From: Dehalococcoidales bacterium
GTDB taxonomy: Bacteria > Chloroflexota > Dehalococcoidia > Dehalococcoidales > RBG-16-60-22
Assembly: GCA_002688435.1 (NCBI GenBank)
Contig: NZCW01000009.1
Location: forward strand, 1 to 53,879
Direction of reading: 5' to 3'
DNA: 53,879 nt
Positions 1 to 53,879 of the stretch are shown here, one piece after another. Under the pieces are notes generated by a model. That model had not been told where the DNA came from. It did no database searches and saw nothing but the letters and a program-made list of their open reading frames with translations. Each line of letters opens with the position of its first letter. Position 1 is the stretch's first letter. The translations under genes were made by a program, and so were the position numbers.

Positions 1-1401
1 ATGAAAGTATCGCAAGAGGCAGCCGCTAAAGCCACCGCTAAAGCCGAAGAAACGGCCGGGTCCGCCCGTGAAGCGGCGGAAGAAGCCATGAAAGTATCGC
101 AAGAGGCAGCCGCTAAAGCCACCGCTAAAGCCGAAGAAACGGCCGGGTCCGCCCGTGAAGCGGCGGAAAAAGCCATGAAAATGTCGCAAGAGGCAGCCGC
201 CAAAGCCGAAGAAACGGCCGGATCCGCCCGTGAAGCGGCGGAAGGAGCGAGCCTCATGGCCGCCGAGGCAGCGGAAGCCGCCATAAAGATATCTCAAGAG
301 GCCGCCGCCGAAGCCGCTAACGAGACCGAGAAAGCCAGCGCTACCGCCCGAGAAGCGACTGAGGTGGCAACCTGCTCAGCCGAGAAAGCCGCGGAAAGAG
401 CCGAGAAGGCCAGTACTACCGCCCGAGAAGCCGCCGAAGAGGCCACCCACCTAGCCAAGGAGGCAGCCGGCAGAGCTGAGGAGGCCGCACTAAAAGCAGA
501 AGAAACGGCCATAGGCGCCAAATACGCCGCGGAAGAAGCCAGCGTCAAAGCCGAAGAAACAGACCTAGCCGCCAAGGAAGCGGCCCTCGCCGCCATAAAA
601 GCGGGTGAGGAAGCCGCGGAAAGAGCCGAAGAAATAGCCCGTTCCGCCAGAGAAACCGCCGAGCAGGCCATTGAAGCGGCGCGCACAGCCGGGAAGCAGG
701 CCGATGAAAGAGCACGGGCCGCTAGGGCAGTCGGGGCTAAAGCGGTCGCGAAGCCATCAACCGAAGCTGCCTTAGAAGCAGAAATAACGGGCCGGGAAAC
801 GAAGAGGGCGGCGGCCGCAGCCCTACACGCCGCCGATGAGATTGACCGGAAAACGGAGACCGCAAACCTAGCCGGAGACGAAGCGATTAAAGCCGCGGCC
901 GATGCCTCAGGAATAATCGCCGAGAGAGTTGAAGAAGCCGGTAGCGAAGCCAAAGAGATAGCTACTGCCGGACGAAAAATGGCCGAAAAGACTCGCCAGC
1001 AAGCGGACATGGCGGATACCGCTGGAGACGAAGCTATCGAGGCAGCGATTAAGGCCCTACAAGAAATGATAAGCAGCCCGGAAGAAATAGCTAAATTCAC
1101 CAAAGAAGCGGCCGAAAAGGCGACTAGGTCAGCCGAAGAAGCGGCCCGGGCGGCAACACGGTCCGCCGAAGAGGCCAACCAGAAAATCGAAGAAGTAGAT
1201 CAGACAATGAAAGAGATTACGGCCGACGCGACCAAAGCAGCCTTGGAAGCTACAACCATAGCCGAAGGAGCCCTCTCAAAGTCGCTGGTCCGCAAGATTC
1301 TTTCTTCTTGGGACTTCCGGATATTGCTGTTGGTCGTGTTACTGGCTTCTATTATAAGCGCCGTGGCTATTAGCCTGGGCCTGAGCGTTGTTGGTTCATA
1401 A
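1..1401 (+). CDS. Ala/Glu-rich repetitive coiled-coil protein with C-terminal membrane anchor
   Basis: A 466-residue frame that begins at the first base of the window, so the true start may lie upstream. Residues 1-29 and 30-58 are near-identical repeats, encoded by two 87-bp direct repeats (1-87 and 88-174), and a shortened third copy follows. The rest to about residue 425 is low-complexity Ala/Glu/Lys/Arg with an 11-residue-like periodicity (AREAAEEA, KAEETA), which predicts one long amphipathic helix or coiled coil. Residues about 441-463 (RILLLVVLLASIISAVAISL) form a single hydrophobic segment, with two residues after it, so the protein is probably tail-anchored with the coiled coil in the cytoplasm. 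Composition resembles LEA group 3 or apolipoprotein-like helices, but I do not recognise a family and give no function. The 294-residue antisense frame here is a codon-bias shadow. Confidence 0.75.
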   Translation: MKVSQEAAAKATAKAEETAGSAREAAEEAMKVSQEAAAKATAKAEETAGSAREAAEKAMKMSQEAAAKAEETAGSAREAAEGASLMAAEAAEAAIKISQEAAAEAANETEKASATAREATEVATCSAEKAAERAEKASTTAREAAEEATHLAKEAAGRAEEAALKAEETAIGAKYAAEEASVKAEETDLAAKEAALAAIKAGEEAAERAEEIARSARETAEQAIEAARTAGKQADERARAARAVGAKAVAKPSTEAALEAEITGRETKRAAAAALHAADEIDRKTETANLAGDEAIKAAADASGIIAERVEEAGSEAKEIATAGRKMAEKTRQQADMADTAGDEAIEAAIKALQEMISSPEEIAKFTKEAAEKATRSAEEAARAATRSAEEANQKIEEVDQTMKEITADATKAALEATTIAEGALSKSLVRKILSSWDFRILLLVVLLASIISAVAISLGLSVVGS

Positions 1402-1434
1402 CTTACGCACCCGGTTGGCCCACACCGCAATTCG

Positions 1435-1661
1435 TGGTCTGGCAGAGATTACCAGACATCCATCCCTAATGTCAGCCAACTTCGGGGGTTTGTCACTGAT
1501 CCTGGATATTACTATATTGCCATTGACTACATTAACTATCCAGAGAGCCAGGTGCTAACATAGCAAGATTAGTGCTACCGGATATACCGAAGAAACAGGA
1601 TAAGCCCGATGCACTTGAGGCACACCTTGTATGCTCAGTGCGCTTTACGTACTGGGATTGA
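1435..1661 (+). pseudogene. Unassigned gene debris
   Basis: The 326 bp between the coiled-coil gene and the aldehyde oxidoreductase have no intact gene but show coding-like scraps. Frame 1435-1563 reads through a segment (LRGFVTDPGYYYIAIDY) reminiscent of the family A DNA polymerase motif that precedes DYSQIE. In another frame, 1563-1661 reads ARLVLPDIPKKQDKPDALEA, which resembles the C-terminal LGLPxIPKxxDxxDALA motif of RuvC-type resolvases. The two resemblances do not agree, so I only claim decayed coding DNA, with no assignment. Confidence 0.3.
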
Positions 1662-1727
1662 CCTGCCCTCCAAAAACTATACCCTTATTACTTAACCGTA
1701 GGTATTAAAAGTCTTGCCCGTAGCTAC

Positions 1728-3587
1728 TCAGGCAATACCTAGTTCCGCTAGTTTTTCTCGCCTGGGTACACCGGTCTCTTCATCCCAGCCCATTAAAGAG
1801 TAGTAATGCCGCCGGGCTTTTTCCATCTTTACCGGGTCCAGAGGCTTGTCCGACAAGATACCGTCTGTCTTCGGTTGGTAGAAACGCCTAGGTAAACAGT
1901 CGTCATCGGCGGAGAAACCTTCACGCATGTTAATTAATCTCAGAGTAGTTAAGGTTCTCTCTGCTATTTCCAATAACTCGTTGACACCGGTGTCCCACCC
2001 CACGGCTGAGATCAACAAGTCATTAACCTGAGTCAAATTATAGGGTAAGAACTGGCACATTACCAGAGAATCATATAATATCATCCTTAATTGGGCATGA
2101 CGGACCAATCGCACTTTATCCGGACCTATATCCTCAACAGGTACCGGCCCGGGCATTCCCAGCTGCTTGACCTCTACTGACCGCCAATCATCTTCTTCCA
2201 AGTACATATGGTCGTGCAAGTTACAGCAATGGTCCGCACCGTGAGGATTAACCATAAACCCGAGCCCTAGTCCAGGTTTCGCCCTGGGCTCATGCATACC
2301 GGCCTCAAGGCCCTTGACCGCTATCGCGTATTCCTCAGCTCCGTTACCTATTACCTGTGCTGCTCTCGATACACCTTCTGCTAGTACATTACCAATTCCT
2401 TCACGCCGCGCGATCCTCTCTAGTAGCTGAAGCATCGCTTTCTCGCTGCCAAACCTTAGGTCTATACCACCGGTATCCTTAATATTGAGCAACCCATTCT
2501 CAAAGCATTCCATAGCAAAGGAAATCACCTCTCCCACAGAAATTGTGTCCAAGGAGTAAGCGTTGCAAAGCTGACTACCCCGGGCGATGGCAGCCAGGTT
2601 ATCAATACCGCAGTTAGAACCTAGCGAAGCAAGCGTTTCGTATTCCGGCCCCCCGTAAGCTGGGTCAACATTATAAGGCGATTCCACTTTGACTATTTTT
2701 TTACAGCGGATGGTACAGGCATAGCAGGCATCCATCCCGACCCCTATATTATCCATCACCGCGCGGGCGCTTATATCCTTTACCGCTGGAAAGACCCCGC
2801 CACGGAAGTTACGGACTGGTAGATTCCCGATAGCCTCAAATCCGTCCATACCGATACCGGTCCCAACTTCCCAGAACCCTCTTGTCAATTCTCTATTACT
2901 AGCCAACCATTTCTTCAGGCTCTTTATCACTTCTGCGTCCAGTTTTTTAGGTGGTTGTTTACCTCTGACAGCGATTGCTTTCAGATTCTTTGAGCCCATC
3001 ACCGCACCAACACCACCTCGGCCGGCCGCATCGTAGAGCCCGTTCATGATACATGCATAGCGAACCAGGTTTTCGCCCGCCGGACCAATACTGGCAACTC
3101 GTATCAGTTTGTCCCTTAGTTTGTCCCTGATTCCCTGTTGTGTCTCCTTAGTATCCTGTCCCCAAAGTTGTCTGGCATCTTCCAAGCTCACTTCACCATC
3201 ATGTATCCAGAGATAGACTGGTTTTTCTGCTTTACCTTCCACAACGATGACATCGTAACCGGCCCGCTTGAGTTCGTACCCCCAGAATTCACCGACTTCG
3301 GACTTGGCAACGCCTCCGGTCAGTGGGGATTTGGCACCGATGCAATTCCGACCACTTCCTGACAATGGAATCCCGGTTAGCGGTCCGACCGCAAAGATTA
3401 ATTTATTTTCTGGGCCCAGAGGGTCCGCGTTCGTTGGCAACTCTTTCCACAGAAAGTACGCCACAAAACCAGCTCCACCTAGGTATTTCCGGTATAACTC
3501 CTCACCTATTCTCTCCGTACGGAGGCTGTTATCTGTTAAGTTTACTCTTAAAAGTTTACCGCTATAACCTTCAGCTTCTTGTTTCAC
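1728..3587 (-). CDS. aor: Aldehyde:ferredoxin oxidoreductase (tungsten, AOR family), copy 1
   Basis: About 619 residues, the usual length for the AOR family, which oxidises aldehydes to carboxylates with ferredoxin using a tungsten bis-pyranopterin and a [4Fe-4S] cluster in the cytoplasm. The N-terminal pattern GYSGKLLRVNLT and GAGFVAYFLWKELP is typical. Cluster ligands are visible as CYACTIRC (Cys-x2-Cys-x3-Cys), with the fourth Cys probably in DSLVMCQFLPYN near residue 510. GADHCCNLHD matches the conserved pterin-side motif. The frame opens at 3608, but the best start is the GTG at 3587, which has GAGGAG just upstream. A paralogue lies at 32746-34617. Its substrate cannot be read from sequence. 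The gene stands alone; the adjacent opposite-strand enolase fragment begins near its 5' end, which suggests a past rearrangement there. Confidence 0.93.
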   Translation of the reverse strand: MKQEAEGYSGKLLRVNLTDNSLRTERIGEELYRKYLGGAGFVAYFLWKELPTNADPLGPENKLIFAVGPLTGIPLSGSGRNCIGAKSPLTGGVAKSEVGEFWGYELKRAGYDVIVVEGKAEKPVYLWIHDGEVSLEDARQLWGQDTKETQQGIRDKLRDKLIRVASIGPAGENLVRYACIMNGLYDAAGRGGVGAVMGSKNLKAIAVRGKQPPKKLDAEVIKSLKKWLASNRELTRGFWEVGTGIGMDGFEAIGNLPVRNFRGGVFPAVKDISARAVMDNIGVGMDACYACTIRCKKIVKVESPYNVDPAYGGPEYETLASLGSNCGIDNLAAIARGSQLCNAYSLDTISVGEVISFAMECFENGLLNIKDTGGIDLRFGSEKAMLQLLERIARREGIGNVLAEGVSRAAQVIGNGAEEYAIAVKGLEAGMHEPRAKPGLGLGFMVNPHGADHCCNLHDHMYLEEDDWRSVEVKQLGMPGPVPVEDIGPDKVRLVRHAQLRMILYDSLVMCQFLPYNLTQVNDLLISAVGWDTGVNELLEIAERTLTTLRLINMREGFSADDDCLPRRFYQPKTDGILSDKPLDPVKMEKARRHYYSLMGWDEETGVPRREKLAELGIA

Positions 3588-3637
3588 TACTAATTCTCCT
3601 CTATCCAACTATTGCACTCATATTATATCCCTATTTA

Positions 3638-4237
3638 ATGGATGTCAATAATCTGGATGATACTATTCGTACTGCATATGACTTGGAAGAGTATGGACCA
3701 TATTTCATTGAAGAACCCATTCCTCCGCACTGTAGTATAGATGCCCTGGTCAGGGTAAAAGCCGGCACGCGAATCCCGGTGGCCGCTGGAGAAAGATTCC
3801 ACGCCCGATGGGGATTTTGGGAAGTCCTAGAAAAACAGGCCGTGTCTATCATCCAGCCTGACCTGATTTATTGCGGCGGTATCCTAGAGACAAAGAAGAT
3901 AGCGGCCATGGCTCAGGTATTCTATGTGGGCGTAGCGCCACATATCTCCGAAGGGCCTGTTGACGTGGCCGCTTTAGTCCATATAGACGCCACAACGCCG
4001 AACTTTTTGATTCAGGAATTTTTCTATCCCGACTTGTCTACTTATGAGGAAATCCTCACAGAACCTTTTCCGATTCCAAAAGACGGATTCATCGAATTGC
4101 CAACCAGGCCAAGCCTAGAGATAGAAATAAACGAGAAAGCGCTCACCAAGAAGACTTTCGAATACAGGCCAAGACTTGAGCTAGGTGTCTTTTGGAAGGG
4201 CGGCATTACGGCTTTTGGCAAACCAGCGCAAGATTAA
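3638..4237 (+). pseudogene. Truncated enolase-superfamily (mandelate racemase/muconate lactonizing) C-terminal domain
   Basis: About 199 residues covering only the barrel half of a sugar-acid dehydratase-like enolase-superfamily protein, whose full length is near 380-400. Visible ligand motifs are MDVNN (usual vDxN), FIEEP (second metal ligand), AAGERF (third Glu) and VAPHISEGP (catalytic His region), in the correct order and spacing. The entire N-terminal capping domain is absent. The frame stays open upstream only because it is antisense to the aldehyde oxidoreductase start. There is no ribosome binding site before 3638. It ends cleanly at 4237, so this is a 5'-truncated remnant; expression as a functional enzyme is unlikely. 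The closest subgroup by eye is galactonate dehydratase-like, which is uncertain. Confidence 0.8.
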
Positions 4238-4403
4238 CTCAGATTTACAAGGAACATTATACTTGGATTCATTTTCGAGGAACAGGACAGATATAATACC
4301 TGAGGAATAGCTCCTAGTATCAACTGTATAGTATTAACAAATGGTGCGTACGAAACTGCTTTCGATTAAATTATAATCCACCCGCCCGGCCGGGTATTCC
4401 GTA

Positions 4404-5201
4404 TCAGGAAACCTTTTTGTTTATATAGTAATATAAAACAAGAGTACAGGTCAGGGTAGCCAGATACGGGGAAAATGTTCCCCAGAACAAATCCAAGTAG
4501 AGATAAGTATACCTAGCCGTAACAACGTAAATACAGACACCAACTTGCCCACTGATCATAGCGGTTTTCAAGGTGGCCAGTGAGAACGATTTTCCGTGGG
4601 CAAGGTGGGTGATATAGATGATCGAGACATATACCGCAGGAAAAATGGAAAAAATTCCACCCCAGAGCGGACCGCTAACTTTACCCATTAGTACGGCAAG
4701 GGCAATCATGGTGCCACTGAAAATACCGCGGGACATTAATTGCCAGCCCGTATACGTCATATCCTTCTTTCCTACCGATGTGATACCGGATTTTTTCTCG
4801 AGGATAAAGTAAGAGAAAGCAAATACGACCGTGAAGATGACCAACGCAAGGATGAAGTTATCGAACTCAATTAACACAAGGCCGAAGGATAAAGCGAACC
4901 AGATCCCTAGGGCTGTTATCAGAGAGAACCAGAAACTGTATCTGGTCAGCCGGCTGTAAACGAGGACAAACAGGGAGTTAATGCCCATGACAACAGGCAT
5001 TATAGTGGTGGCCTCATAGGCAAAAAACGGGGTCTGCGACCAAGCGATGAAAAACAGCGCGACGGCGGTCGTTGAGGGCAAGCCGGCGATGACACCGCCT
5101 AACTTTGTGCCAAACTTTTCCGCCAGGACAGTGGCCAATGTAATCCAAGCGCCACCGACGATGAAACTCAAGGCCAGCTTCAGCAAAAAAATGTCATCCA
5201 T
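4404..5201 (-). CDS. Multi-pass membrane protein with two similar halves
   Basis: 265 residues with about eight hydrophobic segments and few charged loops, so an integral inner-membrane protein. The two halves look related: KLGGVIAGLPSTTAVALFFI near residue 32 and PLWGGIFSIFPAVYVSIIYI near residue 177 both have a Gly-rich turn followed by Pro and a hydrophobic run, which suggests an internal duplication with possible inverted topology. It resembles DUF3147-like small-transporter families, but I do not recognise a substrate. It is transcribed divergently from the arsR-type gene at 5356, with 154 bp between the two starts, so that regulator may control it. No signal peptide or soluble domain is visible. 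Confidence 0.7.
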   Translation of the reverse strand: MDDIFLLKLALSFIVGGAWITLATVLAEKFGTKLGGVIAGLPSTTAVALFFIAWSQTPFFAYEATTIMPVVMGINSLFVLVYSRLTRYSFWFSLITALGIWFALSFGLVLIEFDNFILALVIFTVVFAFSYFILEKKSGITSVGKKDMTYTGWQLMSRGIFSGTMIALAVLMGKVSGPLWGGIFSIFPAVYVSIIYITHLAHGKSFSLATLKTAMISGQVGVCIYVVTARYTYLYLDLFWGTFSPYLATLTCTLVLYYYINKKVS

Positions 5202-5283
5202 AATTATCTGCAGGCAGACTGATCAGAAACCCTGACTATCCAAGATAAAGATATCGGATTGATATTGTCAACTCGAGCTCAGA

Positions 5284-5331
5284 TTGACAACTTAAAATAA
5301 GGTATAGTATTAAAGTTATTTATAAAATACT
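5284..5331 (+). promoter_or_regulatory. Candidate promoter and operator of the arsR-type gene
   Basis: TTGACA at 5284-5289 is followed after 18 bp by TATTAA at 5308-5313. An imperfect palindrome, AGTATT at 5306-5311 paired with AATACT at 5326-5331, overlaps the -10 element. This placement fits autorepression by the ArsR-family protein just downstream. The site is inferred by eye. Confidence 0.45.
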
Positions 5332-5355
5332 ATTCTTTTTTTACAGGAGGTAGTA

Positions 5356-5679
5356 ATGGAAGATAAGATATACTCTTACCACGCCGCAATGTGTAAGGTT
5401 TTCTCCCATCCTAAGAGACTGGAACTCATTAATATTCTTCGAGAGGAAGAACTAAGTGTCAGTGATCTGCCGGATAGACTGGGATTAACCATCGGTAATT
5501 TATCACAGCACTTATCCATGATGAGGCAGCGTCATATTCTAGCCACGAAAAAGGAAAGGAATGCTGTCTACTATCGGATAGCCAATCCTCGTCTTCTTGA
5601 AGCCTTTGATTTACTAAGGGAAATACGCTTTGAGCAAATTCGGCAGGATGCGGCTCTTATACAGGGACGAGTAAGCTAG
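5356..5679 (+). CDS. ArsR-family winged-helix transcriptional regulator
   Basis: 107 residues, normal for an ArsR/SmtB regulator. The winged helix spans roughly residues 8-85: FSHPKRLELINIL opens helix 1-2, LTIGNLSQHLSMMRQRHIL is the recognition helix, and KKERNAVYYRIANPRLL is the beta-wing. The metal-binding ELCVCDL signature reads ELSVSDL, with both cysteines replaced, and the only Cys is near the N-terminus (AAMCKVF), so it probably senses something other than arsenite or cadmium, perhaps a sulfur or redox signal given the DsrE gene 17 bp downstream. AGGAGG lies 7 bp before the ATG. It likely represses its own operon and perhaps the divergent membrane protein. Confidence 0.88.
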   Translation: MEDKIYSYHAAMCKVFSHPKRLELINILREEELSVSDLPDRLGLTIGNLSQHLSMMRQRHILATKKERNAVYYRIANPRLLEAFDLLREIRFEQIRQDAALIQGRVS

Positions 5680-5696
5680 CAAAAGGAGGTTAAGTA

Positions 5697-6017
5697 GTGA
5701 AACTTGGCATCGTCTTAAACACCAATGACGTTGAAACGTCTTGGAACGCTTTACGCTTGGGTAATGAAGCAATGGCTGGCGGGTATGAGACCAATTTGTT
5801 CCTCTTAGGCCCCGGGGTAGAACTTCAGAGGATTAAGAACGAGACCTTTGATGTCCCCGAAGCCCTGAATAATTTTATAAACAGTGGCGGGAATTTATAC
5901 GCCTGTGGAACCTGTCTTAACGTAAGACAGCAGGAAGCCGGTATTTGCCCCATTTCCACGATGTCCCAGTTAATGGAGCTTATCACTACCTCTGATAAAA
6001 TAGTGACCCTTGGTTAA
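5697..6017 (+). CDS. DsrE/DsrF-like small sulfur-relay protein
   Basis: 106 residues starting at a GTG preceded by AAAGGAGGT. The fold signature is a DsrE-like alpha/beta protein: LGIVLNTNDVETSWNALRLG at the start, a Gly-rich turn (GGYETNLFLLGPGVEL) and a C-terminal cysteine pair in YACGTCLNVRQQEAGICP (Cys-x2-Cys, then a third Cys). Relatives carry persulfides or act in sulfur trafficking in the cytoplasm. It is 17 bp behind the ArsR-type gene and almost certainly cotranscribed, so sulfur chemistry may be the signal or target of that regulator; that link is inference. Confidence 0.8.
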   Translation: MKLGIVLNTNDVETSWNALRLGNEAMAGGYETNLFLLGPGVELQRIKNETFDVPEALNNFINSGGNLYACGTCLNVRQQEAGICPISTMSQLMELITTSDKIVTLG

Positions 6018-6211
6018 AAACATGTAGCGATTAAAGGTGAAGCTTAGGGGTGAGAGGAAGACCTGATACCGAGGTAGTAAACTATAGAGCACGTCACACC
6101 GGCACCGCCGATTTTTCAGAGAACTCACGCCTCTGTCTAATGTGTTCTTCCAGCAGCTCGACTGACGATACGAACCAATGAAATACTTATCAAGGGAGTA
6201 AAAGACAAAGA

Positions 6212-7420
6212 ATGGATAGAGCTTTACGGGGAATACGCATCATCGGCTTGACTCATGTCCTAGCTGGCTCCACAACGACGATGCTCTTAGCTGACCTTGG
6301 CGCGGAGGTTATCCATATTGAACCGCCACCGGGAGATGACGCTAGAGAATTCGGCCCATACGCCGGTAAGGTAGACAAGAACCACAGCGCTTACTTCGCC
6401 AGCCTCAACCGGAACAAGAAAAGTCTAGTCTTGGACCTGAAACAGGAAAAGGGAAAGGAAATACTGCGCCAACTCATCAGGGTTTCCGATGTTATCGTGG
6501 ACAACTTCCGGCCGGACACGATGCAAAAGCTGGGTTTTAGCTGGGACAAGGTCCAGGCCATAAATCCGGCCGTAATCTATGCCTCGATATCCGGATTTGG
6601 CCGTGACACGCCGCCAGAATACGCTTCCCGCCCGGCTTACGATATAGTCGCCCAAGCCTATAGCGGGCTAATGAGCATCACCGGGCCGGAAGATGGTGCG
6701 CCGTGCCGGGTCGGCGCTTCCGTAGGGGATATTTTTGCCGGTCACCAGGCCGCCATCGGCATCCTAGCTGCTTTAATCTACCGGACCAAGACCGGCCGCG
6801 GCCAGTTTTACGATGGTTCAATGGTAGATGGACTGTTTTCTTTACTGGAAAATGCGGTCGTCCAGTACACCGTGGGCCGTAAAATACCAAGGTCCCTCGG
6901 CTCGGCCCACCCCAACATTGCCCCATTCCAGTCACTCAGGACCAAGGATAACTGGATAGCAATCGCCATTGGCAACGATAAATTATGGACTGAATTCTGT
7001 ACGGTGATTGGCAGAGAAGACTTAAGTCAGAACCCCAAGTTTAAGACCAATCAGCTCAGAGCCAGTAACCGAAAAGACCTATTAGAGATATTGGAAAACG
7101 AGACCGTGAAAAGGACCACCAGAGACTGGAGTCAAATTTTTGACCGAGAAGCCATCGCCTACTCCCCGATAAACGACATCCGGCAAATTTGTGAAGACCC
7201 TTGCATCAGGCACCGGAAGATGTTGGTGGAAATAGACCAGCCGCAGATGGGCCGGATAAAAATAGCCGGCTCGCCCCTGCACCTGTCGGCCACGCCGGGA
7301 GAGGTGTATGCGCCGGCGCCTTTAATGGGGGAACATTCGATAGAGATATTGAAAAATCTTCTCAAATACTCCACCACCGAGATTATCGAACTGGCTGAAG
7401 CCGGAGTAATTAACCGCTAA
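6212..7420 (+). CDS. CaiB/BaiF family CoA-transferase (class III)
   Basis: 402 residues, the standard length for a family III CoA-transferase, which moves CoA between carboxylic acids through an aspartyl-CoA intermediate. Visible motifs are GIRIIGLTHVLAGSTTTMLLADLGAEVIHIEPP at the N-terminus (read in two parts), the SLNRNKKSLVLDLK segment, and the catalytic Asp in GQFYDGSMVDG near residue 196-205. The large, small and swapped C-terminal regions are all present and unbroken. AAGGGAG lies about 13 bp before the ATG. The acid substrate cannot be told from sequence; neighbours give no clue, since the next gene downstream is a decayed TPR gene. Confidence 0.92.
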   Translation: MDRALRGIRIIGLTHVLAGSTTTMLLADLGAEVIHIEPPPGDDAREFGPYAGKVDKNHSAYFASLNRNKKSLVLDLKQEKGKEILRQLIRVSDVIVDNFRPDTMQKLGFSWDKVQAINPAVIYASISGFGRDTPPEYASRPAYDIVAQAYSGLMSITGPEDGAPCRVGASVGDIFAGHQAAIGILAALIYRTKTGRGQFYDGSMVDGLFSLLENAVVQYTVGRKIPRSLGSAHPNIAPFQSLRTKDNWIAIAIGNDKLWTEFCTVIGREDLSQNPKFKTNQLRASNRKDLLEILENETVKRTTRDWSQIFDREAIAYSPINDIRQICEDPCIRHRKMLVEIDQPQMGRIKIAGSPLHLSATPGEVYAPAPLMGEHSIEILKNLLKYSTTEIIELAEAGVINR

Positions 7421-7546
7421 TAAAAATTCCTTTTTACTATTACCGAAGCCTAGTGGCAGCCCATCGCTGTTTTCACCTTAAATTGAAAGTCAGTCTAATG
7501 GGACTTATAAGTCACATACGATGTCCATGCCTAGTAGAGGGTAAAA

Positions 7547-8007
7547 ATGAAGGCGGACTGTGTGCTAGTATCACATTCCTATCGTTATAGGACTGATTGT
7601 TCCAGTGGCTGGTATCTCCGTTAGCTACGGAGGTCCGGCCACTGATACCGCCGAATGGCATTACAACCAAGGCTACGACCTGGTTGAGCAAGATCGTTAT
7701 CGTGAGGCGATAGCAGAGTTAAACCAAGCCATCGAATTAGAGACCTGACGTCAGCCAAAGCCTATAATAATCGTGGCTCCGTCTACCACTACCTGAGCCA
7801 GAACAAGAACGGACTATCCTGAACTTCAATGAGGCCATCCGTCTCAACCTCGAGTATACTCTGGTCTACTTCAACCAAGGTTCCGCCTACAAAGAACCAG
7901 GTAAGAAGGCCGAAGCCATCGCTAACTTCGAAAAGTTCATCACTCTAATTACGGACCTTCAGCCAGCCCAAACGGCCAGACGGCAGATTAAAGAATTGTT
8001 TAAATGA
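7547..8007 (+). pseudogene. Decayed membrane-anchored TPR protein
   Basis: Three frames must be joined to read one TPR protein. A start at 7547 with AGAGGG upstream shifts into a hydrophobic anchor (PIVIGLIVPVAGISV, from about 7578), then YNQGYDLVEQDRYREAIAEL and AIELET end at a TGA near 7747. The next frame gives SAKAYNNRGSVYHYLSQN, and after another shift near 7815 the third gives FNEAIRLN, VYFNQGSAYKE and AEAIANFEKFITL, ending at 8007. The repeats have the TPR pattern W/Y-L-G-Y-A-A-P-like spacing. At least two or three frameshifts make it a pseudogene unless the sequence has errors. Confidence 0.75.
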
Positions 8008-8021
8008 TATATCTAGAACTT

Positions 8022-8150
8022 AGCTTCCGGGTTCCAATAAGTCGTGGTTGACAGTTACATTTTTGTTTTATCCTTCAAATTACTTTTTGCTCTAGTTACT
8101 ATTTTACTTACCTCCCTTAATCAACCACGACTTATTAGAACCAGCTTCCG
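8022..8150. repeat. 8-bp target-site duplication flanking the MITE
   Basis: AGCTTCCG occurs at 8022-8029 and 8143-8150 immediately outside the terminal inverted repeats, and the bases beyond differ, so the duplication is exactly 8 bp. Confidence 0.8.
8030..8142. mobile_element. 113-bp MITE-like element
   Basis: Left arm 8030-8051 (starts GGTTCCAATAAGTCG) and right arm 8121-8142 are inverted copies, 21 of 22 bases matching. The same 8 bases, AGCTTCCG, flank both ends directly (8022-8029 and 8143-8150), as expected of a target-site duplication. The interior is AT-rich and has no coding frame. This is the structure of a non-autonomous miniature element moved by a transposase that makes 8-bp duplications (known for ISL3, IS6 and IS66-type elements); the parent element is not in the window. 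Confidence 0.85.
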
Positions 8151-8221
8151 CGATGGCTTGACTACCAATAGGTTGATGTACTGCGGTTGATATTAAAAAG
8201 TTGCATTCTCAGCCGAATCGT

Positions 8222-8366
8222 GATACGCTCTGGTAAAAGAATAGGTAACCGGAGGTGTCCGAGCGCAAGCGAGGGCCTAACTGGAAAGCAAGCCGGTGCA
8301 AGTCCGGCGCGGCCGCGCCACTGTGATTGATGGCCCAACCATCATAAGTCAGAACGCCAACCTCCG
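8222..8366 (+). ncRNA. Cobalamin riboswitch aptamer
   Basis: The B12-box core is clear: GCAAGCCGGTGCAAGTCCGG followed by CGCGGCCGCGCCACTGTGA, then AGTCAGAACGCC. GGAGGT at 8251 pairs with ACCTCC near 8360 to close the central stem. It precedes the cbiB-cobU operon by about 110 bp to the first start, so it very likely shuts the operon down when adenosylcobalamin is plentiful. Confidence 0.93.
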
Positions 8367-8368
8367 AA

Positions 8369-8403
8369 TCCTACATGCTCCGCGGGGAGGGGTAGGAGTT
8401 TTT
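8369..8403 (+). terminator. First terminator-like hairpin of the riboswitch platform
   Basis: TCCTAC at 8369-8374 pairs with GTAGGA at 8392-8397 and is followed by a T run at 8399-8403. It directly abuts the aptamer. Confidence 0.45.
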
Positions 8404-8419
8404 GTTAAGAATTTTCGCT

Positions 8420-8446
8420 TCCCCCTCCCGAGGAGGGGGGTTTTTT
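8420..8446 (+). terminator. Intrinsic terminator after the cobalamin riboswitch
   Basis: CCCCCTCC, loop CGAG, GGAGGGGG-type stem at 8421-8440 followed by six T (8441-8446). This is a strong intrinsic terminator and the probable off-state of the riboswitch. Confidence 0.85.
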
Positions 8447-8478
8447 ATATTCAAGAAATACTACTCACGGAGGTACTG

Positions 8479-8798
8479 ATGAAAAATAACTGCGCTGACT
8501 GGCGGCCATCTACCTAGTTTCCGTCATATTACTATTTCCCGGCATCGCCTGCGCGCCATCCGCCGAGGAGACGATCTCATCTCCAGTGGAAATCACCGAC
8601 CGATTGGGCCAAGTGGTGATGAAACCCGATATCGGCGGCTACAGCACCCCGAACACAGAAGTCATTACCGTGGGAAATATCGGGGAGGTCTACGGAATGA
8701 AAGACTACGTTTATACCCACCCAGTCAATGGCTTTCCCGTTATTCTGCTTGATACTAGTAATAACCGGTCGGCCAACACCAAAGGAGGTACGACTTAA
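8479..8798 (+). pseudogene. Decayed lipoprotein, BtuF-like N-terminus
   Basis: An ATG at 8479 with GGAGG upstream reads 12 codons to a TAG. A one-base shift near 8500 restores a lipoprotein signal peptide, AAIYLVSVILLFPGIACAPS, with a lipobox Cys, then EITDRLGQVVMKP, which resembles the N-terminal start of cobalamin-binding BtuF or other metal-chelate binding proteins. The frame ends at 8798 after only about 100 residues, against about 300 for BtuF, so the middle and end are missing. First gene under the B12 riboswitch, hence a lost corrinoid uptake protein is plausible. The second half (GNIGEVYGMKDYVYTHPVNG) is not recognised, so a short novel lipoprotein is an alternative. Confidence 0.5.
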
Positions 8799-8800
8799 CA

Positions 8801-9736
8801 ATGGTGGACATTCTGCTGATGTTACTCCTGGCCATAGCCATTGATTTAGCCTTGGGTGAGCCGCCCCACTTCATCCACCCGGTAGTGTGGCTAGGCAAGG
8901 TTACCTCGTTTCTGGAAAAGGGTGGGCATGACAAGCCTCACGTGTTTCAATTTCTCTACGGGACAGGCATGGTCCTAATCACCGTGGCACTCTTTACCGC
9001 ACCGGTCTACTTCCTGCTGTTTTACCTAAAGGACATCAGCTTCCCTGTCTATGTGGCTATCGGGGCGTTACTACTCAAGACCACCTTTTCCCTGGAAGAG
9101 CTGCGGAGGGCAGCGCTCAGGGTCAAGAGATTTTTAATTGAGGATAAACTCGCAAAAGCACGCTTTGAACTACGGGCGCTGGTCAGCCGCGATACCAAGG
9201 ATTTACCCAAGCCACTGCTGGTCTCCGCCGCCGTGGAATCAGTGGCCGAAGGTACCGTTGATAGTTTTGTGGCCCCGCTGTTCTATTGTCTACTTTTCGG
9301 CATCCCGGGGGCGATGGCCTATCGAGTGGTCAACACCCTAGACGCTATGGTGGGCTATCACGGGAAATACGAATACTTGGGTAAGTTCGCCAGCCGGCTA
9401 GATGATATTCTTAACTTCATACCGGCCCGGCTAACGGCAGGGCTGCTGGTCCTAGCCGCCTTCCTGTCCCGAAGAGACCGGCGGGCAGCTTGGCGGGTGG
9501 CCCTCAGCGAGCATACCAAAACGGAGAGCCTTAACGCCGGCTGGCCAATAGCGGCGGTGGCCGGCGCCCTAAACGTACAGCTGGATAAAGCGGGACATTA
9601 CCGACTGGGAAAACCAGCGGTACCGCTGGTACCGGAGACCATCAGTGCTTCTTTGCAGCTGATGCAAATTACGGCCTCGGCTTGGGTATTGATATGCTTA
9701 ATAACGGGAGTGATTTACCATGTCGCTACGGCCTAG
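8801..9736 (+). CDS. cbiB: Adenosylcobinamide-phosphate synthase CbiB
   Basis: 311 residues, normal for CbiB, the membrane enzyme that joins adenosylcobyric acid to aminopropanol phosphate. It starts IDLALGEPPHFIHPVVWLGK, the classic CbiB opening, and has hydrophobic segments near residues 3-20, 55-75, 80-95, 165-185 and 280-305. The conserved stretch AVESVAEGTVDSFVAPLFY with AYRVVNTLDAMVGYHG identifies the family, and WPIAAVAGALNVQLDK is the C-terminal signature. AAAGGAGG lies 12 bp upstream. It overlaps cobD by 17 bp and is the first intact gene after the cobalamin riboswitch. Confidence 0.95.
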   Translation: MVDILLMLLLAIAIDLALGEPPHFIHPVVWLGKVTSFLEKGGHDKPHVFQFLYGTGMVLITVALFTAPVYFLLFYLKDISFPVYVAIGALLLKTTFSLEELRRAALRVKRFLIEDKLAKARFELRALVSRDTKDLPKPLLVSAAVESVAEGTVDSFVAPLFYCLLFGIPGAMAYRVVNTLDAMVGYHGKYEYLGKFASRLDDILNFIPARLTAGLLVLAAFLSRRDRRAAWRVALSEHTKTESLNAGWPIAAVAGALNVQLDKAGHYRLGKPAVPLVPETISASLQLMQITASAWVLICLITGVIYHVATA

Positions 9737-10814
9737 ACCGGAGATAGAAAACCTCAAAGCCTGTCCCCACGGCGGCTTAAACTACGCCGAGCTGGAAGCG
9801 TCGGGGCTTACCTCGGAGGCTGTCCTTGATTTCAGCGTCTGCACCAATCCGTTCCCACCTCCACCCCGGGTAAGGAAAATGCTCCACACTGCGGCCATCG
9901 GACAGTACCCTGATTCCGAGACGACCGAGATCAGAGGACGCCTCTCGGAGCGCCTAGCCGTGCCGCGGGATAACATCATCGTCGGGAGCGGCACCACAGA
10001 GCTCATCCGCCTCATTGCCTTGGCCTACTTCCAGCCAGGAGACCGCATCCTGTTATTTCAACCGACCTACGGCGAGTATGAAATGGCCTCCCTGATTACC
10101 AGCGCGGAACCGGTCAAGCAGAAGCTAAAGGCGGAAGACAATTTTACCCCCAGGCTGGCCGAGACCATTGAGCTTATTAGGCGACACCACCCCCGGGCAG
10201 CTTTTATCTGTAACCCCAATAACCCCACCAGTAGATACCTCTCCCGCCAGGAGGTGGAAACGGTGCGGGACGCCCTCGGAGACGCCCTACTCATAATTGA
10301 TGAGGCTTATGTTAATTTCACCCTGGGAAGCTGGTCTTCCATCGACCTGATTTCAACAAGCAATGTGGTTATTTTGCGATCCATGACCAAAGACTACGCG
10401 TTGGCCGGACTGCGCCTCGGCTACGCCATTGCCCGCCGGGAGATTATCCACAGCCTGCGCCAGGTCTGCCCGCCGTGGAACGTCAATGTCATGGCCCAGA
10501 AAATGGGTGCCGCCGTCCTCAGCGAAGCGGACTACCTCGAGCAGAGTCAACAGAAAATAAGCCGGGCCAAGGAGTTCCTCGTCGGCGAGCTTTCCCAACT
10601 CGGTTACCAGATACTACCTTCGGAAGCCCACTTCTTCCTAGTCAGGGTAGGTAATGCCCGTGAGTTCCGCACTGCCCTGCTCAAACACGGTATCCTAGTG
10701 CGGGACTGTGCTTCTTTCGGGCTGCCTGAGTATATCCGCCTGGCCCCACGCACCATGCCCGAATGCCGGAAGTTTATCACTGCTATTGTCCGTGTTTTAA
10801 GCCAGATTAAATAA
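9720..10814 (+). CDS. cobD: L-threonine-O-3-phosphate decarboxylase CobD-like PLP enzyme
   Basis: 364 residues, fold type I PLP enzyme of the histidinol-phosphate aminotransferase/CobD group. CPHGGLNY near the start is typical of CobD, which makes aminopropanol phosphate for the CbiB step encoded just upstream. The cofactor-binding features are visible: VGSGTTELIRL, CNPNNPTSRYL, LIIDEAYVNF (PLP-binding Asp) and the Schiff-base Lys in LRSMTKDYALAGLRLGY near residue 226. The gene overlaps cbiB by 17 bp, and cobT follows at once. Histidinol-phosphate aminotransferase is the alternative reading; the operon context favours CobD. Confidence 0.88.
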   Translation: MSLRPRPEIENLKACPHGGLNYAELEASGLTSEAVLDFSVCTNPFPPPPRVRKMLHTAAIGQYPDSETTEIRGRLSERLAVPRDNIIVGSGTTELIRLIALAYFQPGDRILLFQPTYGEYEMASLITSAEPVKQKLKAEDNFTPRLAETIELIRRHHPRAAFICNPNNPTSRYLSRQEVETVRDALGDALLIIDEAYVNFTLGSWSSIDLISTSNVVILRSMTKDYALAGLRLGYAIARREIIHSLRQVCPPWNVNVMAQKMGAAVLSEADYLEQSQQKISRAKEFLVGELSQLGYQILPSEAHFFLVRVGNAREFRTALLKHGILVRDCASFGLPEYIRLAPRTMPECRKFITAIVRVLSQIK

Positions 10815-10830
10815 TATAATGGGAGCCCAG

Positions 10831-11889
10831 ATGAATAGACTTGCCGATATTATTAAGATGATAAAGCCCCTAGACGAGAAAGCGATGAGCCAGGCACAAT
10901 CAAGGCAGGACACACTGACCAAACCGCCGGGCAGCCTGGGACGGCTGGAAGAGCTTTCGGTGCAGCTTGCTGGCATCCAAGGGAAAGTCATGCCTCAGGT
11001 CAAAGATAAAGTCATCATCATCATGGCCGGTGACCACGGAGTGGTCGCCGAGAAGATTGGCAACTGGCCCCAGACAATTACTGCCCAGATGGTGGCTAAT
11101 TTTCTGCGCGGCGGGGCCGGCATAAACGTGCTAGCACGCCAGATCGGGACCAGAATTACCGTAGTTGATATGGGAGTGGCCTCCAATCTAAAACAGGACC
11201 CTTGTCTCCTATCACGGAAGATTAGTCCGGGCACATGGAACATGGCCCTCGGCCCAGCGATGACCCTCGAACAGGCAGTACGGGCTGTGGAGACGGGCAT
11301 CGAAGTCATGACCGCCGAGGTAACCAGGGACCTTGACATCGTCGGCACCGGGGATATGGGCATTGGCAATACCACGGCCAGCAGCGCCATTTGCGCGGCG
11401 ATAACCGGAAAACCAGTGGCCGAGGTTACTGGCCAGGGCACCGGCCTAGACGACAGCCAATTAGAACACAAAATAGCGGTCATTGAGAAAGCTCTGGCGG
11501 TGAACCACCCCGACCCGGCCCAACCTCTGGACGTACTGGCTAAAGTAGGCGGCTTTGAAATCGGCGGGCTGGCCGGAGTGATGCTAGCCGCCGCCGCCCA
11601 CCGTATACCGGTAGTGGTTGACGGTTTTATCTCCGGGGCGGCCGCCCTTATCGCCACCGCCCTGGCTCCGGGACTCAAAGACTTTATCATCCCCGCCCAT
11701 ATTTCTACAGAAGCCGGCCACCAGGCACTACTGAAGCACCTAGGATTGAAACCTCTGCTGAACCTGGGACTGCGTTTGGGGGAGGGCACCGGAGCGGCAT
11801 TAGGCATATTCCTAGTGGAGACAGCCGCCCGGATGCTAGCGGAGATGACTACCTTCGCCGAGGCCGGTGTCTCCGAAGAGAGCAAATAA
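10831..11889 (+). CDS. cobT: Nicotinate-nucleotide:dimethylbenzimidazole phosphoribosyltransferase CobT
   Basis: 352 residues, the normal CobT length. It activates the lower-ligand base for the nucleotide loop. Recognised motifs: LTKPPGSLGRLEELSVQLAG, IIIMAGDHGVVAEKIG, the GDMGIGNTTASSAI phosphate-binding loop, and GEGTGAAL with the catalytic Glu near the C-terminus. A frame ATG exists at 10819, but the ATG at 10831 has GGGAG at proper spacing and is the more likely start. It sits between cobD and the PP-loop gene in the riboswitch operon. Confidence 0.95.
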   Translation: MNRLADIIKMIKPLDEKAMSQAQSRQDTLTKPPGSLGRLEELSVQLAGIQGKVMPQVKDKVIIIMAGDHGVVAEKIGNWPQTITAQMVANFLRGGAGINVLARQIGTRITVVDMGVASNLKQDPCLLSRKISPGTWNMALGPAMTLEQAVRAVETGIEVMTAEVTRDLDIVGTGDMGIGNTTASSAICAAITGKPVAEVTGQGTGLDDSQLEHKIAVIEKALAVNHPDPAQPLDVLAKVGGFEIGGLAGVMLAAAAHRIPVVVDGFISGAAALIATALAPGLKDFIIPAHISTEAGHQALLKHLGLKPLLNLGLRLGEGTGAALGIFLVETAARMLAEMTTFAEAGVSEESK

Positions 11890-11929
11890 GATAAGCGACG
11901 TTGTTAGCCAAGAATATCGGGAGGGCAAG

Positions 11930-12454
11930 TTGAACCAAATCTTCAGCTCGTGGAGCGGCTGTAAAGACTGCTACCTAGCCGCTTACCGGACATCAGCCAA
12001 CAGAATGAAAGTCCGCTACCAGGGCAACACAGTAACCGAAGACGACCAACGTACCTGCAGCCACAGTCTGCCGGCCGGCATAATACGGCTGCAGGCACGG
12101 ACCACACATCCCACCTGTAAAGCAGCATTTACAAAGATGCTCCGGCACTTCAGGCAAGAGGAGATTGACGGCGGCGTCTTCGGCGATATTGCCTTTAACA
12201 AGCACCGGAAATGGATTGAGCGGGTATACCAGGCCGCCGACTACGCCTACGCCGACGCTGATATCACCGGGCAGCTGACGGAACTTAAAGAGATAAAGGG
12301 TGTTACTCCCTACGGCGAAGCCGAGGAGTACCACACTCTAGTGACTGATGACCCCTTCTTCCAAAAACGATTGGAAATATTGAAAACCAAGAACGCACTG
12401 AGAGAAGAGCACTGGTTCTTGGAAATCTTAAAAGCCGACCTGGAAGGTAGATAA
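11930..12454 (+). CDS. Shortened PP-loop ATPase of the diphthine-ammonia ligase family (B12-cluster type)
   Basis: The open frame runs from a GTG at 11867 inside cobT, but the TTG at 11930, with GGGAGGG upstream, makes the protein begin at the family's normal place (NQIFSSWSGCKDC), giving 174 residues. The PP-loop that usually reads SGGKDS is SGCKDC here. GGVFGDIAFNKHRKWIERV and GVTPYGEAEEYHTLVTDDPFF match the later blocks of the family, but the PLW-containing segment that normally lies between them, about 45-50 residues, is missing in frame. Bacterial members often sit in corrinoid gene clusters; the reaction there is not established. Function may be lost or changed. Confidence 0.7.
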   Translation: MNQIFSSWSGCKDCYLAAYRTSANRMKVRYQGNTVTEDDQRTCSHSLPAGIIRLQARTTHPTCKAAFTKMLRHFRQEEIDGGVFGDIAFNKHRKWIERVYQAADYAYADADITGQLTELKEIKGVTPYGEAEEYHTLVTDDPFFQKRLEILKTKNALREEHWFLEILKADLEGR

Positions 12455-12462
12455 TTTTGGAC

Positions 12463-13977
12463 ATGTCCCGGACCTTAATGATACAGGGTACCTCGTCATC
12501 GGTAGGGAAGAGCATCTTGGTCACCGCCCTCTGTCGCATTCTCCGGCAGGACGGACTCCGGGTAGCGCCGTTCAAGGCGCAGAATATGTCGCTCAACTCT
12601 TTCGTCACCGAGGAAGGGGAAGAGATGGGACGCGCCCAAGTGGTACAGGCGGAGGCGGCGGGCCTCAAGCCCATCGTAGACATGAACCCGGTCCTCCTGA
12701 AACCGGAGACGGACCGCCGCTGCCAAGTAATCGTACACGGCCGGGTGTCACGGACAATCTCCGCCGATAACTATTACCGCCACACCCCATCCTTACTGAA
12801 AGCGGTAGCCAGCTCGCTGCGCCGTCTTGACTCCACCTATAATACCATAATCATCGAGGGGGCGGGCAGTCCCGCCGAGATAAACCTCAGGGATAGAGAA
12901 ATCGCCAATATGCGAGTGGCCCGGCTGACTAAGGCCCCCGTCCTCCTAGTAGGAGACATTGACCGGGGTGGCGTGTTCGCCTCCCTTATCGGCACTATGA
13001 CCTTACTGGAAGAGACTGAGCGACATTATGTCAAGGGTTTTATCATCAACAAGTTCCGCGGCGACCCGGGACTACTCAGACCCGGTCTCGAGTTCCTGGA
13101 GAAACAGACCGGCAAGCCTGTCTTGGGGATAATCCCCTACTTCAAGAATATCCAGATTGCCCAGGAGGACTCGGTCTATCTCGATGACCGGCGGGAGAAC
13201 CAGCCGTCAGCCGACTTGGACATTGCTGTTATCCACCTACCGCACATCTCCAATTATGATGATTTTGACCCGTTAGAAGAAGATGGTTGTCGGGTACGCT
13301 ATATCACCCCCCCGGCGGAACTTGGCAAGCCGCACCTTATCATTCTACCAGGCACCAAGAGCACCATCAGTGACCTTACTTACCTCCGCCGCTCGGGACT
13401 GGCTGAGGAAATCTCCCGACAGGCCGGAGAGAACACGCCGGTTATCGGTATCTGTGGCGGCTACCAGATGCTAGGCCGGAGCATTCTCGACTCATCGGGG
13501 GTAGAGTCAGCCGAAGAAGAGGCTCTAGGGCTGAGGCTACTCGACGTAGCGACTGACTTTGTCCCGGAGAAGCTCACCAGCCAGGTCAGGACCAAGATAC
13601 TGGCCGACCGGGGGCTGCTGGCCGGCATGAAGGGACAGGAACTGGTGGGCTATGAGATACACATGGGGCAGACCAGTGGTGGTAAAGAAACCAGCGCCTT
13701 CCAAGTCCTGGAAACGGTACGGGGGGCAGCGGACTCTTACGACGGCACGCTTAACCACCAGGGCACCGTCCTGGGGACTTACCTGCACGGTCTATTCCAC
13801 AACTTCGGCTTCCGACAATCTCTGCTGGCCAACCTGCGGCGGCACTGGGGTCTACCGATGAGAAAGACCGGTGTCCCGGCAAGCACCGAGCAGCAGTATG
13901 ACCGATTAGCCGAGCTGGTCCGCCGCAACCTTAATATGGCCGCCGTTTATGAAATAATGGAGAAGGGTATTAAATGA
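12463..13977 (+). CDS. cbiP: Cobyric acid synthase CbiP/CobQ
   Basis: 504 residues from the ATG at 12463 (the frame opens at a TTG six bases earlier). It amidates the corrin side chains b, d, e and g using glutamine. The dethiobiotin-synthetase-like ATPase half shows MIQGTSSSVGKSILVTALCR and PFKAQNMSLNSF; the class I glutamine amidotransferase half shows the nucleophile Cys in VIGICGGYQMLG near residue 330 and the His in LGTYLHGLFHN near 440. It follows the PP-loop gene closely and overlaps cobU by four bases (ATGA). Having CbiP means the cell can act on cobyrinate-level intermediates, not only on cobinamide. Confidence 0.95.
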   Translation: MSRTLMIQGTSSSVGKSILVTALCRILRQDGLRVAPFKAQNMSLNSFVTEEGEEMGRAQVVQAEAAGLKPIVDMNPVLLKPETDRRCQVIVHGRVSRTISADNYYRHTPSLLKAVASSLRRLDSTYNTIIIEGAGSPAEINLRDREIANMRVARLTKAPVLLVGDIDRGGVFASLIGTMTLLEETERHYVKGFIINKFRGDPGLLRPGLEFLEKQTGKPVLGIIPYFKNIQIAQEDSVYLDDRRENQPSADLDIAVIHLPHISNYDDFDPLEEDGCRVRYITPPAELGKPHLIILPGTKSTISDLTYLRRSGLAEEISRQAGENTPVIGICGGYQMLGRSILDSSGVESAEEEALGLRLLDVATDFVPEKLTSQVRTKILADRGLLAGMKGQELVGYEIHMGQTSGGKETSAFQVLETVRGAADSYDGTLNHQGTVLGTYLHGLFHNFGFRQSLLANLRRHWGLPMRKTGVPASTEQQYDRLAELVRRNLNMAAVYEIMEKGIK

Positions 13978-14546
13978 AGTTGAAGAGCACGTTGCTCCTC
14001 GGCGGCGCCCGCAGTGGGAAAAGCCACTTCGCCCAAGCGCTGGCTTTCAAATCAGACCAGCCAGTGCTTTTCGTGGCCACCGCCGAGCCCGGTGACGAAG
14101 AAATGAGACAGCGCATTGAGGAGCACCAGAAGGTAAGACCTTCTACCTGGCAGACTCTTGAGGTTACCACCCATATCGGCCGCCAGATTGCCCAAGAAAT
14201 CGGGCCAGCACAAACGGTCATCGTAGACTGCGTCACCCTGTTGGTGAGCAACATTTTCGCTCAACACGGTGACCCTAATAGTGAGTCAGTGGATGCATCG
14301 CTCATTGAGCAAGAAGTCGTCGCTGATATTAATGAACTGATTGATTGTCTGGACCGGACCAACGCCCGCTTCATCATAGTCACCAGCGAGGTTGGCCTCG
14401 GATTGGTGCCACCCAATCGGTTGGGCCGGCTGTACCGTGATTTCCTAGGAAGAGCAAACCAGATGTTAGCGCAGCGCGTTGACGAGGTCTACCTGATGAC
14501 GGCGGGGATGCCACTACGGATAAAGCCGGCCGACACGCACGGGTAA
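13974..14546 (+). CDS. cobU: Adenosylcobinamide kinase / guanylyltransferase CobU
   Basis: 190 residues, typical for CobU/CobP, which phosphorylates adenosylcobinamide and then transfers GMP to it. The P-loop is LLLGGARSGKSHFAQALA, the Walker B-like VIVDCVTLLVSN follows, and the guanylyltransferase signature reads VTSEVGLGLVPPNRLGRLYR with GRANQMLA after it. Last gene of the riboswitch operon, overlapping cbiP by four bases and ending two bases from the convergent DUF362 gene, so there is no room for a separate terminator. Confidence 0.95.
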   Translation: MKLKSTLLLGGARSGKSHFAQALAFKSDQPVLFVATAEPGDEEMRQRIEEHQKVRPSTWQTLEVTTHIGRQIAQEIGPAQTVIVDCVTLLVSNIFAQHGDPNSESVDASLIEQEVVADINELIDCLDRTNARFIIVTSEVGLGLVPPNRLGRLYRDFLGRANQMLAQRVDEVYLMTAGMPLRIKPADTHG

Positions 14547-14547
14547 G

Positions 14548-15690
14548 TCAGGACTCGGACATAATTTCCGTGAGTTTGTGGAGCACGTCTTCCCGGGTCG
14601 GTGGGCAGCCCCCTACTAGGTCCGGAACATTATCGCCCTCGACTAATGCGCAGTCACCCACCAGCAGGCAGCCCTTGTCTTTCCTCGACTCAGGCGCCTC
14701 GCCCAAGTATATTCGAAGAGGTCGCTTTAGCTTTATGCCGCGCTCGCCAAGCAGCAAGAGACCGGAAACGAGAGGGATAAAACAGCCGGTGCATGCTTTA
14801 TCAATACCTACTATTTCCAGTAACGGGAACATCTGCCGTAGTTCCTCTTGTGGCAGTCTGACCCGGAGCTTCATGTTTTTCAACTCCTCGCCAACGATAT
14901 CCAGTCGGGTGAGGTCGCTTTCCCCCAGTCCCACCGCTGCTCCCAAGGTGACCGTACGCACTTCCGCCGGGTCTATACCCATAAGTGCACAGCCCACGGC
15001 GTCTACCGCCACGATATCCGTACCGGCGATAAGCAGACCGATACCGGGTTGCTTATCGCCGGAATAACCGACATTACCGATGGTTTTGGCCGTACCGTCA
15101 ATAATATTGAGGGTCGGTCTGATTATCCGGTTCAGCTCAGTGATAGCCCGGGACAGGTCTTCGCGGTGGAAGCGCGGCTTATCTTCCCGCTTGAGACAAC
15201 CTTTCAGGTTCTTCATGGCCAAGGTAACGGTAGTCTGGTAGTGCGTTTTCAGCGCCGGCAGGTTAATGAGCTTATCACAGTTGAAGGCAAACTCGGTCAC
15301 CCGGAACTCCCTAGGACAGCCAGGTATTCCCCGAAACGTCCGGTAGTCATGTTCGTCAAAGAGCACCCATTCTATCCCCAAGTGCGCCGCCACCTCACTG
15401 ACGCCAGTAGTGGTAAAACATTCCCGGAGACGTGATTCGGGCTGGTAGTAGCTGGGGCCATCCCCGATTATCACCCGATCCGCGCCGCACTCCAGGCAAT
15501 AACGGGCTACCGCTTCCATAATTCTGGGGGTAGTTATCTCGCCACTGTCCGGGTCCTGCGGCTCAAGCAGGTTGGGCTTGAGGAGCACGCTGTCACCTGG
15601 GCTGATGAATTTCTCGCCGAGACCGGCAATTACCTTGGTGAGCGCAATGTAAGGGTCTTTTTCCGCCCGGGTAATGGAAACTCTAGCCAT
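14548..15690 (-). CDS. DUF362 family protein
   Basis: 380 residues. Motifs of the DUF362 family are visible: SVLLKPNLLEPQDP, YCLECGADRVIIGDGP, the INLPALKTHYQTTVTLAMKN core, and IAGTDIVAVDAVGCALMG. The C-terminus has a single Cys in KACTGCFIPLVSG plus a later Cys pair, not a full ferredoxin 8-Cys set. Members are cytoplasmic and mostly of unknown role; some are linked to iron-sulfur enzymes. It is convergent with cobU and the closest gene upstream is DUF1893. No function is assigned. Confidence 0.85.
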   Translation of the reverse strand: MARVSITRAEKDPYIALTKVIAGLGEKFISPGDSVLLKPNLLEPQDPDSGEITTPRIMEAVARYCLECGADRVIIGDGPSYYQPESRLRECFTTTGVSEVAAHLGIEWVLFDEHDYRTFRGIPGCPREFRVTEFAFNCDKLINLPALKTHYQTTVTLAMKNLKGCLKREDKPRFHREDLSRAITELNRIIRPTLNIIDGTAKTIGNVGYSGDKQPGIGLLIAGTDIVAVDAVGCALMGIDPAEVRTVTLGAAVGLGESDLTRLDIVGEELKNMKLRVRLPQEELRQMFPLLEIVGIDKACTGCFIPLVSGLLLLGERGIKLKRPLRIYLGEAPESRKDKGCLLVGDCALVEGDNVPDLVGGCPPTREDVLHKLTEIMSES

Positions 15691-15754
15691 ATACTCTCTT
15701 CCTTCATCGGAAGTTCGATTCGGTCTAATCTTATTTTATCCATAATACCCTCAC

Positions 15755-16183
15755 TCAGTTCATCCTCTGAGAGCGTGGTTCATTAACCAGGTTCAGCATT
15801 ACTTGATAAAATTCCTCCGGCTCTTTACCTATAGAAAGTCTCTCCATAGGACACATATCCGTACCGTCAGGTCTCTGAATACAGGGCACAATTTCTGTAA
15901 AGTAGTATGCAATACCGTGTTCTTTAAGCGTCCCGATGGCGAGCTGGCTGCCCATAGGACTGTAGGCTTCCCGGCAACCGGCCCTGACGAAGAGCAGGGC
16001 AGCAGCGTTACCAATTATTTTATCAAACACCACCACCTGCCGGTACCGAGAGGCAAAGCGGTCAAGGTACCCCAGTAAGGGCAACAGGCGGTCCTTGTTG
16101 GAAAAAAAGACCAGCCGGTCACCCTGATATACCTGGAGAGTATCACCACTCACCAAGAATTTTTGGAAGAGACCGGCATACAT
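15755..16183 (-). CDS. DUF1893 family protein
   Basis: 142 residues with the pattern of the DUF1893 fold: TLQVYQGDRLVFFSNKDRLL, then VVVFDKIIGNAAALLFVRAG, GAMGSQLAIGT-like turn (SPMGSQLAIGTLKEHGI), and a Cys-containing tail IQRPDGTDMCPMERL. It resembles a small deaminase-like fold, with Cys in the tail matching the usual C-P-x-E motif. It starts at the base after the ECF gene's stop (TAG then ATG), so the two are translated in tandem. Function is unknown for the family. Confidence 0.75.
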   Translation of the reverse strand: MYAGLFQKFLVSGDTLQVYQGDRLVFFSNKDRLLPLLGYLDRFASRYRQVVVFDKIIGNAAALLFVRAGCREAYSPMGSQLAIGTLKEHGIAYYFTEIVPCIQRPDGTDMCPMERLSIGKEPEEFYQVMLNLVNEPRSQRMN

Positions 16184-16774
16184 CTAAAGCCATCTACCAC
16201 TCGAGGTTTTTGTCGCCAGCCAGATAAGTGCCGGTATTGAAGCCAACTGAATAGCTATGCCCGGCCATCCCTGTCGCATCACCACCCAGACGGCCAAGAA
16301 AGGATTTGCCTCCAGACCGATGGGACTGAAAACTCTGCCGACCACAACATGTATTACTAGAACACTGAGCAGGAGCGCCAACCGCCCGGCGACCATGGCA
16401 CCTAAGAGTGCCCATATCACCCGCAGATTAAGTTCCTCCCGCAGTATCCCGGAAACTAGACCATAGACGGCAAGTTCAACCAAGATTTGTGGTAAGATCG
16501 CCAGCACCGGCGCACCCGATACCGCGTAGCTGGCCAGAGGAGCAAACAAGCCGACAAGTAATCCGGCCCTCCAGCCAAAGAGTAACCCAGCCGCCAGCAC
16601 AAAGATATGCATCGGCAGAAAGGTAGGGCCGGCTAGGTGGAACTGGTGGAAAGCCCAAGGAGTAAATACCGCCAAGGCAACGAGAACAAAAGTAAATACA
16701 TAACTACGGATATCGGTGTACATCAGCACCGCGGGAAAAGTTTGAGGCTTAGCTATGGCAATCCCGTTAATCAT
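16184..16774 (-). CDS. ECF-type transporter substrate-binding (S) component
   Basis: 196 residues with about six hydrophobic segments, the usual size for an S component, the membrane subunit that captures a vitamin or metal and docks onto a shared energising module. Segments are at roughly residues 27-47, 55-70, 75-95, 98-120, 125-150 and 165-190. GPTFLPMHIFVLAAGLLFGW followed by GLLVGLFAPLASYAVSG is the S-component-like core. AAGGAGG precedes the ATG. No AAA or T subunit is present in the window, so it must share a module encoded elsewhere. The substrate is not readable; a promoter is at 16849-16877. Confidence 0.75.
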   Translation of the reverse strand: MINGIAIAKPQTFPAVLMYTDIRSYVFTFVLVALAVFTPWAFHQFHLAGPTFLPMHIFVLAAGLLFGWRAGLLVGLFAPLASYAVSGAPVLAILPQILVELAVYGLVSGILREELNLRVIWALLGAMVAGRLALLLSVLVIHVVVGRVFSPIGLEANPFLAVWVVMRQGWPGIAIQLASIPALIWLATKTSSGRWL

Positions 16775-16848
16775 TACTGACCTCCTTACACTTTCGAAAA
16801 TATCAGGCGGGGTTTTTCTGACCTGCTAGTTATCTATTGATGCATATA

Positions 16849-16877
16849 TGATAAAACTTCGACTCATTGGTTGTCAA
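16849..16877 (-). promoter_or_regulatory. Candidate promoter of the ECF/DUF1893 operon
   Basis: On the minus strand TTGACA (16877-16872) is followed after 17 bp by TTATCA (16854-16849). A plus-strand TTGACA at 16884-16889 is back to back with it, making a near palindrome, but no good -10 follows on the plus side. The rest of the 297-bp gap (16775-17071) shows no gene. Confidence 0.45.
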
Positions 16878-17071
16878 ACCTCAGGTTGACACTTTTCGTA
16901 TTACGAAGTAGGACCAGACGAAAGCCATCGAGTAAAGTCAGACACCCTGAATAAATTCCCGCAGACCGTCCATTACCGGCGGCTTCGCCGCGATTCCGCA
17001 GTCTCTCGGCTATACGCACGCCGTAATACGCTAAACCTTGAAGATAAAAAAATGAGCCAAGGAGAACTAAA

Positions 17072-17976
17072 ATGAAGAAGCTCGGATTTATCGGCCTAGG
17101 CAACATGGGCCAGCCGATGGCGGCTAATCTGATGAAGTCCGGATATTTCCTAACCGTCCATGACCTGAGACCGGAGCCGGTAAAAGAGCTGGTGGTAGCG
17201 GGCGCGGTTGCGGCCAGTCCCCCCCCGAGAAGTAGCCGGAAGATCGGAGGTCGTTATCACCATGCTGACCTCGCCCCCTCATGTGGAGCAGGTGATGTTT
17301 GGCCCCGCTGGTATCTTAGAAGGCCTGAAGAAAGGCGCCACCATTATCGACATGAGCACTATTGACCCCATCGTCACCCGGAAGGTAGCGGCGGCGGCGG
17401 CCGAAAAAGAGATAGAGATGCTCGATGCGCCGGTGAGTGGCGCTCCCCCCCAAGGCAGCCGATGACACTCTCTCCATAATAGTGGGAGGCAAAAAGGAAG
17501 TCTTCGAAGAATGCCGGGATATTCTAGAGATGATGGGGGAGAAAATATTTCATGTCGGCGAGGTGGGTATGGGAGAGGTAGTCAAGCTGGCCAACAACTT
17601 AGCGGGGGCGGTAGCCGGGATTGGTGCTTGGGAGGGTCTTCTCTTTGGCACTAAACTCGGGGCTGACCCCAAGACCCTCTTTGAAGTTATCAGCGCCAGT
17701 TCTGGAAACTCCTGGGTCTTACAGACAAGGGTTCCTTATCCGAACATAATACCGAATTGCCCAGTGAATAATGACTTCGCCTCGGGCTTTACCACCGACC
17801 TGATGGCCAAAGACCTAGGACTTGTCCTTTCTACCGCCGAGGCGATGAAGTTTCCTCTACTCGCCAGAAGCCTGGCCCACCAGATGATGAAAGCCGCCCA
17901 AGCCAATGGCCTGGGACATAAAGACTGGTCGGCGACCTGCAAAATCATCTACCAACTGGCCGGGGAGAAAATTTAA
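17072..17976 (+). pseudogene. 3-hydroxyisobutyrate dehydrogenase-family enzyme, two frameshifts
   Basis: Three overlapping frames (17072-17365, 17208-17465, 17437-17976) read as one beta-hydroxyacid dehydrogenase of about 300 residues. Rossmann start: KKLGFIGLGNMGQPMAANLM; then EVVITMLTSPPHVEQVMFGP, GATIIDMSTIDP, MLDAPVSGAPP and the substrate-site GMGEVVKLANNLAG with the catalytic Lys. The shifts fall inside C runs: eight C at 17219-17226 and seven C at 17445-17451, each one C too many for the frame. The rest of the protein is perfectly conserved, so base-calling error in homopolymers is as likely as a real lesion. It is followed 21 bp later by a dehydrogenase-reductase gene. Confidence 0.8.
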
Positions 17977-17997
17977 CCACCGGAAGGAGACTGAATT

Positions 17998-18800
17998 ATG
18001 GGAGAACGTCTGAAAGGAAAAGTAGCCATCGTTACCAGCGCCGGCTCCGTCCTGACCGGCATCGGGAACGGGAAAGCGACCGCCATAGTCTTTGCCCGAG
18101 AGGGTGCTAGAGTCATGGCGGTGGACTATAACCTCGAGGCGGCCGAAGAGACGAGACAAATGATTGCCAGGAAGGAAGTACCTGTCTCACCTTTAAAGCC
18201 GATGTATCCCGGGCTAGTGACTGCCAGAGCATGGTGGAGACCTGCCTCCAGAAGTTCGGCCGGGTTGACATCCTCCACAACAACGTTGGTATCGGACAGT
18301 GGGGTGGGGTCGTGGAGACCAACGAGGAGACCTGGGACAGGGTAATGGCGGTTAACGTCAAAAGCATATTCTTAACTGGCAAGTATACCATCCCCTGTAT
18401 GGAAAAACAGGGCAACGGCGCCATCGTTAATATCGCTTCGGCGGGGGCTATCCGAACCACCCTACCCAACTGCGCTTATGCCACGTCAAAGGCAGCCATA
18501 ATTGCCCTGACCAAGGACATGGCCATGCAGTATGCCCCCAAAGGTATCCGGGTGAACGCCATCCTCCCCGGGCTGATGAAAACCCCCCAGGCCGAATATT
18601 ATAACAAGGATGCCTGGGCGGATGGGAATATTGAAGAGATGCGGCGACGGCGCGATGCCATATCCCCAACCGGTAAGCAGGGCGAAGGCTGGGATACCGC
18701 CTATGCCGCCTTGTACCTAGCCTCCGACGAGGCGAAATACGTCACCGGGACAACTTTAATTGTTGACGGTGGTTTCTCCAACACCACGAAGTCCTGGTGA
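17998..18800 (+). pseudogene. Short-chain dehydrogenase/reductase, one frameshift
   Basis: Two frames (17998 to about 18174, then to 18800) give one SDR-family oxidoreductase of about 267 residues. The NAD(P)-binding start is LKGKVAIVTSAGSVLTGIGNG, VDYNLEAAEET; after the shift TCLTFKADVSRASDCQSMVE, NNVGIGQWG, the catalytic Ser-x-Tyr-x3-Lys region (NIASAGAI, YATSKAAIIALTK) and TGTTLIVDGGFSN. The break lies in AGGAAGGAAG near 18170 and amounts to one missing base. Intact otherwise, with GGAGA 10 bp before the ATG. Substrate unknown; probably cotranscribed with the hydroxyacid dehydrogenase upstream. Confidence 0.8.
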
Positions 18801-18840
18801 GCGAGAATTAGCCTTTTTAATACGGTGCCAGTCTCCCATC

Positions 18841-19449
18841 CTACAGAAGATGCGAGATATCATTTATGGTAAGCAATCGGGATTTACCGTCAATAACCTG
18901 TATCGTACTCAGCGAGGCGTTATTAATCTCAAATCGACGGTAAATGCGGTTGGTCGCCCCGAGGACGTGCACAATGATTACCTTAACCACGATTTCATGC
19001 GCCACCAGTATTGATTGCCGATCCTGGTTCCCTGCCACTATCGCCTCGAAAGCACGAACGGCCCGCTCGGTTACCTGCTTGAAACTCTCGCCATTAGGCA
19101 TAGTGAACTCCGAAGGGTCAGTCCTGGACTGCCGCCAGAGCTCCGGCCACCCTCGGCTGATATCATCCACATGCCGCCCCTCCCATACACCCTGGTTAAT
19201 CTCAATTAAGTCCTCCATAGTTTTTAGTTCCAAGCCATGAGGTTCCGCCAAGATAACCGCTGTAGTACAGGTCCGTTTAAGTGGACTAGTATAGACTGAA
19301 GTAATGGAGGCTCTAGCCAGCCTAGAAGCCAAGCAACGAGCCTGGTTATAGCCCGCCCCGTTGAGGTCTTCATTTAATCGACCCATAAAGTAGCCTCCAA
19401 TATTCGACTCCGTTTGCCCGTGGCGGACCAGAAGAACTGTGGTAGTCAT
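18841..19449 (-). CDS. Histidine phosphatase family protein
   Basis: 202 residues of the phosphoglycerate mutase-like superfamily. The nucleophile His is in LLVRHGQTESN at residues 7-17, the proton-donor Glu in EINQGVWEG near 86, and the second His in ILVAHEIVVKVI near 152. The C-terminus, LTINDISHL, is nearly the same as that of the cobC-type gene at 39508-40113, so the two are paralogues. This copy is not in a B12 operon; it could act on alpha-ribazole phosphate or another phosphate ester. Confidence 0.85.
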   Translation of the reverse strand: MTTTVLLVRHGQTESNIGGYFMGRLNEDLNGAGYNQARCLASRLARASITSVYTSPLKRTCTTAVILAEPHGLELKTMEDLIEINQGVWEGRHVDDISRGWPELWRQSRTDPSEFTMPNGESFKQVTERAVRAFEAIVAGNQDRQSILVAHEIVVKVIIVHVLGATNRIYRRFEINNASLSTIQVIDGKSRLLTINDISHLL

Positions 19450-19527
19450 TTATATCTCAACACCTCCGTTACATTTAACTATTTATACTCCAACGCCCGG
19501 ACCAAGCCTGACCGGATCAACCTTCAC

Positions 19528-19935
19528 CTAGAACAGCCGCCAGTCCCGCAAGCCTTGCTGGATAACCGCCAGGTATTCTTCTGAGGGCTTGGTTTCTTCC
19601 AGTTGCCCTGCTTTAATATAGGTTATAGCTTCGACCGCTTTATCGTCCTCGGTAAACACGGTAATATTAAACCGATTGTAGCCGCTCAGGTAGCTATCCA
19701 GACGCCGTAAACACAACTCCGTAACTTTATAAACCGCCCCGCGGACTCTATCTCCTTGGAACAGTTTGATACTGGCGACTCCCCCCCGCCACTGTCGGGA
19801 CCAGCCGACAAATACCAGTTTGTAGTTAGGAAGGACTGCCGCAAAAACGGACTGACTGCCCGGGCACCGTTCCGCCATTTGTTTTTTATTTAGATTGGAA
19901 CCATAAGCAAAGTAGTACACGGATTCCTTCTCCAT
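19528..19935 (-). CDS. Gamma-glutamylcyclotransferase-like protein
   Basis: 135 residues with the AIG2/GGCT fold: YYFAYGSNLNKKQMAERCPG carries the substrate-binding YGSNL loop, and GAVYKVTELCLRRLDSYLSG is the region before the active site. In relatives the catalytic Glu lies in LDxYEG, but here the segment reads LDSYLSGYNRF, with Leu in the Glu position. Relatives release 5-oxoproline from gamma-glutamyl peptides; this copy may be inactive or have another role. It stands alone. Confidence 0.75.
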   Translation of the reverse strand: MEKESVYYFAYGSNLNKKQMAERCPGSQSVFAAVLPNYKLVFVGWSRQWRGGVASIKLFQGDRVRGAVYKVTELCLRRLDSYLSGYNRFNITVFTEDDKAVEAITYIKAGQLEETKPSEEYLAVIQQGLRDWRLF

Positions 19936-20032
19936 GCCTTCATATTACAACTTTATCAAGAATTTAGCCAGATGTAAGTTTCCAAAAACCAGTCCCCAGC
20001 CAGTTACATCCCATCAAATAGCAAAGGTCCAT

Positions 20033-20061
20033 TTGACATCTTCATGAAACAGTTATAAGAT
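20033..20061 (+). promoter_or_regulatory. Candidate promoter upstream of glgC
   Basis: TTGACA at 20033-20038 is followed after 17 bp by TAAGAT at 20056-20061. A weak match by eye. Confidence 0.35.
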
Positions 20062-20168
20062 GAACAGGCAGGCATCAATATAACCGACTGAATACAGCTC
20101 GGCAACTAGACAAGACTACCAAGATTGCATTTTTGGGCGGACTAGTTATCCTAGCAGAGAGAAATGCA

Positions 20169-20179
20169 GGGGGGGGGGG
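20169..20179 (+). repeat. G11 run at the glgC start
   Basis: Eleven consecutive G lie 11 bp before the likely GTG start of glgC. Length change would alter the ribosome-binding region, and in the upstream ATG (20164) frame would shift it. It could also be an assembly artefact. Confidence 0.8.
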
Positions 20180-20190
20180 TAGCGATTATC

Positions 20191-21483
20191 GTGGAAAATG
20201 TGGTGGCCGTCATTCTGGCGGGAGGTGCGGGAGAACGACTGGGTATTCTGGGTCATGAGCGAACCAAACCAGCGATTCCTTTCGCCGGTAAGTACCGTAT
20301 CATTGATTTTACCCTGAGTAACTGCGTCAACTCGGGAATTTATAATGTCGCCGTGATGACGCAGTACCAGCCCCGTTCCCTCACTGACCACATTGGCATC
20401 GGTATGCCCTGGGGCTTCTTGGCCCTTCCGGACCGGAAAATACAAATGCTACAACAGTATCTAGCCCGTGAAGAAGGCCGGACCTGGTATAAAGGCACCG
20501 CTGATGCCGTCTACCAGAACCTCTCGTATATTGAAGGGCAGGACGATGAATTGGTACTGATGCTTAGCGGTGACCATGTCTACAAAATGGATTATTCTGA
20601 CATGATCAATTATCATAAAAAGCGCCAGGCAGATGTCACCCTGTCCATCACCCGTATGCCTCGAGACCAATTACGGGAGTTTGGCACGGTAAGCGTAGAT
20701 GAAGAAGGACAAGTGACCAGCTTCCAAGAAAAAGTTAAAGAACCCAAGAGCGACCTCGCCTCTATGGGCGTCTACGTCTTCCGCAAAGATTTCCTGCGCC
20801 AGTGCCTGGAAGAAGACGCCCAGCGCCGGTCTTCCAAGCATGATTTTGCCCGGAATATCTTCCCTCATCTGGTGGGTAATTGCCGGCTTTTCGCTTATAA
20901 CTTTGAAGGATTCTGGCGTGATGTCGGTAGTGTGCGAAGCTACTGGCAGACTAACATGAAGCTGCTCGATGTACCCCCTCCCCTCGCCTTCAGCAGTGAT
21001 TGGCCTATCCGCACCAAAGAGGAAGAGTCAAAACCACCCGCCATTCTTTCTCAACGTAGCGATGTTCTTAACAGCATGATATCTAATGGCTGTATTATTG
21101 AAGGACGAGTCGAGCACTCGGTTCTCTCGCCGGGAGTAAGAGTGGCCGAAAACGCGGTCGTCAAGTCCTCCATCATCATGCATAACACTATCATCGGGCG
21201 GGACAGTGTTATCGACTATTCCATACTGGATAAAGAAACAGCCATTGATGTCGGCTGCCATATCGGCTTTGGCGATAACTTCCAAGTCAACCGCGAAGAA
21301 CCCGACATCCTAAACACCGGCATAACCATTGTCGGTAAGGACGCCAAGATACCGGCGGGAACAACCATAGGCCGCAACTGCACTATCTTCAGTAATGTTA
21401 CCGAGAGGGATTTCCCCAAACCTCTAGTCCCCAGCGGCGAAACCATAAAGGCTAAGCGGCATCGCGCCAGTCGAACGCAGTAA
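20191..21483 (+). CDS. glgC: Glucose-1-phosphate adenylyltransferase GlgC
   Basis: About 430 residues from the GTG at 20191 (an ATG at 20164 also opens the frame across a G run). It makes ADP-glucose for glycogen or trehalose synthesis. Family motifs: VAVILAGGAGERLG nucleotide loop, TKPAIPFAGKYRIIDF, GTADAVYQN, MLSGDHVYKMDY with the metal Asp, and FWRDVGSVRSYWQ. The C-terminal left-handed helix region (about 300-420) begins near SDVLNSMISNGCIIEG. No neighbour of glycogen synthesis is adjacent, but otsAB lies downstream on the other strand. Confidence 0.95.
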   Translation: MENVVAVILAGGAGERLGILGHERTKPAIPFAGKYRIIDFTLSNCVNSGIYNVAVMTQYQPRSLTDHIGIGMPWGFLALPDRKIQMLQQYLAREEGRTWYKGTADAVYQNLSYIEGQDDELVLMLSGDHVYKMDYSDMINYHKKRQADVTLSITRMPRDQLREFGTVSVDEEGQVTSFQEKVKEPKSDLASMGVYVFRKDFLRQCLEEDAQRRSSKHDFARNIFPHLVGNCRLFAYNFEGFWRDVGSVRSYWQTNMKLLDVPPPLAFSSDWPIRTKEEESKPPAILSQRSDVLNSMISNGCIIEGRVEHSVLSPGVRVAENAVVKSSIIMHNTIIGRDSVIDYSILDKETAIDVGCHIGFGDNFQVNREEPDILNTGITIVGKDAKIPAGTTIGRNCTIFSNVTERDFPKPLVPSGETIKAKRHRASRTQ

Positions 21484-21651
21484 TAACATTAGCAACCTTA
21501 AGTTCCCACAAGCTAAGGGTTCCCGACAAGCCTTCTCTAACGGGAAGCGAAAAGTTTTTTCTGACTGAAGTAGCCCCTATCTACCATAACCCGCCACCAA
21601 AACATAAAGGCTCCATGAGAAAGTTCAACCACAGCCTATAAAGAGGTATCT

Positions 21652-22452
21652 TTACTTCAACTCACGCAGTGAGGACAGGAAAGCCATCACTTCTGATGTG
21701 GCAGTAAGGAAATAATCGGCGTTAGACGAGGGTTTCTCCTCGCCGACAAAAATACTCCAGCCTTGCGGTCGGTGAATGATACGAAAAGCATCTTCATCGG
21801 TCGTATCATCACCCAAATAGATAGTTAGTAGCTGTTCACCATCGTGGGTAGCCTTGATTTCTTTCGTTATTGTTTCGACTGCTTTACCTTTGTGCCAGTC
21901 TATGGGTGGTCTCACTTCCCAGACTTTTTTTCCCGAGGTGATTCTAATTTTACCCTTTTGAAGCCAAGGGGAGGTGATTTGTTGAAAAATCTCAGCGGCG
22001 GTATCTACCTCGTCTTGTTTCACCAAGCGGTAGTGAATACTTAAGCTCAAACCTTTGTCCTCAACAATGGTCCCTTCAATCCCACCTAATCTGGCCGAGA
22101 ACTGCCCGGCGAGGTCTTTCATTTCAGCTTTAGCTGCTTGCGCCATCGGATTAATCAGCTTGAGACCAGGGCCTTCTATTTCAAGCCCATGGTTTCCTGC
22201 ATAGTAAATCCCCGCTATTCCCACCATCGTCTTGAGCTCCGGGAGTGGCCGGCCGCTGATAATACCTAGACTGAAAGCTGATTTTTTAGCCAGGGCACTG
22301 AGTTTACCCCTGTTCTCAGATGACAGCAATGCCCGCTCCGGCCGACTAACAATCGGGGTTAAGGTACCATCGTAGTCCAGGAGCAATAAAACGTGGGAAG
22401 TAGCTCTGATATCAGAGCTAAAAGTTTCCCAAGATTGAAAAAGATGTTGCAT
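21652..22452 (-). CDS. otsB: Trehalose-6-phosphate phosphatase OtsB
   Basis: 266 residues, starting at the ATG at 22452, which shares bases with the otsA stop (TAATG). HAD-superfamily phosphatase: LLLLDYDGTLTPIVSRPE holds the two catalytic Asp, GIISGRPLPELKTMV is motif II, GNHGLEIEGPG is the trehalose-phosphatase cap signature, and IYLGDDTTDEDAF is motif IV. It removes phosphate from trehalose 6-phosphate made by the OtsA encoded just upstream. The longer frame up to 22500 overlaps otsA and is unlikely to be used. Confidence 0.95.
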   Translation of the reverse strand: MQHLFQSWETFSSDIRATSHVLLLLDYDGTLTPIVSRPERALLSSENRGKLSALAKKSAFSLGIISGRPLPELKTMVGIAGIYYAGNHGLEIEGPGLKLINPMAQAAKAEMKDLAGQFSARLGGIEGTIVEDKGLSLSIHYRLVKQDEVDTAAEIFQQITSPWLQKGKIRITSGKKVWEVRPPIDWHKGKAVETITKEIKATHDGEQLLTIYLGDDTTDEDAFRIIHRPQGWSIFVGEEKPSSNADYFLTATSEVMAFLSSLRELK

Positions 22453-23951
22453 TAGACCCTCGCGATTGAGATAAGGTTGGAGACTATAGAGGCGCCCCAC
22501 CAGTAGATATTATGGTTAGACACCGTCTCTCGCATGGTTTTCATCCGCCGTCGCCTCTCCATCTCCGGCATCTCCACTGCCTTTTTTATCTGATTGGCAA
22601 ATTCAGTAATAGCGTAGGGATTAATCAGGAGAGCATCCGGCATTTCGTCAACCGCTCCGGCAAACTGACTTAAAATCAAAACCCCATCCACATCAATACG
22701 AGAAGAGACATACTCTTTGGCCACCAGATTCATACCATCATGGACTGAGCTGACCACACAGAAGTTCGCCAACCGGCGTAAAGCCACCAGCGTTACCAGA
22801 GTAAGTTGTCTGGTCATCATAACCAGAGGCTTCCAAGACTCATTACCGTATTTACTATTTATGCTGCTAGCGAGGTTATCAATCCTTTCGTTACTCTTCT
22901 GGTAGCTGTCAATCTGGGTCCGACTGGGCATACCGGCCTGAATAAAGACCACCTTACCTCGATAATCGGGGAAATTTTCGAAGAATTTATCCAGTGCCTG
23001 TAACCTTTCCAGTATGCCTTTGGTGTAGTCCATTCGGTCCATACCAACCCCGACATATTTCCCCGCCAAGTCAAACTCATGGCGAAGGCTCTCCATCTCT
23101 CGCTCTACCGCCTCATTTCCTGCTTCCTGAGAAAGCCGATCAAAGTCCACACTGATGGGAAACGGCTGTACCAGAGTAGTCTTGCCCCGGTAGGTTAAGG
23201 TAGATCTATTATGGTCCACATTAGCTTTCAAAGTATGCTCAACCGTCGCCAATAGATTGTGACAATAAGATTGGGTATGGAAACCTAGGAGGTCGTTACC
23301 CAGTAAGCCGTCCAGTATCTCCTCCTGCCAGGGACAGGTTCGAAAAATCTCATGGCTTGGCCACGGAATATGCCAGAACTGGCCAACAGTTAGATCAGGC
23401 CTCTGCTCTTTAATCAAGCGGGAAAGCAGAGCAAAGTGGTAGTCTTGAACTAATACCATTGCTTTACGTCCGGCCACCTCCTGGAGAACAGCCTCGGCAA
23501 AAATCCGGTTCACTCTCTTATAGGTGTCCCAGTCGGTCTCTCTATAGGTAGGCGAGACAAAGGCAACATGGCATAACGGCCACAGTCCCTCGTTGGAAAA
23601 GCCAAGATAAAAACCAGCTACTTCATCATCGGTCAGCCATACTCGGCGCAAAGTATATTCCGGCTTTTCCAGTGGAACTACTACCCGGTTACTGGAGTCA
23701 ACAACCGTCCGGTCAGCATCACCACTACCATAAGCCACCCAGGTCCCTTTCGAGGCGCGCATCACCGGGTCTAGAGCCTCGGTAAGCCCGCTAACTGGAC
23801 GATTACATATTATCTCCTTACCAGACATACTGTGAATATAAGGTTCCCGATTTGAGACTACCAGAAATAAGTAATCGCCTAATTTCTCCTGTACGAGTTG
23901 GTACAACCTATCCTCATCCCATTTTAAATCTTCCATCCTGCTTACCTTCAT
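22452..23951 (-). CDS. otsA: Trehalose-6-phosphate synthase OtsA (GT20)
   Basis: 499 residues, close to the usual length. Glycosyltransferase family 20 motifs: LVVSNREPYIH at the start, ALDPVMRASKGTWVAYGSGD, VQDYHFALL, FWHIPWPSHEIFRTCPW, GNDLLGFHTQSYCHN, and VGVGMDRMDYTKGILERL with the Arg and Lys that bind sugar nucleotide phosphate. It joins glucose from a nucleotide-glucose to glucose 6-phosphate. Start choices are 23951 or the ATG at 23936, the second with AAGG at good spacing. A promoter is at 24144-24172. Confidence 0.95.
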   Translation of the reverse strand: MKVSRMEDLKWDEDRLYQLVQEKLGDYLFLVVSNREPYIHSMSGKEIICNRPVSGLTEALDPVMRASKGTWVAYGSGDADRTVVDSSNRVVVPLEKPEYTLRRVWLTDDEVAGFYLGFSNEGLWPLCHVAFVSPTYRETDWDTYKRVNRIFAEAVLQEVAGRKAMVLVQDYHFALLSRLIKEQRPDLTVGQFWHIPWPSHEIFRTCPWQEEILDGLLGNDLLGFHTQSYCHNLLATVEHTLKANVDHNRSTLTYRGKTTLVQPFPISVDFDRLSQEAGNEAVEREMESLRHEFDLAGKYVGVGMDRMDYTKGILERLQALDKFFENFPDYRGKVVFIQAGMPSRTQIDSYQKSNERIDNLASSINSKYGNESWKPLVMMTRQLTLVTLVALRRLANFCVVSSVHDGMNLVAKEYVSSRIDVDGVLILSQFAGAVDEMPDALLINPYAITEFANQIKKAVEMPEMERRRRMKTMRETVSNHNIYWWGASIVSNLISIARV

Positions 23952-24143
23952 TTAAGCCTTTTGTTTCTTAGTCCTAGAAGGTGTAGTGTCTTGTGGGCAT
24001 CTTGCCCACATCAAATTAATTCCGGCACCTTACCAAAGCACTCATGAGATTCATAAGGTTCCATCTTTATGAACCAAAAGTATAGGCCAAAAGAGCCACT
24101 TTTAATGGTAAATGGTACTTGCAGCCTGGTATTGTGCCTCTAA

Positions 24144-24172
24144 ATATAATTAAAAGGAACCGCCACTGTCAA
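24144..24172 (-). promoter_or_regulatory. Promoter of the otsA-otsB operon
   Basis: Minus-strand TTGACA (24172-24167), 17 bp, then TTATAT (24149-24144). The 5' leader to the otsA start is about 190 nt and contains a perfect 7-bp hairpin, TGTGGGC with GCCCACA, at 23992-24010. The rest of the 303-bp gap (23952-24254) has no gene. Confidence 0.55.
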
Positions 24173-24254
24173 GTCGTATGGCAATACGATGCTGCCCGGT
24201 TAAGGTTGCCAAACCAGTGAGATTAAGGAAACCGGGTTCTCCGCAGACCGAAGA

Positions 24255-27200
24255 CTAGGTCAAGACGCCTTCGATGGCTTCCTGACGGCAGAACCTGATG
24301 AGTTCGGCGAAATTATTGATTCTGGTCAGGTTATTGGTCTCTAGGAAACCATCATAGGTCAGGCTAATCCAAGGCTTCTGGTAAACGGTACCAAATTTCT
24401 CCGCCATAGCCGCCACGATACCGCCGGGCATGCAGCCGTGAGGCATCACCGAAATCACGCCGGCAAAATCAGGCCTCTCCGACCATTCCACGCCGCTGCC
24501 GATACTGAGCACCGCCTCGCCGCCGCACCGGGGAGAAAGGTACAGGTTAGACTTGGCCAACACCGCCGCCGTAGATGGTTCCCGCCCATCCAGTAGCTCC
24601 CGGTAATAGCCAGCTATCCGGTGCTCATCACGCTCTTGGACAAGCTTTTTAATATAGCTGGCTACCATCTTCTTCAGGTTCAGGTTCTTGATGGCGTCCT
24701 CAACGTTACGATAGGAAGTGTACTTTATCCACTCTCCTATCGGGGAAACAATGACTTCCAGCCCGGCGTCCTCGCACACCTTCACCAAGTCGTTATTACT
24801 GAACCGGTTAGAGCGCAGATAGATTTCACCATTAATGCCCACCAGCGGTCTCGGCGGCAGGGTGGGGTCAACCAGAGAACTGAACTCGGCCGTCGCCTGG
24901 CGCAGCAGAACATCGTAGTTCTCCTTCCGGCGAACACCATCCGCAATCCGGCCCAAGTATTCAGCGAACAGTTTATCCGCTGAGCCTTTCTCTTTCCCGT
25001 AGGGACGGACGCGCCAGAGAAGACGCTGCAGACCGTCTACGGCCACGATACCGTTCCAGGTGAGCCGCTCGAAGTCAGGACCGAGATTCAAATCACGGTA
25101 AGCGTTGTTGGACACGGAGGTACGTATCGGCAGGTCAAAACCGATTTCCTTGAGTACTCGGCCCTGCTCTATGGCATACTTCCCCAGACGGCAGGGCCCG
25201 TAAGAGCCAGTCATAAACCCTTCAACGTTTTTCTGGTCACCGCCGTTCTCATAATAATACCGCATGAAGTCACCCAAGGTAACACGGTAGGGCAGGCATT
25301 CCGTACCCGAGGTTACCTGGTTACTATAGAGGAGATTGCGTTCGTCAGGCTCAGGGAGTACCTGCGCCCGTACGCCGCAGGCCTCCATGGCAGCGGCAAT
25401 GACATCGGCGTGGGGGGCCATCCGGGGTAGGAGCAGGGTCTTCTGCGCATTAATGACCGTGGACGCGCCTCGGTAAATATCACGGCGCGGGGTTTCCGGC
25501 TGCTTTGCGGAGCGAGCGTAGCTTTTAATGGTATCGACAAAGGCCTCCAGACGGGTAACGATGCCCGCCTCGGCGGCATGTTCATCGATTTCCAGTTGCC
25601 CCAAGGGCTTGCCTCCCATAATATCTTCCATAACTCTAAGGATAAACGAGTTCGGGCCGCAGCCGAAGTTGGTCAACGCCAGGCCATATAACGACTCGTC
25701 GGCGGCGGCTATAGCAGTACCGGCAATAAACTTACTTTCATACATCCAGTACGGGCGGTCGGAGTACTGTTTGGGGTCTACTAAGTCGAGAGGTAGCAAG
25801 TCCAGCGGCACCGGCACCACATCGAGCTGGGCTAGTTTTTCGGCAATACCCAGATTCGCCCCAGCGTCCTGCGCCATATAGGAGCGAGCGAGGAGGACCA
25901 CGCCCAGCCGACCGCTTTCCCGGAGCTGCCTCAGTAGCCTCCGACCAAGGGCTACACGATCGATGTCAAACTGCTGCTGCGCTTTCAGACCTAGAATAGC
26001 CGCTTTTCTGCCCTGTTTCCGGCCGAACCCCAATTTCTCCGCTACTCCGGCTAGGCTGTTAATTACCTCGGCATGGCCACGGCTAAAGTCAATTACCGGT
26101 ATCAGCAGTCGTTCCTCCAAGCCCAGTGCCTGACGTATGATATACGGGGATGCCTGAATCAAGGGACAGGCGTATTTCTGGTTCTCATCACCGTCTTTTT
26201 TACCCAGCCGGATGACGCAGGGGTAGAGAATGAAATCAGCGTCACTCAGTGCGGCAACATGCCCGTGGAGCAGTTTCAGCGGAAAGCAGCTGTCGGCATA
26301 GCTCAGCTCCACGGCCTGCTCCACAACCTCCTTGGTGGTCTGGCGGGAGAGGACAACCCTAACGCCAAGCCCGTTGAGAAACCCGATAAGCAGCGGCGCA
26401 TAGTCGTATACCAAGAGCGCCCTAGGAATCCCCACCGAAGGCCCGCCTCCGGATCCTTCCCGGTACTCTCTAAAAATCAGTCTCTCTCGCTCGTCGAAGA
26501 AGGTTGCTTGGCTCGCTTGGCCGATAATGCTGTCGTAACGATCACACCGGCTACCGTAAAAAACGGGACTCTCGCCGGGTATCCGCATACGGGTGATGGT
26601 GCAGTTATTGTCGCACCCCTGGCAGTTGAACATGGTCAGGACGCATTCGCTATCCACTACTTTCTGGAATCCCTTGAACTTCGACTTCCGCCCTGTCACC
26701 TCCCCTTTCGCCAAGAGCGCCGCACCGATGGCCCCACTGACCTCCCGGTGCTCTGCCACGGTCAGGGTCTTCCCTTCAAGCTGCTGGTGAAAGGCAGAGA
26801 CCACGGCCTGGTTGTAGAACACGGCGCCGGTAAGGATAATGCTATTACCCAGCTTCCGATGGCCCACCACCTTGGAGAGATAGTTCTTGGCAATGGAATT
26901 GGACAGGCTGGCGGTGATTACCTCTAACGACACCCCCTCCTGCTGGGCGGAAGCGACCGCCTGCCCCATGAAGGCGGCGCACCTGGTACCCAGTTCCATG
27001 GTGTGGGGGGCGGTAAAAGCCAGACGAGCGAAGTCCCCGTTTTTCACGGAAACGCCGAGCATTTCCGCCAGTTCATCAATGAAGCTACCGGTACCGGCGG
27101 CGCAGGCCTTGTTCATCTGGTAGTCAATGACCACCCCGTTCCGCTTGATAACCAGTTTAGAGTCTTGCCCGCCGATTTCAATAATATCGGCTTCCGGGTC

Positions 27201-28394
27201 TATCTCCATAGCCGCCTGAGTCTGGGCGGTAATTTCATTCTTCACCAGGTCGGCCCCGATGAAGCTGCCCACCAGATACCGGCCGGAGCCAGTAACCCCC
27301 ACACCAGCTACATTAATTTTACCCGCGCCATCGAGAAGCAAATTCCGGAAGACCTGCCGCACGGCATCCACTGGTTTCCCCACCGTCATCAGGTAGTTCT
27401 TGGCCAAGATTTCGGTGCCTGACTCATCGAGTATCACTGCCTTGGTGCTGGTCGAGCCAACGTCAACACCGAGATAGCCCGAACACGGCTCCTCTATCCG
27501 CCGCTTTAATCCATTCCCCGGAAGGTCAATGACTTCCAATTTGGGCATTTTAAAATAACGCTGGCGGACACCTGCCTGGGACAACATCGCCACCGACGAA
27601 CTCTTATCCTTGGAGAGCAAGGCTGACCCGATAGACTCAAGGTAAAGATAATCTCCCGGGACGACTACCGACACCTGGTGCCCATTCCGAGCGGAGAGAA
27701 TTTCACCCAATGCTTTGACGATAGCGCTATTAGCGGCAACACCACCGACCAGATAGACTGGCTCTTCAAAAATACCTTTCTTCAGCGAAGCCACCATTCG
27801 GGCAATACTTTCACAGAGCGCGTAAAGCATGGCCGCCACCGGCACACCTTTCTGTTGAAGGTGGATGAGGTCGCTCTTAGCAAAGACGCTGCATCTGGCG
27901 GCGATGCGGGGTGGACTACCTTCACACTTAAGTGCCAAGCTGGCGAAGTCGTCCATGGTGATACCCAGACGGTAGGCCTGCTGTTCCAAAAACCGGCCCG
28001 TACCGGCGGCGCAGAGCGAGTTTGAGATTACCTGCCACGGTTTCCTCAGTCCGTCTTCCAGCCCGATGACCAGCGAACTCTGGCCGCCAATCTGGATGAT
28101 GGTTCGAGCGTCGGGGTGGCGATGCAGGAGCCCGGAAGCAATCGCCAAGGAACTGCTGTACTCCGTCCAGTTGAGCTCCTCGGGGATAACCGTTTTACCC
28201 GAACCAGACACGCCGACGCCGGCAATCTCTCCCGGGTCGAACTCCCCACCCAACCGTTCAAGGAGTGCGTTAACGGCCGTCCTAGGATTGACCGTAATTT
28301 TCTCGGTATCCAGCCGGAATGTCCGGCCACTCCCACCAATGAGCGCCAGCTTGGCACTGACCGAGCCGATATCCACACCTAGAGAGTAACTCAT
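24255..28394 (-). CDS. Fused BadF/HgdC-type activase and 2-hydroxyacyl-CoA dehydratase-related protein
   Basis: About 1379 residues. Residues 1-280 and roughly 300-575 are two ASKHA ATPase domains of the BadF/BcrA/HgdC kind: YSLGVDIGSVSAKLALIG and YLGVDVGSTSTKAVILDESG phosphate loops, with CAAGTGRFLEQQ plus ARCSVFAKSD in the first and CAAGTGSFIDEL plus TRCAAFMGQ in the second, the cysteines that bind a shared [4Fe-4S] cluster. A Cys-rich linker (CQGCDNNCTITRMRI) near 587-605 follows, then a DUF2229-like part (PSVGIPRALLVYDYAPLL) and an HgdB-like dehydratase region to the end. Known activases send ATP-boosted electrons to dehydratases; the substrate of these large fusions is not known. It lies about 40 bp behind the carboxyltransferase gene and is likely cotranscribed. 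Confidence 0.9.
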   Translation of the reverse strand: MSYSLGVDIGSVSAKLALIGGSGRTFRLDTEKITVNPRTAVNALLERLGGEFDPGEIAGVGVSGSGKTVIPEELNWTEYSSSLAIASGLLHRHPDARTIIQIGGQSSLVIGLEDGLRKPWQVISNSLCAAGTGRFLEQQAYRLGITMDDFASLALKCEGSPPRIAARCSVFAKSDLIHLQQKGVPVAAMLYALCESIARMVASLKKGIFEEPVYLVGGVAANSAIVKALGEILSARNGHQVSVVVPGDYLYLESIGSALLSKDKSSSVAMLSQAGVRQRYFKMPKLEVIDLPGNGLKRRIEEPCSGYLGVDVGSTSTKAVILDESGTEILAKNYLMTVGKPVDAVRQVFRNLLLDGAGKINVAGVGVTGSGRYLVGSFIGADLVKNEITAQTQAAMEIDPEADIIEIGGQDSKLVIKRNGVVIDYQMNKACAAGTGSFIDELAEMLGVSVKNGDFARLAFTAPHTMELGTRCAAFMGQAVASAQQEGVSLEVITASLSNSIAKNYLSKVVGHRKLGNSIILTGAVFYNQAVVSAFHQQLEGKTLTVAEHREVSGAIGAALLAKGEVTGRKSKFKGFQKVVDSECVLTMFNCQGCDNNCTITRMRIPGESPVFYGSRCDRYDSIIGQASQATFFDERERLIFREYREGSGGGPSVGIPRALLVYDYAPLLIGFLNGLGVRVVLSRQTTKEVVEQAVELSYADSCFPLKLLHGHVAALSDADFILYPCVIRLGKKDGDENQKYACPLIQASPYIIRQALGLEERLLIPVIDFSRGHAEVINSLAGVAEKLGFGRKQGRKAAILGLKAQQQFDIDRVALGRRLLRQLRESGRLGVVLLARSYMAQDAGANLGIAEKLAQLDVVPVPLDLLPLDLVDPKQYSDRPYWMYESKFIAGTAIAAADESLYGLALTNFGCGPNSFILRVMEDIMGGKPLGQLEIDEHAAEAGIVTRLEAFVDTIKSYARSAKQPETPRRDIYRGASTVINAQKTLLLPRMAPHADVIAAAMEACGVRAQVLPEPDERNLLYSNQVTSGTECLPYRVTLGDFMRYYYENGGDQKNVEGFMTGSYGPCRLGKYAIEQGRVLKEIGFDLPIRTSVSNNAYRDLNLGPDFERLTWNGIVAVDGLQRLLWRVRPYGKEKGSADKLFAEYLGRIADGVRRKENYDVLLRQATAEFSSLVDPTLPPRPLVGINGEIYLRSNRFSNNDLVKVCEDAGLEVIVSPIGEWIKYTSYRNVEDAIKNLNLKKMVASYIKKLVQERDEHRIAGYYRELLDGREPSTAAVLAKSNLYLSPRCGGEAVLSIGSGVEWSERPDFAGVISVMPHGCMPGGIVAAMAEKFGTVYQKPWISLTYDGFLETNNLTRINNFAELIRFCRQEAIEGVLT

Positions 28395-28435
28395 TTTACG
28401 TTGCAAATCTTAACCGGAGGGATTTTTTACTTACC

Positions 28436-29932
28436 CTAAAAATCCGAGGGCTTTTCCACCAACTGGCCGGCTTTAGCCTTGGCGATGAGCTCGTCTTCAC
28501 GCTTAACGTCTTCCAGAGTCTTCGGCTTTACTTCCGGAGGCGGTTCCTCCAGACCGTGCTTCCACTTCAGGAAACGCAGTCCGGTGATGGGATATATCGC
28601 CGCGGTGAGCACATCGCCAATTTCCCGAGTGAAATCCTTAACCATCTCCCTAGCCTTATCCAGCTCTGGCTCCAGTAGATCCGCCGGGCGACAGGTTACC
28701 GGCATCTGCCCCCGCTTGTAAAATTTGAGTACCATTTTCTGCACTTCTGGATCAATAGGCTCCGGTGGCTTACCGTAGAGCCCGTAACAGTAGTCCATCA
28801 CCTGGGTGGACACCAGCTTATACCGGCCGGCCAGCACATTCTGGACGGTCTGAACACCCACAATCTGGCTGGTCGGAGTGACCAGAGGCGGGTAGCCCAA
28901 CTCTTCCCGCACTTTAGGCACCTCGGCGTACACCTCGTTAAGCCGGTGCAAGGCATTGGACTGTCGCAGCTGGGATACCAAGTTGGAAATCATGCCGCCG
29001 GGAGTTTGGTGCACCAGAACATTGGTATCAATCACCGACATCCGAGTAAGGTTCAAAAAATCGCGGTATTTTGGCGCGATGGACTCAATATAATCGCCCA
29101 GTTTCAGCAGGTGGGCCAAGTCTAACCCGAGATCACGAGGGGTTCCTCTCAGTGCTGCCAGAATAGGCTCCACGGCCGGCTCCGAAGAGCGCAGGGCGAA
29201 GGGCGCCAGAGACGTATCAATAATGTCCACGCCAGCCTCCGCCGCCTTGAGACAGGTCATCGCCCCCATACCGCTGGTGAAGTGGGTATGCAGTTGTATC
29301 GGTACTTTGACCGTTTTCTTCAGCGCGGCCACTAGGGTATAGGCGTCATCGGGAGCAAGCAGGCCAGCCATATCCTTAATACAGATGCTATCCGCCCCCA
29401 TCTCCTGGAGGATGTGCGCTTTATCTAGGTAATAACCAAGGGTAAAAACTTTCCCACCCATTTTAGGCTCGGTGAGGGAATAGCAGATACAAAGCTGGGC
29501 GTGTTTCCCGCATTCTTTCACCGCCCTAATAGAAGTCTTCAGGTTACGTTCGTCATTCAGGGCATCAAATATCCGGAAAATATCAATCCCAACCTCCGCA
29601 GCGTGATGGACAAAAGCGATAACCACATCATCGGCGTAGTTGCGGTAGCCAACCAAGTTCTGCCCTCGAAGCAGCATTTGCAGTGGGGTGTCCGGCATTA
29701 GCTTTTTCAGGATACGCGGCCTGTCCCATGGGTCTTCATTTAAAAACCGGCTCGCCACGTCAAAAGTGGCGCCGCCCCATACCTCCATAGAATAAAACCC
29801 CGTCTGGTTCATCTCCTCAGCAATGCCGACCATATCTTCAGTCCGCATACGGGTGGCCAGATTGGACTGGTGCCCGTCACGGAAAGTAACATCGGTGATT
29901 TTGAGCGGATTCTTTTTAGTTACGTTACCCAT
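28436..29932 (-). CDS. Biotin-dependent carboxyltransferase subunit (transcarboxylase 5S / oxaloacetate decarboxylase alpha type)
   Basis: 498 residues. The TIM-barrel opens with LKITDVTFRDGHQSNLATRM (metal-binding Asp), then EVWGGATFDVASRFL, LRGQNLVGYRNYADDVV, FRIFDALNDERNLK, the carbamylated Lys region ICIKDMAGLLAPDDA, and the metal His pair in QLHTHFTSGMG. PGGMISNLVSQL and the C-terminal PycB block are present, but the protein stops without a biotinyl domain, so a separate biotin carrier must exist elsewhere. Such subunits carry CO2 between biotin and pyruvate/oxaloacetate or methylmalonyl-CoA. Start at ATG 29932; a TTG at 29944 is the other option. Confidence 0.9.
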   Translation of the reverse strand: MGNVTKKNPLKITDVTFRDGHQSNLATRMRTEDMVGIAEEMNQTGFYSMEVWGGATFDVASRFLNEDPWDRPRILKKLMPDTPLQMLLRGQNLVGYRNYADDVVIAFVHHAAEVGIDIFRIFDALNDERNLKTSIRAVKECGKHAQLCICYSLTEPKMGGKVFTLGYYLDKAHILQEMGADSICIKDMAGLLAPDDAYTLVAALKKTVKVPIQLHTHFTSGMGAMTCLKAAEAGVDIIDTSLAPFALRSSEPAVEPILAALRGTPRDLGLDLAHLLKLGDYIESIAPKYRDFLNLTRMSVIDTNVLVHQTPGGMISNLVSQLRQSNALHRLNEVYAEVPKVREELGYPPLVTPTSQIVGVQTVQNVLAGRYKLVSTQVMDYCYGLYGKPPEPIDPEVQKMVLKFYKRGQMPVTCRPADLLEPELDKAREMVKDFTREIGDVLTAAIYPITGLRFLKWKHGLEEPPPEVKPKTLEDVKREDELIAKAKAGQLVEKPSDF

Positions 29933-30151
29933 TTCGCAGGTCAACCCCCGCTATCAAAAGTTTGGTCCCAGGAATACCTCCTGGCGATCTGGTAAACTGC
30001 CAAGTTTTATTATAGCACACTTATTTCCGAACAAGTAGCCCCAACCAGAAAGAGCACCGCCCGATTGATTTTTCCCGCCCCTTTCCTATACCATATATTG
30101 ACACTACTTTGGCTAGAGAAGGCAAGACAACCGGGACAAGGAGGAGCATAA

Positions 30152-30718
30152 ATGCCGGAGCACACACCAACCTATGAGGAAGCGTTATCGCTTGTTCAGG
30201 AGTTCAACCAGAGTGAGAGCCTCAGGAAGCACGCCTATGCCGTGGCCGGAGTCATGAGCTATCTGGCGCGGAATATGGGCGAAGACGAGGTTAAATGGCA
30301 GATTGTCGGGCTGGTGCACGACCTTGATTACGAGCGTTTCCCGGAGGAGCATTGCCACAAAACAAAGGAGATTTTAGAAGAGCGGGGCTGGCCGGAGGAA
30401 TACATACGAGCGGCTATCTCTCACGGTTGGGGTATCTGCACTGACATCAAGCCGCAGAGCAACCCGGAGAAGGTGCTCTACGCCATCGACGAACTAACCG
30501 GGTTTATCACCGCCGTAGCGCTGGTCCGACCCTCAAGAAGCGTGGCCGATCTGGAAGCGAAGTCGGTGATGAAGAAATGGAAAGACCGGGCGTTCGCCGC
30601 CAGCGTGGACCGCGCCATAATTGAAAAAGGAGCCGCCATACTGGGTATGGAGCTGCCAGACCTGATTACCGACGTTATCCTAGGCATGCGCGAGGTAGCG
30701 GATCAGCTGGGGCTGTGA
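30152..30718 (+). CDS. HD-domain metal-dependent phosphohydrolase
   Basis: 188 residues. The first His (SLRKHAYAV near 30), the HD pair in IVGLVHDLDYERFPEEH near 52-65, and a later His (AAISHGWGI) and Asp (LYAIDELTGF near 115) match the metal site of the HD superfamily. The substrate is unknown; relatives include nucleotide and cyclic dinucleotide hydrolases. AGGAGGAGC lies before the ATG. It is followed 84 bp later by the split transketolase genes. Confidence 0.85.
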   Translation: MPEHTPTYEEALSLVQEFNQSESLRKHAYAVAGVMSYLARNMGEDEVKWQIVGLVHDLDYERFPEEHCHKTKEILEERGWPEEYIRAAISHGWGICTDIKPQSNPEKVLYAIDELTGFITAVALVRPSRSVADLEAKSVMKKWKDRAFAASVDRAIIEKGAAILGMELPDLITDVILGMREVADQLGL

Positions 30719-30801
30719 CCTTTACCAATCATCAGTTCAGGTCACTCCTGACCAAAAGATTTTATAGAATGCAGCCATCACATTAGAGAAAGGTAATAAC
30801 T

Positions 30802-31647
30802 ATGGCATATGACGAGAAGTTAATCAAAGCGCTGGAGGAGAAAGCGAAGACCTTACGGAGAGATGCCGTGGAGATGATAAAAGCGAGTGAGTCCGGTTGG
30901 ATAGGAGGCTCTTTCTCGCAAGCGGATGTCGTCACCGCGCTGGTATTCCACCATATGAAGCACGACCCTAAAAACCCGCAGTGGGTCGACCGGGACCGGC
31001 TGATTGTCTCCAAAGCCCACTGCTGCGAGACGGTGTACGCCGCCCTAGGTGAAGCGGGCTATTTCCCTAAGAAAGAGTTCGCCAGCTACGGCCAATTCGG
31101 CGCCGTTTTACAAGCCCATACCGAAAGAATCGTACCCGGGATTGAGTATTCCGGAGGGTCACTGGGACAAGGTTTGTCATTCGCTCTGGGAGAGGCCTTG
31201 GCCGCCCGTATCGGGACGCCCAAAGATAAGACAGGAAGGCCGGCACCGCGCTTCCGCGCCTTCTGCATCGTCGGAGATGGGGAAAGCAACGAAGGATAAA
31301 TCTGGGAGGCCATCATGGCGGCGGCCCATTATAAAGTGGGTAACCTGGTGGCTATTGTCGACCATAACAAGTTCCAGTCCTGCGACACCGTAGAAAACCA
31401 GATAAACCTAATGCCCCTGTCGGAGAAATGGCAGGCCTTCGGCTGGGACACCACCGAGATAGATGGCCACAGTTTCCTTGAGATTCTCGGCGCCCTAGAA
31501 AAGGCGGATAAAGCAAAGGACAGACCTTCCGCCATCATTGCCCACACCACTAAATGCAAGGGTGTACCCTCTTTCGAGCATAAAAACCTGCATTTCTGCA
31601 CGCTCTCCGATGAAATGTATGCCGAGGCAATTGAAGCCCTGAAGTAA
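30802..31647 (+). pseudogene. Transketolase N-terminal subunit interrupted by an in-frame TAA
   Basis: One reading frame of 281 codons with a TAA at 31297-31299. Before it the thiamine-diphosphate half reads LRRDAVEMIKASESGWIGG, DRLIVSKAHCCETVYAALG and ASYGQFGAVLQAHTERI, and the ThDP motif FCIVGDGESNEG; right after the stop IWEAIMAAAHYKVGNLVAIV resumes and VENQINLMPLSEKWQAFGWD follows. The family has Gln at the stop position (EGQ-W), so a single C-to-T change, CAA to TAA, explains it. No recoding element is seen and other genes in the window end on TAA, so readthrough is unlikely. If the sequence is right, the gene is broken while its partner is intact. Confidence 0.9.
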
Positions 31648-31702
31648 GAGCATGGTGACCGGAGACCAGCACCAAGCTGAATAACCAACGAGGGAGTAAA
31701 AA

Positions 31703-32671
31703 ATGAAGCGCAACTACGTAATGGAGTCCCTGGGCGAGATGAAAGCCATGTACGCCACCTACAACGAGGCCATGGTGGCTCTAGCCCCTAAAAATGAGAA
31801 CATCGTCCTGCTCTACGGTGATTTCCCCCGTGCCGCCTCCGGAGCGCTTTTTGAAAAAGAGTACCCGGACCGGATTTATGATGTCGGCATTGCCGAGGCA
31901 AACCTGATAACCACTGCCGCCGGCCTGGCCGGAGCAGGGAAGATTCCGTTTACCCACTGCCACAGCATCTTCGCCGTAGGCCGGGCTTACAACCAGATAC
32001 GGCAGAACGTAGCCTTTGACAAACTCAATGTGAAAATAGTCCTCTGCAACTCTGGCATGCTCTGGAACTTCATGGGTGGCTCCCACCAGATTATTGAGGA
32101 GATAGCAGCGCTGCGCGTTATACCCAACCTCGCCCTCGTCTCTCCGGCCGACCCTGTAGAGACAAAGAAAGTCACCCGAGCCGCCGCGGAACATGTGGGG
32201 CCGGTGGCCATCAGGCTGTCTAACCCCCCCGTACCCACCATATTCCAAGAGGACTATCCGTTCGAACTAGGGAAAGCGGTAACCCTAGTGGACGGCGGAG
32301 ACGCCACCATAATTTCCACCGGAATGATGCTAGCAGACGCCCTGGAAGCTACCGCTATTCTGGCCAAAGAGGGCATCAAGACGCGCCTGCTCAATATGCA
32401 CACCATCAAACCGCTGGATGAAGCGGCCGTGATCAGCGCGGCCAGAGAGACCAGCGCCATCGTCACCGTGGAGGATAGCAGCGCCATCGGAGGGCTGGGC
32501 GGCGCGGTGGCCGAAGTAGTGGCCGAGAACTCCCCAGTACCGGTAAAGAGAATCGGCATCAAGGACCGCTTCGGCCAGTCGGGTAAGATTGCCCAACTAA
32601 AAGCGGAATACGAGCTAACGGCCGGCGATATTACCCAAGCGATCAGGGAAGCCGTCAAGAAAAAACGGTAA
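31703..32671 (+). CDS. Transketolase C-terminal subunit
   Basis: 322 residues with the pyrimidine-binding and C-terminal transketolase domains: LLYGDFPRAASGALF, YDVGIAEANLITTAAGLAGA (catalytic Glu of the ThDP pyrimidine site), FTHCHSIFAVGRAYNQIRQN, GVGSHQIIEE-like region (GGSHQIIEEIAALRVIPN), and TVEDSSAIGGLGGAVAEVVA. GGGAG lies 7 bp before the ATG. Paired with the N-terminal subunit it would form a two-gene transketolase (or a related ketol-transferring enzyme); the substrate is not readable. Gap to the preceding frame is 55 bp. Confidence 0.92.
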   Translation: MKRNYVMESLGEMKAMYATYNEAMVALAPKNENIVLLYGDFPRAASGALFEKEYPDRIYDVGIAEANLITTAAGLAGAGKIPFTHCHSIFAVGRAYNQIRQNVAFDKLNVKIVLCNSGMLWNFMGGSHQIIEEIAALRVIPNLALVSPADPVETKKVTRAAAEHVGPVAIRLSNPPVPTIFQEDYPFELGKAVTLVDGGDATIISTGMMLADALEATAILAKEGIKTRLLNMHTIKPLDEAAVISAARETSAIVTVEDSSAIGGLGGAVAEVVAENSPVPVKRIGIKDRFGQSGKIAQLKAEYELTAGDITQAIREAVKKKR

Positions 32672-32745
32672 CACCTCAGTCAAAGCCTCCAGAGACGATT
32701 TCCGAGACCATTTTCAAGTTTACCCGATGTTTTTACCCTTGGAGA

Positions 32746-34617
32746 TTACTTATCCTCCACCGCCCATTGGATACCCAGTTCCCCCAGCTTACCCGGGGAA
32801 GGCACCCCGTTGGGCCATCTCATTGTCTCGTAGTACATCTCCCTAGCTTTCTGGAAAGCCTCTGGGTCCAGCGCCACCTTAAGCGGCCCTGAAGCGTGCG
32901 GAGTGAAGAAACGCAGCGGCATGCTGTCATCCCGGGCGGTAAAGCCTTGACTGAGGTTAAAAACCCGCGCCATATTGGTGGCCCTCTCCCCTACTTTCAA
33001 AATTTCAAATACGGTGGTATTCCAGCCTGTAACCGCCCTAACCAGTCGCGCCGTCCTTTCGAAGCCGACGCGACCCAGCGACATAACAAAGAAACAGCAG
33101 ACGGCGCAGTTCAGGAAGTGTATCCAGTTGGCATAGTGGGCCACCAGTTGCACCTTCGCCGCCGAGAGGTCATCGGCCGGCATTGGCTCCAGTACACCCA
33201 GTGCCTGAATGTCCTCCATCGATCCTGTCATGGAGACATACGCAGTGTCGTGGATATTGTGGCAGTGGTCGGCGCCCGTGGGCGATATAGCATAGCCTAC
33301 CCCCATACCTTGTTTCAGACGGGGCTCGTGCATGGGCAGCTCTTGGCCTTTTATGTGCAAGGCATACCTTTCGGCGCCTTTGCCTATTTTCTTGGCCGCC
33401 CGGGCCACCCCCTCCGCCAATATATCGCCGAGGCCCTCACGCCGCACAATCTGCTCGACCATCTGCACCATGGCTGCGGCATTACCGAAGCGCAGGGCCA
33501 GCCCACCGGTGTCCTGTTCCGTCAGCAAACCGTTTTCAAAGCATTCCATAGCAAAGGCAATAGCCATACCGCAGGAGATGGTGTCCACCCCATAGGCATT
33601 AGCTATTTCATTACCCTTGGAGATGGCTTTCAGATCAGTTATGCCGCAGTTGGAGCCCAAGGCAGCTAACGTCTCATACTCCGGACCTCCGTACTGGGGG
33701 TCCACCGTATAGGGCCCATCCACCTTCACTTCTCGCTTGCACTGGACCGGGCAGGCATAGCAGGCTCGTCTCTTCGCCAGAATAGTCTCCGCCATGGTTT
33801 CACCGGTAATTTTATCGGCATCACCGATGGAACCCAACTGGAAATTACGGGTGGGCAGACCTCCCAGGCCATTCAAGGAATCAACTATCTGGGCGGTACC
33901 AAAGTCCCGCATCCTCTTGACTGATACCGGAGCGTTATCCCTTATCCATCGAGCGATTTCCTGAACGCCGGCCGGATCCGCCAGAGAAAGCGCCTGTGTA
34001 CCCCGGCAAGCGATAGCCTTAAGGTTCTTGGACCCCATCACCGCCCCCATACCCGTCCGGCCTGCCGCCGCGTCCAGATCATTCATCACCGAGGCAAAAC
34101 GCACCAGCTTTTCCCCAGCCGGACCAATCTGGGCTACTTTTATCCGCGTATCACCCAGCTCCTCACAGATGGCATTCTGGCACTCCAGGGTCTTCATCCC
34201 CCAGAGGTGGCCGGCGTCTTTCAGCGAAGCCTCGCCATCTTTAATAAAAAGGTAGACCGGCTTGGTCGCCTTACCTTCAATAACTATGGCATCAAAACCA
34301 GCCATCTTGAGCTCGGCTGCCCAGTAACCCCCGGAATCAGCCTCGCCATAGCCCCCGGTTAGCGGGGACTTAGCGCCCACGCTGTGGCGGCCGCAGCCAC
34401 CGACCGGCACCCCGGTCAGCGGTCCCGCGGCGAAGATAAGTTTATTCTGGGGCCCCAGTGGGTCAACTCCCTTCGGGACTTCCTTAAGCAGAAAGTAGCC
34501 GACAAAGCCCTCGCCGCCGTAATACCGACGGTAAAAGCTCTCTGAAAATTCCTCAGTGGTCAATTTTCCCGAGGAGAGGTCAACCCTCAAAATCTTACCA
34601 TTGTACCCGTGCGGCAT
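32746..34617 (-). CDS. aor: Aldehyde:ferredoxin oxidoreductase (tungsten, AOR family), copy 2
   Basis: 623 residues from the ATG at 34617, which has AGGAGG upstream; the frame extends to 34704 but without a site. Family features are PHGYNGKILRVDLSSGKLTT, EGFVGYFLLKEVPKGVDPLG, cluster ligands RACYACPVQC (Cys-x2-Cys-x3-Cys) with a distal Cys in NCAVCCFFVMSL, and GADHCHNIHDTAY. About the same length as copy 1 and clearly a paralogue. It runs opposite to the transketolase and Ldh2 genes, filling the space between them, so it may serve the same catabolic group by oxidising an aldehyde product; this is inference. Confidence 0.94.
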   Translation of the reverse strand: MPHGYNGKILRVDLSSGKLTTEEFSESFYRRYYGGEGFVGYFLLKEVPKGVDPLGPQNKLIFAAGPLTGVPVGGCGRHSVGAKSPLTGGYGEADSGGYWAAELKMAGFDAIVIEGKATKPVYLFIKDGEASLKDAGHLWGMKTLECQNAICEELGDTRIKVAQIGPAGEKLVRFASVMNDLDAAAGRTGMGAVMGSKNLKAIACRGTQALSLADPAGVQEIARWIRDNAPVSVKRMRDFGTAQIVDSLNGLGGLPTRNFQLGSIGDADKITGETMAETILAKRRACYACPVQCKREVKVDGPYTVDPQYGGPEYETLAALGSNCGITDLKAISKGNEIANAYGVDTISCGMAIAFAMECFENGLLTEQDTGGLALRFGNAAAMVQMVEQIVRREGLGDILAEGVARAAKKIGKGAERYALHIKGQELPMHEPRLKQGMGVGYAISPTGADHCHNIHDTAYVSMTGSMEDIQALGVLEPMPADDLSAAKVQLVAHYANWIHFLNCAVCCFFVMSLGRVGFERTARLVRAVTGWNTTVFEILKVGERATNMARVFNLSQGFTARDDSMPLRFFTPHASGPLKVALDPEAFQKAREMYYETMRWPNGVPSPGKLGELGIQWAVEDK

Positions 34618-34748
34618 GTCTGTCCTCCTAACTACTAATTTTGATACGGGAAAACCAAGACCGACCTTCCCGTCTGCGCTAGCTGCGTAATTTCCGTATA
34701 TCATACCATAAATTACCGGTTTATATCACCACCGCCGGAGCGATCACG

Positions 34749-34777
34749 TTGACAAATCGAAAGAATAGTGCTATTTT
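34749..34777 (+). promoter_or_regulatory. Candidate promoter of the Ldh2-HpcH genes
   Basis: TTGACA at 34749-34754, 17 bp, then TATTTT at 34772-34777; the ATG of the dehydrogenase gene is at 34850. Confidence 0.5.
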
Positions 34778-34849
34778 CAAGACGTCCGCACTATTGACTA
34801 CGCCCAAACCCGTGGGCAAGACCGTAATAGCTAAAGAAAAGGAGGCACT

Positions 34850-35953
34850 ATGGTACAAACAGAAGTCCGTGTAGCCTGGGAACCGCTCAGTGAATTCACC
34901 AAAAAGGTGTTTGTCCAAGCAGGCCTGCCCCCGCAGGACGCTGCCACAGAAACCGGGGCGCTGATATGGGCCAATCTGAGGGCGGTGGACTCCCACGGAG
35001 TCCTGCGGATTCCATGGTATGTGGAAAACATTGACAAGGGCGTGATGAACCCGAAGCCAAACATACGAGTGGAAAAAGAAACACCGGCAACTCTGCTGAT
35101 TGAAGCCGACCGCGCCCTCGGCCCGGTGGTCACCGTCTTCGCCGTAGACCTAGTAATGAAAAAAGCAAAGCAGATGGGCATCGGCTGGGCGATAATCCGT
35201 AATCTGACCCACCAGGGAGCCCTCGGTTACTACTCACAGATGATTGCCGAAAAAGGTATGGCCGGTATTGTTTTCGTCTGTAATCCACCCAACATGGCCC
35301 CCCACGGTGCCCGGGCCCCGGGCGTACCAAACAGTCCCATCGCCATTTCGGCACCGGCGAAGCGCCACCGTCCGCTGAACCTAGACATGGCCACCAGCGT
35401 AGTCGCCGGCGGTAAGCTCTGGCTGGCCGTAGACAAAGGCATTCCTATACCGCTGGGCTGGGCGCTGGACAAGGACGGTAACCCCACCACCGACCCTAAA
35501 AATTACGCCGCCCTCCTGCCGATAGGCGGGCCCAAAGGCTCCGGTCTAGCACTCATGTTTGAGTGCCTGTCCAGCGTCATGGCAGACAATCCCAAGCTGG
35601 AACCATCACTGCTGGGCAGGGTCTCGAAGCAGAAGGCGGATGGGAAATCAGAGGTCAAATGGGAAAAACCGGGGCTAATTCCCACCCATAACCAGAACAG
35701 CGTAGTCGCCGCCATTGATATCAGCACCTTCACCGACCTGAAAAGCTATAAAGAGCATATTGATAACCTCATTGACGGGATAAAAGGCCTGCCTAAAGCC
35801 GAAGGGTTTGATGAGATATTAGTTCCCGGGGAACTAGAGGAAAGGACGTACCTAGAACGCTCTCAGAAAGGCATTCCGCTTCCCGAGGGAACCATCCGCA
35901 ACCTGCGGGGCATCGCCGAGAGGTTTGGCATCAAGCTGCCACCGGGTCTATGA
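34850..35953 (+). CDS. Ldh2-family (malate/lactate/ureidoglycolate-type) NAD(P) dehydrogenase
   Basis: 367 residues, standard for the MDH2/Ldh2 fold, which is unrelated to the Rossmann type. Visible motifs: LIWANLRAVDSHGVLRIPWY (catalytic His in SHG near 50), LIEADRALGPVVTVFAVDL, GWAIIRNLTHQGALGYYSQM, APHGARAPGVPNSPIAISAP, LDMATSVVAGGKL and LPIGGPKGSGLALMFE. The 2-hydroxy acid it oxidises is not certain. AAAGGAGG lies just before the ATG. It is the first gene of a short operon with the HpcH/HpaI aldolase. Confidence 0.93.
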   Translation: MVQTEVRVAWEPLSEFTKKVFVQAGLPPQDAATETGALIWANLRAVDSHGVLRIPWYVENIDKGVMNPKPNIRVEKETPATLLIEADRALGPVVTVFAVDLVMKKAKQMGIGWAIIRNLTHQGALGYYSQMIAEKGMAGIVFVCNPPNMAPHGARAPGVPNSPIAISAPAKRHRPLNLDMATSVVAGGKLWLAVDKGIPIPLGWALDKDGNPTTDPKNYAALLPIGGPKGSGLALMFECLSSVMADNPKLEPSLLGRVSKQKADGKSEVKWEKPGLIPTHNQNSVVAAIDISTFTDLKSYKEHIDNLIDGIKGLPKAEGFDEILVPGELEERTYLERSQKGIPLPEGTIRNLRGIAERFGIKLPPGL

Positions 35954-35975
35954 AAAACGTATCAGGAGGATTTTT

Positions 35976-36797
35976 ATAGCGACAAATGTATCCCTAAACT
36001 TTAAAAAGAGGCTAGAGGCAGGTGAGATTGTCTATGGACAGACCATCGGCCCCGGCAATGACCCGTTAAAAACGGTCAAGGCGTTGAAGGACTTCGGTTT
36101 TGATTTCATCATCATGGAAAACGAACACAGCCTGATCAACAAAGAGACCGTTTTCGAATTTATTCGCGCTTCCCGGGAGATGGAGATACCTATCTGGCTC
36201 CGCCCAGAAGAAAACTCCGCTCACTTCCGGTGCTACCTGGATGCCGGAGTCAACGGGCTGATGTTACCACAGGTTGACACCGTGGAGGAAGCCCAATACG
36301 CCGTTAACCAGTCTTACTTCCCACCCATCGGGCACCGAGGTTCGGGACTAGGGATGAGTCCATACCTACTTGACGGTCAGAACACGACGGAGATGCCCCT
36401 GCTTGAGATACTGGAATACATAAATAACAACACGTTCCTCTTCCCGCAGACGGAGACGGTGAAATGTATCAGCAACCTGCCCGACATCCTAGGACTGGAG
36501 GGTATTACCGGGACATTAGTGGGGACCAATGACCTCATCCTTGACATTGGCAGTATTCCCCCCAAAGCTCTACGGGAGGAACTAGCGACCTCCGACACCG
36601 TGGAAGACAAGCTAAGGCAGATTGCCCGCATCAGCCGGGAATCCGGCAAGGCGGCGGGCCTCGGAGGATTTACCCCCAGGGCCATGGCCAAGTGGGCCAA
36701 GGAAGGCTACCAGCTATTTACGCTGGGCTACGTCATTGGCGGTAACGTGAACATCCTGAAACCCCGCATCGAGGAGATTAAATCGATCATCGGCTAG
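35976..36797 (+). CDS. HpcH/HpaI-type aldolase with apparent ATA start
   Basis: 273 residues from an ATA codon at 35976, because AGGAGG at 35964-35969 lies six bases before it and no ATG, GTG or TTG is in frame nearby; the only canonical in-frame start (35925) lies inside the upstream gene without a site. Class II pyruvate aldolase of the citrate lyase beta family: FDFIIMENEHSLINKETV, the metal-site Glu/Asp in GLMLPQVDTVEEAQYAVNQS and FPPIGHRGSGLG, then LEGITGTLVGTNDLILDIG. Such enzymes split hydroxy-keto-acids to pyruvate and an aldehyde. It follows the Ldh2-type gene by 22 bp. Confidence 0.88.
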   Translation: MATNVSLNFKKRLEAGEIVYGQTIGPGNDPLKTVKALKDFGFDFIIMENEHSLINKETVFEFIRASREMEIPIWLRPEENSAHFRCYLDAGVNGLMLPQVDTVEEAQYAVNQSYFPPIGHRGSGLGMSPYLLDGQNTTEMPLLEILEYINNNTFLFPQTETVKCISNLPDILGLEGITGTLVGTNDLILDIGSIPPKALREELATSDTVEDKLRQIARISRESGKAAGLGGFTPRAMAKWAKEGYQLFTLGYVIGGNVNILKPRIEEIKSIIG

Positions 36798-36833
36798 CCG
36801 GAATGCTCACTCATAATCAGTTCTCAGGTCAGG

Positions 36834-36872
36834 GCCGGCGGATGACACTTGAGGCTACCCGGCACCGCCGGC
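36834..36872. repeat. Inverted repeat between convergent genes
   Basis: GCCGGCGG at 36834-36841 pairs with CCGCCGGC at 36865-36872, eight bases with a 23-base spacer, between the ends of the HpcH gene and the aldolase remnant. No T run follows on either strand, so it is only a possible bidirectional terminator. Confidence 0.4.
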
Positions 36873-37641
36873 TACTCCGAATTAGGGCTTTCCGGTTCAT
36901 AGCCGGCATTCTTACAGAGGAGGAAGACCTCGGCGGCGTTATTCAGTATATCCACTAAGTCAAAAGCATCTTGGACATCCGTACCAATGGTAGTGCAGCC
37001 ATGTTTTTCCCACAACACGGCTTTATGTGTTTGAAACAATTCTACCGTCACCTCAGCCAGTTTTTCACTGTCACCTTCCCGGTAGGGCGCCATGCCAACG
37101 CCTCCCGGCCAGAAAAATTTGGTGGCAACATGCGTCGCTCCCAGAAAGCGCCGGAAACTCTCTTTCCCGTAATCTTCCAGATGGGTAAGGGCAATTAATT
37201 TATTGGGATGAGAGTGCAGGACAACTTTCTGCAGTAAATTTTTTCGGCGCAACATTCCGTGAATTTTCAAGTGGGCCAGAAACTCCACTGTCGGCCGCCT
37301 GTCCGGGCCTTCCCCTCCCTGCAGGATTTAATAACCACTGAGCTTGTCGGTAATACGAACCAAGAGCACGCTCTTTTCCGACTCACGGACTACTTCCCAA
37401 AAGCGCGAACCGGTGGTGGTGACCAGAAAAAACGCCCGGCCAATGAGGAGGGAATATTTTCCATCAACACTTTGGGGAAATACTCGAAACCAACCCTTTT
37501 CTGCGGGACAAGCTCCGTAATATCGACCGAAATATTACCGGCGTTCCGAGTAGCCCATCCTTTTTCCCAGAGATACCCGGCCACCGCCGCGATGTCGCGG
37601 ACAATCTTTTGCAACTCCCCACCCAGCGATATTTCCGCCAT
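36872..37641 (-). pseudogene. Class II aldolase (rhamnulose/fuculose-phosphate aldolase-like), frameshift plus nonsense
   Basis: The minus strand reads an aldolase in parts. From 37641: LQKIVRDIAAVAGYLWEKGW and ATRNAGNISVDI, then a shift at six A/T (37427-37432, one base short) into LVTTTGSRFWEVVRESEKSV and LVRITDKLSGY. A TAA at 37330-37328 stands where a residue, probably Gln, is expected; the frame resumes RRPTVEFLAHLKIHGMLRR, VVLHSHPNKLIALTHLED (metal His-x-His) and ends with LWEKHGCTTIGTDVQDAFD at 36872. About 256 residues if repaired, which is normal. Two lesions make the present gene inactive if real. Next to HpcH and transketolase, so a sugar-aldol role fits. Confidence 0.8.
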
Positions 37642-37738
37642 CCTTTTTCTCCTTCCGATTAAAACCGACCTACCTCAAGGACATAACCCCACATCATAGC
37701 ATACCACTCAGGTAACCGCCGGGCAATAAGGCTACCGA

Positions 37739-39352
37739 CTACCAGACACCGATGGCGCTGCCATCTTTACGAGGGTCGGAGCCGGCGATAAGGACACCGT
37801 TGGCCGGGTTTATCATAATTGCCTGCCCTCCACCGAACTGCTGGGAATACGGGTCATCCAGAGCCATGATGTGGTGTCCTTTTTTAGCCAGCTCCCGGAG
37901 GACACCAGGAGACACCGCCGGCTCAAAGGCGCATTCACTGCCCTGAAGATAGCGGAACCGGGGAGCATCTAGGGCCGTCTGCACGTCCATACCGAAATCA
38001 ATGATATTAAGCAGCACTTGGACATGCCCCTGTGGCTGCATAAAGCCGCCCATCACACCGAAGGTGAGGAATAAATTACCGTCTTTAAAGACCATGCCCG
38101 GGATTATGGTATTATAGGGTCTCTTGCCAGGGGCGATACAGTTGGGATGGCCAGCCTCAAGAGAGAACAGACTACCGCGGTTTTGCAGACAGATACCGGT
38201 ACCCGCCACCACTATGCCGGAGCCGAATGCCTGATACAGGCTGTTAATAAACGAGACGCTGTTACCTTCGTTGTCAGTCACCGCCAGGTAAACGGTATCG
38301 CCCTCAGTCTCTAGGTTACCCGCCTCCACCTTAAGCATCGCCTTATTCCGATCAATGAGGCTCCTTCTCCACCCAGCATAAGACCCGGTGAGCAGTTTCT
38401 CCAAAGGGATGTCCACGAAATCGGGGTCGGCCACGTACCGACCGGCATCGGCAAAGCCCAGCTTCAGCGCCTCTATCAGCCGATGCAGGTACTCCGGGGA
38501 GTTATGTCCCAGGGACTTCAGGTCATAGCTTTCCAAGATATTTAAAACCAGCAGGACAACAAGTCCCTGGCCATTGGGCGGACATTCATAGACATCATAG
38601 CCGCGATAGCTAGTGCTTAGCGGCGTGACCCAGGTGGCCGTATTTTCACGCAGGTCAGGTGGGGCGATCAACCCGCCGTTTTCGCGGGAGCAGGCAACGA
38701 TAGCTTCGGCAATTTCTCCTCGGTAAAAGACGTCCCGTCCCCCTCGGGCAATCTTCTTCAGGGTATGGGCCAGGTCTGACTGTACAAAAATCTCCCCCGC
38801 CGCTGGTACCCTCTCTGCCGGCAGATAGGTCCGGGCCGCGCTGGCATCTAATTGTAGTTTAGCGCGGTTTTTCTGCCAGGTATGACTGATAATTTCCGTC
38901 ACCGGAAAGCCGTTTTCCGCCAAGGCAATGGCCGGCGCCAGCACCCGGGACAAGCTCATCGTACCATAACTGTCCAGCAGAGTACACCAGCCGTCTAGTG
39001 CCCCGGGAACGGTAACGGTATGAATGCCCGTTTCCGGCATCTGTCGGTAACCCAGCTTACGGAGTGCCGCCAGACTAGCGGTCTCAGGGGCCCGGCCGCT
39101 GGCATTCAACGCCTTCAGTTCACCACTCCGACTCAAATATACCAAGGCGAAAGCGTCTCCTCCCAGACCGGTAGACATCGGTTCCACCACGCTAAGTGCC
39201 GCGACGGTAGCGATAGCCGCGTCAACGGCATTACCGCCTTGCCGGAGCATACTTACTCCGGCCTGCGCCGCCAAGGGCTGGCCAGTGGCCACCATTCCCT
39301 TTGTACTCATCACCGCCGAACGGCGAGACGGAAAAGAAGTTCTAAAGTCCAT
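37739..39352 (-). CDS. ggt: Gamma-glutamyltransferase-family Ntn hydrolase
   Basis: About 537 residues; the frame opens at 39391 but the ATG at 39352 has GAGAG upstream. GGT/cephalosporin-acylase fold: GMVATGQPLAAQAGVSMLRQ, GGNAVDAAIATVAALSVVEP, MSTGLGGDAFALVY, then the self-cleaving Thr in EGDTVYLAVTDNEGNSVSF near residue 355 and GIVVAGTGICLQNRGSLFS. PGKRPYNTIIPGMVF and GGFMQPQGHVQVLLNIIDFG follow. No classic signal peptide is visible, so it may be cytoplasmic. It cleaves gamma-glutamyl amides or related acyl groups; the true substrate is unknown. Confidence 0.92.
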   Translation of the reverse strand: MDFRTSFPSRRSAVMSTKGMVATGQPLAAQAGVSMLRQGGNAVDAAIATVAALSVVEPMSTGLGGDAFALVYLSRSGELKALNASGRAPETASLAALRKLGYRQMPETGIHTVTVPGALDGWCTLLDSYGTMSLSRVLAPAIALAENGFPVTEIISHTWQKNRAKLQLDASAARTYLPAERVPAAGEIFVQSDLAHTLKKIARGGRDVFYRGEIAEAIVACSRENGGLIAPPDLRENTATWVTPLSTSYRGYDVYECPPNGQGLVVLLVLNILESYDLKSLGHNSPEYLHRLIEALKLGFADAGRYVADPDFVDIPLEKLLTGSYAGWRRSLIDRNKAMLKVEAGNLETEGDTVYLAVTDNEGNSVSFINSLYQAFGSGIVVAGTGICLQNRGSLFSLEAGHPNCIAPGKRPYNTIIPGMVFKDGNLFLTFGVMGGFMQPQGHVQVLLNIIDFGMDVQTALDAPRFRYLQGSECAFEPAVSPGVLRELAKKGHHIMALDDPYSQQFGGGQAIMINPANGVLIAGSDPRKDGSAIGVW

Positions 39353-39507
39353 ATCTCTCTCATCTAGGAATCCGGCGAGTCGTGTCACCATAATCGCCGG
39401 ACACCGTTTGAACTTTACACGACCCCATCTTTACCAAAGTGAAGAGCCTATATTAGAAGCACGCCTCGGATAACGCCGTTTTCCTTCCTGGAACTCACCA
39501 GGTACGA

Positions 39508-40113
39508 CTAGTCCAAGTGGGAGATATCGTTTAACCGGGTCAGTATGGTCGCCTGGGGATATGTTTCCAATATACTCATGGAAGCTAAATCGGTGCGAAT
39601 TTGCCGCCAGTGCCAGGCCTCTATCCTCAGCAAATGACAGATCAGCAACCGTAGCACGCCGCTGTGCGCCACGATGAGTACCGTCTCCTCGGCGATATGT
39701 TTCTCCAGCCGGTCCAAGAACTTACTTACACGGTTGTCAAGGTCGGCAATGCTTTCCCCGCCGGGAAACTTAAACGCAAGATTGCGAGTCAGCCACGTCC
39801 GGGCTAACTCCGGGTAAAGCTGGCTGATTTCTTGGAAGGTCAGGCCTTCAATCTGGCCGAAATTAATCTCGTGCAGCTCGGCGCAGGATATAACCTCCAA
39901 CCGATGGGGAGAGGCAATGACCTCGGCGGTCCGGGAAGCCCGGCACAGGTCACTAGTATAGACCGCGTCAATCTTCTGTACCGCTAGACGATCACGCAAC
40001 CGCTTGGCCTGACGCACCCCGTCAGCGCTCAGTGCCACATCGGTATGCCCCCAGAATCGCTCCGCGCTGTTCCCTTTGGTATTGCCGTGTCTTACCAAGA
40101 GTAATCTGGACAC
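39508..40113 (-). CDS. cobC: Alpha-ribazole phosphatase-like histidine phosphatase CobC
   Basis: 201 residues of the phosphoglycerate mutase-like superfamily, 18 bp behind cobS on the same strand, which supports CobC, the enzyme that removes the phosphate of alpha-ribazole phosphate before or after cobalamin assembly. The nucleophile His is in LLLVRHGNTKGNSAERFWG, the Glu in ELHEINFGQIEGLTFQE, and the second His in VLIVAHSGVLRLLICHLL. The tail ILTRLNDISHLD matches the paralogue at 18841. The reaction is inferred from context; motifs alone show only a phosphatase. Confidence 0.88.
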   Translation of the reverse strand: MSRLLLVRHGNTKGNSAERFWGHTDVALSADGVRQAKRLRDRLAVQKIDAVYTSDLCRASRTAEVIASPHRLEVISCAELHEINFGQIEGLTFQEISQLYPELARTWLTRNLAFKFPGGESIADLDNRVSKFLDRLEKHIAEETVLIVAHSGVLRLLICHLLRIEAWHWRQIRTDLASMSILETYPQATILTRLNDISHLD

Positions 40114-40131
40114 TTATCCCTCCCCGCCGAG

Positions 40132-40884
40132 TTAACCGACGCCGAACAACCAACTGGCAAGAACGAGCACACCCGTTTCGGTAACCTCGTTTATCGCGCC
40201 ATAGGTATCGCCGGTAAGTCCGACAAACTTACTCTTGAAATAGGCCGCTACAGCCACCGTCATCACCCAGATAAGAAACCAGATAAGAAAGACCAGCAGG
40301 AAACCGGTTACCCAGACCAAGCCCACCATCACTATCATGGTTACCAGCATCGCCAGAGCAAACATCGGCCATCTGGTCTCCTGCTTGAAAACCTTCCCTA
40401 ACCCCGAAGGCCGGGCATAGGGGAGAGTAAAAATGGCGTAGACCATCGCCCAGCGGCCCAGCACCGGCATAAGCACCAGTACCGGCGTCATAAAAGACGC
40501 GGAGATATTGTTCAGCGAGACATACTTGACCAGCAGCAGTAAAACAATGCCGATAATGCCGAAGCCGCCGACACGGCTGTCGTGCATCACCTGCCACCTA
40601 ACCTCAACCATCTTGTGACCGGCAATCCCGTCACAGGTGTCAACGAAGCCGTCAAGGTGCATTGCCCCGGTGATTATTACCAGAGAAACAAGCAGCAGGA
40701 TATTGGTTACCGAGGGGGGTAAAATAAAACTGAACAGCCCGTCCAAGCCGACCAAGATAAGCCCGATGACCAGACCGACGACCGGAAAGTAGCCCACCGA
40801 GCGTCCCAGCTTTTCCGGGCTAACCTCGCGTAGCCAGGGCACCGGTATGGTGGTCAAGAACTGCAAAGCTGCTAAAAACCCCAA
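40132..40884 (-). CDS. cobS: Adenosylcobinamide-GDP ribazoletransferase CobS
   Basis: 250 residues, membrane protein with about six hydrophobic segments. Family start FLAALQFLTTIPVPWLREVS, then VGYFPVVGLVIGLILVGLDG, the AMHLDGFVDTCDGIAG motif with the catalytic Asp residues near 78-90, DSRVGGFGIIGIVLLLLVKY, and the TGDTYGAINEVTETGVL C-terminal block (Asp/Glu pair). It condenses adenosylcobinamide-GDP with alpha-ribazole, the last step after CobU and CobT encoded at 10.8-14.5 kb. No riboswitch was seen in the 141 bp upstream. Confidence 0.95.
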   Translation of the reverse strand: MGFLAALQFLTTIPVPWLREVSPEKLGRSVGYFPVVGLVIGLILVGLDGLFSFILPPSVTNILLLVSLVIITGAMHLDGFVDTCDGIAGHKMVEVRWQVMHDSRVGGFGIIGIVLLLLVKYVSLNNISASFMTPVLVLMPVLGRWAMVYAIFTLPYARPSGLGKVFKQETRWPMFALAMLVTMIVMVGLVWVTGFLLVFLIWFLIWVMTVAVAAYFKSKFVGLTGDTYGAINEVTETGVLVLASWLFGVG

Positions 40885-41025
40885 TTCCCCGGTCTATCTC
40901 CTCTCCCCAACCCTAAGATTCGGTCTTTTCCGCATATTACAACATAATTACCAGGCAGACAAGTAAGGCGACTGAGATGGGCTTTAAAATTCTAATGAAC
41001 CGATAAGTCTCTTCTGACGAAACGG

Positions 41026-41743
41026 CTATCTGTCGCGGGTAACTCTTCTCATCAGGTAATCAATCATCGGTACCGCCACCAGGGGAATCACATCACCAAT
41101 CATGTGCGGCATAAGATTAGCCATGACTTCCGGCATTAGCTCCGGCATCTGTTTTTTCATATAGTCAGTCACGGGTATGCGCCCAGCAACCCGCTCCAGC
41201 ATCACCGGCATGACCTTGGACATCATCATAAGCAGCAGCCTGGGGAAAAGGATGGAAACATCGACTTCATCAGATTCAATACCCCCCCCGGGGGATTTTA
41301 CCCATAGTCCGCATCATCAGCCCCATACCGAACGGCATGGCACCAATGAGTTCCGACCACATGTTACCCATCAGATCGGCAAAGCACTGCGGTATCATCA
41401 GGGCAATCATGGCTTCAAAGACCCGCCACTGCCGCTACACTTCGGGGTACGGGTCGGGAAATTCGTCGCGTAAGGCGGACGCCACGAAGTGAGACGGGCC
41501 AGTTACCGCCACAGGTATCTGTTTCTTATCGACACTGACACGAAACTGGGACTCACAGCACGGGCAAAAGACCAGTACTTTCTCTGTGTCGGCTACCAGT
41601 GCCTCATTAAGTCGGATTTCGCCGATATCCGCAGTCACCGACGAGTCTTTTATCAGTATCAGGATACTACCGCAGCCTAACCGTTTCATGATAAGCCCGA
41701 CAGTTCCCGATTTCTCCGGAACTGATATATCAATCCATACCAA
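41026..41743 (-). pseudogene. Decayed Cys-rich (CCG-like) protein with hydrophobic Met-rich tail
   Basis: From 41743 the minus strand reads VWIDISVPEKSGTVGLIMKR and GCGSILI, VLVFCPCCESQFRVSVDKK, a Cys cluster like the CCG domain of heterodisulfide-reductase-type proteins, up to a TAG at 41437-41435. Reading on in frame gives RQWRVFEAMIALMIPQ and WSELIGAMPFGMGLMM, then a shift in an eight-G run (41289-41282, one G too many), and finally PRLLLMMMSKVMPVMLERVA to 41026. The N-terminus is also missing. The TAG stands where CAG (Gln) would fit. Not recognised beyond the Cys domain; a lost membrane-associated redox protein is plausible. Confidence 0.65.
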
Positions 41744-41771
41744 GTACCAGTAGTACTTTTTGAAGATTCGC

Positions 41772-41801
41772 TTGACAAATTGCTGATTATGGTGCTAAAC
41801 T
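41772..41801 (+). promoter_or_regulatory. Promoter of the trp operon
   Basis: TTGACA at 41772-41777, 18 bp, then TAAACT at 41796-41801, placed just upstream of the T-box leader. Confidence 0.65.
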
Positions 41802-41819
41802 CCCAGAAAACAAGGTAAA

Positions 41820-42114
41820 GGCTAAGAACAAGACTAGTAGGCTTCAAAGCGGGGTACAGAGAGTCGGGGGAGGTGTGAGCCGATGCCAGCGCTGGAGCTG
41901 AATGGACTTGGGAGCCGCAAGCCGAAAACCGAAAGGTAAGTAGGCTCTGACGCCGGGGAAGCGTTATCAGGTCCCGGGGTATCGAGGTTAAATGTGATGA
42001 CCTCCGTACCTGACAAAGATGGCCGTCTTACTCCATTATCCGAGGGGGATAGCCAAGAAGGGTGGTACCGCGAAGGCAAGCCTCTCGCCCCTTTAAGGGT
42101 GAGGGGCTTTTTCA
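41820..42114 (+). ncRNA. Tryptophan T-box leader
   Basis: The T-box sequence GGGTGGTACCGCG is at 42060-42072 and an AGTAGG-type stem I base starts near 41832. A TGG triplet in GAATGGACTT (41903-41905) sits where the specifier loop should be, so tRNA-Trp is the likely effector. Uncharged tRNA-Trp would favour the antiterminator and turn on trpEGDCFBA. The leader fills the 406-bp gap between the decayed Cys-rich gene and trpE. Confidence 0.92.
42080..42112 (+). terminator. T-box intrinsic terminator
   Basis: Eleven-base stem (42080-42090 with 42097-42107, two G-U pairs), loop CTTTAA, then five T. It competes with the antiterminator that holds the T-box. Confidence 0.85.
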
Positions 42115-42149
42115 TACCCTTGGTTAGGCAAAAAGAGGCAATAATAAAT

Positions 42150-43592
42150 ATGTATTACCCAACACTGGACGAGGTACGACAACTGAAGAAACGGGGTAAC
42201 CTAGTGCCAGTCTACCATGAGATGATGGCCGACCTGGAAACGCCGGTGTCCGCTTATCTCAAGATAGCCCACGGTAACTATTCCTTTCTTCTAGAGAGCG
42301 TTGAGGGCGGTGAGCGGCTGGCCCGCTACAGCTTCATCGGCACCGAACCTTCACTCGTCCTGAAGACGGGAAAAGAGAACCCGGTTGACCCTCTTCTCCT
42401 GATAGAAAAGGAGTTTAAACAATTTCAGCTAGCGCCGATTAGCGGCCTGCCCCGGTTCCACGGCGGGATGGTCGGTTATCTCGGTTATGAAGTAGCCCGC
42501 TATTTCGAGAGACTACCTTCACCGGAACGCAACCCTCTCGACCTGCCTGAGTCCATACTGATGCTGGCGGACACGCTCCTAGTCTTTGACCATATCACCC
42601 ATAAAATCAAGGTCGTCGCCCACGCCCATCTTGACGGTGATATTGGAGCGGCTTACCAGAAAGCCACCGACAAGATTACCCGCCTAGTGGAGAGACTACA
42701 CCAGCCGGTGGCTGTCGAGGGCTCATCGACCGCTTCCACTAAATTTCAGGTATCCTCAAACCTTTCCCAGGCCGAGTTTGAAACTATCGTGTCCCAGACC
42801 AAAAAATATATTCACGACGGCGATATTATCCAGGCCGTCCTCTCGCAGCGACTAGCCCGACGCACCCAGGTCAGTCCCTTCGCCATCTACCGGGCGCTGC
42901 GCTCGATTAATCCTTCCCCTTACATGTATTACCTACACCTAGACGACGCTTATATTGTCGGCGCCTCCCCGGAGCTGCTGGTACGAGTGGAGGACGGCAT
43001 CGTCTCCAACCACCCCATCGCCGGCACCCGTCCCCGCAGCAAAGACCCTCACCAAGACAAGGTCCTAGAAAAAGAGCTTATAAATGACGAGAAAGAGCGT
43101 GCCGAGCACCTCATGCTGGTAGACTTGGGCCGCAACGACATCGGCCGCATCAGTGAGCCGGGCACGGTCAACGTCACTCAGTTTATGGACATTGAACGCT
43201 ACTCCCACGTGATGCACTTAGTCTCCCACGTACAGGGCAAGATCAGGGACGGACTTTCCCAGTTTGACGCTCTGCGCGCCTGTTTTCCTGCCGGTACCGT
43301 TTCCGGCGCCCCCAAGATAAGGGCGATGGAGATTATCGCCGAGCTGGAGCCGGACCAGAGAGGGCCTTATGCCGGAGCCGTCGGCTACTTTGACTTCTCC
43401 GGCAACCTAGACACGGCCATCGCCATACGTACCATCGTCATCAAGGACGGGGTGGCTTACGTCCAAGCGGGGAGCGGCGTTGTCGCCGATAGTGTCCCAG
43501 AGAATGAATATCAGGAAAGCCTGAATAAAGCTCAGGCTTTACTCACGGCCATCAAGCAGGCGGAGGCGAGCCATGCTCCTGTTAATCGATAA
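42150..43592 (+). CDS. trpE: Anthranilate synthase component I TrpE
   Basis: 480 residues from the ATG at 42150; the frame opens earlier through the T-box. LVPVYHEMMADLETPVSAYL (feedback Trp site) with ESVEGGERLARYSFIG starts the protein, and the chorismate site is seen as HDGDIIQAVLSQRLARRT, NPSPYMYYLHLDDAYIVGAS, LVDLGRNDIGRIS, FPAGTVSGAPKIRAMEII and YAGAVGYFDFSGNLDTAIAI. Converts chorismate to anthranilate with TrpG. AAAGAGG precedes the ATG. It overlaps trpG by 20 bp. Confidence 0.97.
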   Translation: MYYPTLDEVRQLKKRGNLVPVYHEMMADLETPVSAYLKIAHGNYSFLLESVEGGERLARYSFIGTEPSLVLKTGKENPVDPLLLIEKEFKQFQLAPISGLPRFHGGMVGYLGYEVARYFERLPSPERNPLDLPESILMLADTLLVFDHITHKIKVVAHAHLDGDIGAAYQKATDKITRLVERLHQPVAVEGSSTASTKFQVSSNLSQAEFETIVSQTKKYIHDGDIIQAVLSQRLARRTQVSPFAIYRALRSINPSPYMYYLHLDDAYIVGASPELLVRVEDGIVSNHPIAGTRPRSKDPHQDKVLEKELINDEKERAEHLMLVDLGRNDIGRISEPGTVNVTQFMDIERYSHVMHLVSHVQGKIRDGLSQFDALRACFPAGTVSGAPKIRAMEIIAELEPDQRGPYAGAVGYFDFSGNLDTAIAIRTIVIKDGVAYVQAGSGVVADSVPENEYQESLNKAQALLTAIKQAEASHAPVNR

Positions 43593-44151
43593 TTACGACA
43601 GTTTTACCTATAACCTTTTCCAGTACCTCAGCGAGCTGGAGGAGGAAGTAGCCGTGGTCCGGAACGATAAGATGGGCCTAGACGAGATGGAGAAGCTGGT
43701 GCCGGAGCGCATCGTCATCTCCCCCGGGCCGGGGACTCCGCAGCAGGCCGGCATCTCCAACGAGGTTATCCGCCACTTCGGCGCCCGTCTCCCCATTCTG
43801 GGCGTCTGCCTAGGGCACCAGTGCCTCGGCCACAGCTACGGGGCGAAGGTGGACCACGCCGGGGAAATCAAGCACGGCAAGTCGTCATTAATCTACCACG
43901 ATAGCAAAGGGGTTTTTCGTGGAGTACAAAATCCATTCCCCGCTATCCGCTACCACTCTCTAGCGGTCATGCGCGGAGGCCTGCCGGACTGCCTCGAGGT
44001 CAGTGCCTGGACGGAAAACGGTCTAATTATGGGACTACGCCACCGCCAATTTCCGGTGGAGGGTGTCCAGTTCCACCCCGAGTCAATCCTGACCGAGATG
44101 GGTAAAGATTTACTCAGGAATTTTTTAAACAAGGGGAAAACCAATGATTAA
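43573..44151 (+). CDS. trpG: Anthranilate synthase glutamine amidotransferase TrpG
   Basis: 192 residues, class I amidotransferase. It starts LLLIDNYDSFTYNLFQYL; the nucleophile Cys lies in LGVCLGHQCLGHSYGA near residue 78 and the His-Glu pair in VQFHPESILTEMG near 172. Feeds ammonia to TrpE. The ATG lies 20 bp inside trpE and the gene overlaps trpD by 8 bp, so translation of the three is coupled. It could also serve folate synthesis, as in other bacteria, but the operon points to tryptophan. Confidence 0.97.
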   Translation: MLLLIDNYDSFTYNLFQYLSELEEEVAVVRNDKMGLDEMEKLVPERIVISPGPGTPQQAGISNEVIRHFGARLPILGVCLGHQCLGHSYGAKVDHAGEIKHGKSSLIYHDSKGVFRGVQNPFPAIRYHSLAVMRGGLPDCLEVSAWTENGLIMGLRHRQFPVEGVQFHPESILTEMGKDLLRNFLNKGKTND

Positions 44152-45160
44152 AGAAGTAATAGGCAGATTAGTTTCCGACAACTCGCTTGATTTTGAACAG
44201 GCGGCAGAGGTGATGACGGAGATAATGAGCGGGGAGGCCACCCCGGCCCAGATTGCCGCTTTCATCACCGCGCTGCGCATCAAAGGAGAGACGGTGGACG
44301 AGATTGCCGGGCTGGCCAGCGTCATGCGGGATAAGGCGGTACCGGTAAAGGCCACCCCGCCAGTGATTGACACCTGCGGCACCGGCGGGGATAACTGTGC
44401 CAGCCTCAACGTCTCCACCGCCGCCGCTTTCGTCGCCGCCGGCGCCGGCCTCCGAGTGGCCAAGCACGGCAACCGTGCCATGACCAGCCACTGCGGCAGC
44501 GCCGATGTCCTTGAGGCCTTAGGGGTAAAAATTGACCTTAGCACCGAGGCGGTTGCCAAATGCCTAGAAGAAGTGGGCATCGGCTTTATGTTCGCTCCCA
44601 TCTTCCACCCGGCAATGAAGCACGCCGCCGTCCCTCGCCGTGAAATCGGCATCCGCACCGTCTTCAATATCCTCGGCCCCCTAACCAACCCCGCCCGCGC
44701 CGAATTCCAAGTCATCGGCGTACCCAACGAGGAGCTAGGTAGCAAAATGGCCGCCGTCCTCCACCGCCTAGGCACCAAACACTCCCTGATAGTGCACAGT
44801 CGGGACGGTATGGATGAAATCTCTCTCGGCGGACCGTCGCTGGTCTGGGAGGTTGACCAAGCTAAAGTAGCGCCGCCTTACGAGGTCTCCCCGCCGTATT
44901 TTGGCTTCAAGGAGACCAGCTTGGACGAAGTCAGGGGAGGAATGCCAGAAGAAAATGCCAAACTACTGCGTGACATCTTGGACGGCGTAAAAGGGCCCGG
45001 ACGAGACGTGGTGGTCATGAACGCCGCCGCCGCCTTACTGACCGGCAACCAATCCTCGGACCTAAAAGAGGGCGCCAGACTGGCCGAAGAAGTGATTAAT
45101 AGCGGCCGCGCTCGGGAAAAACTGGCGGGACTGGTAAAGCTCAGCCAGAGTCTGGATTAG
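44144..45160 (+). CDS. trpD: Anthranilate phosphoribosyltransferase TrpD
   Basis: 338 residues, normal for TrpD. The PRPP-binding loop reads VIDTCGTGGDNCASLNVSTA near residue 75-95, followed by GLRVAKHGNRAMTSHCGSAD and FMFAPIFHPAMKHAAVPRRE (anthranilate site Arg) and FNILGPLTNPARAEFQVIGV. It transfers phosphoribose to anthranilate. Overlaps trpG by 8 bp; an 18-bp gap leads to trpC. Confidence 0.97.
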   Translation: MIKEVIGRLVSDNSLDFEQAAEVMTEIMSGEATPAQIAAFITALRIKGETVDEIAGLASVMRDKAVPVKATPPVIDTCGTGGDNCASLNVSTAAAFVAAGAGLRVAKHGNRAMTSHCGSADVLEALGVKIDLSTEAVAKCLEEVGIGFMFAPIFHPAMKHAAVPRREIGIRTVFNILGPLTNPARAEFQVIGVPNEELGSKMAAVLHRLGTKHSLIVHSRDGMDEISLGGPSLVWEVDQAKVAPPYEVSPPYFGFKETSLDEVRGGMPEENAKLLRDILDGVKGPGRDVVVMNAAAALLTGNQSSDLKEGARLAEEVINSGRAREKLAGLVKLSQSLD

Positions 45161-45178
45161 TATACTGGTAATATTATC

Positions 45179-45946
45179 ATGTTGGATAAAATTGTTACCC
45201 TGAAAATGGCGGAAGTTGAGCAGAGCAAGCGGAGCCTGCCCGTCTCTACCTTAAAAGAGCGTATTACCCAGAGAAAAGCACCGCTTGACTTTGCCGCCGC
45301 CCTCGGCGGCCACAACATCAAATTAATTGCCGAGGTGAAAGGGGCCTCGCCGTCAAGAGGAGTCCTCTGCCACAATTTCGACCCTATTGGACTGGCCAGT
45401 ACCTATGCCCAGGGTGGGGCAGCCGCCATCTCGGTATTGACCGAGTCAAACTACTTCAAAGGCAGCCTAGACCACCTAGCAGCGATTAGAGAAGAGGTCG
45501 GGATTCCCTTGCTGCGGAAGGACTTCATCTTCGACCCGTACCAGGTATATAAGTCACGCGCTTACGGCGCCGATGCCCTGCTGCTCATCGTAGCCATCCT
45601 GGAAGAGGAACAGCTCTTGGAACTGCTGTCACTGGGCCACCACCTAGGTCTGAGCTGTCTGGTCGAAGTCCACCGTGCAGATGAGATAGAAAGAGCGCTT
45701 AACTGTGGCGCCAGAATCATCGGCATCAACAACCGAGACCTTAGTACCTTTGAGGTAGACATTGACACCACCCGTAAGCTGCGTCCCCTTATCCCCCGAG
45801 AATGCCTCGTGGTCAGTGAAAGCGGCATTAGCAGGCAGTGGGACGTTGAAAAAATGAAGGAGTGGGGCGTCAACGCCGTGCTGGTAGGTGAAGCTCTAAT
45901 CACCGCCGGTGACCTACCTGCCAAAATGAAGGAGCTGATATTATGA
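45179..45946 (+). CDS. trpC: Indole-3-glycerol-phosphate synthase TrpC
   Basis: 255 residues, a (beta/alpha)8 barrel. KLIAEVKGASPSRGVLC carries the first catalytic Lys, LTESNYFKGSLDHLAAIREE with LLRKDFIFDPYQVYKSRAYG the second, LLIVAILEEEQLLELLSLG, VEVHRADEIERAL with the Glu, and GINNRDLSTFEVD with ESGISRQWDVEKMKEWGVNA the phosphate site. Makes indoleglycerol phosphate. Overlaps trpF by four bases (ATGA). Confidence 0.97.
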   Translation: MLDKIVTLKMAEVEQSKRSLPVSTLKERITQRKAPLDFAAALGGHNIKLIAEVKGASPSRGVLCHNFDPIGLASTYAQGGAAAISVLTESNYFKGSLDHLAAIREEVGIPLLRKDFIFDPYQVYKSRAYGADALLLIVAILEEEQLLELLSLGHHLGLSCLVEVHRADEIERALNCGARIIGINNRDLSTFEVDIDTTRKLRPLIPRECLVVSESGISRQWDVEKMKEWGVNAVLVGEALITAGDLPAKMKELIL

Positions 45947-46602
45947 CCCGCATCAAGATTTGCGGACTGAAAGACGAGGCTTGCGCGCTGGTGGCGGCGG
46001 AAGCCGGGGCTGACTTTATCGGGCTGGTCTTTGCCCCCAGCCCGCGACGGATAACCCCCACCCGGGCGGAGAAAATAGCCGCGTTGGTAAAGCAGAGCGG
46101 CCGGGCCACCGAGGTCATCGGCCTCTTTGTCAATAGAGCGGCAAAAGAGGTTAATGAGATTGCCGATTTCTGCCATCTAGACCGGGTCCAGATCAGCGGT
46201 GACGAACCATGGGAATACGGTACGGAGATTAACCGGCCTCTGATTAAGGTAGTCCGGATAAGCCGGAAACAGAACCCTCATGAAATTAGCGCCACCTTAG
46301 ATCAGGGGACTAAAATACTATCCCAACAAAAACCCCTCTTCCTCCTTGATGTCAAGGTCAAGGGCAAATACGGCGGGACGGGTATACCTCTTGACTGGAA
46401 GCTGGTCCGGCCGGTGGCGACGCAGTTCCCGGTGATTATCGCCGGCGGTCTCACCCCAGAGAACGTCGCTCGGGCCATCAAGGCAGTATCACCATGGGGA
46501 GTAGACGTCTCTTCCGGCGTGGAAGTAGACGGTGTGAAACATACCGCTCGAATCAGGGCTTTTATCGAAGCCGTAAGGAGATATGATGCCCACCAGAGCT
46601 AA
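45943..46602 (+). CDS. trpF: Phosphoribosylanthranilate isomerase TrpF
   Basis: 219 residues, (beta/alpha)8 barrel. The start [20 protein letters not shown] carries the catalytic Cys, followed by [37 protein letters not shown] and [12 protein letters not shown] match the middle; the catalytic Asp lies in [20 protein letters not shown], and [18 protein letters not shown] with [19 protein letters not shown] binds phosphate. Isomerises phosphoribosylanthranilate. Overlaps trpC by four and trpB by 20 bp. Confidence 0.96.
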
Positions 46603-47785
46603 TCCTGACTCTCGCGGCTACTTCGGACAATACGGCGGCAAATTTATCCCCGAGACGCTGATGTCCGCCCTCGATAAGCTTGAGTCGGCCTACGCTGAAG
46701 CACGCGCCGACACGGATTTCCAGCAGCAATTTAAACGACTTTGCCGCAAGTACATCGGCCGACCTACTCCCCTCTACCCAGCCCAGCAGTTATCCGCCGA
46801 AATCGGCGGGGCGGCCATCCTACTGAAACGAGAGGACCTAGCCCACACTGGAGCCCACAAGATTAACAATGCCGTGGGGCAAGGACTACTGGCCAAACGC
46901 ATGGGTAAGAAAAGAATCATTGCCGAGACCGGCGCCGGCCAGCACGGCGTCGCCGCGGCATCCGCCTGCGCCATGCTCGGTCTGGAATGTATCGCCTACA
47001 TGGGAGAGGAAGACATCCGCCGCCAAGCACCCAACGTCCACCGCATGAAGCTGATGGGTACGGAAGTGCGCCCTGTGTCCTCCGGCAGCCGGACGCTGAA
47101 AGACGCCATCAACGAGGCTATCCGCGACTGGGTCAGTAATGTCCGGAATACCTATTACCTGCTCGGCTCCGTCGTCGGCCCACACCCCTACCCGATGATA
47201 GTACGCGATTTTCAGGCAATCATCGGGCAGGAAACCAGAGAACAAGTCTTGGCCGCTTACCACCGCCTACCTGACTACCTAGTAGCCTGTGTCGGTGGCG
47301 GCAGTAACAGTATCGGCCTGTTCCACCCTTTCTTCAGCGACAAGCAGGTCAAATTCATCGGTGTCGAGGCCGCCGGGCGGGGCTTAGAGACGGGGCAGCA
47401 CGCCGCCCCGCTGACCAGCGGGGAACCCGGTGTCCTGCACGGAGCCAGGTCTTACCTACTGACAGACGACCACGGCCAGATTCGAGAGACGCACAGCATC
47501 TCGGCCGGGCTTGACTATCCAGGAGTGGGGCCGGAGCACAGCTATTATAAAGACACCGAGCGGGCGAGCTATGTCGCCGTGACCGATAACCAAGCGTTGG
47601 AAGGCTTCCGGCTCCTGTGCCACACCGAAGGTATCGTCCCGGCACTAGAACCGGCACATGCTATCTATCATGCCGCCAGGCTGGCCACCGATTTACCTGC
47701 CGACCGGCTCATCGTGGTCAACCTCTCCGGGCGTGGTGATAAAGACCTGGAAACAGTTATTAAAGAAGCAGGGATGAAACTATGA
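46583..47785 (+). CDS. trpB: Tryptophan synthase beta subunit TrpB
   Basis: 400 residues, PLP fold type [22 protein letters not shown] opens the protein, the Schiff-base Lys lies in [20 protein letters not shown] near residue 92, and [20 protein letters not shown] follows. [20 protein letters not shown] and the PLP-phosphate loop [19 protein letters not shown], then [20 protein letters not shown], are present. AAGGAG precedes the ATG pair at 46583/46586. It overlaps trpF by 20 bp and trpA by four, so this is the TrpB1 type that pairs with TrpA. Confidence 0.97.
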
Positions 47786-48555
47786 GCCGTATCACTTCAG
47801 TTTTCTGGCCGACTCACAAGGCGCTGATTGCCTATCTTACCGTGGGCTACCCAGATATAGAAACCACCCGGAGAGCCTCCACCGTCCTGTCCGATAGCGG
47901 CGTCGACATTATCGAGCTGGGAATCCCGTTCTCTGACCCACTGGCGGACGGGGCTACCATCCAGCAGGCAAGCCACCGAGCACTCCAACATGGTGTCACG
48001 CCTCAAGTCTGTTTGGAAGTAGCCTCCCGACTGCGCCGGGAGATAGCCACCCCCCTGGTGTTTATGACCTACTACAATCCAGTGTTCCACTACGGGCTAG
48101 AAGCCTTCTGTCGGGACAGTACCGGGGCCGGCATCAACGGCTTAATCATCCCCGACCTCCCTCCAGAAGAGGGGGTTGAACTGGAAGTCACCACCCAGCA
48201 GCATAACCTCGACCTCATCTATCTACTGGCACCTACCAGTCCCGCAGAACGCATCGCCACCGTCGCGGAAAGGTCACGTGGCTTTATTTACCTAGTATCA
48301 TTAGCCGGCGTCACCGGGGCCAGGCAGACGCTACCTCGCGAGCTAGAGAGTTTTGCCCGACGAGTCCGCCAGAAAGCCGAGCAGCCTCTCTGTGTCGGCT
48401 TCGGGATATCCCGCCCGGAGCAGGCGAGCCGGGTCGCCAAGGTAGCCGATGGAATCATCGTGGGCAGCCGTCTCATCCAGTTAATCGAAGAAGACCACTC
48501 TCTCACCTCACTGAAGACCTTCACCTTGGACATGAGAGAGGCTCTAGAAAAGTAA
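47782..48555 (+). CDS. trpA: Tryptophan synthase alpha subunit TrpA
   Basis: 257 residues. [20 protein letters not shown] and [20 protein letters not shown] contain the catalytic Glu, with [13 protein letters not shown] and [18 protein letters not shown] after it; the second catalytic Asp is in [18 protein letters not shown], and [17 protein letters not shown] with [20 protein letters not shown] binds phosphate. It cleaves indoleglycerol phosphate and passes indole to TrpB. It is the last gene of the operon and runs convergent to the truncated larA remnant; no clear terminator was seen after it. Confidence 0.97.
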
Positions 48556-48580
48556 ACTCCTCCCTGGCCACAGTATGGTG

Positions 48581-48737
48581 CTATCTTAACCTGAGACCGC
48601 CGTCGTCCAGAGGAGACGCGTCATGTCCTTTCATTTTACAGACGGTAACCTCCCATGACTCCGTAAAATCCAGCTCAAGCTCTTCTTCGCCATACCACAC
48701 CAGTAATCGGTACCTTTGCCTTTTTCGAGTTACTCAT
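48581..48737 (-). pseudogene. N-terminal remnant of a LarA-family nickel racemase
   Basis: An ATG at 48737 with AGGAGGAAAG upstream opens a short frame; after a one-base shift near 48708 the strand reads YRLLVWYGEEELELDFTESW, EVTVCKMKGHDASPLDDGG and stops at 48581. This matches residues 17-50 of the intact LarA-type protein at 51788 (AWWDEFEAELSFPENW, TACRMQGHDALKLDEADF) in order and spacing. Everything after that is gone, apparently deleted up to trpA. It lies 34 bp behind the minus-strand aminotransferase, mirroring the intact pair on the plus strand. Confidence 0.85.
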
Positions 48738-48771
48738 TCTTTCCTCCTGATTACTAATTCCGCTGGGTATA

Positions 48772-50139
48772 TTACAGAAATTCCTTTTCCAAGTCGGTGA
48801 GGGCATCATCCAGCATATCAAAGGCGGTGTCTATCTCACTCTCGGTGATGATGAAAGGCGGTGACACCAAAAAGTGGTCTCCCCTTACCCCGTTATCCAC
48901 CCCGGTAGTGGGATAACCCATGCACCCCTTCTGCATAGCTATCTGCTGCATACGATTGGCCACTCTCAGCGCCGGGTCAAAGGGCTCCTTCGTTTCCCGG
49001 TTTTTGACCAGTTCAATACCCATAAGCAGCCCCTTACCACGAATATCACCGACGCTGGGATGATGGGAGAGTTTTTCTCTACCCCGTCGGAAAAAGTACT
49101 CTCCTAGCCGGGCGCTGCGCTCTATCAGGCCTTCTTTCTCGATGATATCGAGAACGGTAAGGCAGGCCGTAGCCGATACTGGATTACCCTCCATGGTGAA
49201 GCCGTGGATAAAGCTGGCCCCCTTCTGGGTAAAGACTTCCCCGATTTTCCCATCGATAATGGTCACCGCCATCGGGGCGTAGCCGCCGGTCATACCCTTG
49301 GCCGAGGTCAGGATATCAGGATTGACCTCCCAGTGTTCGATACCGAACCACTTGCCGGTCCGGCCAAACCCGCAGATAATCTCATCGTCAATGAAGAGCA
49401 CGTCATGCCGATCACATATTTCCCGGATAATGGGGTAATATTCTGGTACCGGCACCATGCAGGCCGAGGCGGCCCCACCAATAGATTCGGCCATAAAGGC
49501 GGAAACGTACCTAGAGCCTACTTGGTTGATTATCTCCTCCAGGGCCCAGGCACAGCGGATATTACAGCCCGGATAGCTCATCTGGTAGGGACAGCGGTAA
49601 CATAACGGCGCGCCTATCTTAGGCCACTGGTGTAGCAGCTGGATAAACTTGAGGCGGCGGGCGGTATGCCCGGAGGCGGACAAGGCACCCAGTGTCATGC
49701 CATGATAGCTCTGCCATCTCGATATCACCATGTATTTCTCCGGATTGCCTCTTTCAACGTGATACTGATAGGCCACCTTAATGGCCGTCTCGTTGGCCTC
49801 CGAGCCGCTATTACAAAACTGGCATAGCTCGAGGTTAGGCGGAGACACCTTGATGATACGGTCGGCTAGGGCCAATAAAGATTCGTTCAGCCAGAAACCA
49901 CGAAAGAAGAAGGACACTTTTTCCATCTGGGCCATCATCGCCTCTCTGACCCTCTTGTCGCCGTGCCCGATAGAGACCACGTGCGGGCCGCCGCTGAAAT
50001 CGATATACCTTTTACCATCTTGGTCAAAGAGATAGACACCTTCTCCGTGGTCACAAATTACCTGCGGCAGGAGAGACCCGTGAACGGTACCAAAGACTTT
50101 ACCGGCTAACTTATGCGCCGCCTCTATCCGATTTGACAT
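48772..50139 (-). CDS. Class III aminotransferase, copy 1
   Basis: 455 residues, PLP fold type I. HGEGVYLFDQDGKRYIDFSG and CNSGSEANETAIKVAYQYHV, YHGMTLGALSASGH, VLFIDDEIICGFGRTGKWFG (PLP Asp), and the Lys in SAKGMTGGYAPMAVTI near residue 285 identify the family. A four-Cys insert CYRCPYQMSYPGCNIRC around 183-200 is shared with copy 2. It transfers an amino group between an amine or beta-amino acid and a keto acid; the substrate is not readable. Followed by the larA remnant; its promoter is at 50198-50226. Confidence 0.92.
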   Translation of the reverse strand: MSNRIEAAHKLAGKVFGTVHGSLLPQVICDHGEGVYLFDQDGKRYIDFSGGPHVVSIGHGDKRVREAMMAQMEKVSFFFRGFWLNESLLALADRIIKVSPPNLELCQFCNSGSEANETAIKVAYQYHVERGNPEKYMVISRWQSYHGMTLGALSASGHTARRLKFIQLLHQWPKIGAPLCYRCPYQMSYPGCNIRCAWALEEIINQVGSRYVSAFMAESIGGAASACMVPVPEYYPIIREICDRHDVLFIDDEIICGFGRTGKWFGIEHWEVNPDILTSAKGMTGGYAPMAVTIIDGKIGEVFTQKGASFIHGFTMEGNPVSATACLTVLDIIEKEGLIERSARLGEYFFRRGREKLSHHPSVGDIRGKGLLMGIELVKNRETKEPFDPALRVANRMQQIAMQKGCMGYPTTGVDNGVRGDHFLVSPPFIITESEIDTAFDMLDDALTDLEKEFL

Positions 50140-50197
50140 TCTCGCATTCCTTTCCCGATTGTTATTTTCAACGTGGTATTACTGTCATCTTTAGGGG

Positions 50198-50226
50198 ATA
50201 TTAGGCCAATAAGCACCGGCTGTCAA
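50198..50226 (-). promoter_or_regulatory. Promoter of aminotransferase copy 1
   Basis: Minus-strand TTGACA (50226-50221), 17 bp, TAATAT (50203-50198). It is back to back with the promoter of copy 2 in the 211-bp intergenic region. Confidence 0.7.
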
Positions 50227-50291
50227 CACCGCTAGTCACGCCGGGCGGCGCTTCTAATGTAAAAAAGGGGAACCCGAAAACATCAGTCTGC

Positions 50292-50320
50292 TTGACACTT
50301 ATCAATCCAGAAGATAAAAT
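50292..50320 (+). promoter_or_regulatory. Promoter of aminotransferase copy 2
   Basis: TTGACA at 50292-50297, 17 bp, TAAAAT at 50315-50320, with the ATG at 50351 and GGAGGA before it. A near-consensus vegetative promoter. Confidence 0.75.
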
Positions 50321-50350
50321 TGGATTTGCTCAAGAATAACGGAGGAGAAA

Positions 50351-51697
50351 ATGGTTAGTAAACGGACAGAAGAGTTGCTTACTTTAGACCGCAGGTACCT
50401 TATACATGGTTTTGGCGTGGTCGGGGACGAAGAATTAGGGCCGATTATCGAGAGAGCGGAAGGAATCAGGTGCTGGGACACGGAAGGCAATGCCTACTTT
50501 GATGCCGCCTCCCAGCAAACCAGCAATACCTTAGGCCACGGACAGAAAGACATTATCGACGCTATCTGCCAACAGGTACGGAAATTACAATTCGCCCACC
50601 TCCTAGCGAAGCAGTCCAATGTCCCGATTATTGAGTACGCCCGGGATTTGGCCCAGGTATCGCCGCCGGGACTGAAACACTTTTTCTTCAACAACGGGGG
50701 CACGGAAGCCGTCGAGACCTCTTTCAAGCTGGCCCGCCTATACTGGTGGAAGCAGGATAAGAGCAAGTATAAAATTATCAGTCTTCAGAATGCCTTTCAC
50801 GGCGTCGGCTTGGGCTCGGTACCCGCCACCAGAGTCGGCAGCGGCACCTTCTGGACCGGTTTCGCACCGCTTGCCCCCGGCTTCATCCAGGCACCACACT
50901 TCTACTGTAACCGCTGTCCTTTTCATCTGAAATATCCGTCCTGTGATATTTTATGCGCCCACTACGTCGAGGAGACTATCAGAGCCGAAGGAGCAGACAG
51001 CGTGGCGGCCTGCATTGTCGAGCCGGTACTGGGTGCGGCCGGTAACATCGCGCCGCCGCCGGAGTACTTCTCCATCGTACGGCAGATATGCACTGACCAC
51101 GATGTGTTCTTAATCGGTGACGAAATCCAGACCGGCTTCGGGAGAACAGGCAAGCTGTGGGCCCAGGAGCACTGGAATGTTAAATGGGATCTGATGACCA
51201 TCGCTAAGGCGATTAACGGTTGCTACCTACCTTTCGGCGCCACACTAGTCAGCGACCGGATTTTCGAAGGCTTGAAAGGTACGATGCTGTGGCACGGTTT
51301 TACCCAGCATGGCAACCCGGTCTCCGCGGCCGCAGCGAAGGCAGCCCTGAAGTTAATCATCAGGGATAAGCTGGTAGAGAATGCGGAAAAGGTGGGCAAC
51401 TATGTCCTGGAGCGTCTGAACGGTGAGTTTAAAGCCCTGCCCAATGTCAGTAACATCAGCGGCCAAGGCCTGATGCTCGGCATTGAGCTGGTCAGGAACA
51501 AGACAGCCGGGACCCCGTTTGACGCCGCCATTATGAGTAAATGGCAGCGGGAACTACTGTCAAAAGGCCTGTATGTCCGGTTAGCCCAAGCCAGAAACTA
51601 CTCCCGCATCCGGTTTAACCCGCCCATCATCACCACCCGGGAAGAAGCCGACGAAATGCTGGACATCCTGTATCCGGCCATCGCTGGATTCAAGTAG
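50351..51697 (+). CDS. Class III aminotransferase, copy 2
   Basis: 448 residues, a paralogue of copy 1 in divergent orientation. CWDTEGNAYFDAASQQTSNT, FFNNGGTEAVETSFKLARLY, AFHGVGLGSVPATRVGSG, VFLIGDEIQTGFGRTGKLWA (PLP Asp) and the Lys in TIAKAINGCYLPFGATLV mark the fold. The Cys insert CNRCPFHLKYPSCDILC is conserved, so the four cysteines probably bind metal or stabilise the loop. ISGQGLMLGIELVRNKTAG is the C-terminal Arg-side segment. GGAGGA precedes the ATG. The intact larA-type gene follows 90 bp later and is likely cotranscribed. Confidence 0.93.
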   Translation: MVSKRTEELLTLDRRYLIHGFGVVGDEELGPIIERAEGIRCWDTEGNAYFDAASQQTSNTLGHGQKDIIDAICQQVRKLQFAHLLAKQSNVPIIEYARDLAQVSPPGLKHFFFNNGGTEAVETSFKLARLYWWKQDKSKYKIISLQNAFHGVGLGSVPATRVGSGTFWTGFAPLAPGFIQAPHFYCNRCPFHLKYPSCDILCAHYVEETIRAEGADSVAACIVEPVLGAAGNIAPPPEYFSIVRQICTDHDVFLIGDEIQTGFGRTGKLWAQEHWNVKWDLMTIAKAINGCYLPFGATLVSDRIFEGLKGTMLWHGFTQHGNPVSAAAAKAALKLIIRDKLVENAEKVGNYVLERLNGEFKALPNVSNISGQGLMLGIELVRNKTAGTPFDAAIMSKWQRELLSKGLYVRLAQARNYSRIRFNPPIITTREEADEMLDILYPAIAGFK

Positions 51698-51787
51698 AGA
51701 TAACCTGCTAGCTAATATAGCGCGGCAATGGGATATCCACCGCTGAATAATGCTATAATGGTAGCTAAGTGTCTCAAGGAGGAAAGC

Positions 51788-53089
51788 GTGAGCCGCCAGA
51801 AAAACGGTGACCATACGGTTAAAGTACCTCAGCTTGCCTGGTGGGACGAATTTGAGGCGGAACTCAGTTTCCCTGAAAACTGGCAAGTGACCGCCTGCCG
51901 CATGCAAGGGCACGATGCCCTTAAACTCGACGAGGCAGATTTCCGAAAAGCTTTCGCCAACCCCATCGGCACCCGGCCCATCCGGGAGCTAGCGCAGGGC
52001 AAGAAGAATGTAGTCATCGTGTTCGATGACATGAGCCGTCCCACCAAGATTGCCGAAATCGTGCCCTTTATCCTCGAGGAGCTGGCCTCGGCCGGGGTAG
52101 CGGAAGAGAACATCCAGTTTATCTGCGCCCTAGGTACCCACGGCGCGCTGACCGCCTACGAGTTTGCCAAGAAGCTAGGGGAAGACGTCATCGCCCGCTT
52201 CAATGTCTACAACCATAACCCGTACGAGAACTGCACCTACATCGGGACGACCCGCCGGGGTACACCCGTCTCCTTGAATGATGAGTTCCTCAAGGCTGAC
52301 CTTAAAATAGGAATCGGCGCGATAGTGCCGCACCAGAGCGCCGGCTTCGGCGGCGGCGGCAAGATAATTTTACCCGGTATCGCTTCCATGGAGACCATAA
52401 CACATAATCACGGACCGGTACGACGGCGGGCCAAAGAGACAGGCGTGGAGAGCAATACCGGCATGGGCCGCTATGAAAACAACGCCCAGCTTCTAGACAT
52501 TAAAGAGGCGTGCCAGATATCAGGGCTAGACGTTAAGATTGACGCCATTGTCAATATCCAGCGCGACACCACCGCCCTTTTCGTCGGTAAGCCTATCGCC
52601 CAGTACCACGAAGGGGTAAAACTGGCCCAAAAACATTATTATACTCCCACACCAGAAGAGCCAGACGTAGTGGTGGGCAATTGCAACGCCAAGGTAAATG
52701 AAACCTTAATCGGCAAGATAGTGGCCGAATCGCTGGTACCGGAGAGCGGCGGTACCCTGGTCATGATAACCAATAACCCATGGGGCGAGGTCTGTCACTA
52801 CCTACGCCGAAGCTTCGGCCACCACATCGGCGGGCGGGCCTGTCGGGAACCACCACTGGCACCTAAGGTCAGCAAATTTATTCTCCAGATGCCCTATAAG
52901 AATAAGGTAAGTATCGACTGGCTGGCGCCGCTGGCCTCGGTAAACTGGTCCCGGACCTGGGAAGAGGTCAGGGCTACACTTGAGACGGACTACCCTAACG
53001 GCGCTAGAGTCGCCGTCATTCCCGATGCCACCATTCAATATTTTGACATCGTCTCCACGCTTTTTGTCGATGTCAAATCATCGAAATAA
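51788..53089 (+). CDS. larA: LarA-family nickel-pincer-dependent racemase
   Basis: 433 residues from the GTG at 51788, which has AAGGAGG upstream (the frame opens at 51728). The family racemises 2-hydroxy acids such as lactate with a nickel-pincer nucleotide cofactor. Key residues are all visible: VIVFDDMSRPTKIAEIVPF, the His in FICALGTHGALTAYEFAK, VYNHNPYENC, the cofactor Lys and His region PHQSAGFGGGGKIILPGI with ITHNHGPVRRRAKE. LarB, LarC and LarE, needed to make the cofactor, are not in the window. The true substrate may differ from lactate; its pairing with an aminotransferase suggests a 2-hydroxy or amino acid pathway. Confidence 0.93.
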   Translation: MSRQKNGDHTVKVPQLAWWDEFEAELSFPENWQVTACRMQGHDALKLDEADFRKAFANPIGTRPIRELAQGKKNVVIVFDDMSRPTKIAEIVPFILEELASAGVAEENIQFICALGTHGALTAYEFAKKLGEDVIARFNVYNHNPYENCTYIGTTRRGTPVSLNDEFLKADLKIGIGAIVPHQSAGFGGGGKIILPGIASMETITHNHGPVRRRAKETGVESNTGMGRYENNAQLLDIKEACQISGLDVKIDAIVNIQRDTTALFVGKPIAQYHEGVKLAQKHYYTPTPEEPDVVVGNCNAKVNETLIGKIVAESLVPESGGTLVMITNNPWGEVCHYLRRSFGHHIGGRACREPPLAPKVSKFILQMPYKNKVSIDWLAPLASVNWSRTWEEVRATLETDYPNGARVAVIPDATIQYFDIVSTLFVDVKSSK

Positions 53090-53111
53090 TGAGGGCACAG
53101 GAGGTAATTCC

Positions 53112-53240
53112 CTGAAAGGGAAAATTACCGTTGGGCCGAGGGATGGCATCGGTCCGGAAATTATTGACGAGGGGGTCAAAGTATTCCAGGCTGTAGCCGG
53201 GAAATACAGCCACGATTTTGAATTAACTTATAAGGAATAA
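53112..53240 (+). pseudogene. N-terminal scrap of a LeuB/isocitrate dehydrogenase-family gene
   Basis: After AGGAGG and a CTG at 53112 the frame reads LKGKITVGPRDGIGPEIIDE and GVKVFQAVAGKYSHDFELTY, which is the N-terminal strand and GDGIGPE motif of 3-isopropylmalate or isocitrate dehydrogenase, then stops at 53240 after 42 codons instead of about 350. The start codon is not canonical. Only 23 bp from the larA stop. A truncated remnant, not a functional enzyme. Confidence 0.8.
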
Positions 53241-53311
53241 ATAACCATTGTCTCTTCAACCGCAACCGATAAACGGATATAGCCCGGATTAAAACAGGAG
53301 GTATGACCGAA

Positions 53312-53879
53312 ATGCAATCTGACGAAGTAGCAAAGCTGGTAGCCACCGCTAAGGAGTATTTATGGCCGGCCTTTGGGCGAGACGCCTCGTTCTTCGGCCG
53401 TCCGGTATCGATTGTCCGGTCGGCGGAGGGACGATACATTGTTGACAGCTTCGGCCATCGCCTGTTAGAACCGAACTCGGCCGGCGGGGCAGTCCCTCTC
53501 GGCTTTAACCTCCCGGAACTCATGGCCGCCGTCTCTGACCAGATGGGAAATATCGCCACTACCACGCCCAGCCTGTTCGTACCCACGGAACCGGTGGTCT
53601 GGCTCGCCCAGAAAATCGCCACCCGGTCTCCCGGCAGCCTGAAATACACCATATTCGGCAGCAACGGCACCGACGCCAATGAGGCCGCCATCAAGATAGC
53701 CCGACATTACTGGAAGATAATGGGCCAAGCAAGCAAGTATAAGATAATTCACCGCTACCCAGGTGACTACCACGGGATGAGCCTGAGCACTGCCAGTGCC
53801 AGTGGCCATACCTTCCGCCGAGTGCCCTTTGAACCGCTTATGGCCGGCTTTGTCGCTTTTCATGCGCCGAACTGCTATC
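53312..53879 (+). CDS. Class III aminotransferase (glutamate-1-semialdehyde aminomutase-like), 3' end outside window
   Basis: At least 189 residues, open at the window end. Start taken as the ATG at 53312 because AGGAGG (53296-53301) is too close to the ATG at 53303. SFFGRPVSIVRSAEGRYIVD, LLEPNSAGGAVPLGFNLPEL, TTTPSLFVPTEPVVWLAQKI, KYTIFGSNGTDANEAAIKIA (PLP-phosphate loop) and YPGDYHGMSLSTASASGHTF are typical of the family. It differs from copies 1 and 2 in this window and lacks the Cys insert in the part seen. Third aminotransferase in 5 kb, so the locus looks devoted to amine or amino acid turnover. Confidence 0.85.
   Translation, partial: MQSDEVAKLVATAKEYLWPAFGRDASFFGRPVSIVRSAEGRYIVDSFGHRLLEPNSAGGAVPLGFNLPELMAAVSDQMGNIATTTPSLFVPTEPVVWLAQKIATRSPGSLKYTIFGSNGTDANEAAIKIARHYWKIMGQASKYKIIHRYPGDYHGMSLSTASASGHTFRRVPFEPLMAGFVAFHAPNCY

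Follow-up and report, generated by a model that had tools for sequence, protein, structure and literature searches.

A 113-bp element with inverted 22-bp arms and an exact 8-bp direct repeat at its borders lies in the window (the whole 53,879-nucleotide stretch of Dehalococcoidales DNA analysed here), raising the question of whether it is a mobile miniature, as a reading made from the sequence alone had proposed, and, if so, what moved it. We consider it very probable (about 93%) that the element is a MITE, an internal-deletion derivative of a long zinc-finger-type IS6-like element, that was moved in trans. The features of the locus and its surroundings are as follows.

7605-8007, + strand: TPR gene remnant directly upstream of the MITE (matches to Pfam TPR_2 and TPR_8, each short of its curated cut-off)
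8022-8029, no strand: left target site duplication AGCTTCCG, exact 8-bp direct repeat
8030-8051, + strand: left terminal inverted repeat GGTTCCAATAAGTCGTGGTTGA, 21/22 against the right arm and identical to both ends of C32:716-2905, a transposase-bearing element of the same genome
8052-8082, + strand: left interior, common to other 113-bp copies and absent from the transposase-bearing element
8083-8142, - strand: right ~60 bp, 93% identical to C32:2846-2905, the transposase-side end of the IS6-like element from which it derives
8121-8142, - strand: right terminal inverted repeat, read on the reverse strand as GGTTCTAATAAGTCGTGGTTGA and differing from the left arm at one base
8143-8150, no strand: right target site duplication AGCTTCCG, exact 8-bp direct repeat
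8236-8379, + strand: cobalamin riboswitch (Rfam RF00174, 41.1 bits), 85 bp past the right duplication

Re-reading the window bore out the coordinates, the 22-bp arms (21 matches) and the direct repeat of the sequence-only reading: the element spans 8030-8142, 113 bp between two exact AGCTTCCG duplications. That reading had judged a chance palindrome unlikely, and the chance origin is now excluded, because no other repeat pair or shuffle exceeds 13/22. Specifically, the window holds 858 exact 8-bp direct-repeat pairs 44-400 bp apart, and the inverted match of the AGCTTCCG-framed pair is 21/22 against 13 for the next best; the best inverted match in 30 dinucleotide shuffles was likewise 13. The element has no gene of its own, so the claim that its interior lacks a frame was right in effect; the only open stretch across it (+ strand, 8044-8190, 48 aa, GTG start) simply passes through. 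Its placement between a decayed TPR gene and a cobalamin riboswitch also held, with TPR matches upstream that are broken across different frames (7605-7748 and 7816-8007) and RF00174 downstream.

The proximity to a riboswitch invites a reading of the element as a structured RNA signal, whether a terminator, an attenuator or the upstream portion of the riboswitch leader, with a stem framed by a short direct repeat by chance. Its transcript would fold to an extended stem (-29.7 kcal/mol, z = -7.4), and it lies 85 bp upstream of the riboswitch. However, no T tract follows it and a terminator scan found none within the element; in a search of window 7440-8480 against 60 genomes, relatives retained the riboswitch whereas its upstream sequence, which includes the MITE stretch, was not kept; five further copies adjoin unrelated genes; and its ends match those of a transposase-bearing element. 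We therefore regard an RNA signal as extremely improbable. The same search found no empty site; apart from the riboswitch, nothing but weak TPR pieces gave a match.

The proposal of a MITE had come with the suggestion of searching the genome for other copies. Searching the window's own assembly (G000, 81% complete, with 1.20 Mb in 43 contigs; C numbers denote its contigs) revealed five more copies of the 113-bp type, four of them whole or almost whole and one cut by a contig end, for a total of six on six contigs.

C32:19128-19240 (C32b): complete, both flanks readable, no duplication
C15:20458-20570: runs into the contig end
C36:10881-10993: complete, both flanks readable, no duplication
C28:5283-5392: left end damaged
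C19:28259-28348: cut by the contig end

These five copies are 88-93% identical to the window copy, with those on C36 and C19 near-identical to each other, and all lie in gaps between plausible genes; one short open frame across the C36 copy is probably no gene. The MITE end pattern matched 22 times in G000 (at most three mismatches) versus 0 for a reversed control pattern. Neither C32b nor C36, the only other complete copies with both flanks readable, shows a target duplication, which fits age or later rearrangement without distinguishing between them. Among 100 genomes of relatives, the 113-bp MITE was found in none, with only two weak partial matches of ~40 bp. Scans for the MITE ends, which may omit the window's own genome, gave none in viral contigs and a single exact 19-base match in public genomes; this match, in an Erysipelotrichia MAG, had no partner end nearby, and we took it as chance.

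The sequence-only reading had also suggested looking for a complete insertion sequence bounded by matching 22-bp ends, and C32:716-2905 (L014) proved to be one. It is 2190 bp long; its 22-bp ends are perfect, an 8-bp target duplication of its own, GATTGGCA, flanks it, and it encodes an intact 350-aa transposase, P0001. Both of its ends are identical to the left arm of the MITE and differ from the right arm at one base, and its transposase-side end is 93% identical to the last 60 bp of the MITE. It has no counterpart of the ~30 bp at the left of the MITE interior; the first bases after the left arm (cAGTTA..) also occur at a single end at C42:6151 and, with one change, at C20:288. Together, the further copies and this full-length element in the same genome support the claim of a MITE. 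The match between the right half of the MITE and the transposase end of the full-length element would also suit a single decayed insertion sequence that shrank in place by deletion, with no mobile miniature family. But copies on six contigs share both the 113-bp deletion structure and its junction, so the MITE spread as a unit; we judge shrinkage in place to be very improbable.

P0001 places the arms, which had matched no insertion sequence recognised by the sequence-only reading, in an IS6-like element. It scores 125.9 bits against the NCBIfam IS6 transposase model NF033587, barely above the cut-off of 125, and matches Pfam DDE_Tnp_IS240 at 6e-20. Its catalytic residues are intact (D142, D201, E236 and K243), forming a DD(34)E...K arrangement in which K lies seven residues past E. 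The narrow IS6 score, together with an N-terminal zinc ribbon that reaches 37.3 bits against the IS1/IS1595 zinc-domain model (cut-off 28), could point to a mover from another family that makes 8-bp duplications and carries a zinc ribbon, of the IS1595 or IS1 type. The catalytic domain speaks against this, with an IS6 score far better than the 58.6 bits obtained with the IS1 catalytic model (cut-off 100) and no match to any IS1595 catalytic model in the profile search, and no other transposase with MITE-type ends was found; we consider such a mover very improbable. Searched by sequence, P0001 matched no solved structure, and a plasmid collection yielded only distant IS6 transposases (at most ~29% identity among the matches listed). 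The ends of C32:716-2905 begin GGTTC and then diverge from the short-clade IS6 consensus GGTTCTGTTGCAAA; the long IS6 clade has been described with other, longer ends (PMC6807381). The passenger of the element is a 270-aa protein with a signal-like N terminus and weak matches to SBBP/delta-60-like repeats.

In the IS6-like origin that we favour, the MITE would move only when the transposase of a full-length relative binds and joins its 22-bp ends, and insertion would duplicate 8 bp of target. The transposase on C32, or that of a lost close relative, would supply this activity in trans, and C32:716-2905 is the likely mobiliser. Because C32:716-2905 lacks the left ~30 bp of the interior, the MITE may descend directly from an element now lost, possibly the source of its left end. 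By analogy with IS26, movement would be replicative through a cointegrate that is later resolved by recombination: IS26 forms cointegrates only, and later homologous recombination is the proposed origin of its single copies flanked by an 8-bp duplication (PMC6807381). The locus poses the question of how an element with cointegrate-type relatives leaves a 113-bp copy with a clean duplication. It also adds a MITE, with its likely mobiliser in the same genome, to the IS6 group, for which few MITEs are on record.

Related elements extend across G000 and its sister genomes. A second IS6-like element of G000, C30:42033-43399 (1367 bp, target duplication TTAAGAAA), shares the end pattern GGTnnTATTTGCATTTGGTTG and 8-bp duplications with elements in sister genomes G005 and G026. 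Ends GGCAAAGTACA and 8-bp duplications mark a further group, found in G007, G026, G011 and G012. In each of the eight elements whose limits are set by ends and duplication, the transposase is accompanied by one or more additional open frames of sizeable length. From motif reading alone the G007 cargo frame appears DNA methyltransferase-like, and by reading, several IS6-like elements carry membrane-anchored cargo proteins; nine cargo frames searched against Pfam matched no family above its cut-off. Cargo elements that lack a transposase occur in G004 (465 bp, target duplication ACAAAAAT) and G018 (761 bp, target duplication CACCATAA). The cargo frames of the C30 element (L044), G026a (L069) and the G004 cassette (L111) cross the terminal repeat into the flank with no stop, so that insertion could create fusion proteins.

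Miniature forms are most numerous in G023, which holds 39 distinct paired MITE copies, mostly ~240 bp, with related IS6-like ends (loci L140-L152 and L156-L188; 40 were computed and one duplicate at L150 was removed). An exact 8-bp duplication flanks five of them, and at least six of the eight duplication bases match in twelve. No matching IS6-like transposase was found in this assembly, which is 78% complete. Flank sharing between the G023 MITEs, a potential trace of cointegrates or inversions, gave no real case; the single match reflected an alternative inner end chosen in both.

Whether the zinc-ribbon IS6-like elements of this bacterial family form a cargo system, with varied passengers, many read as membrane proteins, usually present beside the transposase of intact elements and with cassettes and MITEs moved in trans, is in our estimation an evenly balanced proposition. 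If true, it would amount to a sizeable, undescribed branch of IS6, a group for which a 2021 review names one passenger-carrying element, ISDsp3, and two MITEs, of 227 and 336 bp (PMC7986276). Judging from the elements in the sister genomes, IS6-like elements appear to carry cargo more often than has been recorded.

Other repeats and isolated ends were seen in G000. A ~30-bp repeat, TTAGCTTTGGGAATAGTTTCGCACATCCCTA, recurs at at least 14 places, including C6:2356-2478, C14:14249-14330, C33:29549-29633, C40:15140-15242, C15:713-747, C27:65-98 and C7:49435-49669. At five sites a TTGACA box follows its CCCTA end after 14-15 nt, and at four the repeat is fused to an IS6-type end, GGTTCCAATAAGTCGTGATAGT. 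An operator is one possible identity; a further mobile repeat, inserting upstream of promoters, is another. On C20 (L016:186-288), a 103-bp element that combines one end of the C6 type with one of the MITE left type, and has no duplication, adjoins a remnant of the start of the passenger gene. Single IS6-type ends at C17:5309-5769, C26:698, C2:27437 and C42:6151 lie beside passenger-gene remnants or short frames and are probably the remains of further cargo-carrying copies.

Among known systems, the closest counterparts of the window element are MITEBth2 and MITEHarch3, the IS6 MITEs named in a 2019 analysis that itself doubts the family membership of the long types (PMC6807381). Like them, the window element is gene-less, IS6-type and bounded by both insertion sequence ends (PMC7986276, PMC6807381); compared by description only, it is shorter than either, comes from a metagenome-type assembly, and has ends of the long zinc-finger type. 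Its full-length relative C32:716-2905 resembles ISDsp3 of Dehalococcoides sp. BAV1 (1456 bp, 319-aa transposase, 8-bp target duplication, passenger gene; PMC6807381, PMC7986276) in being long, of IS6 type, equipped with a passenger gene and flanked by an 8-bp duplication, a likeness of architecture only. The two are set apart by description, ISDsp3 being reported without an intact zinc finger whereas C32:716-2905 has one. P0001 is also like the transposases of IS6 clade h / clade VII (Clostridia), which have 340-353 aa and an N-terminal zinc finger: it has 350 aa, a CxxC...CxxC zinc ribbon and DD(34)E plus K, and its element is flanked by an 8-bp target duplication. The ends of C32:716-2905 start with GG, which is rare among long IS6 members (PMC6807381). 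The 465-bp and 761-bp cargo elements of G004 and G018 are comparable to mobile insertion cassettes (MICs), which are transposase-less cargo flanked by insertion sequence ends (PMC6542083, PMC5444012), and differ from them in having IS6-like ends; the 113-bp MITE, in contrast, is unlike MICs in carrying no cargo. Within the literature library searched, we found no paper pairing Dehalococcoides-type names with the full MITE term. The 113-bp element is a new, shorter IS6 MITE beside the two recorded by 2021; in itself it is fairly ordinary, and the wider set of cargo elements in the sister genomes is the more novel part.
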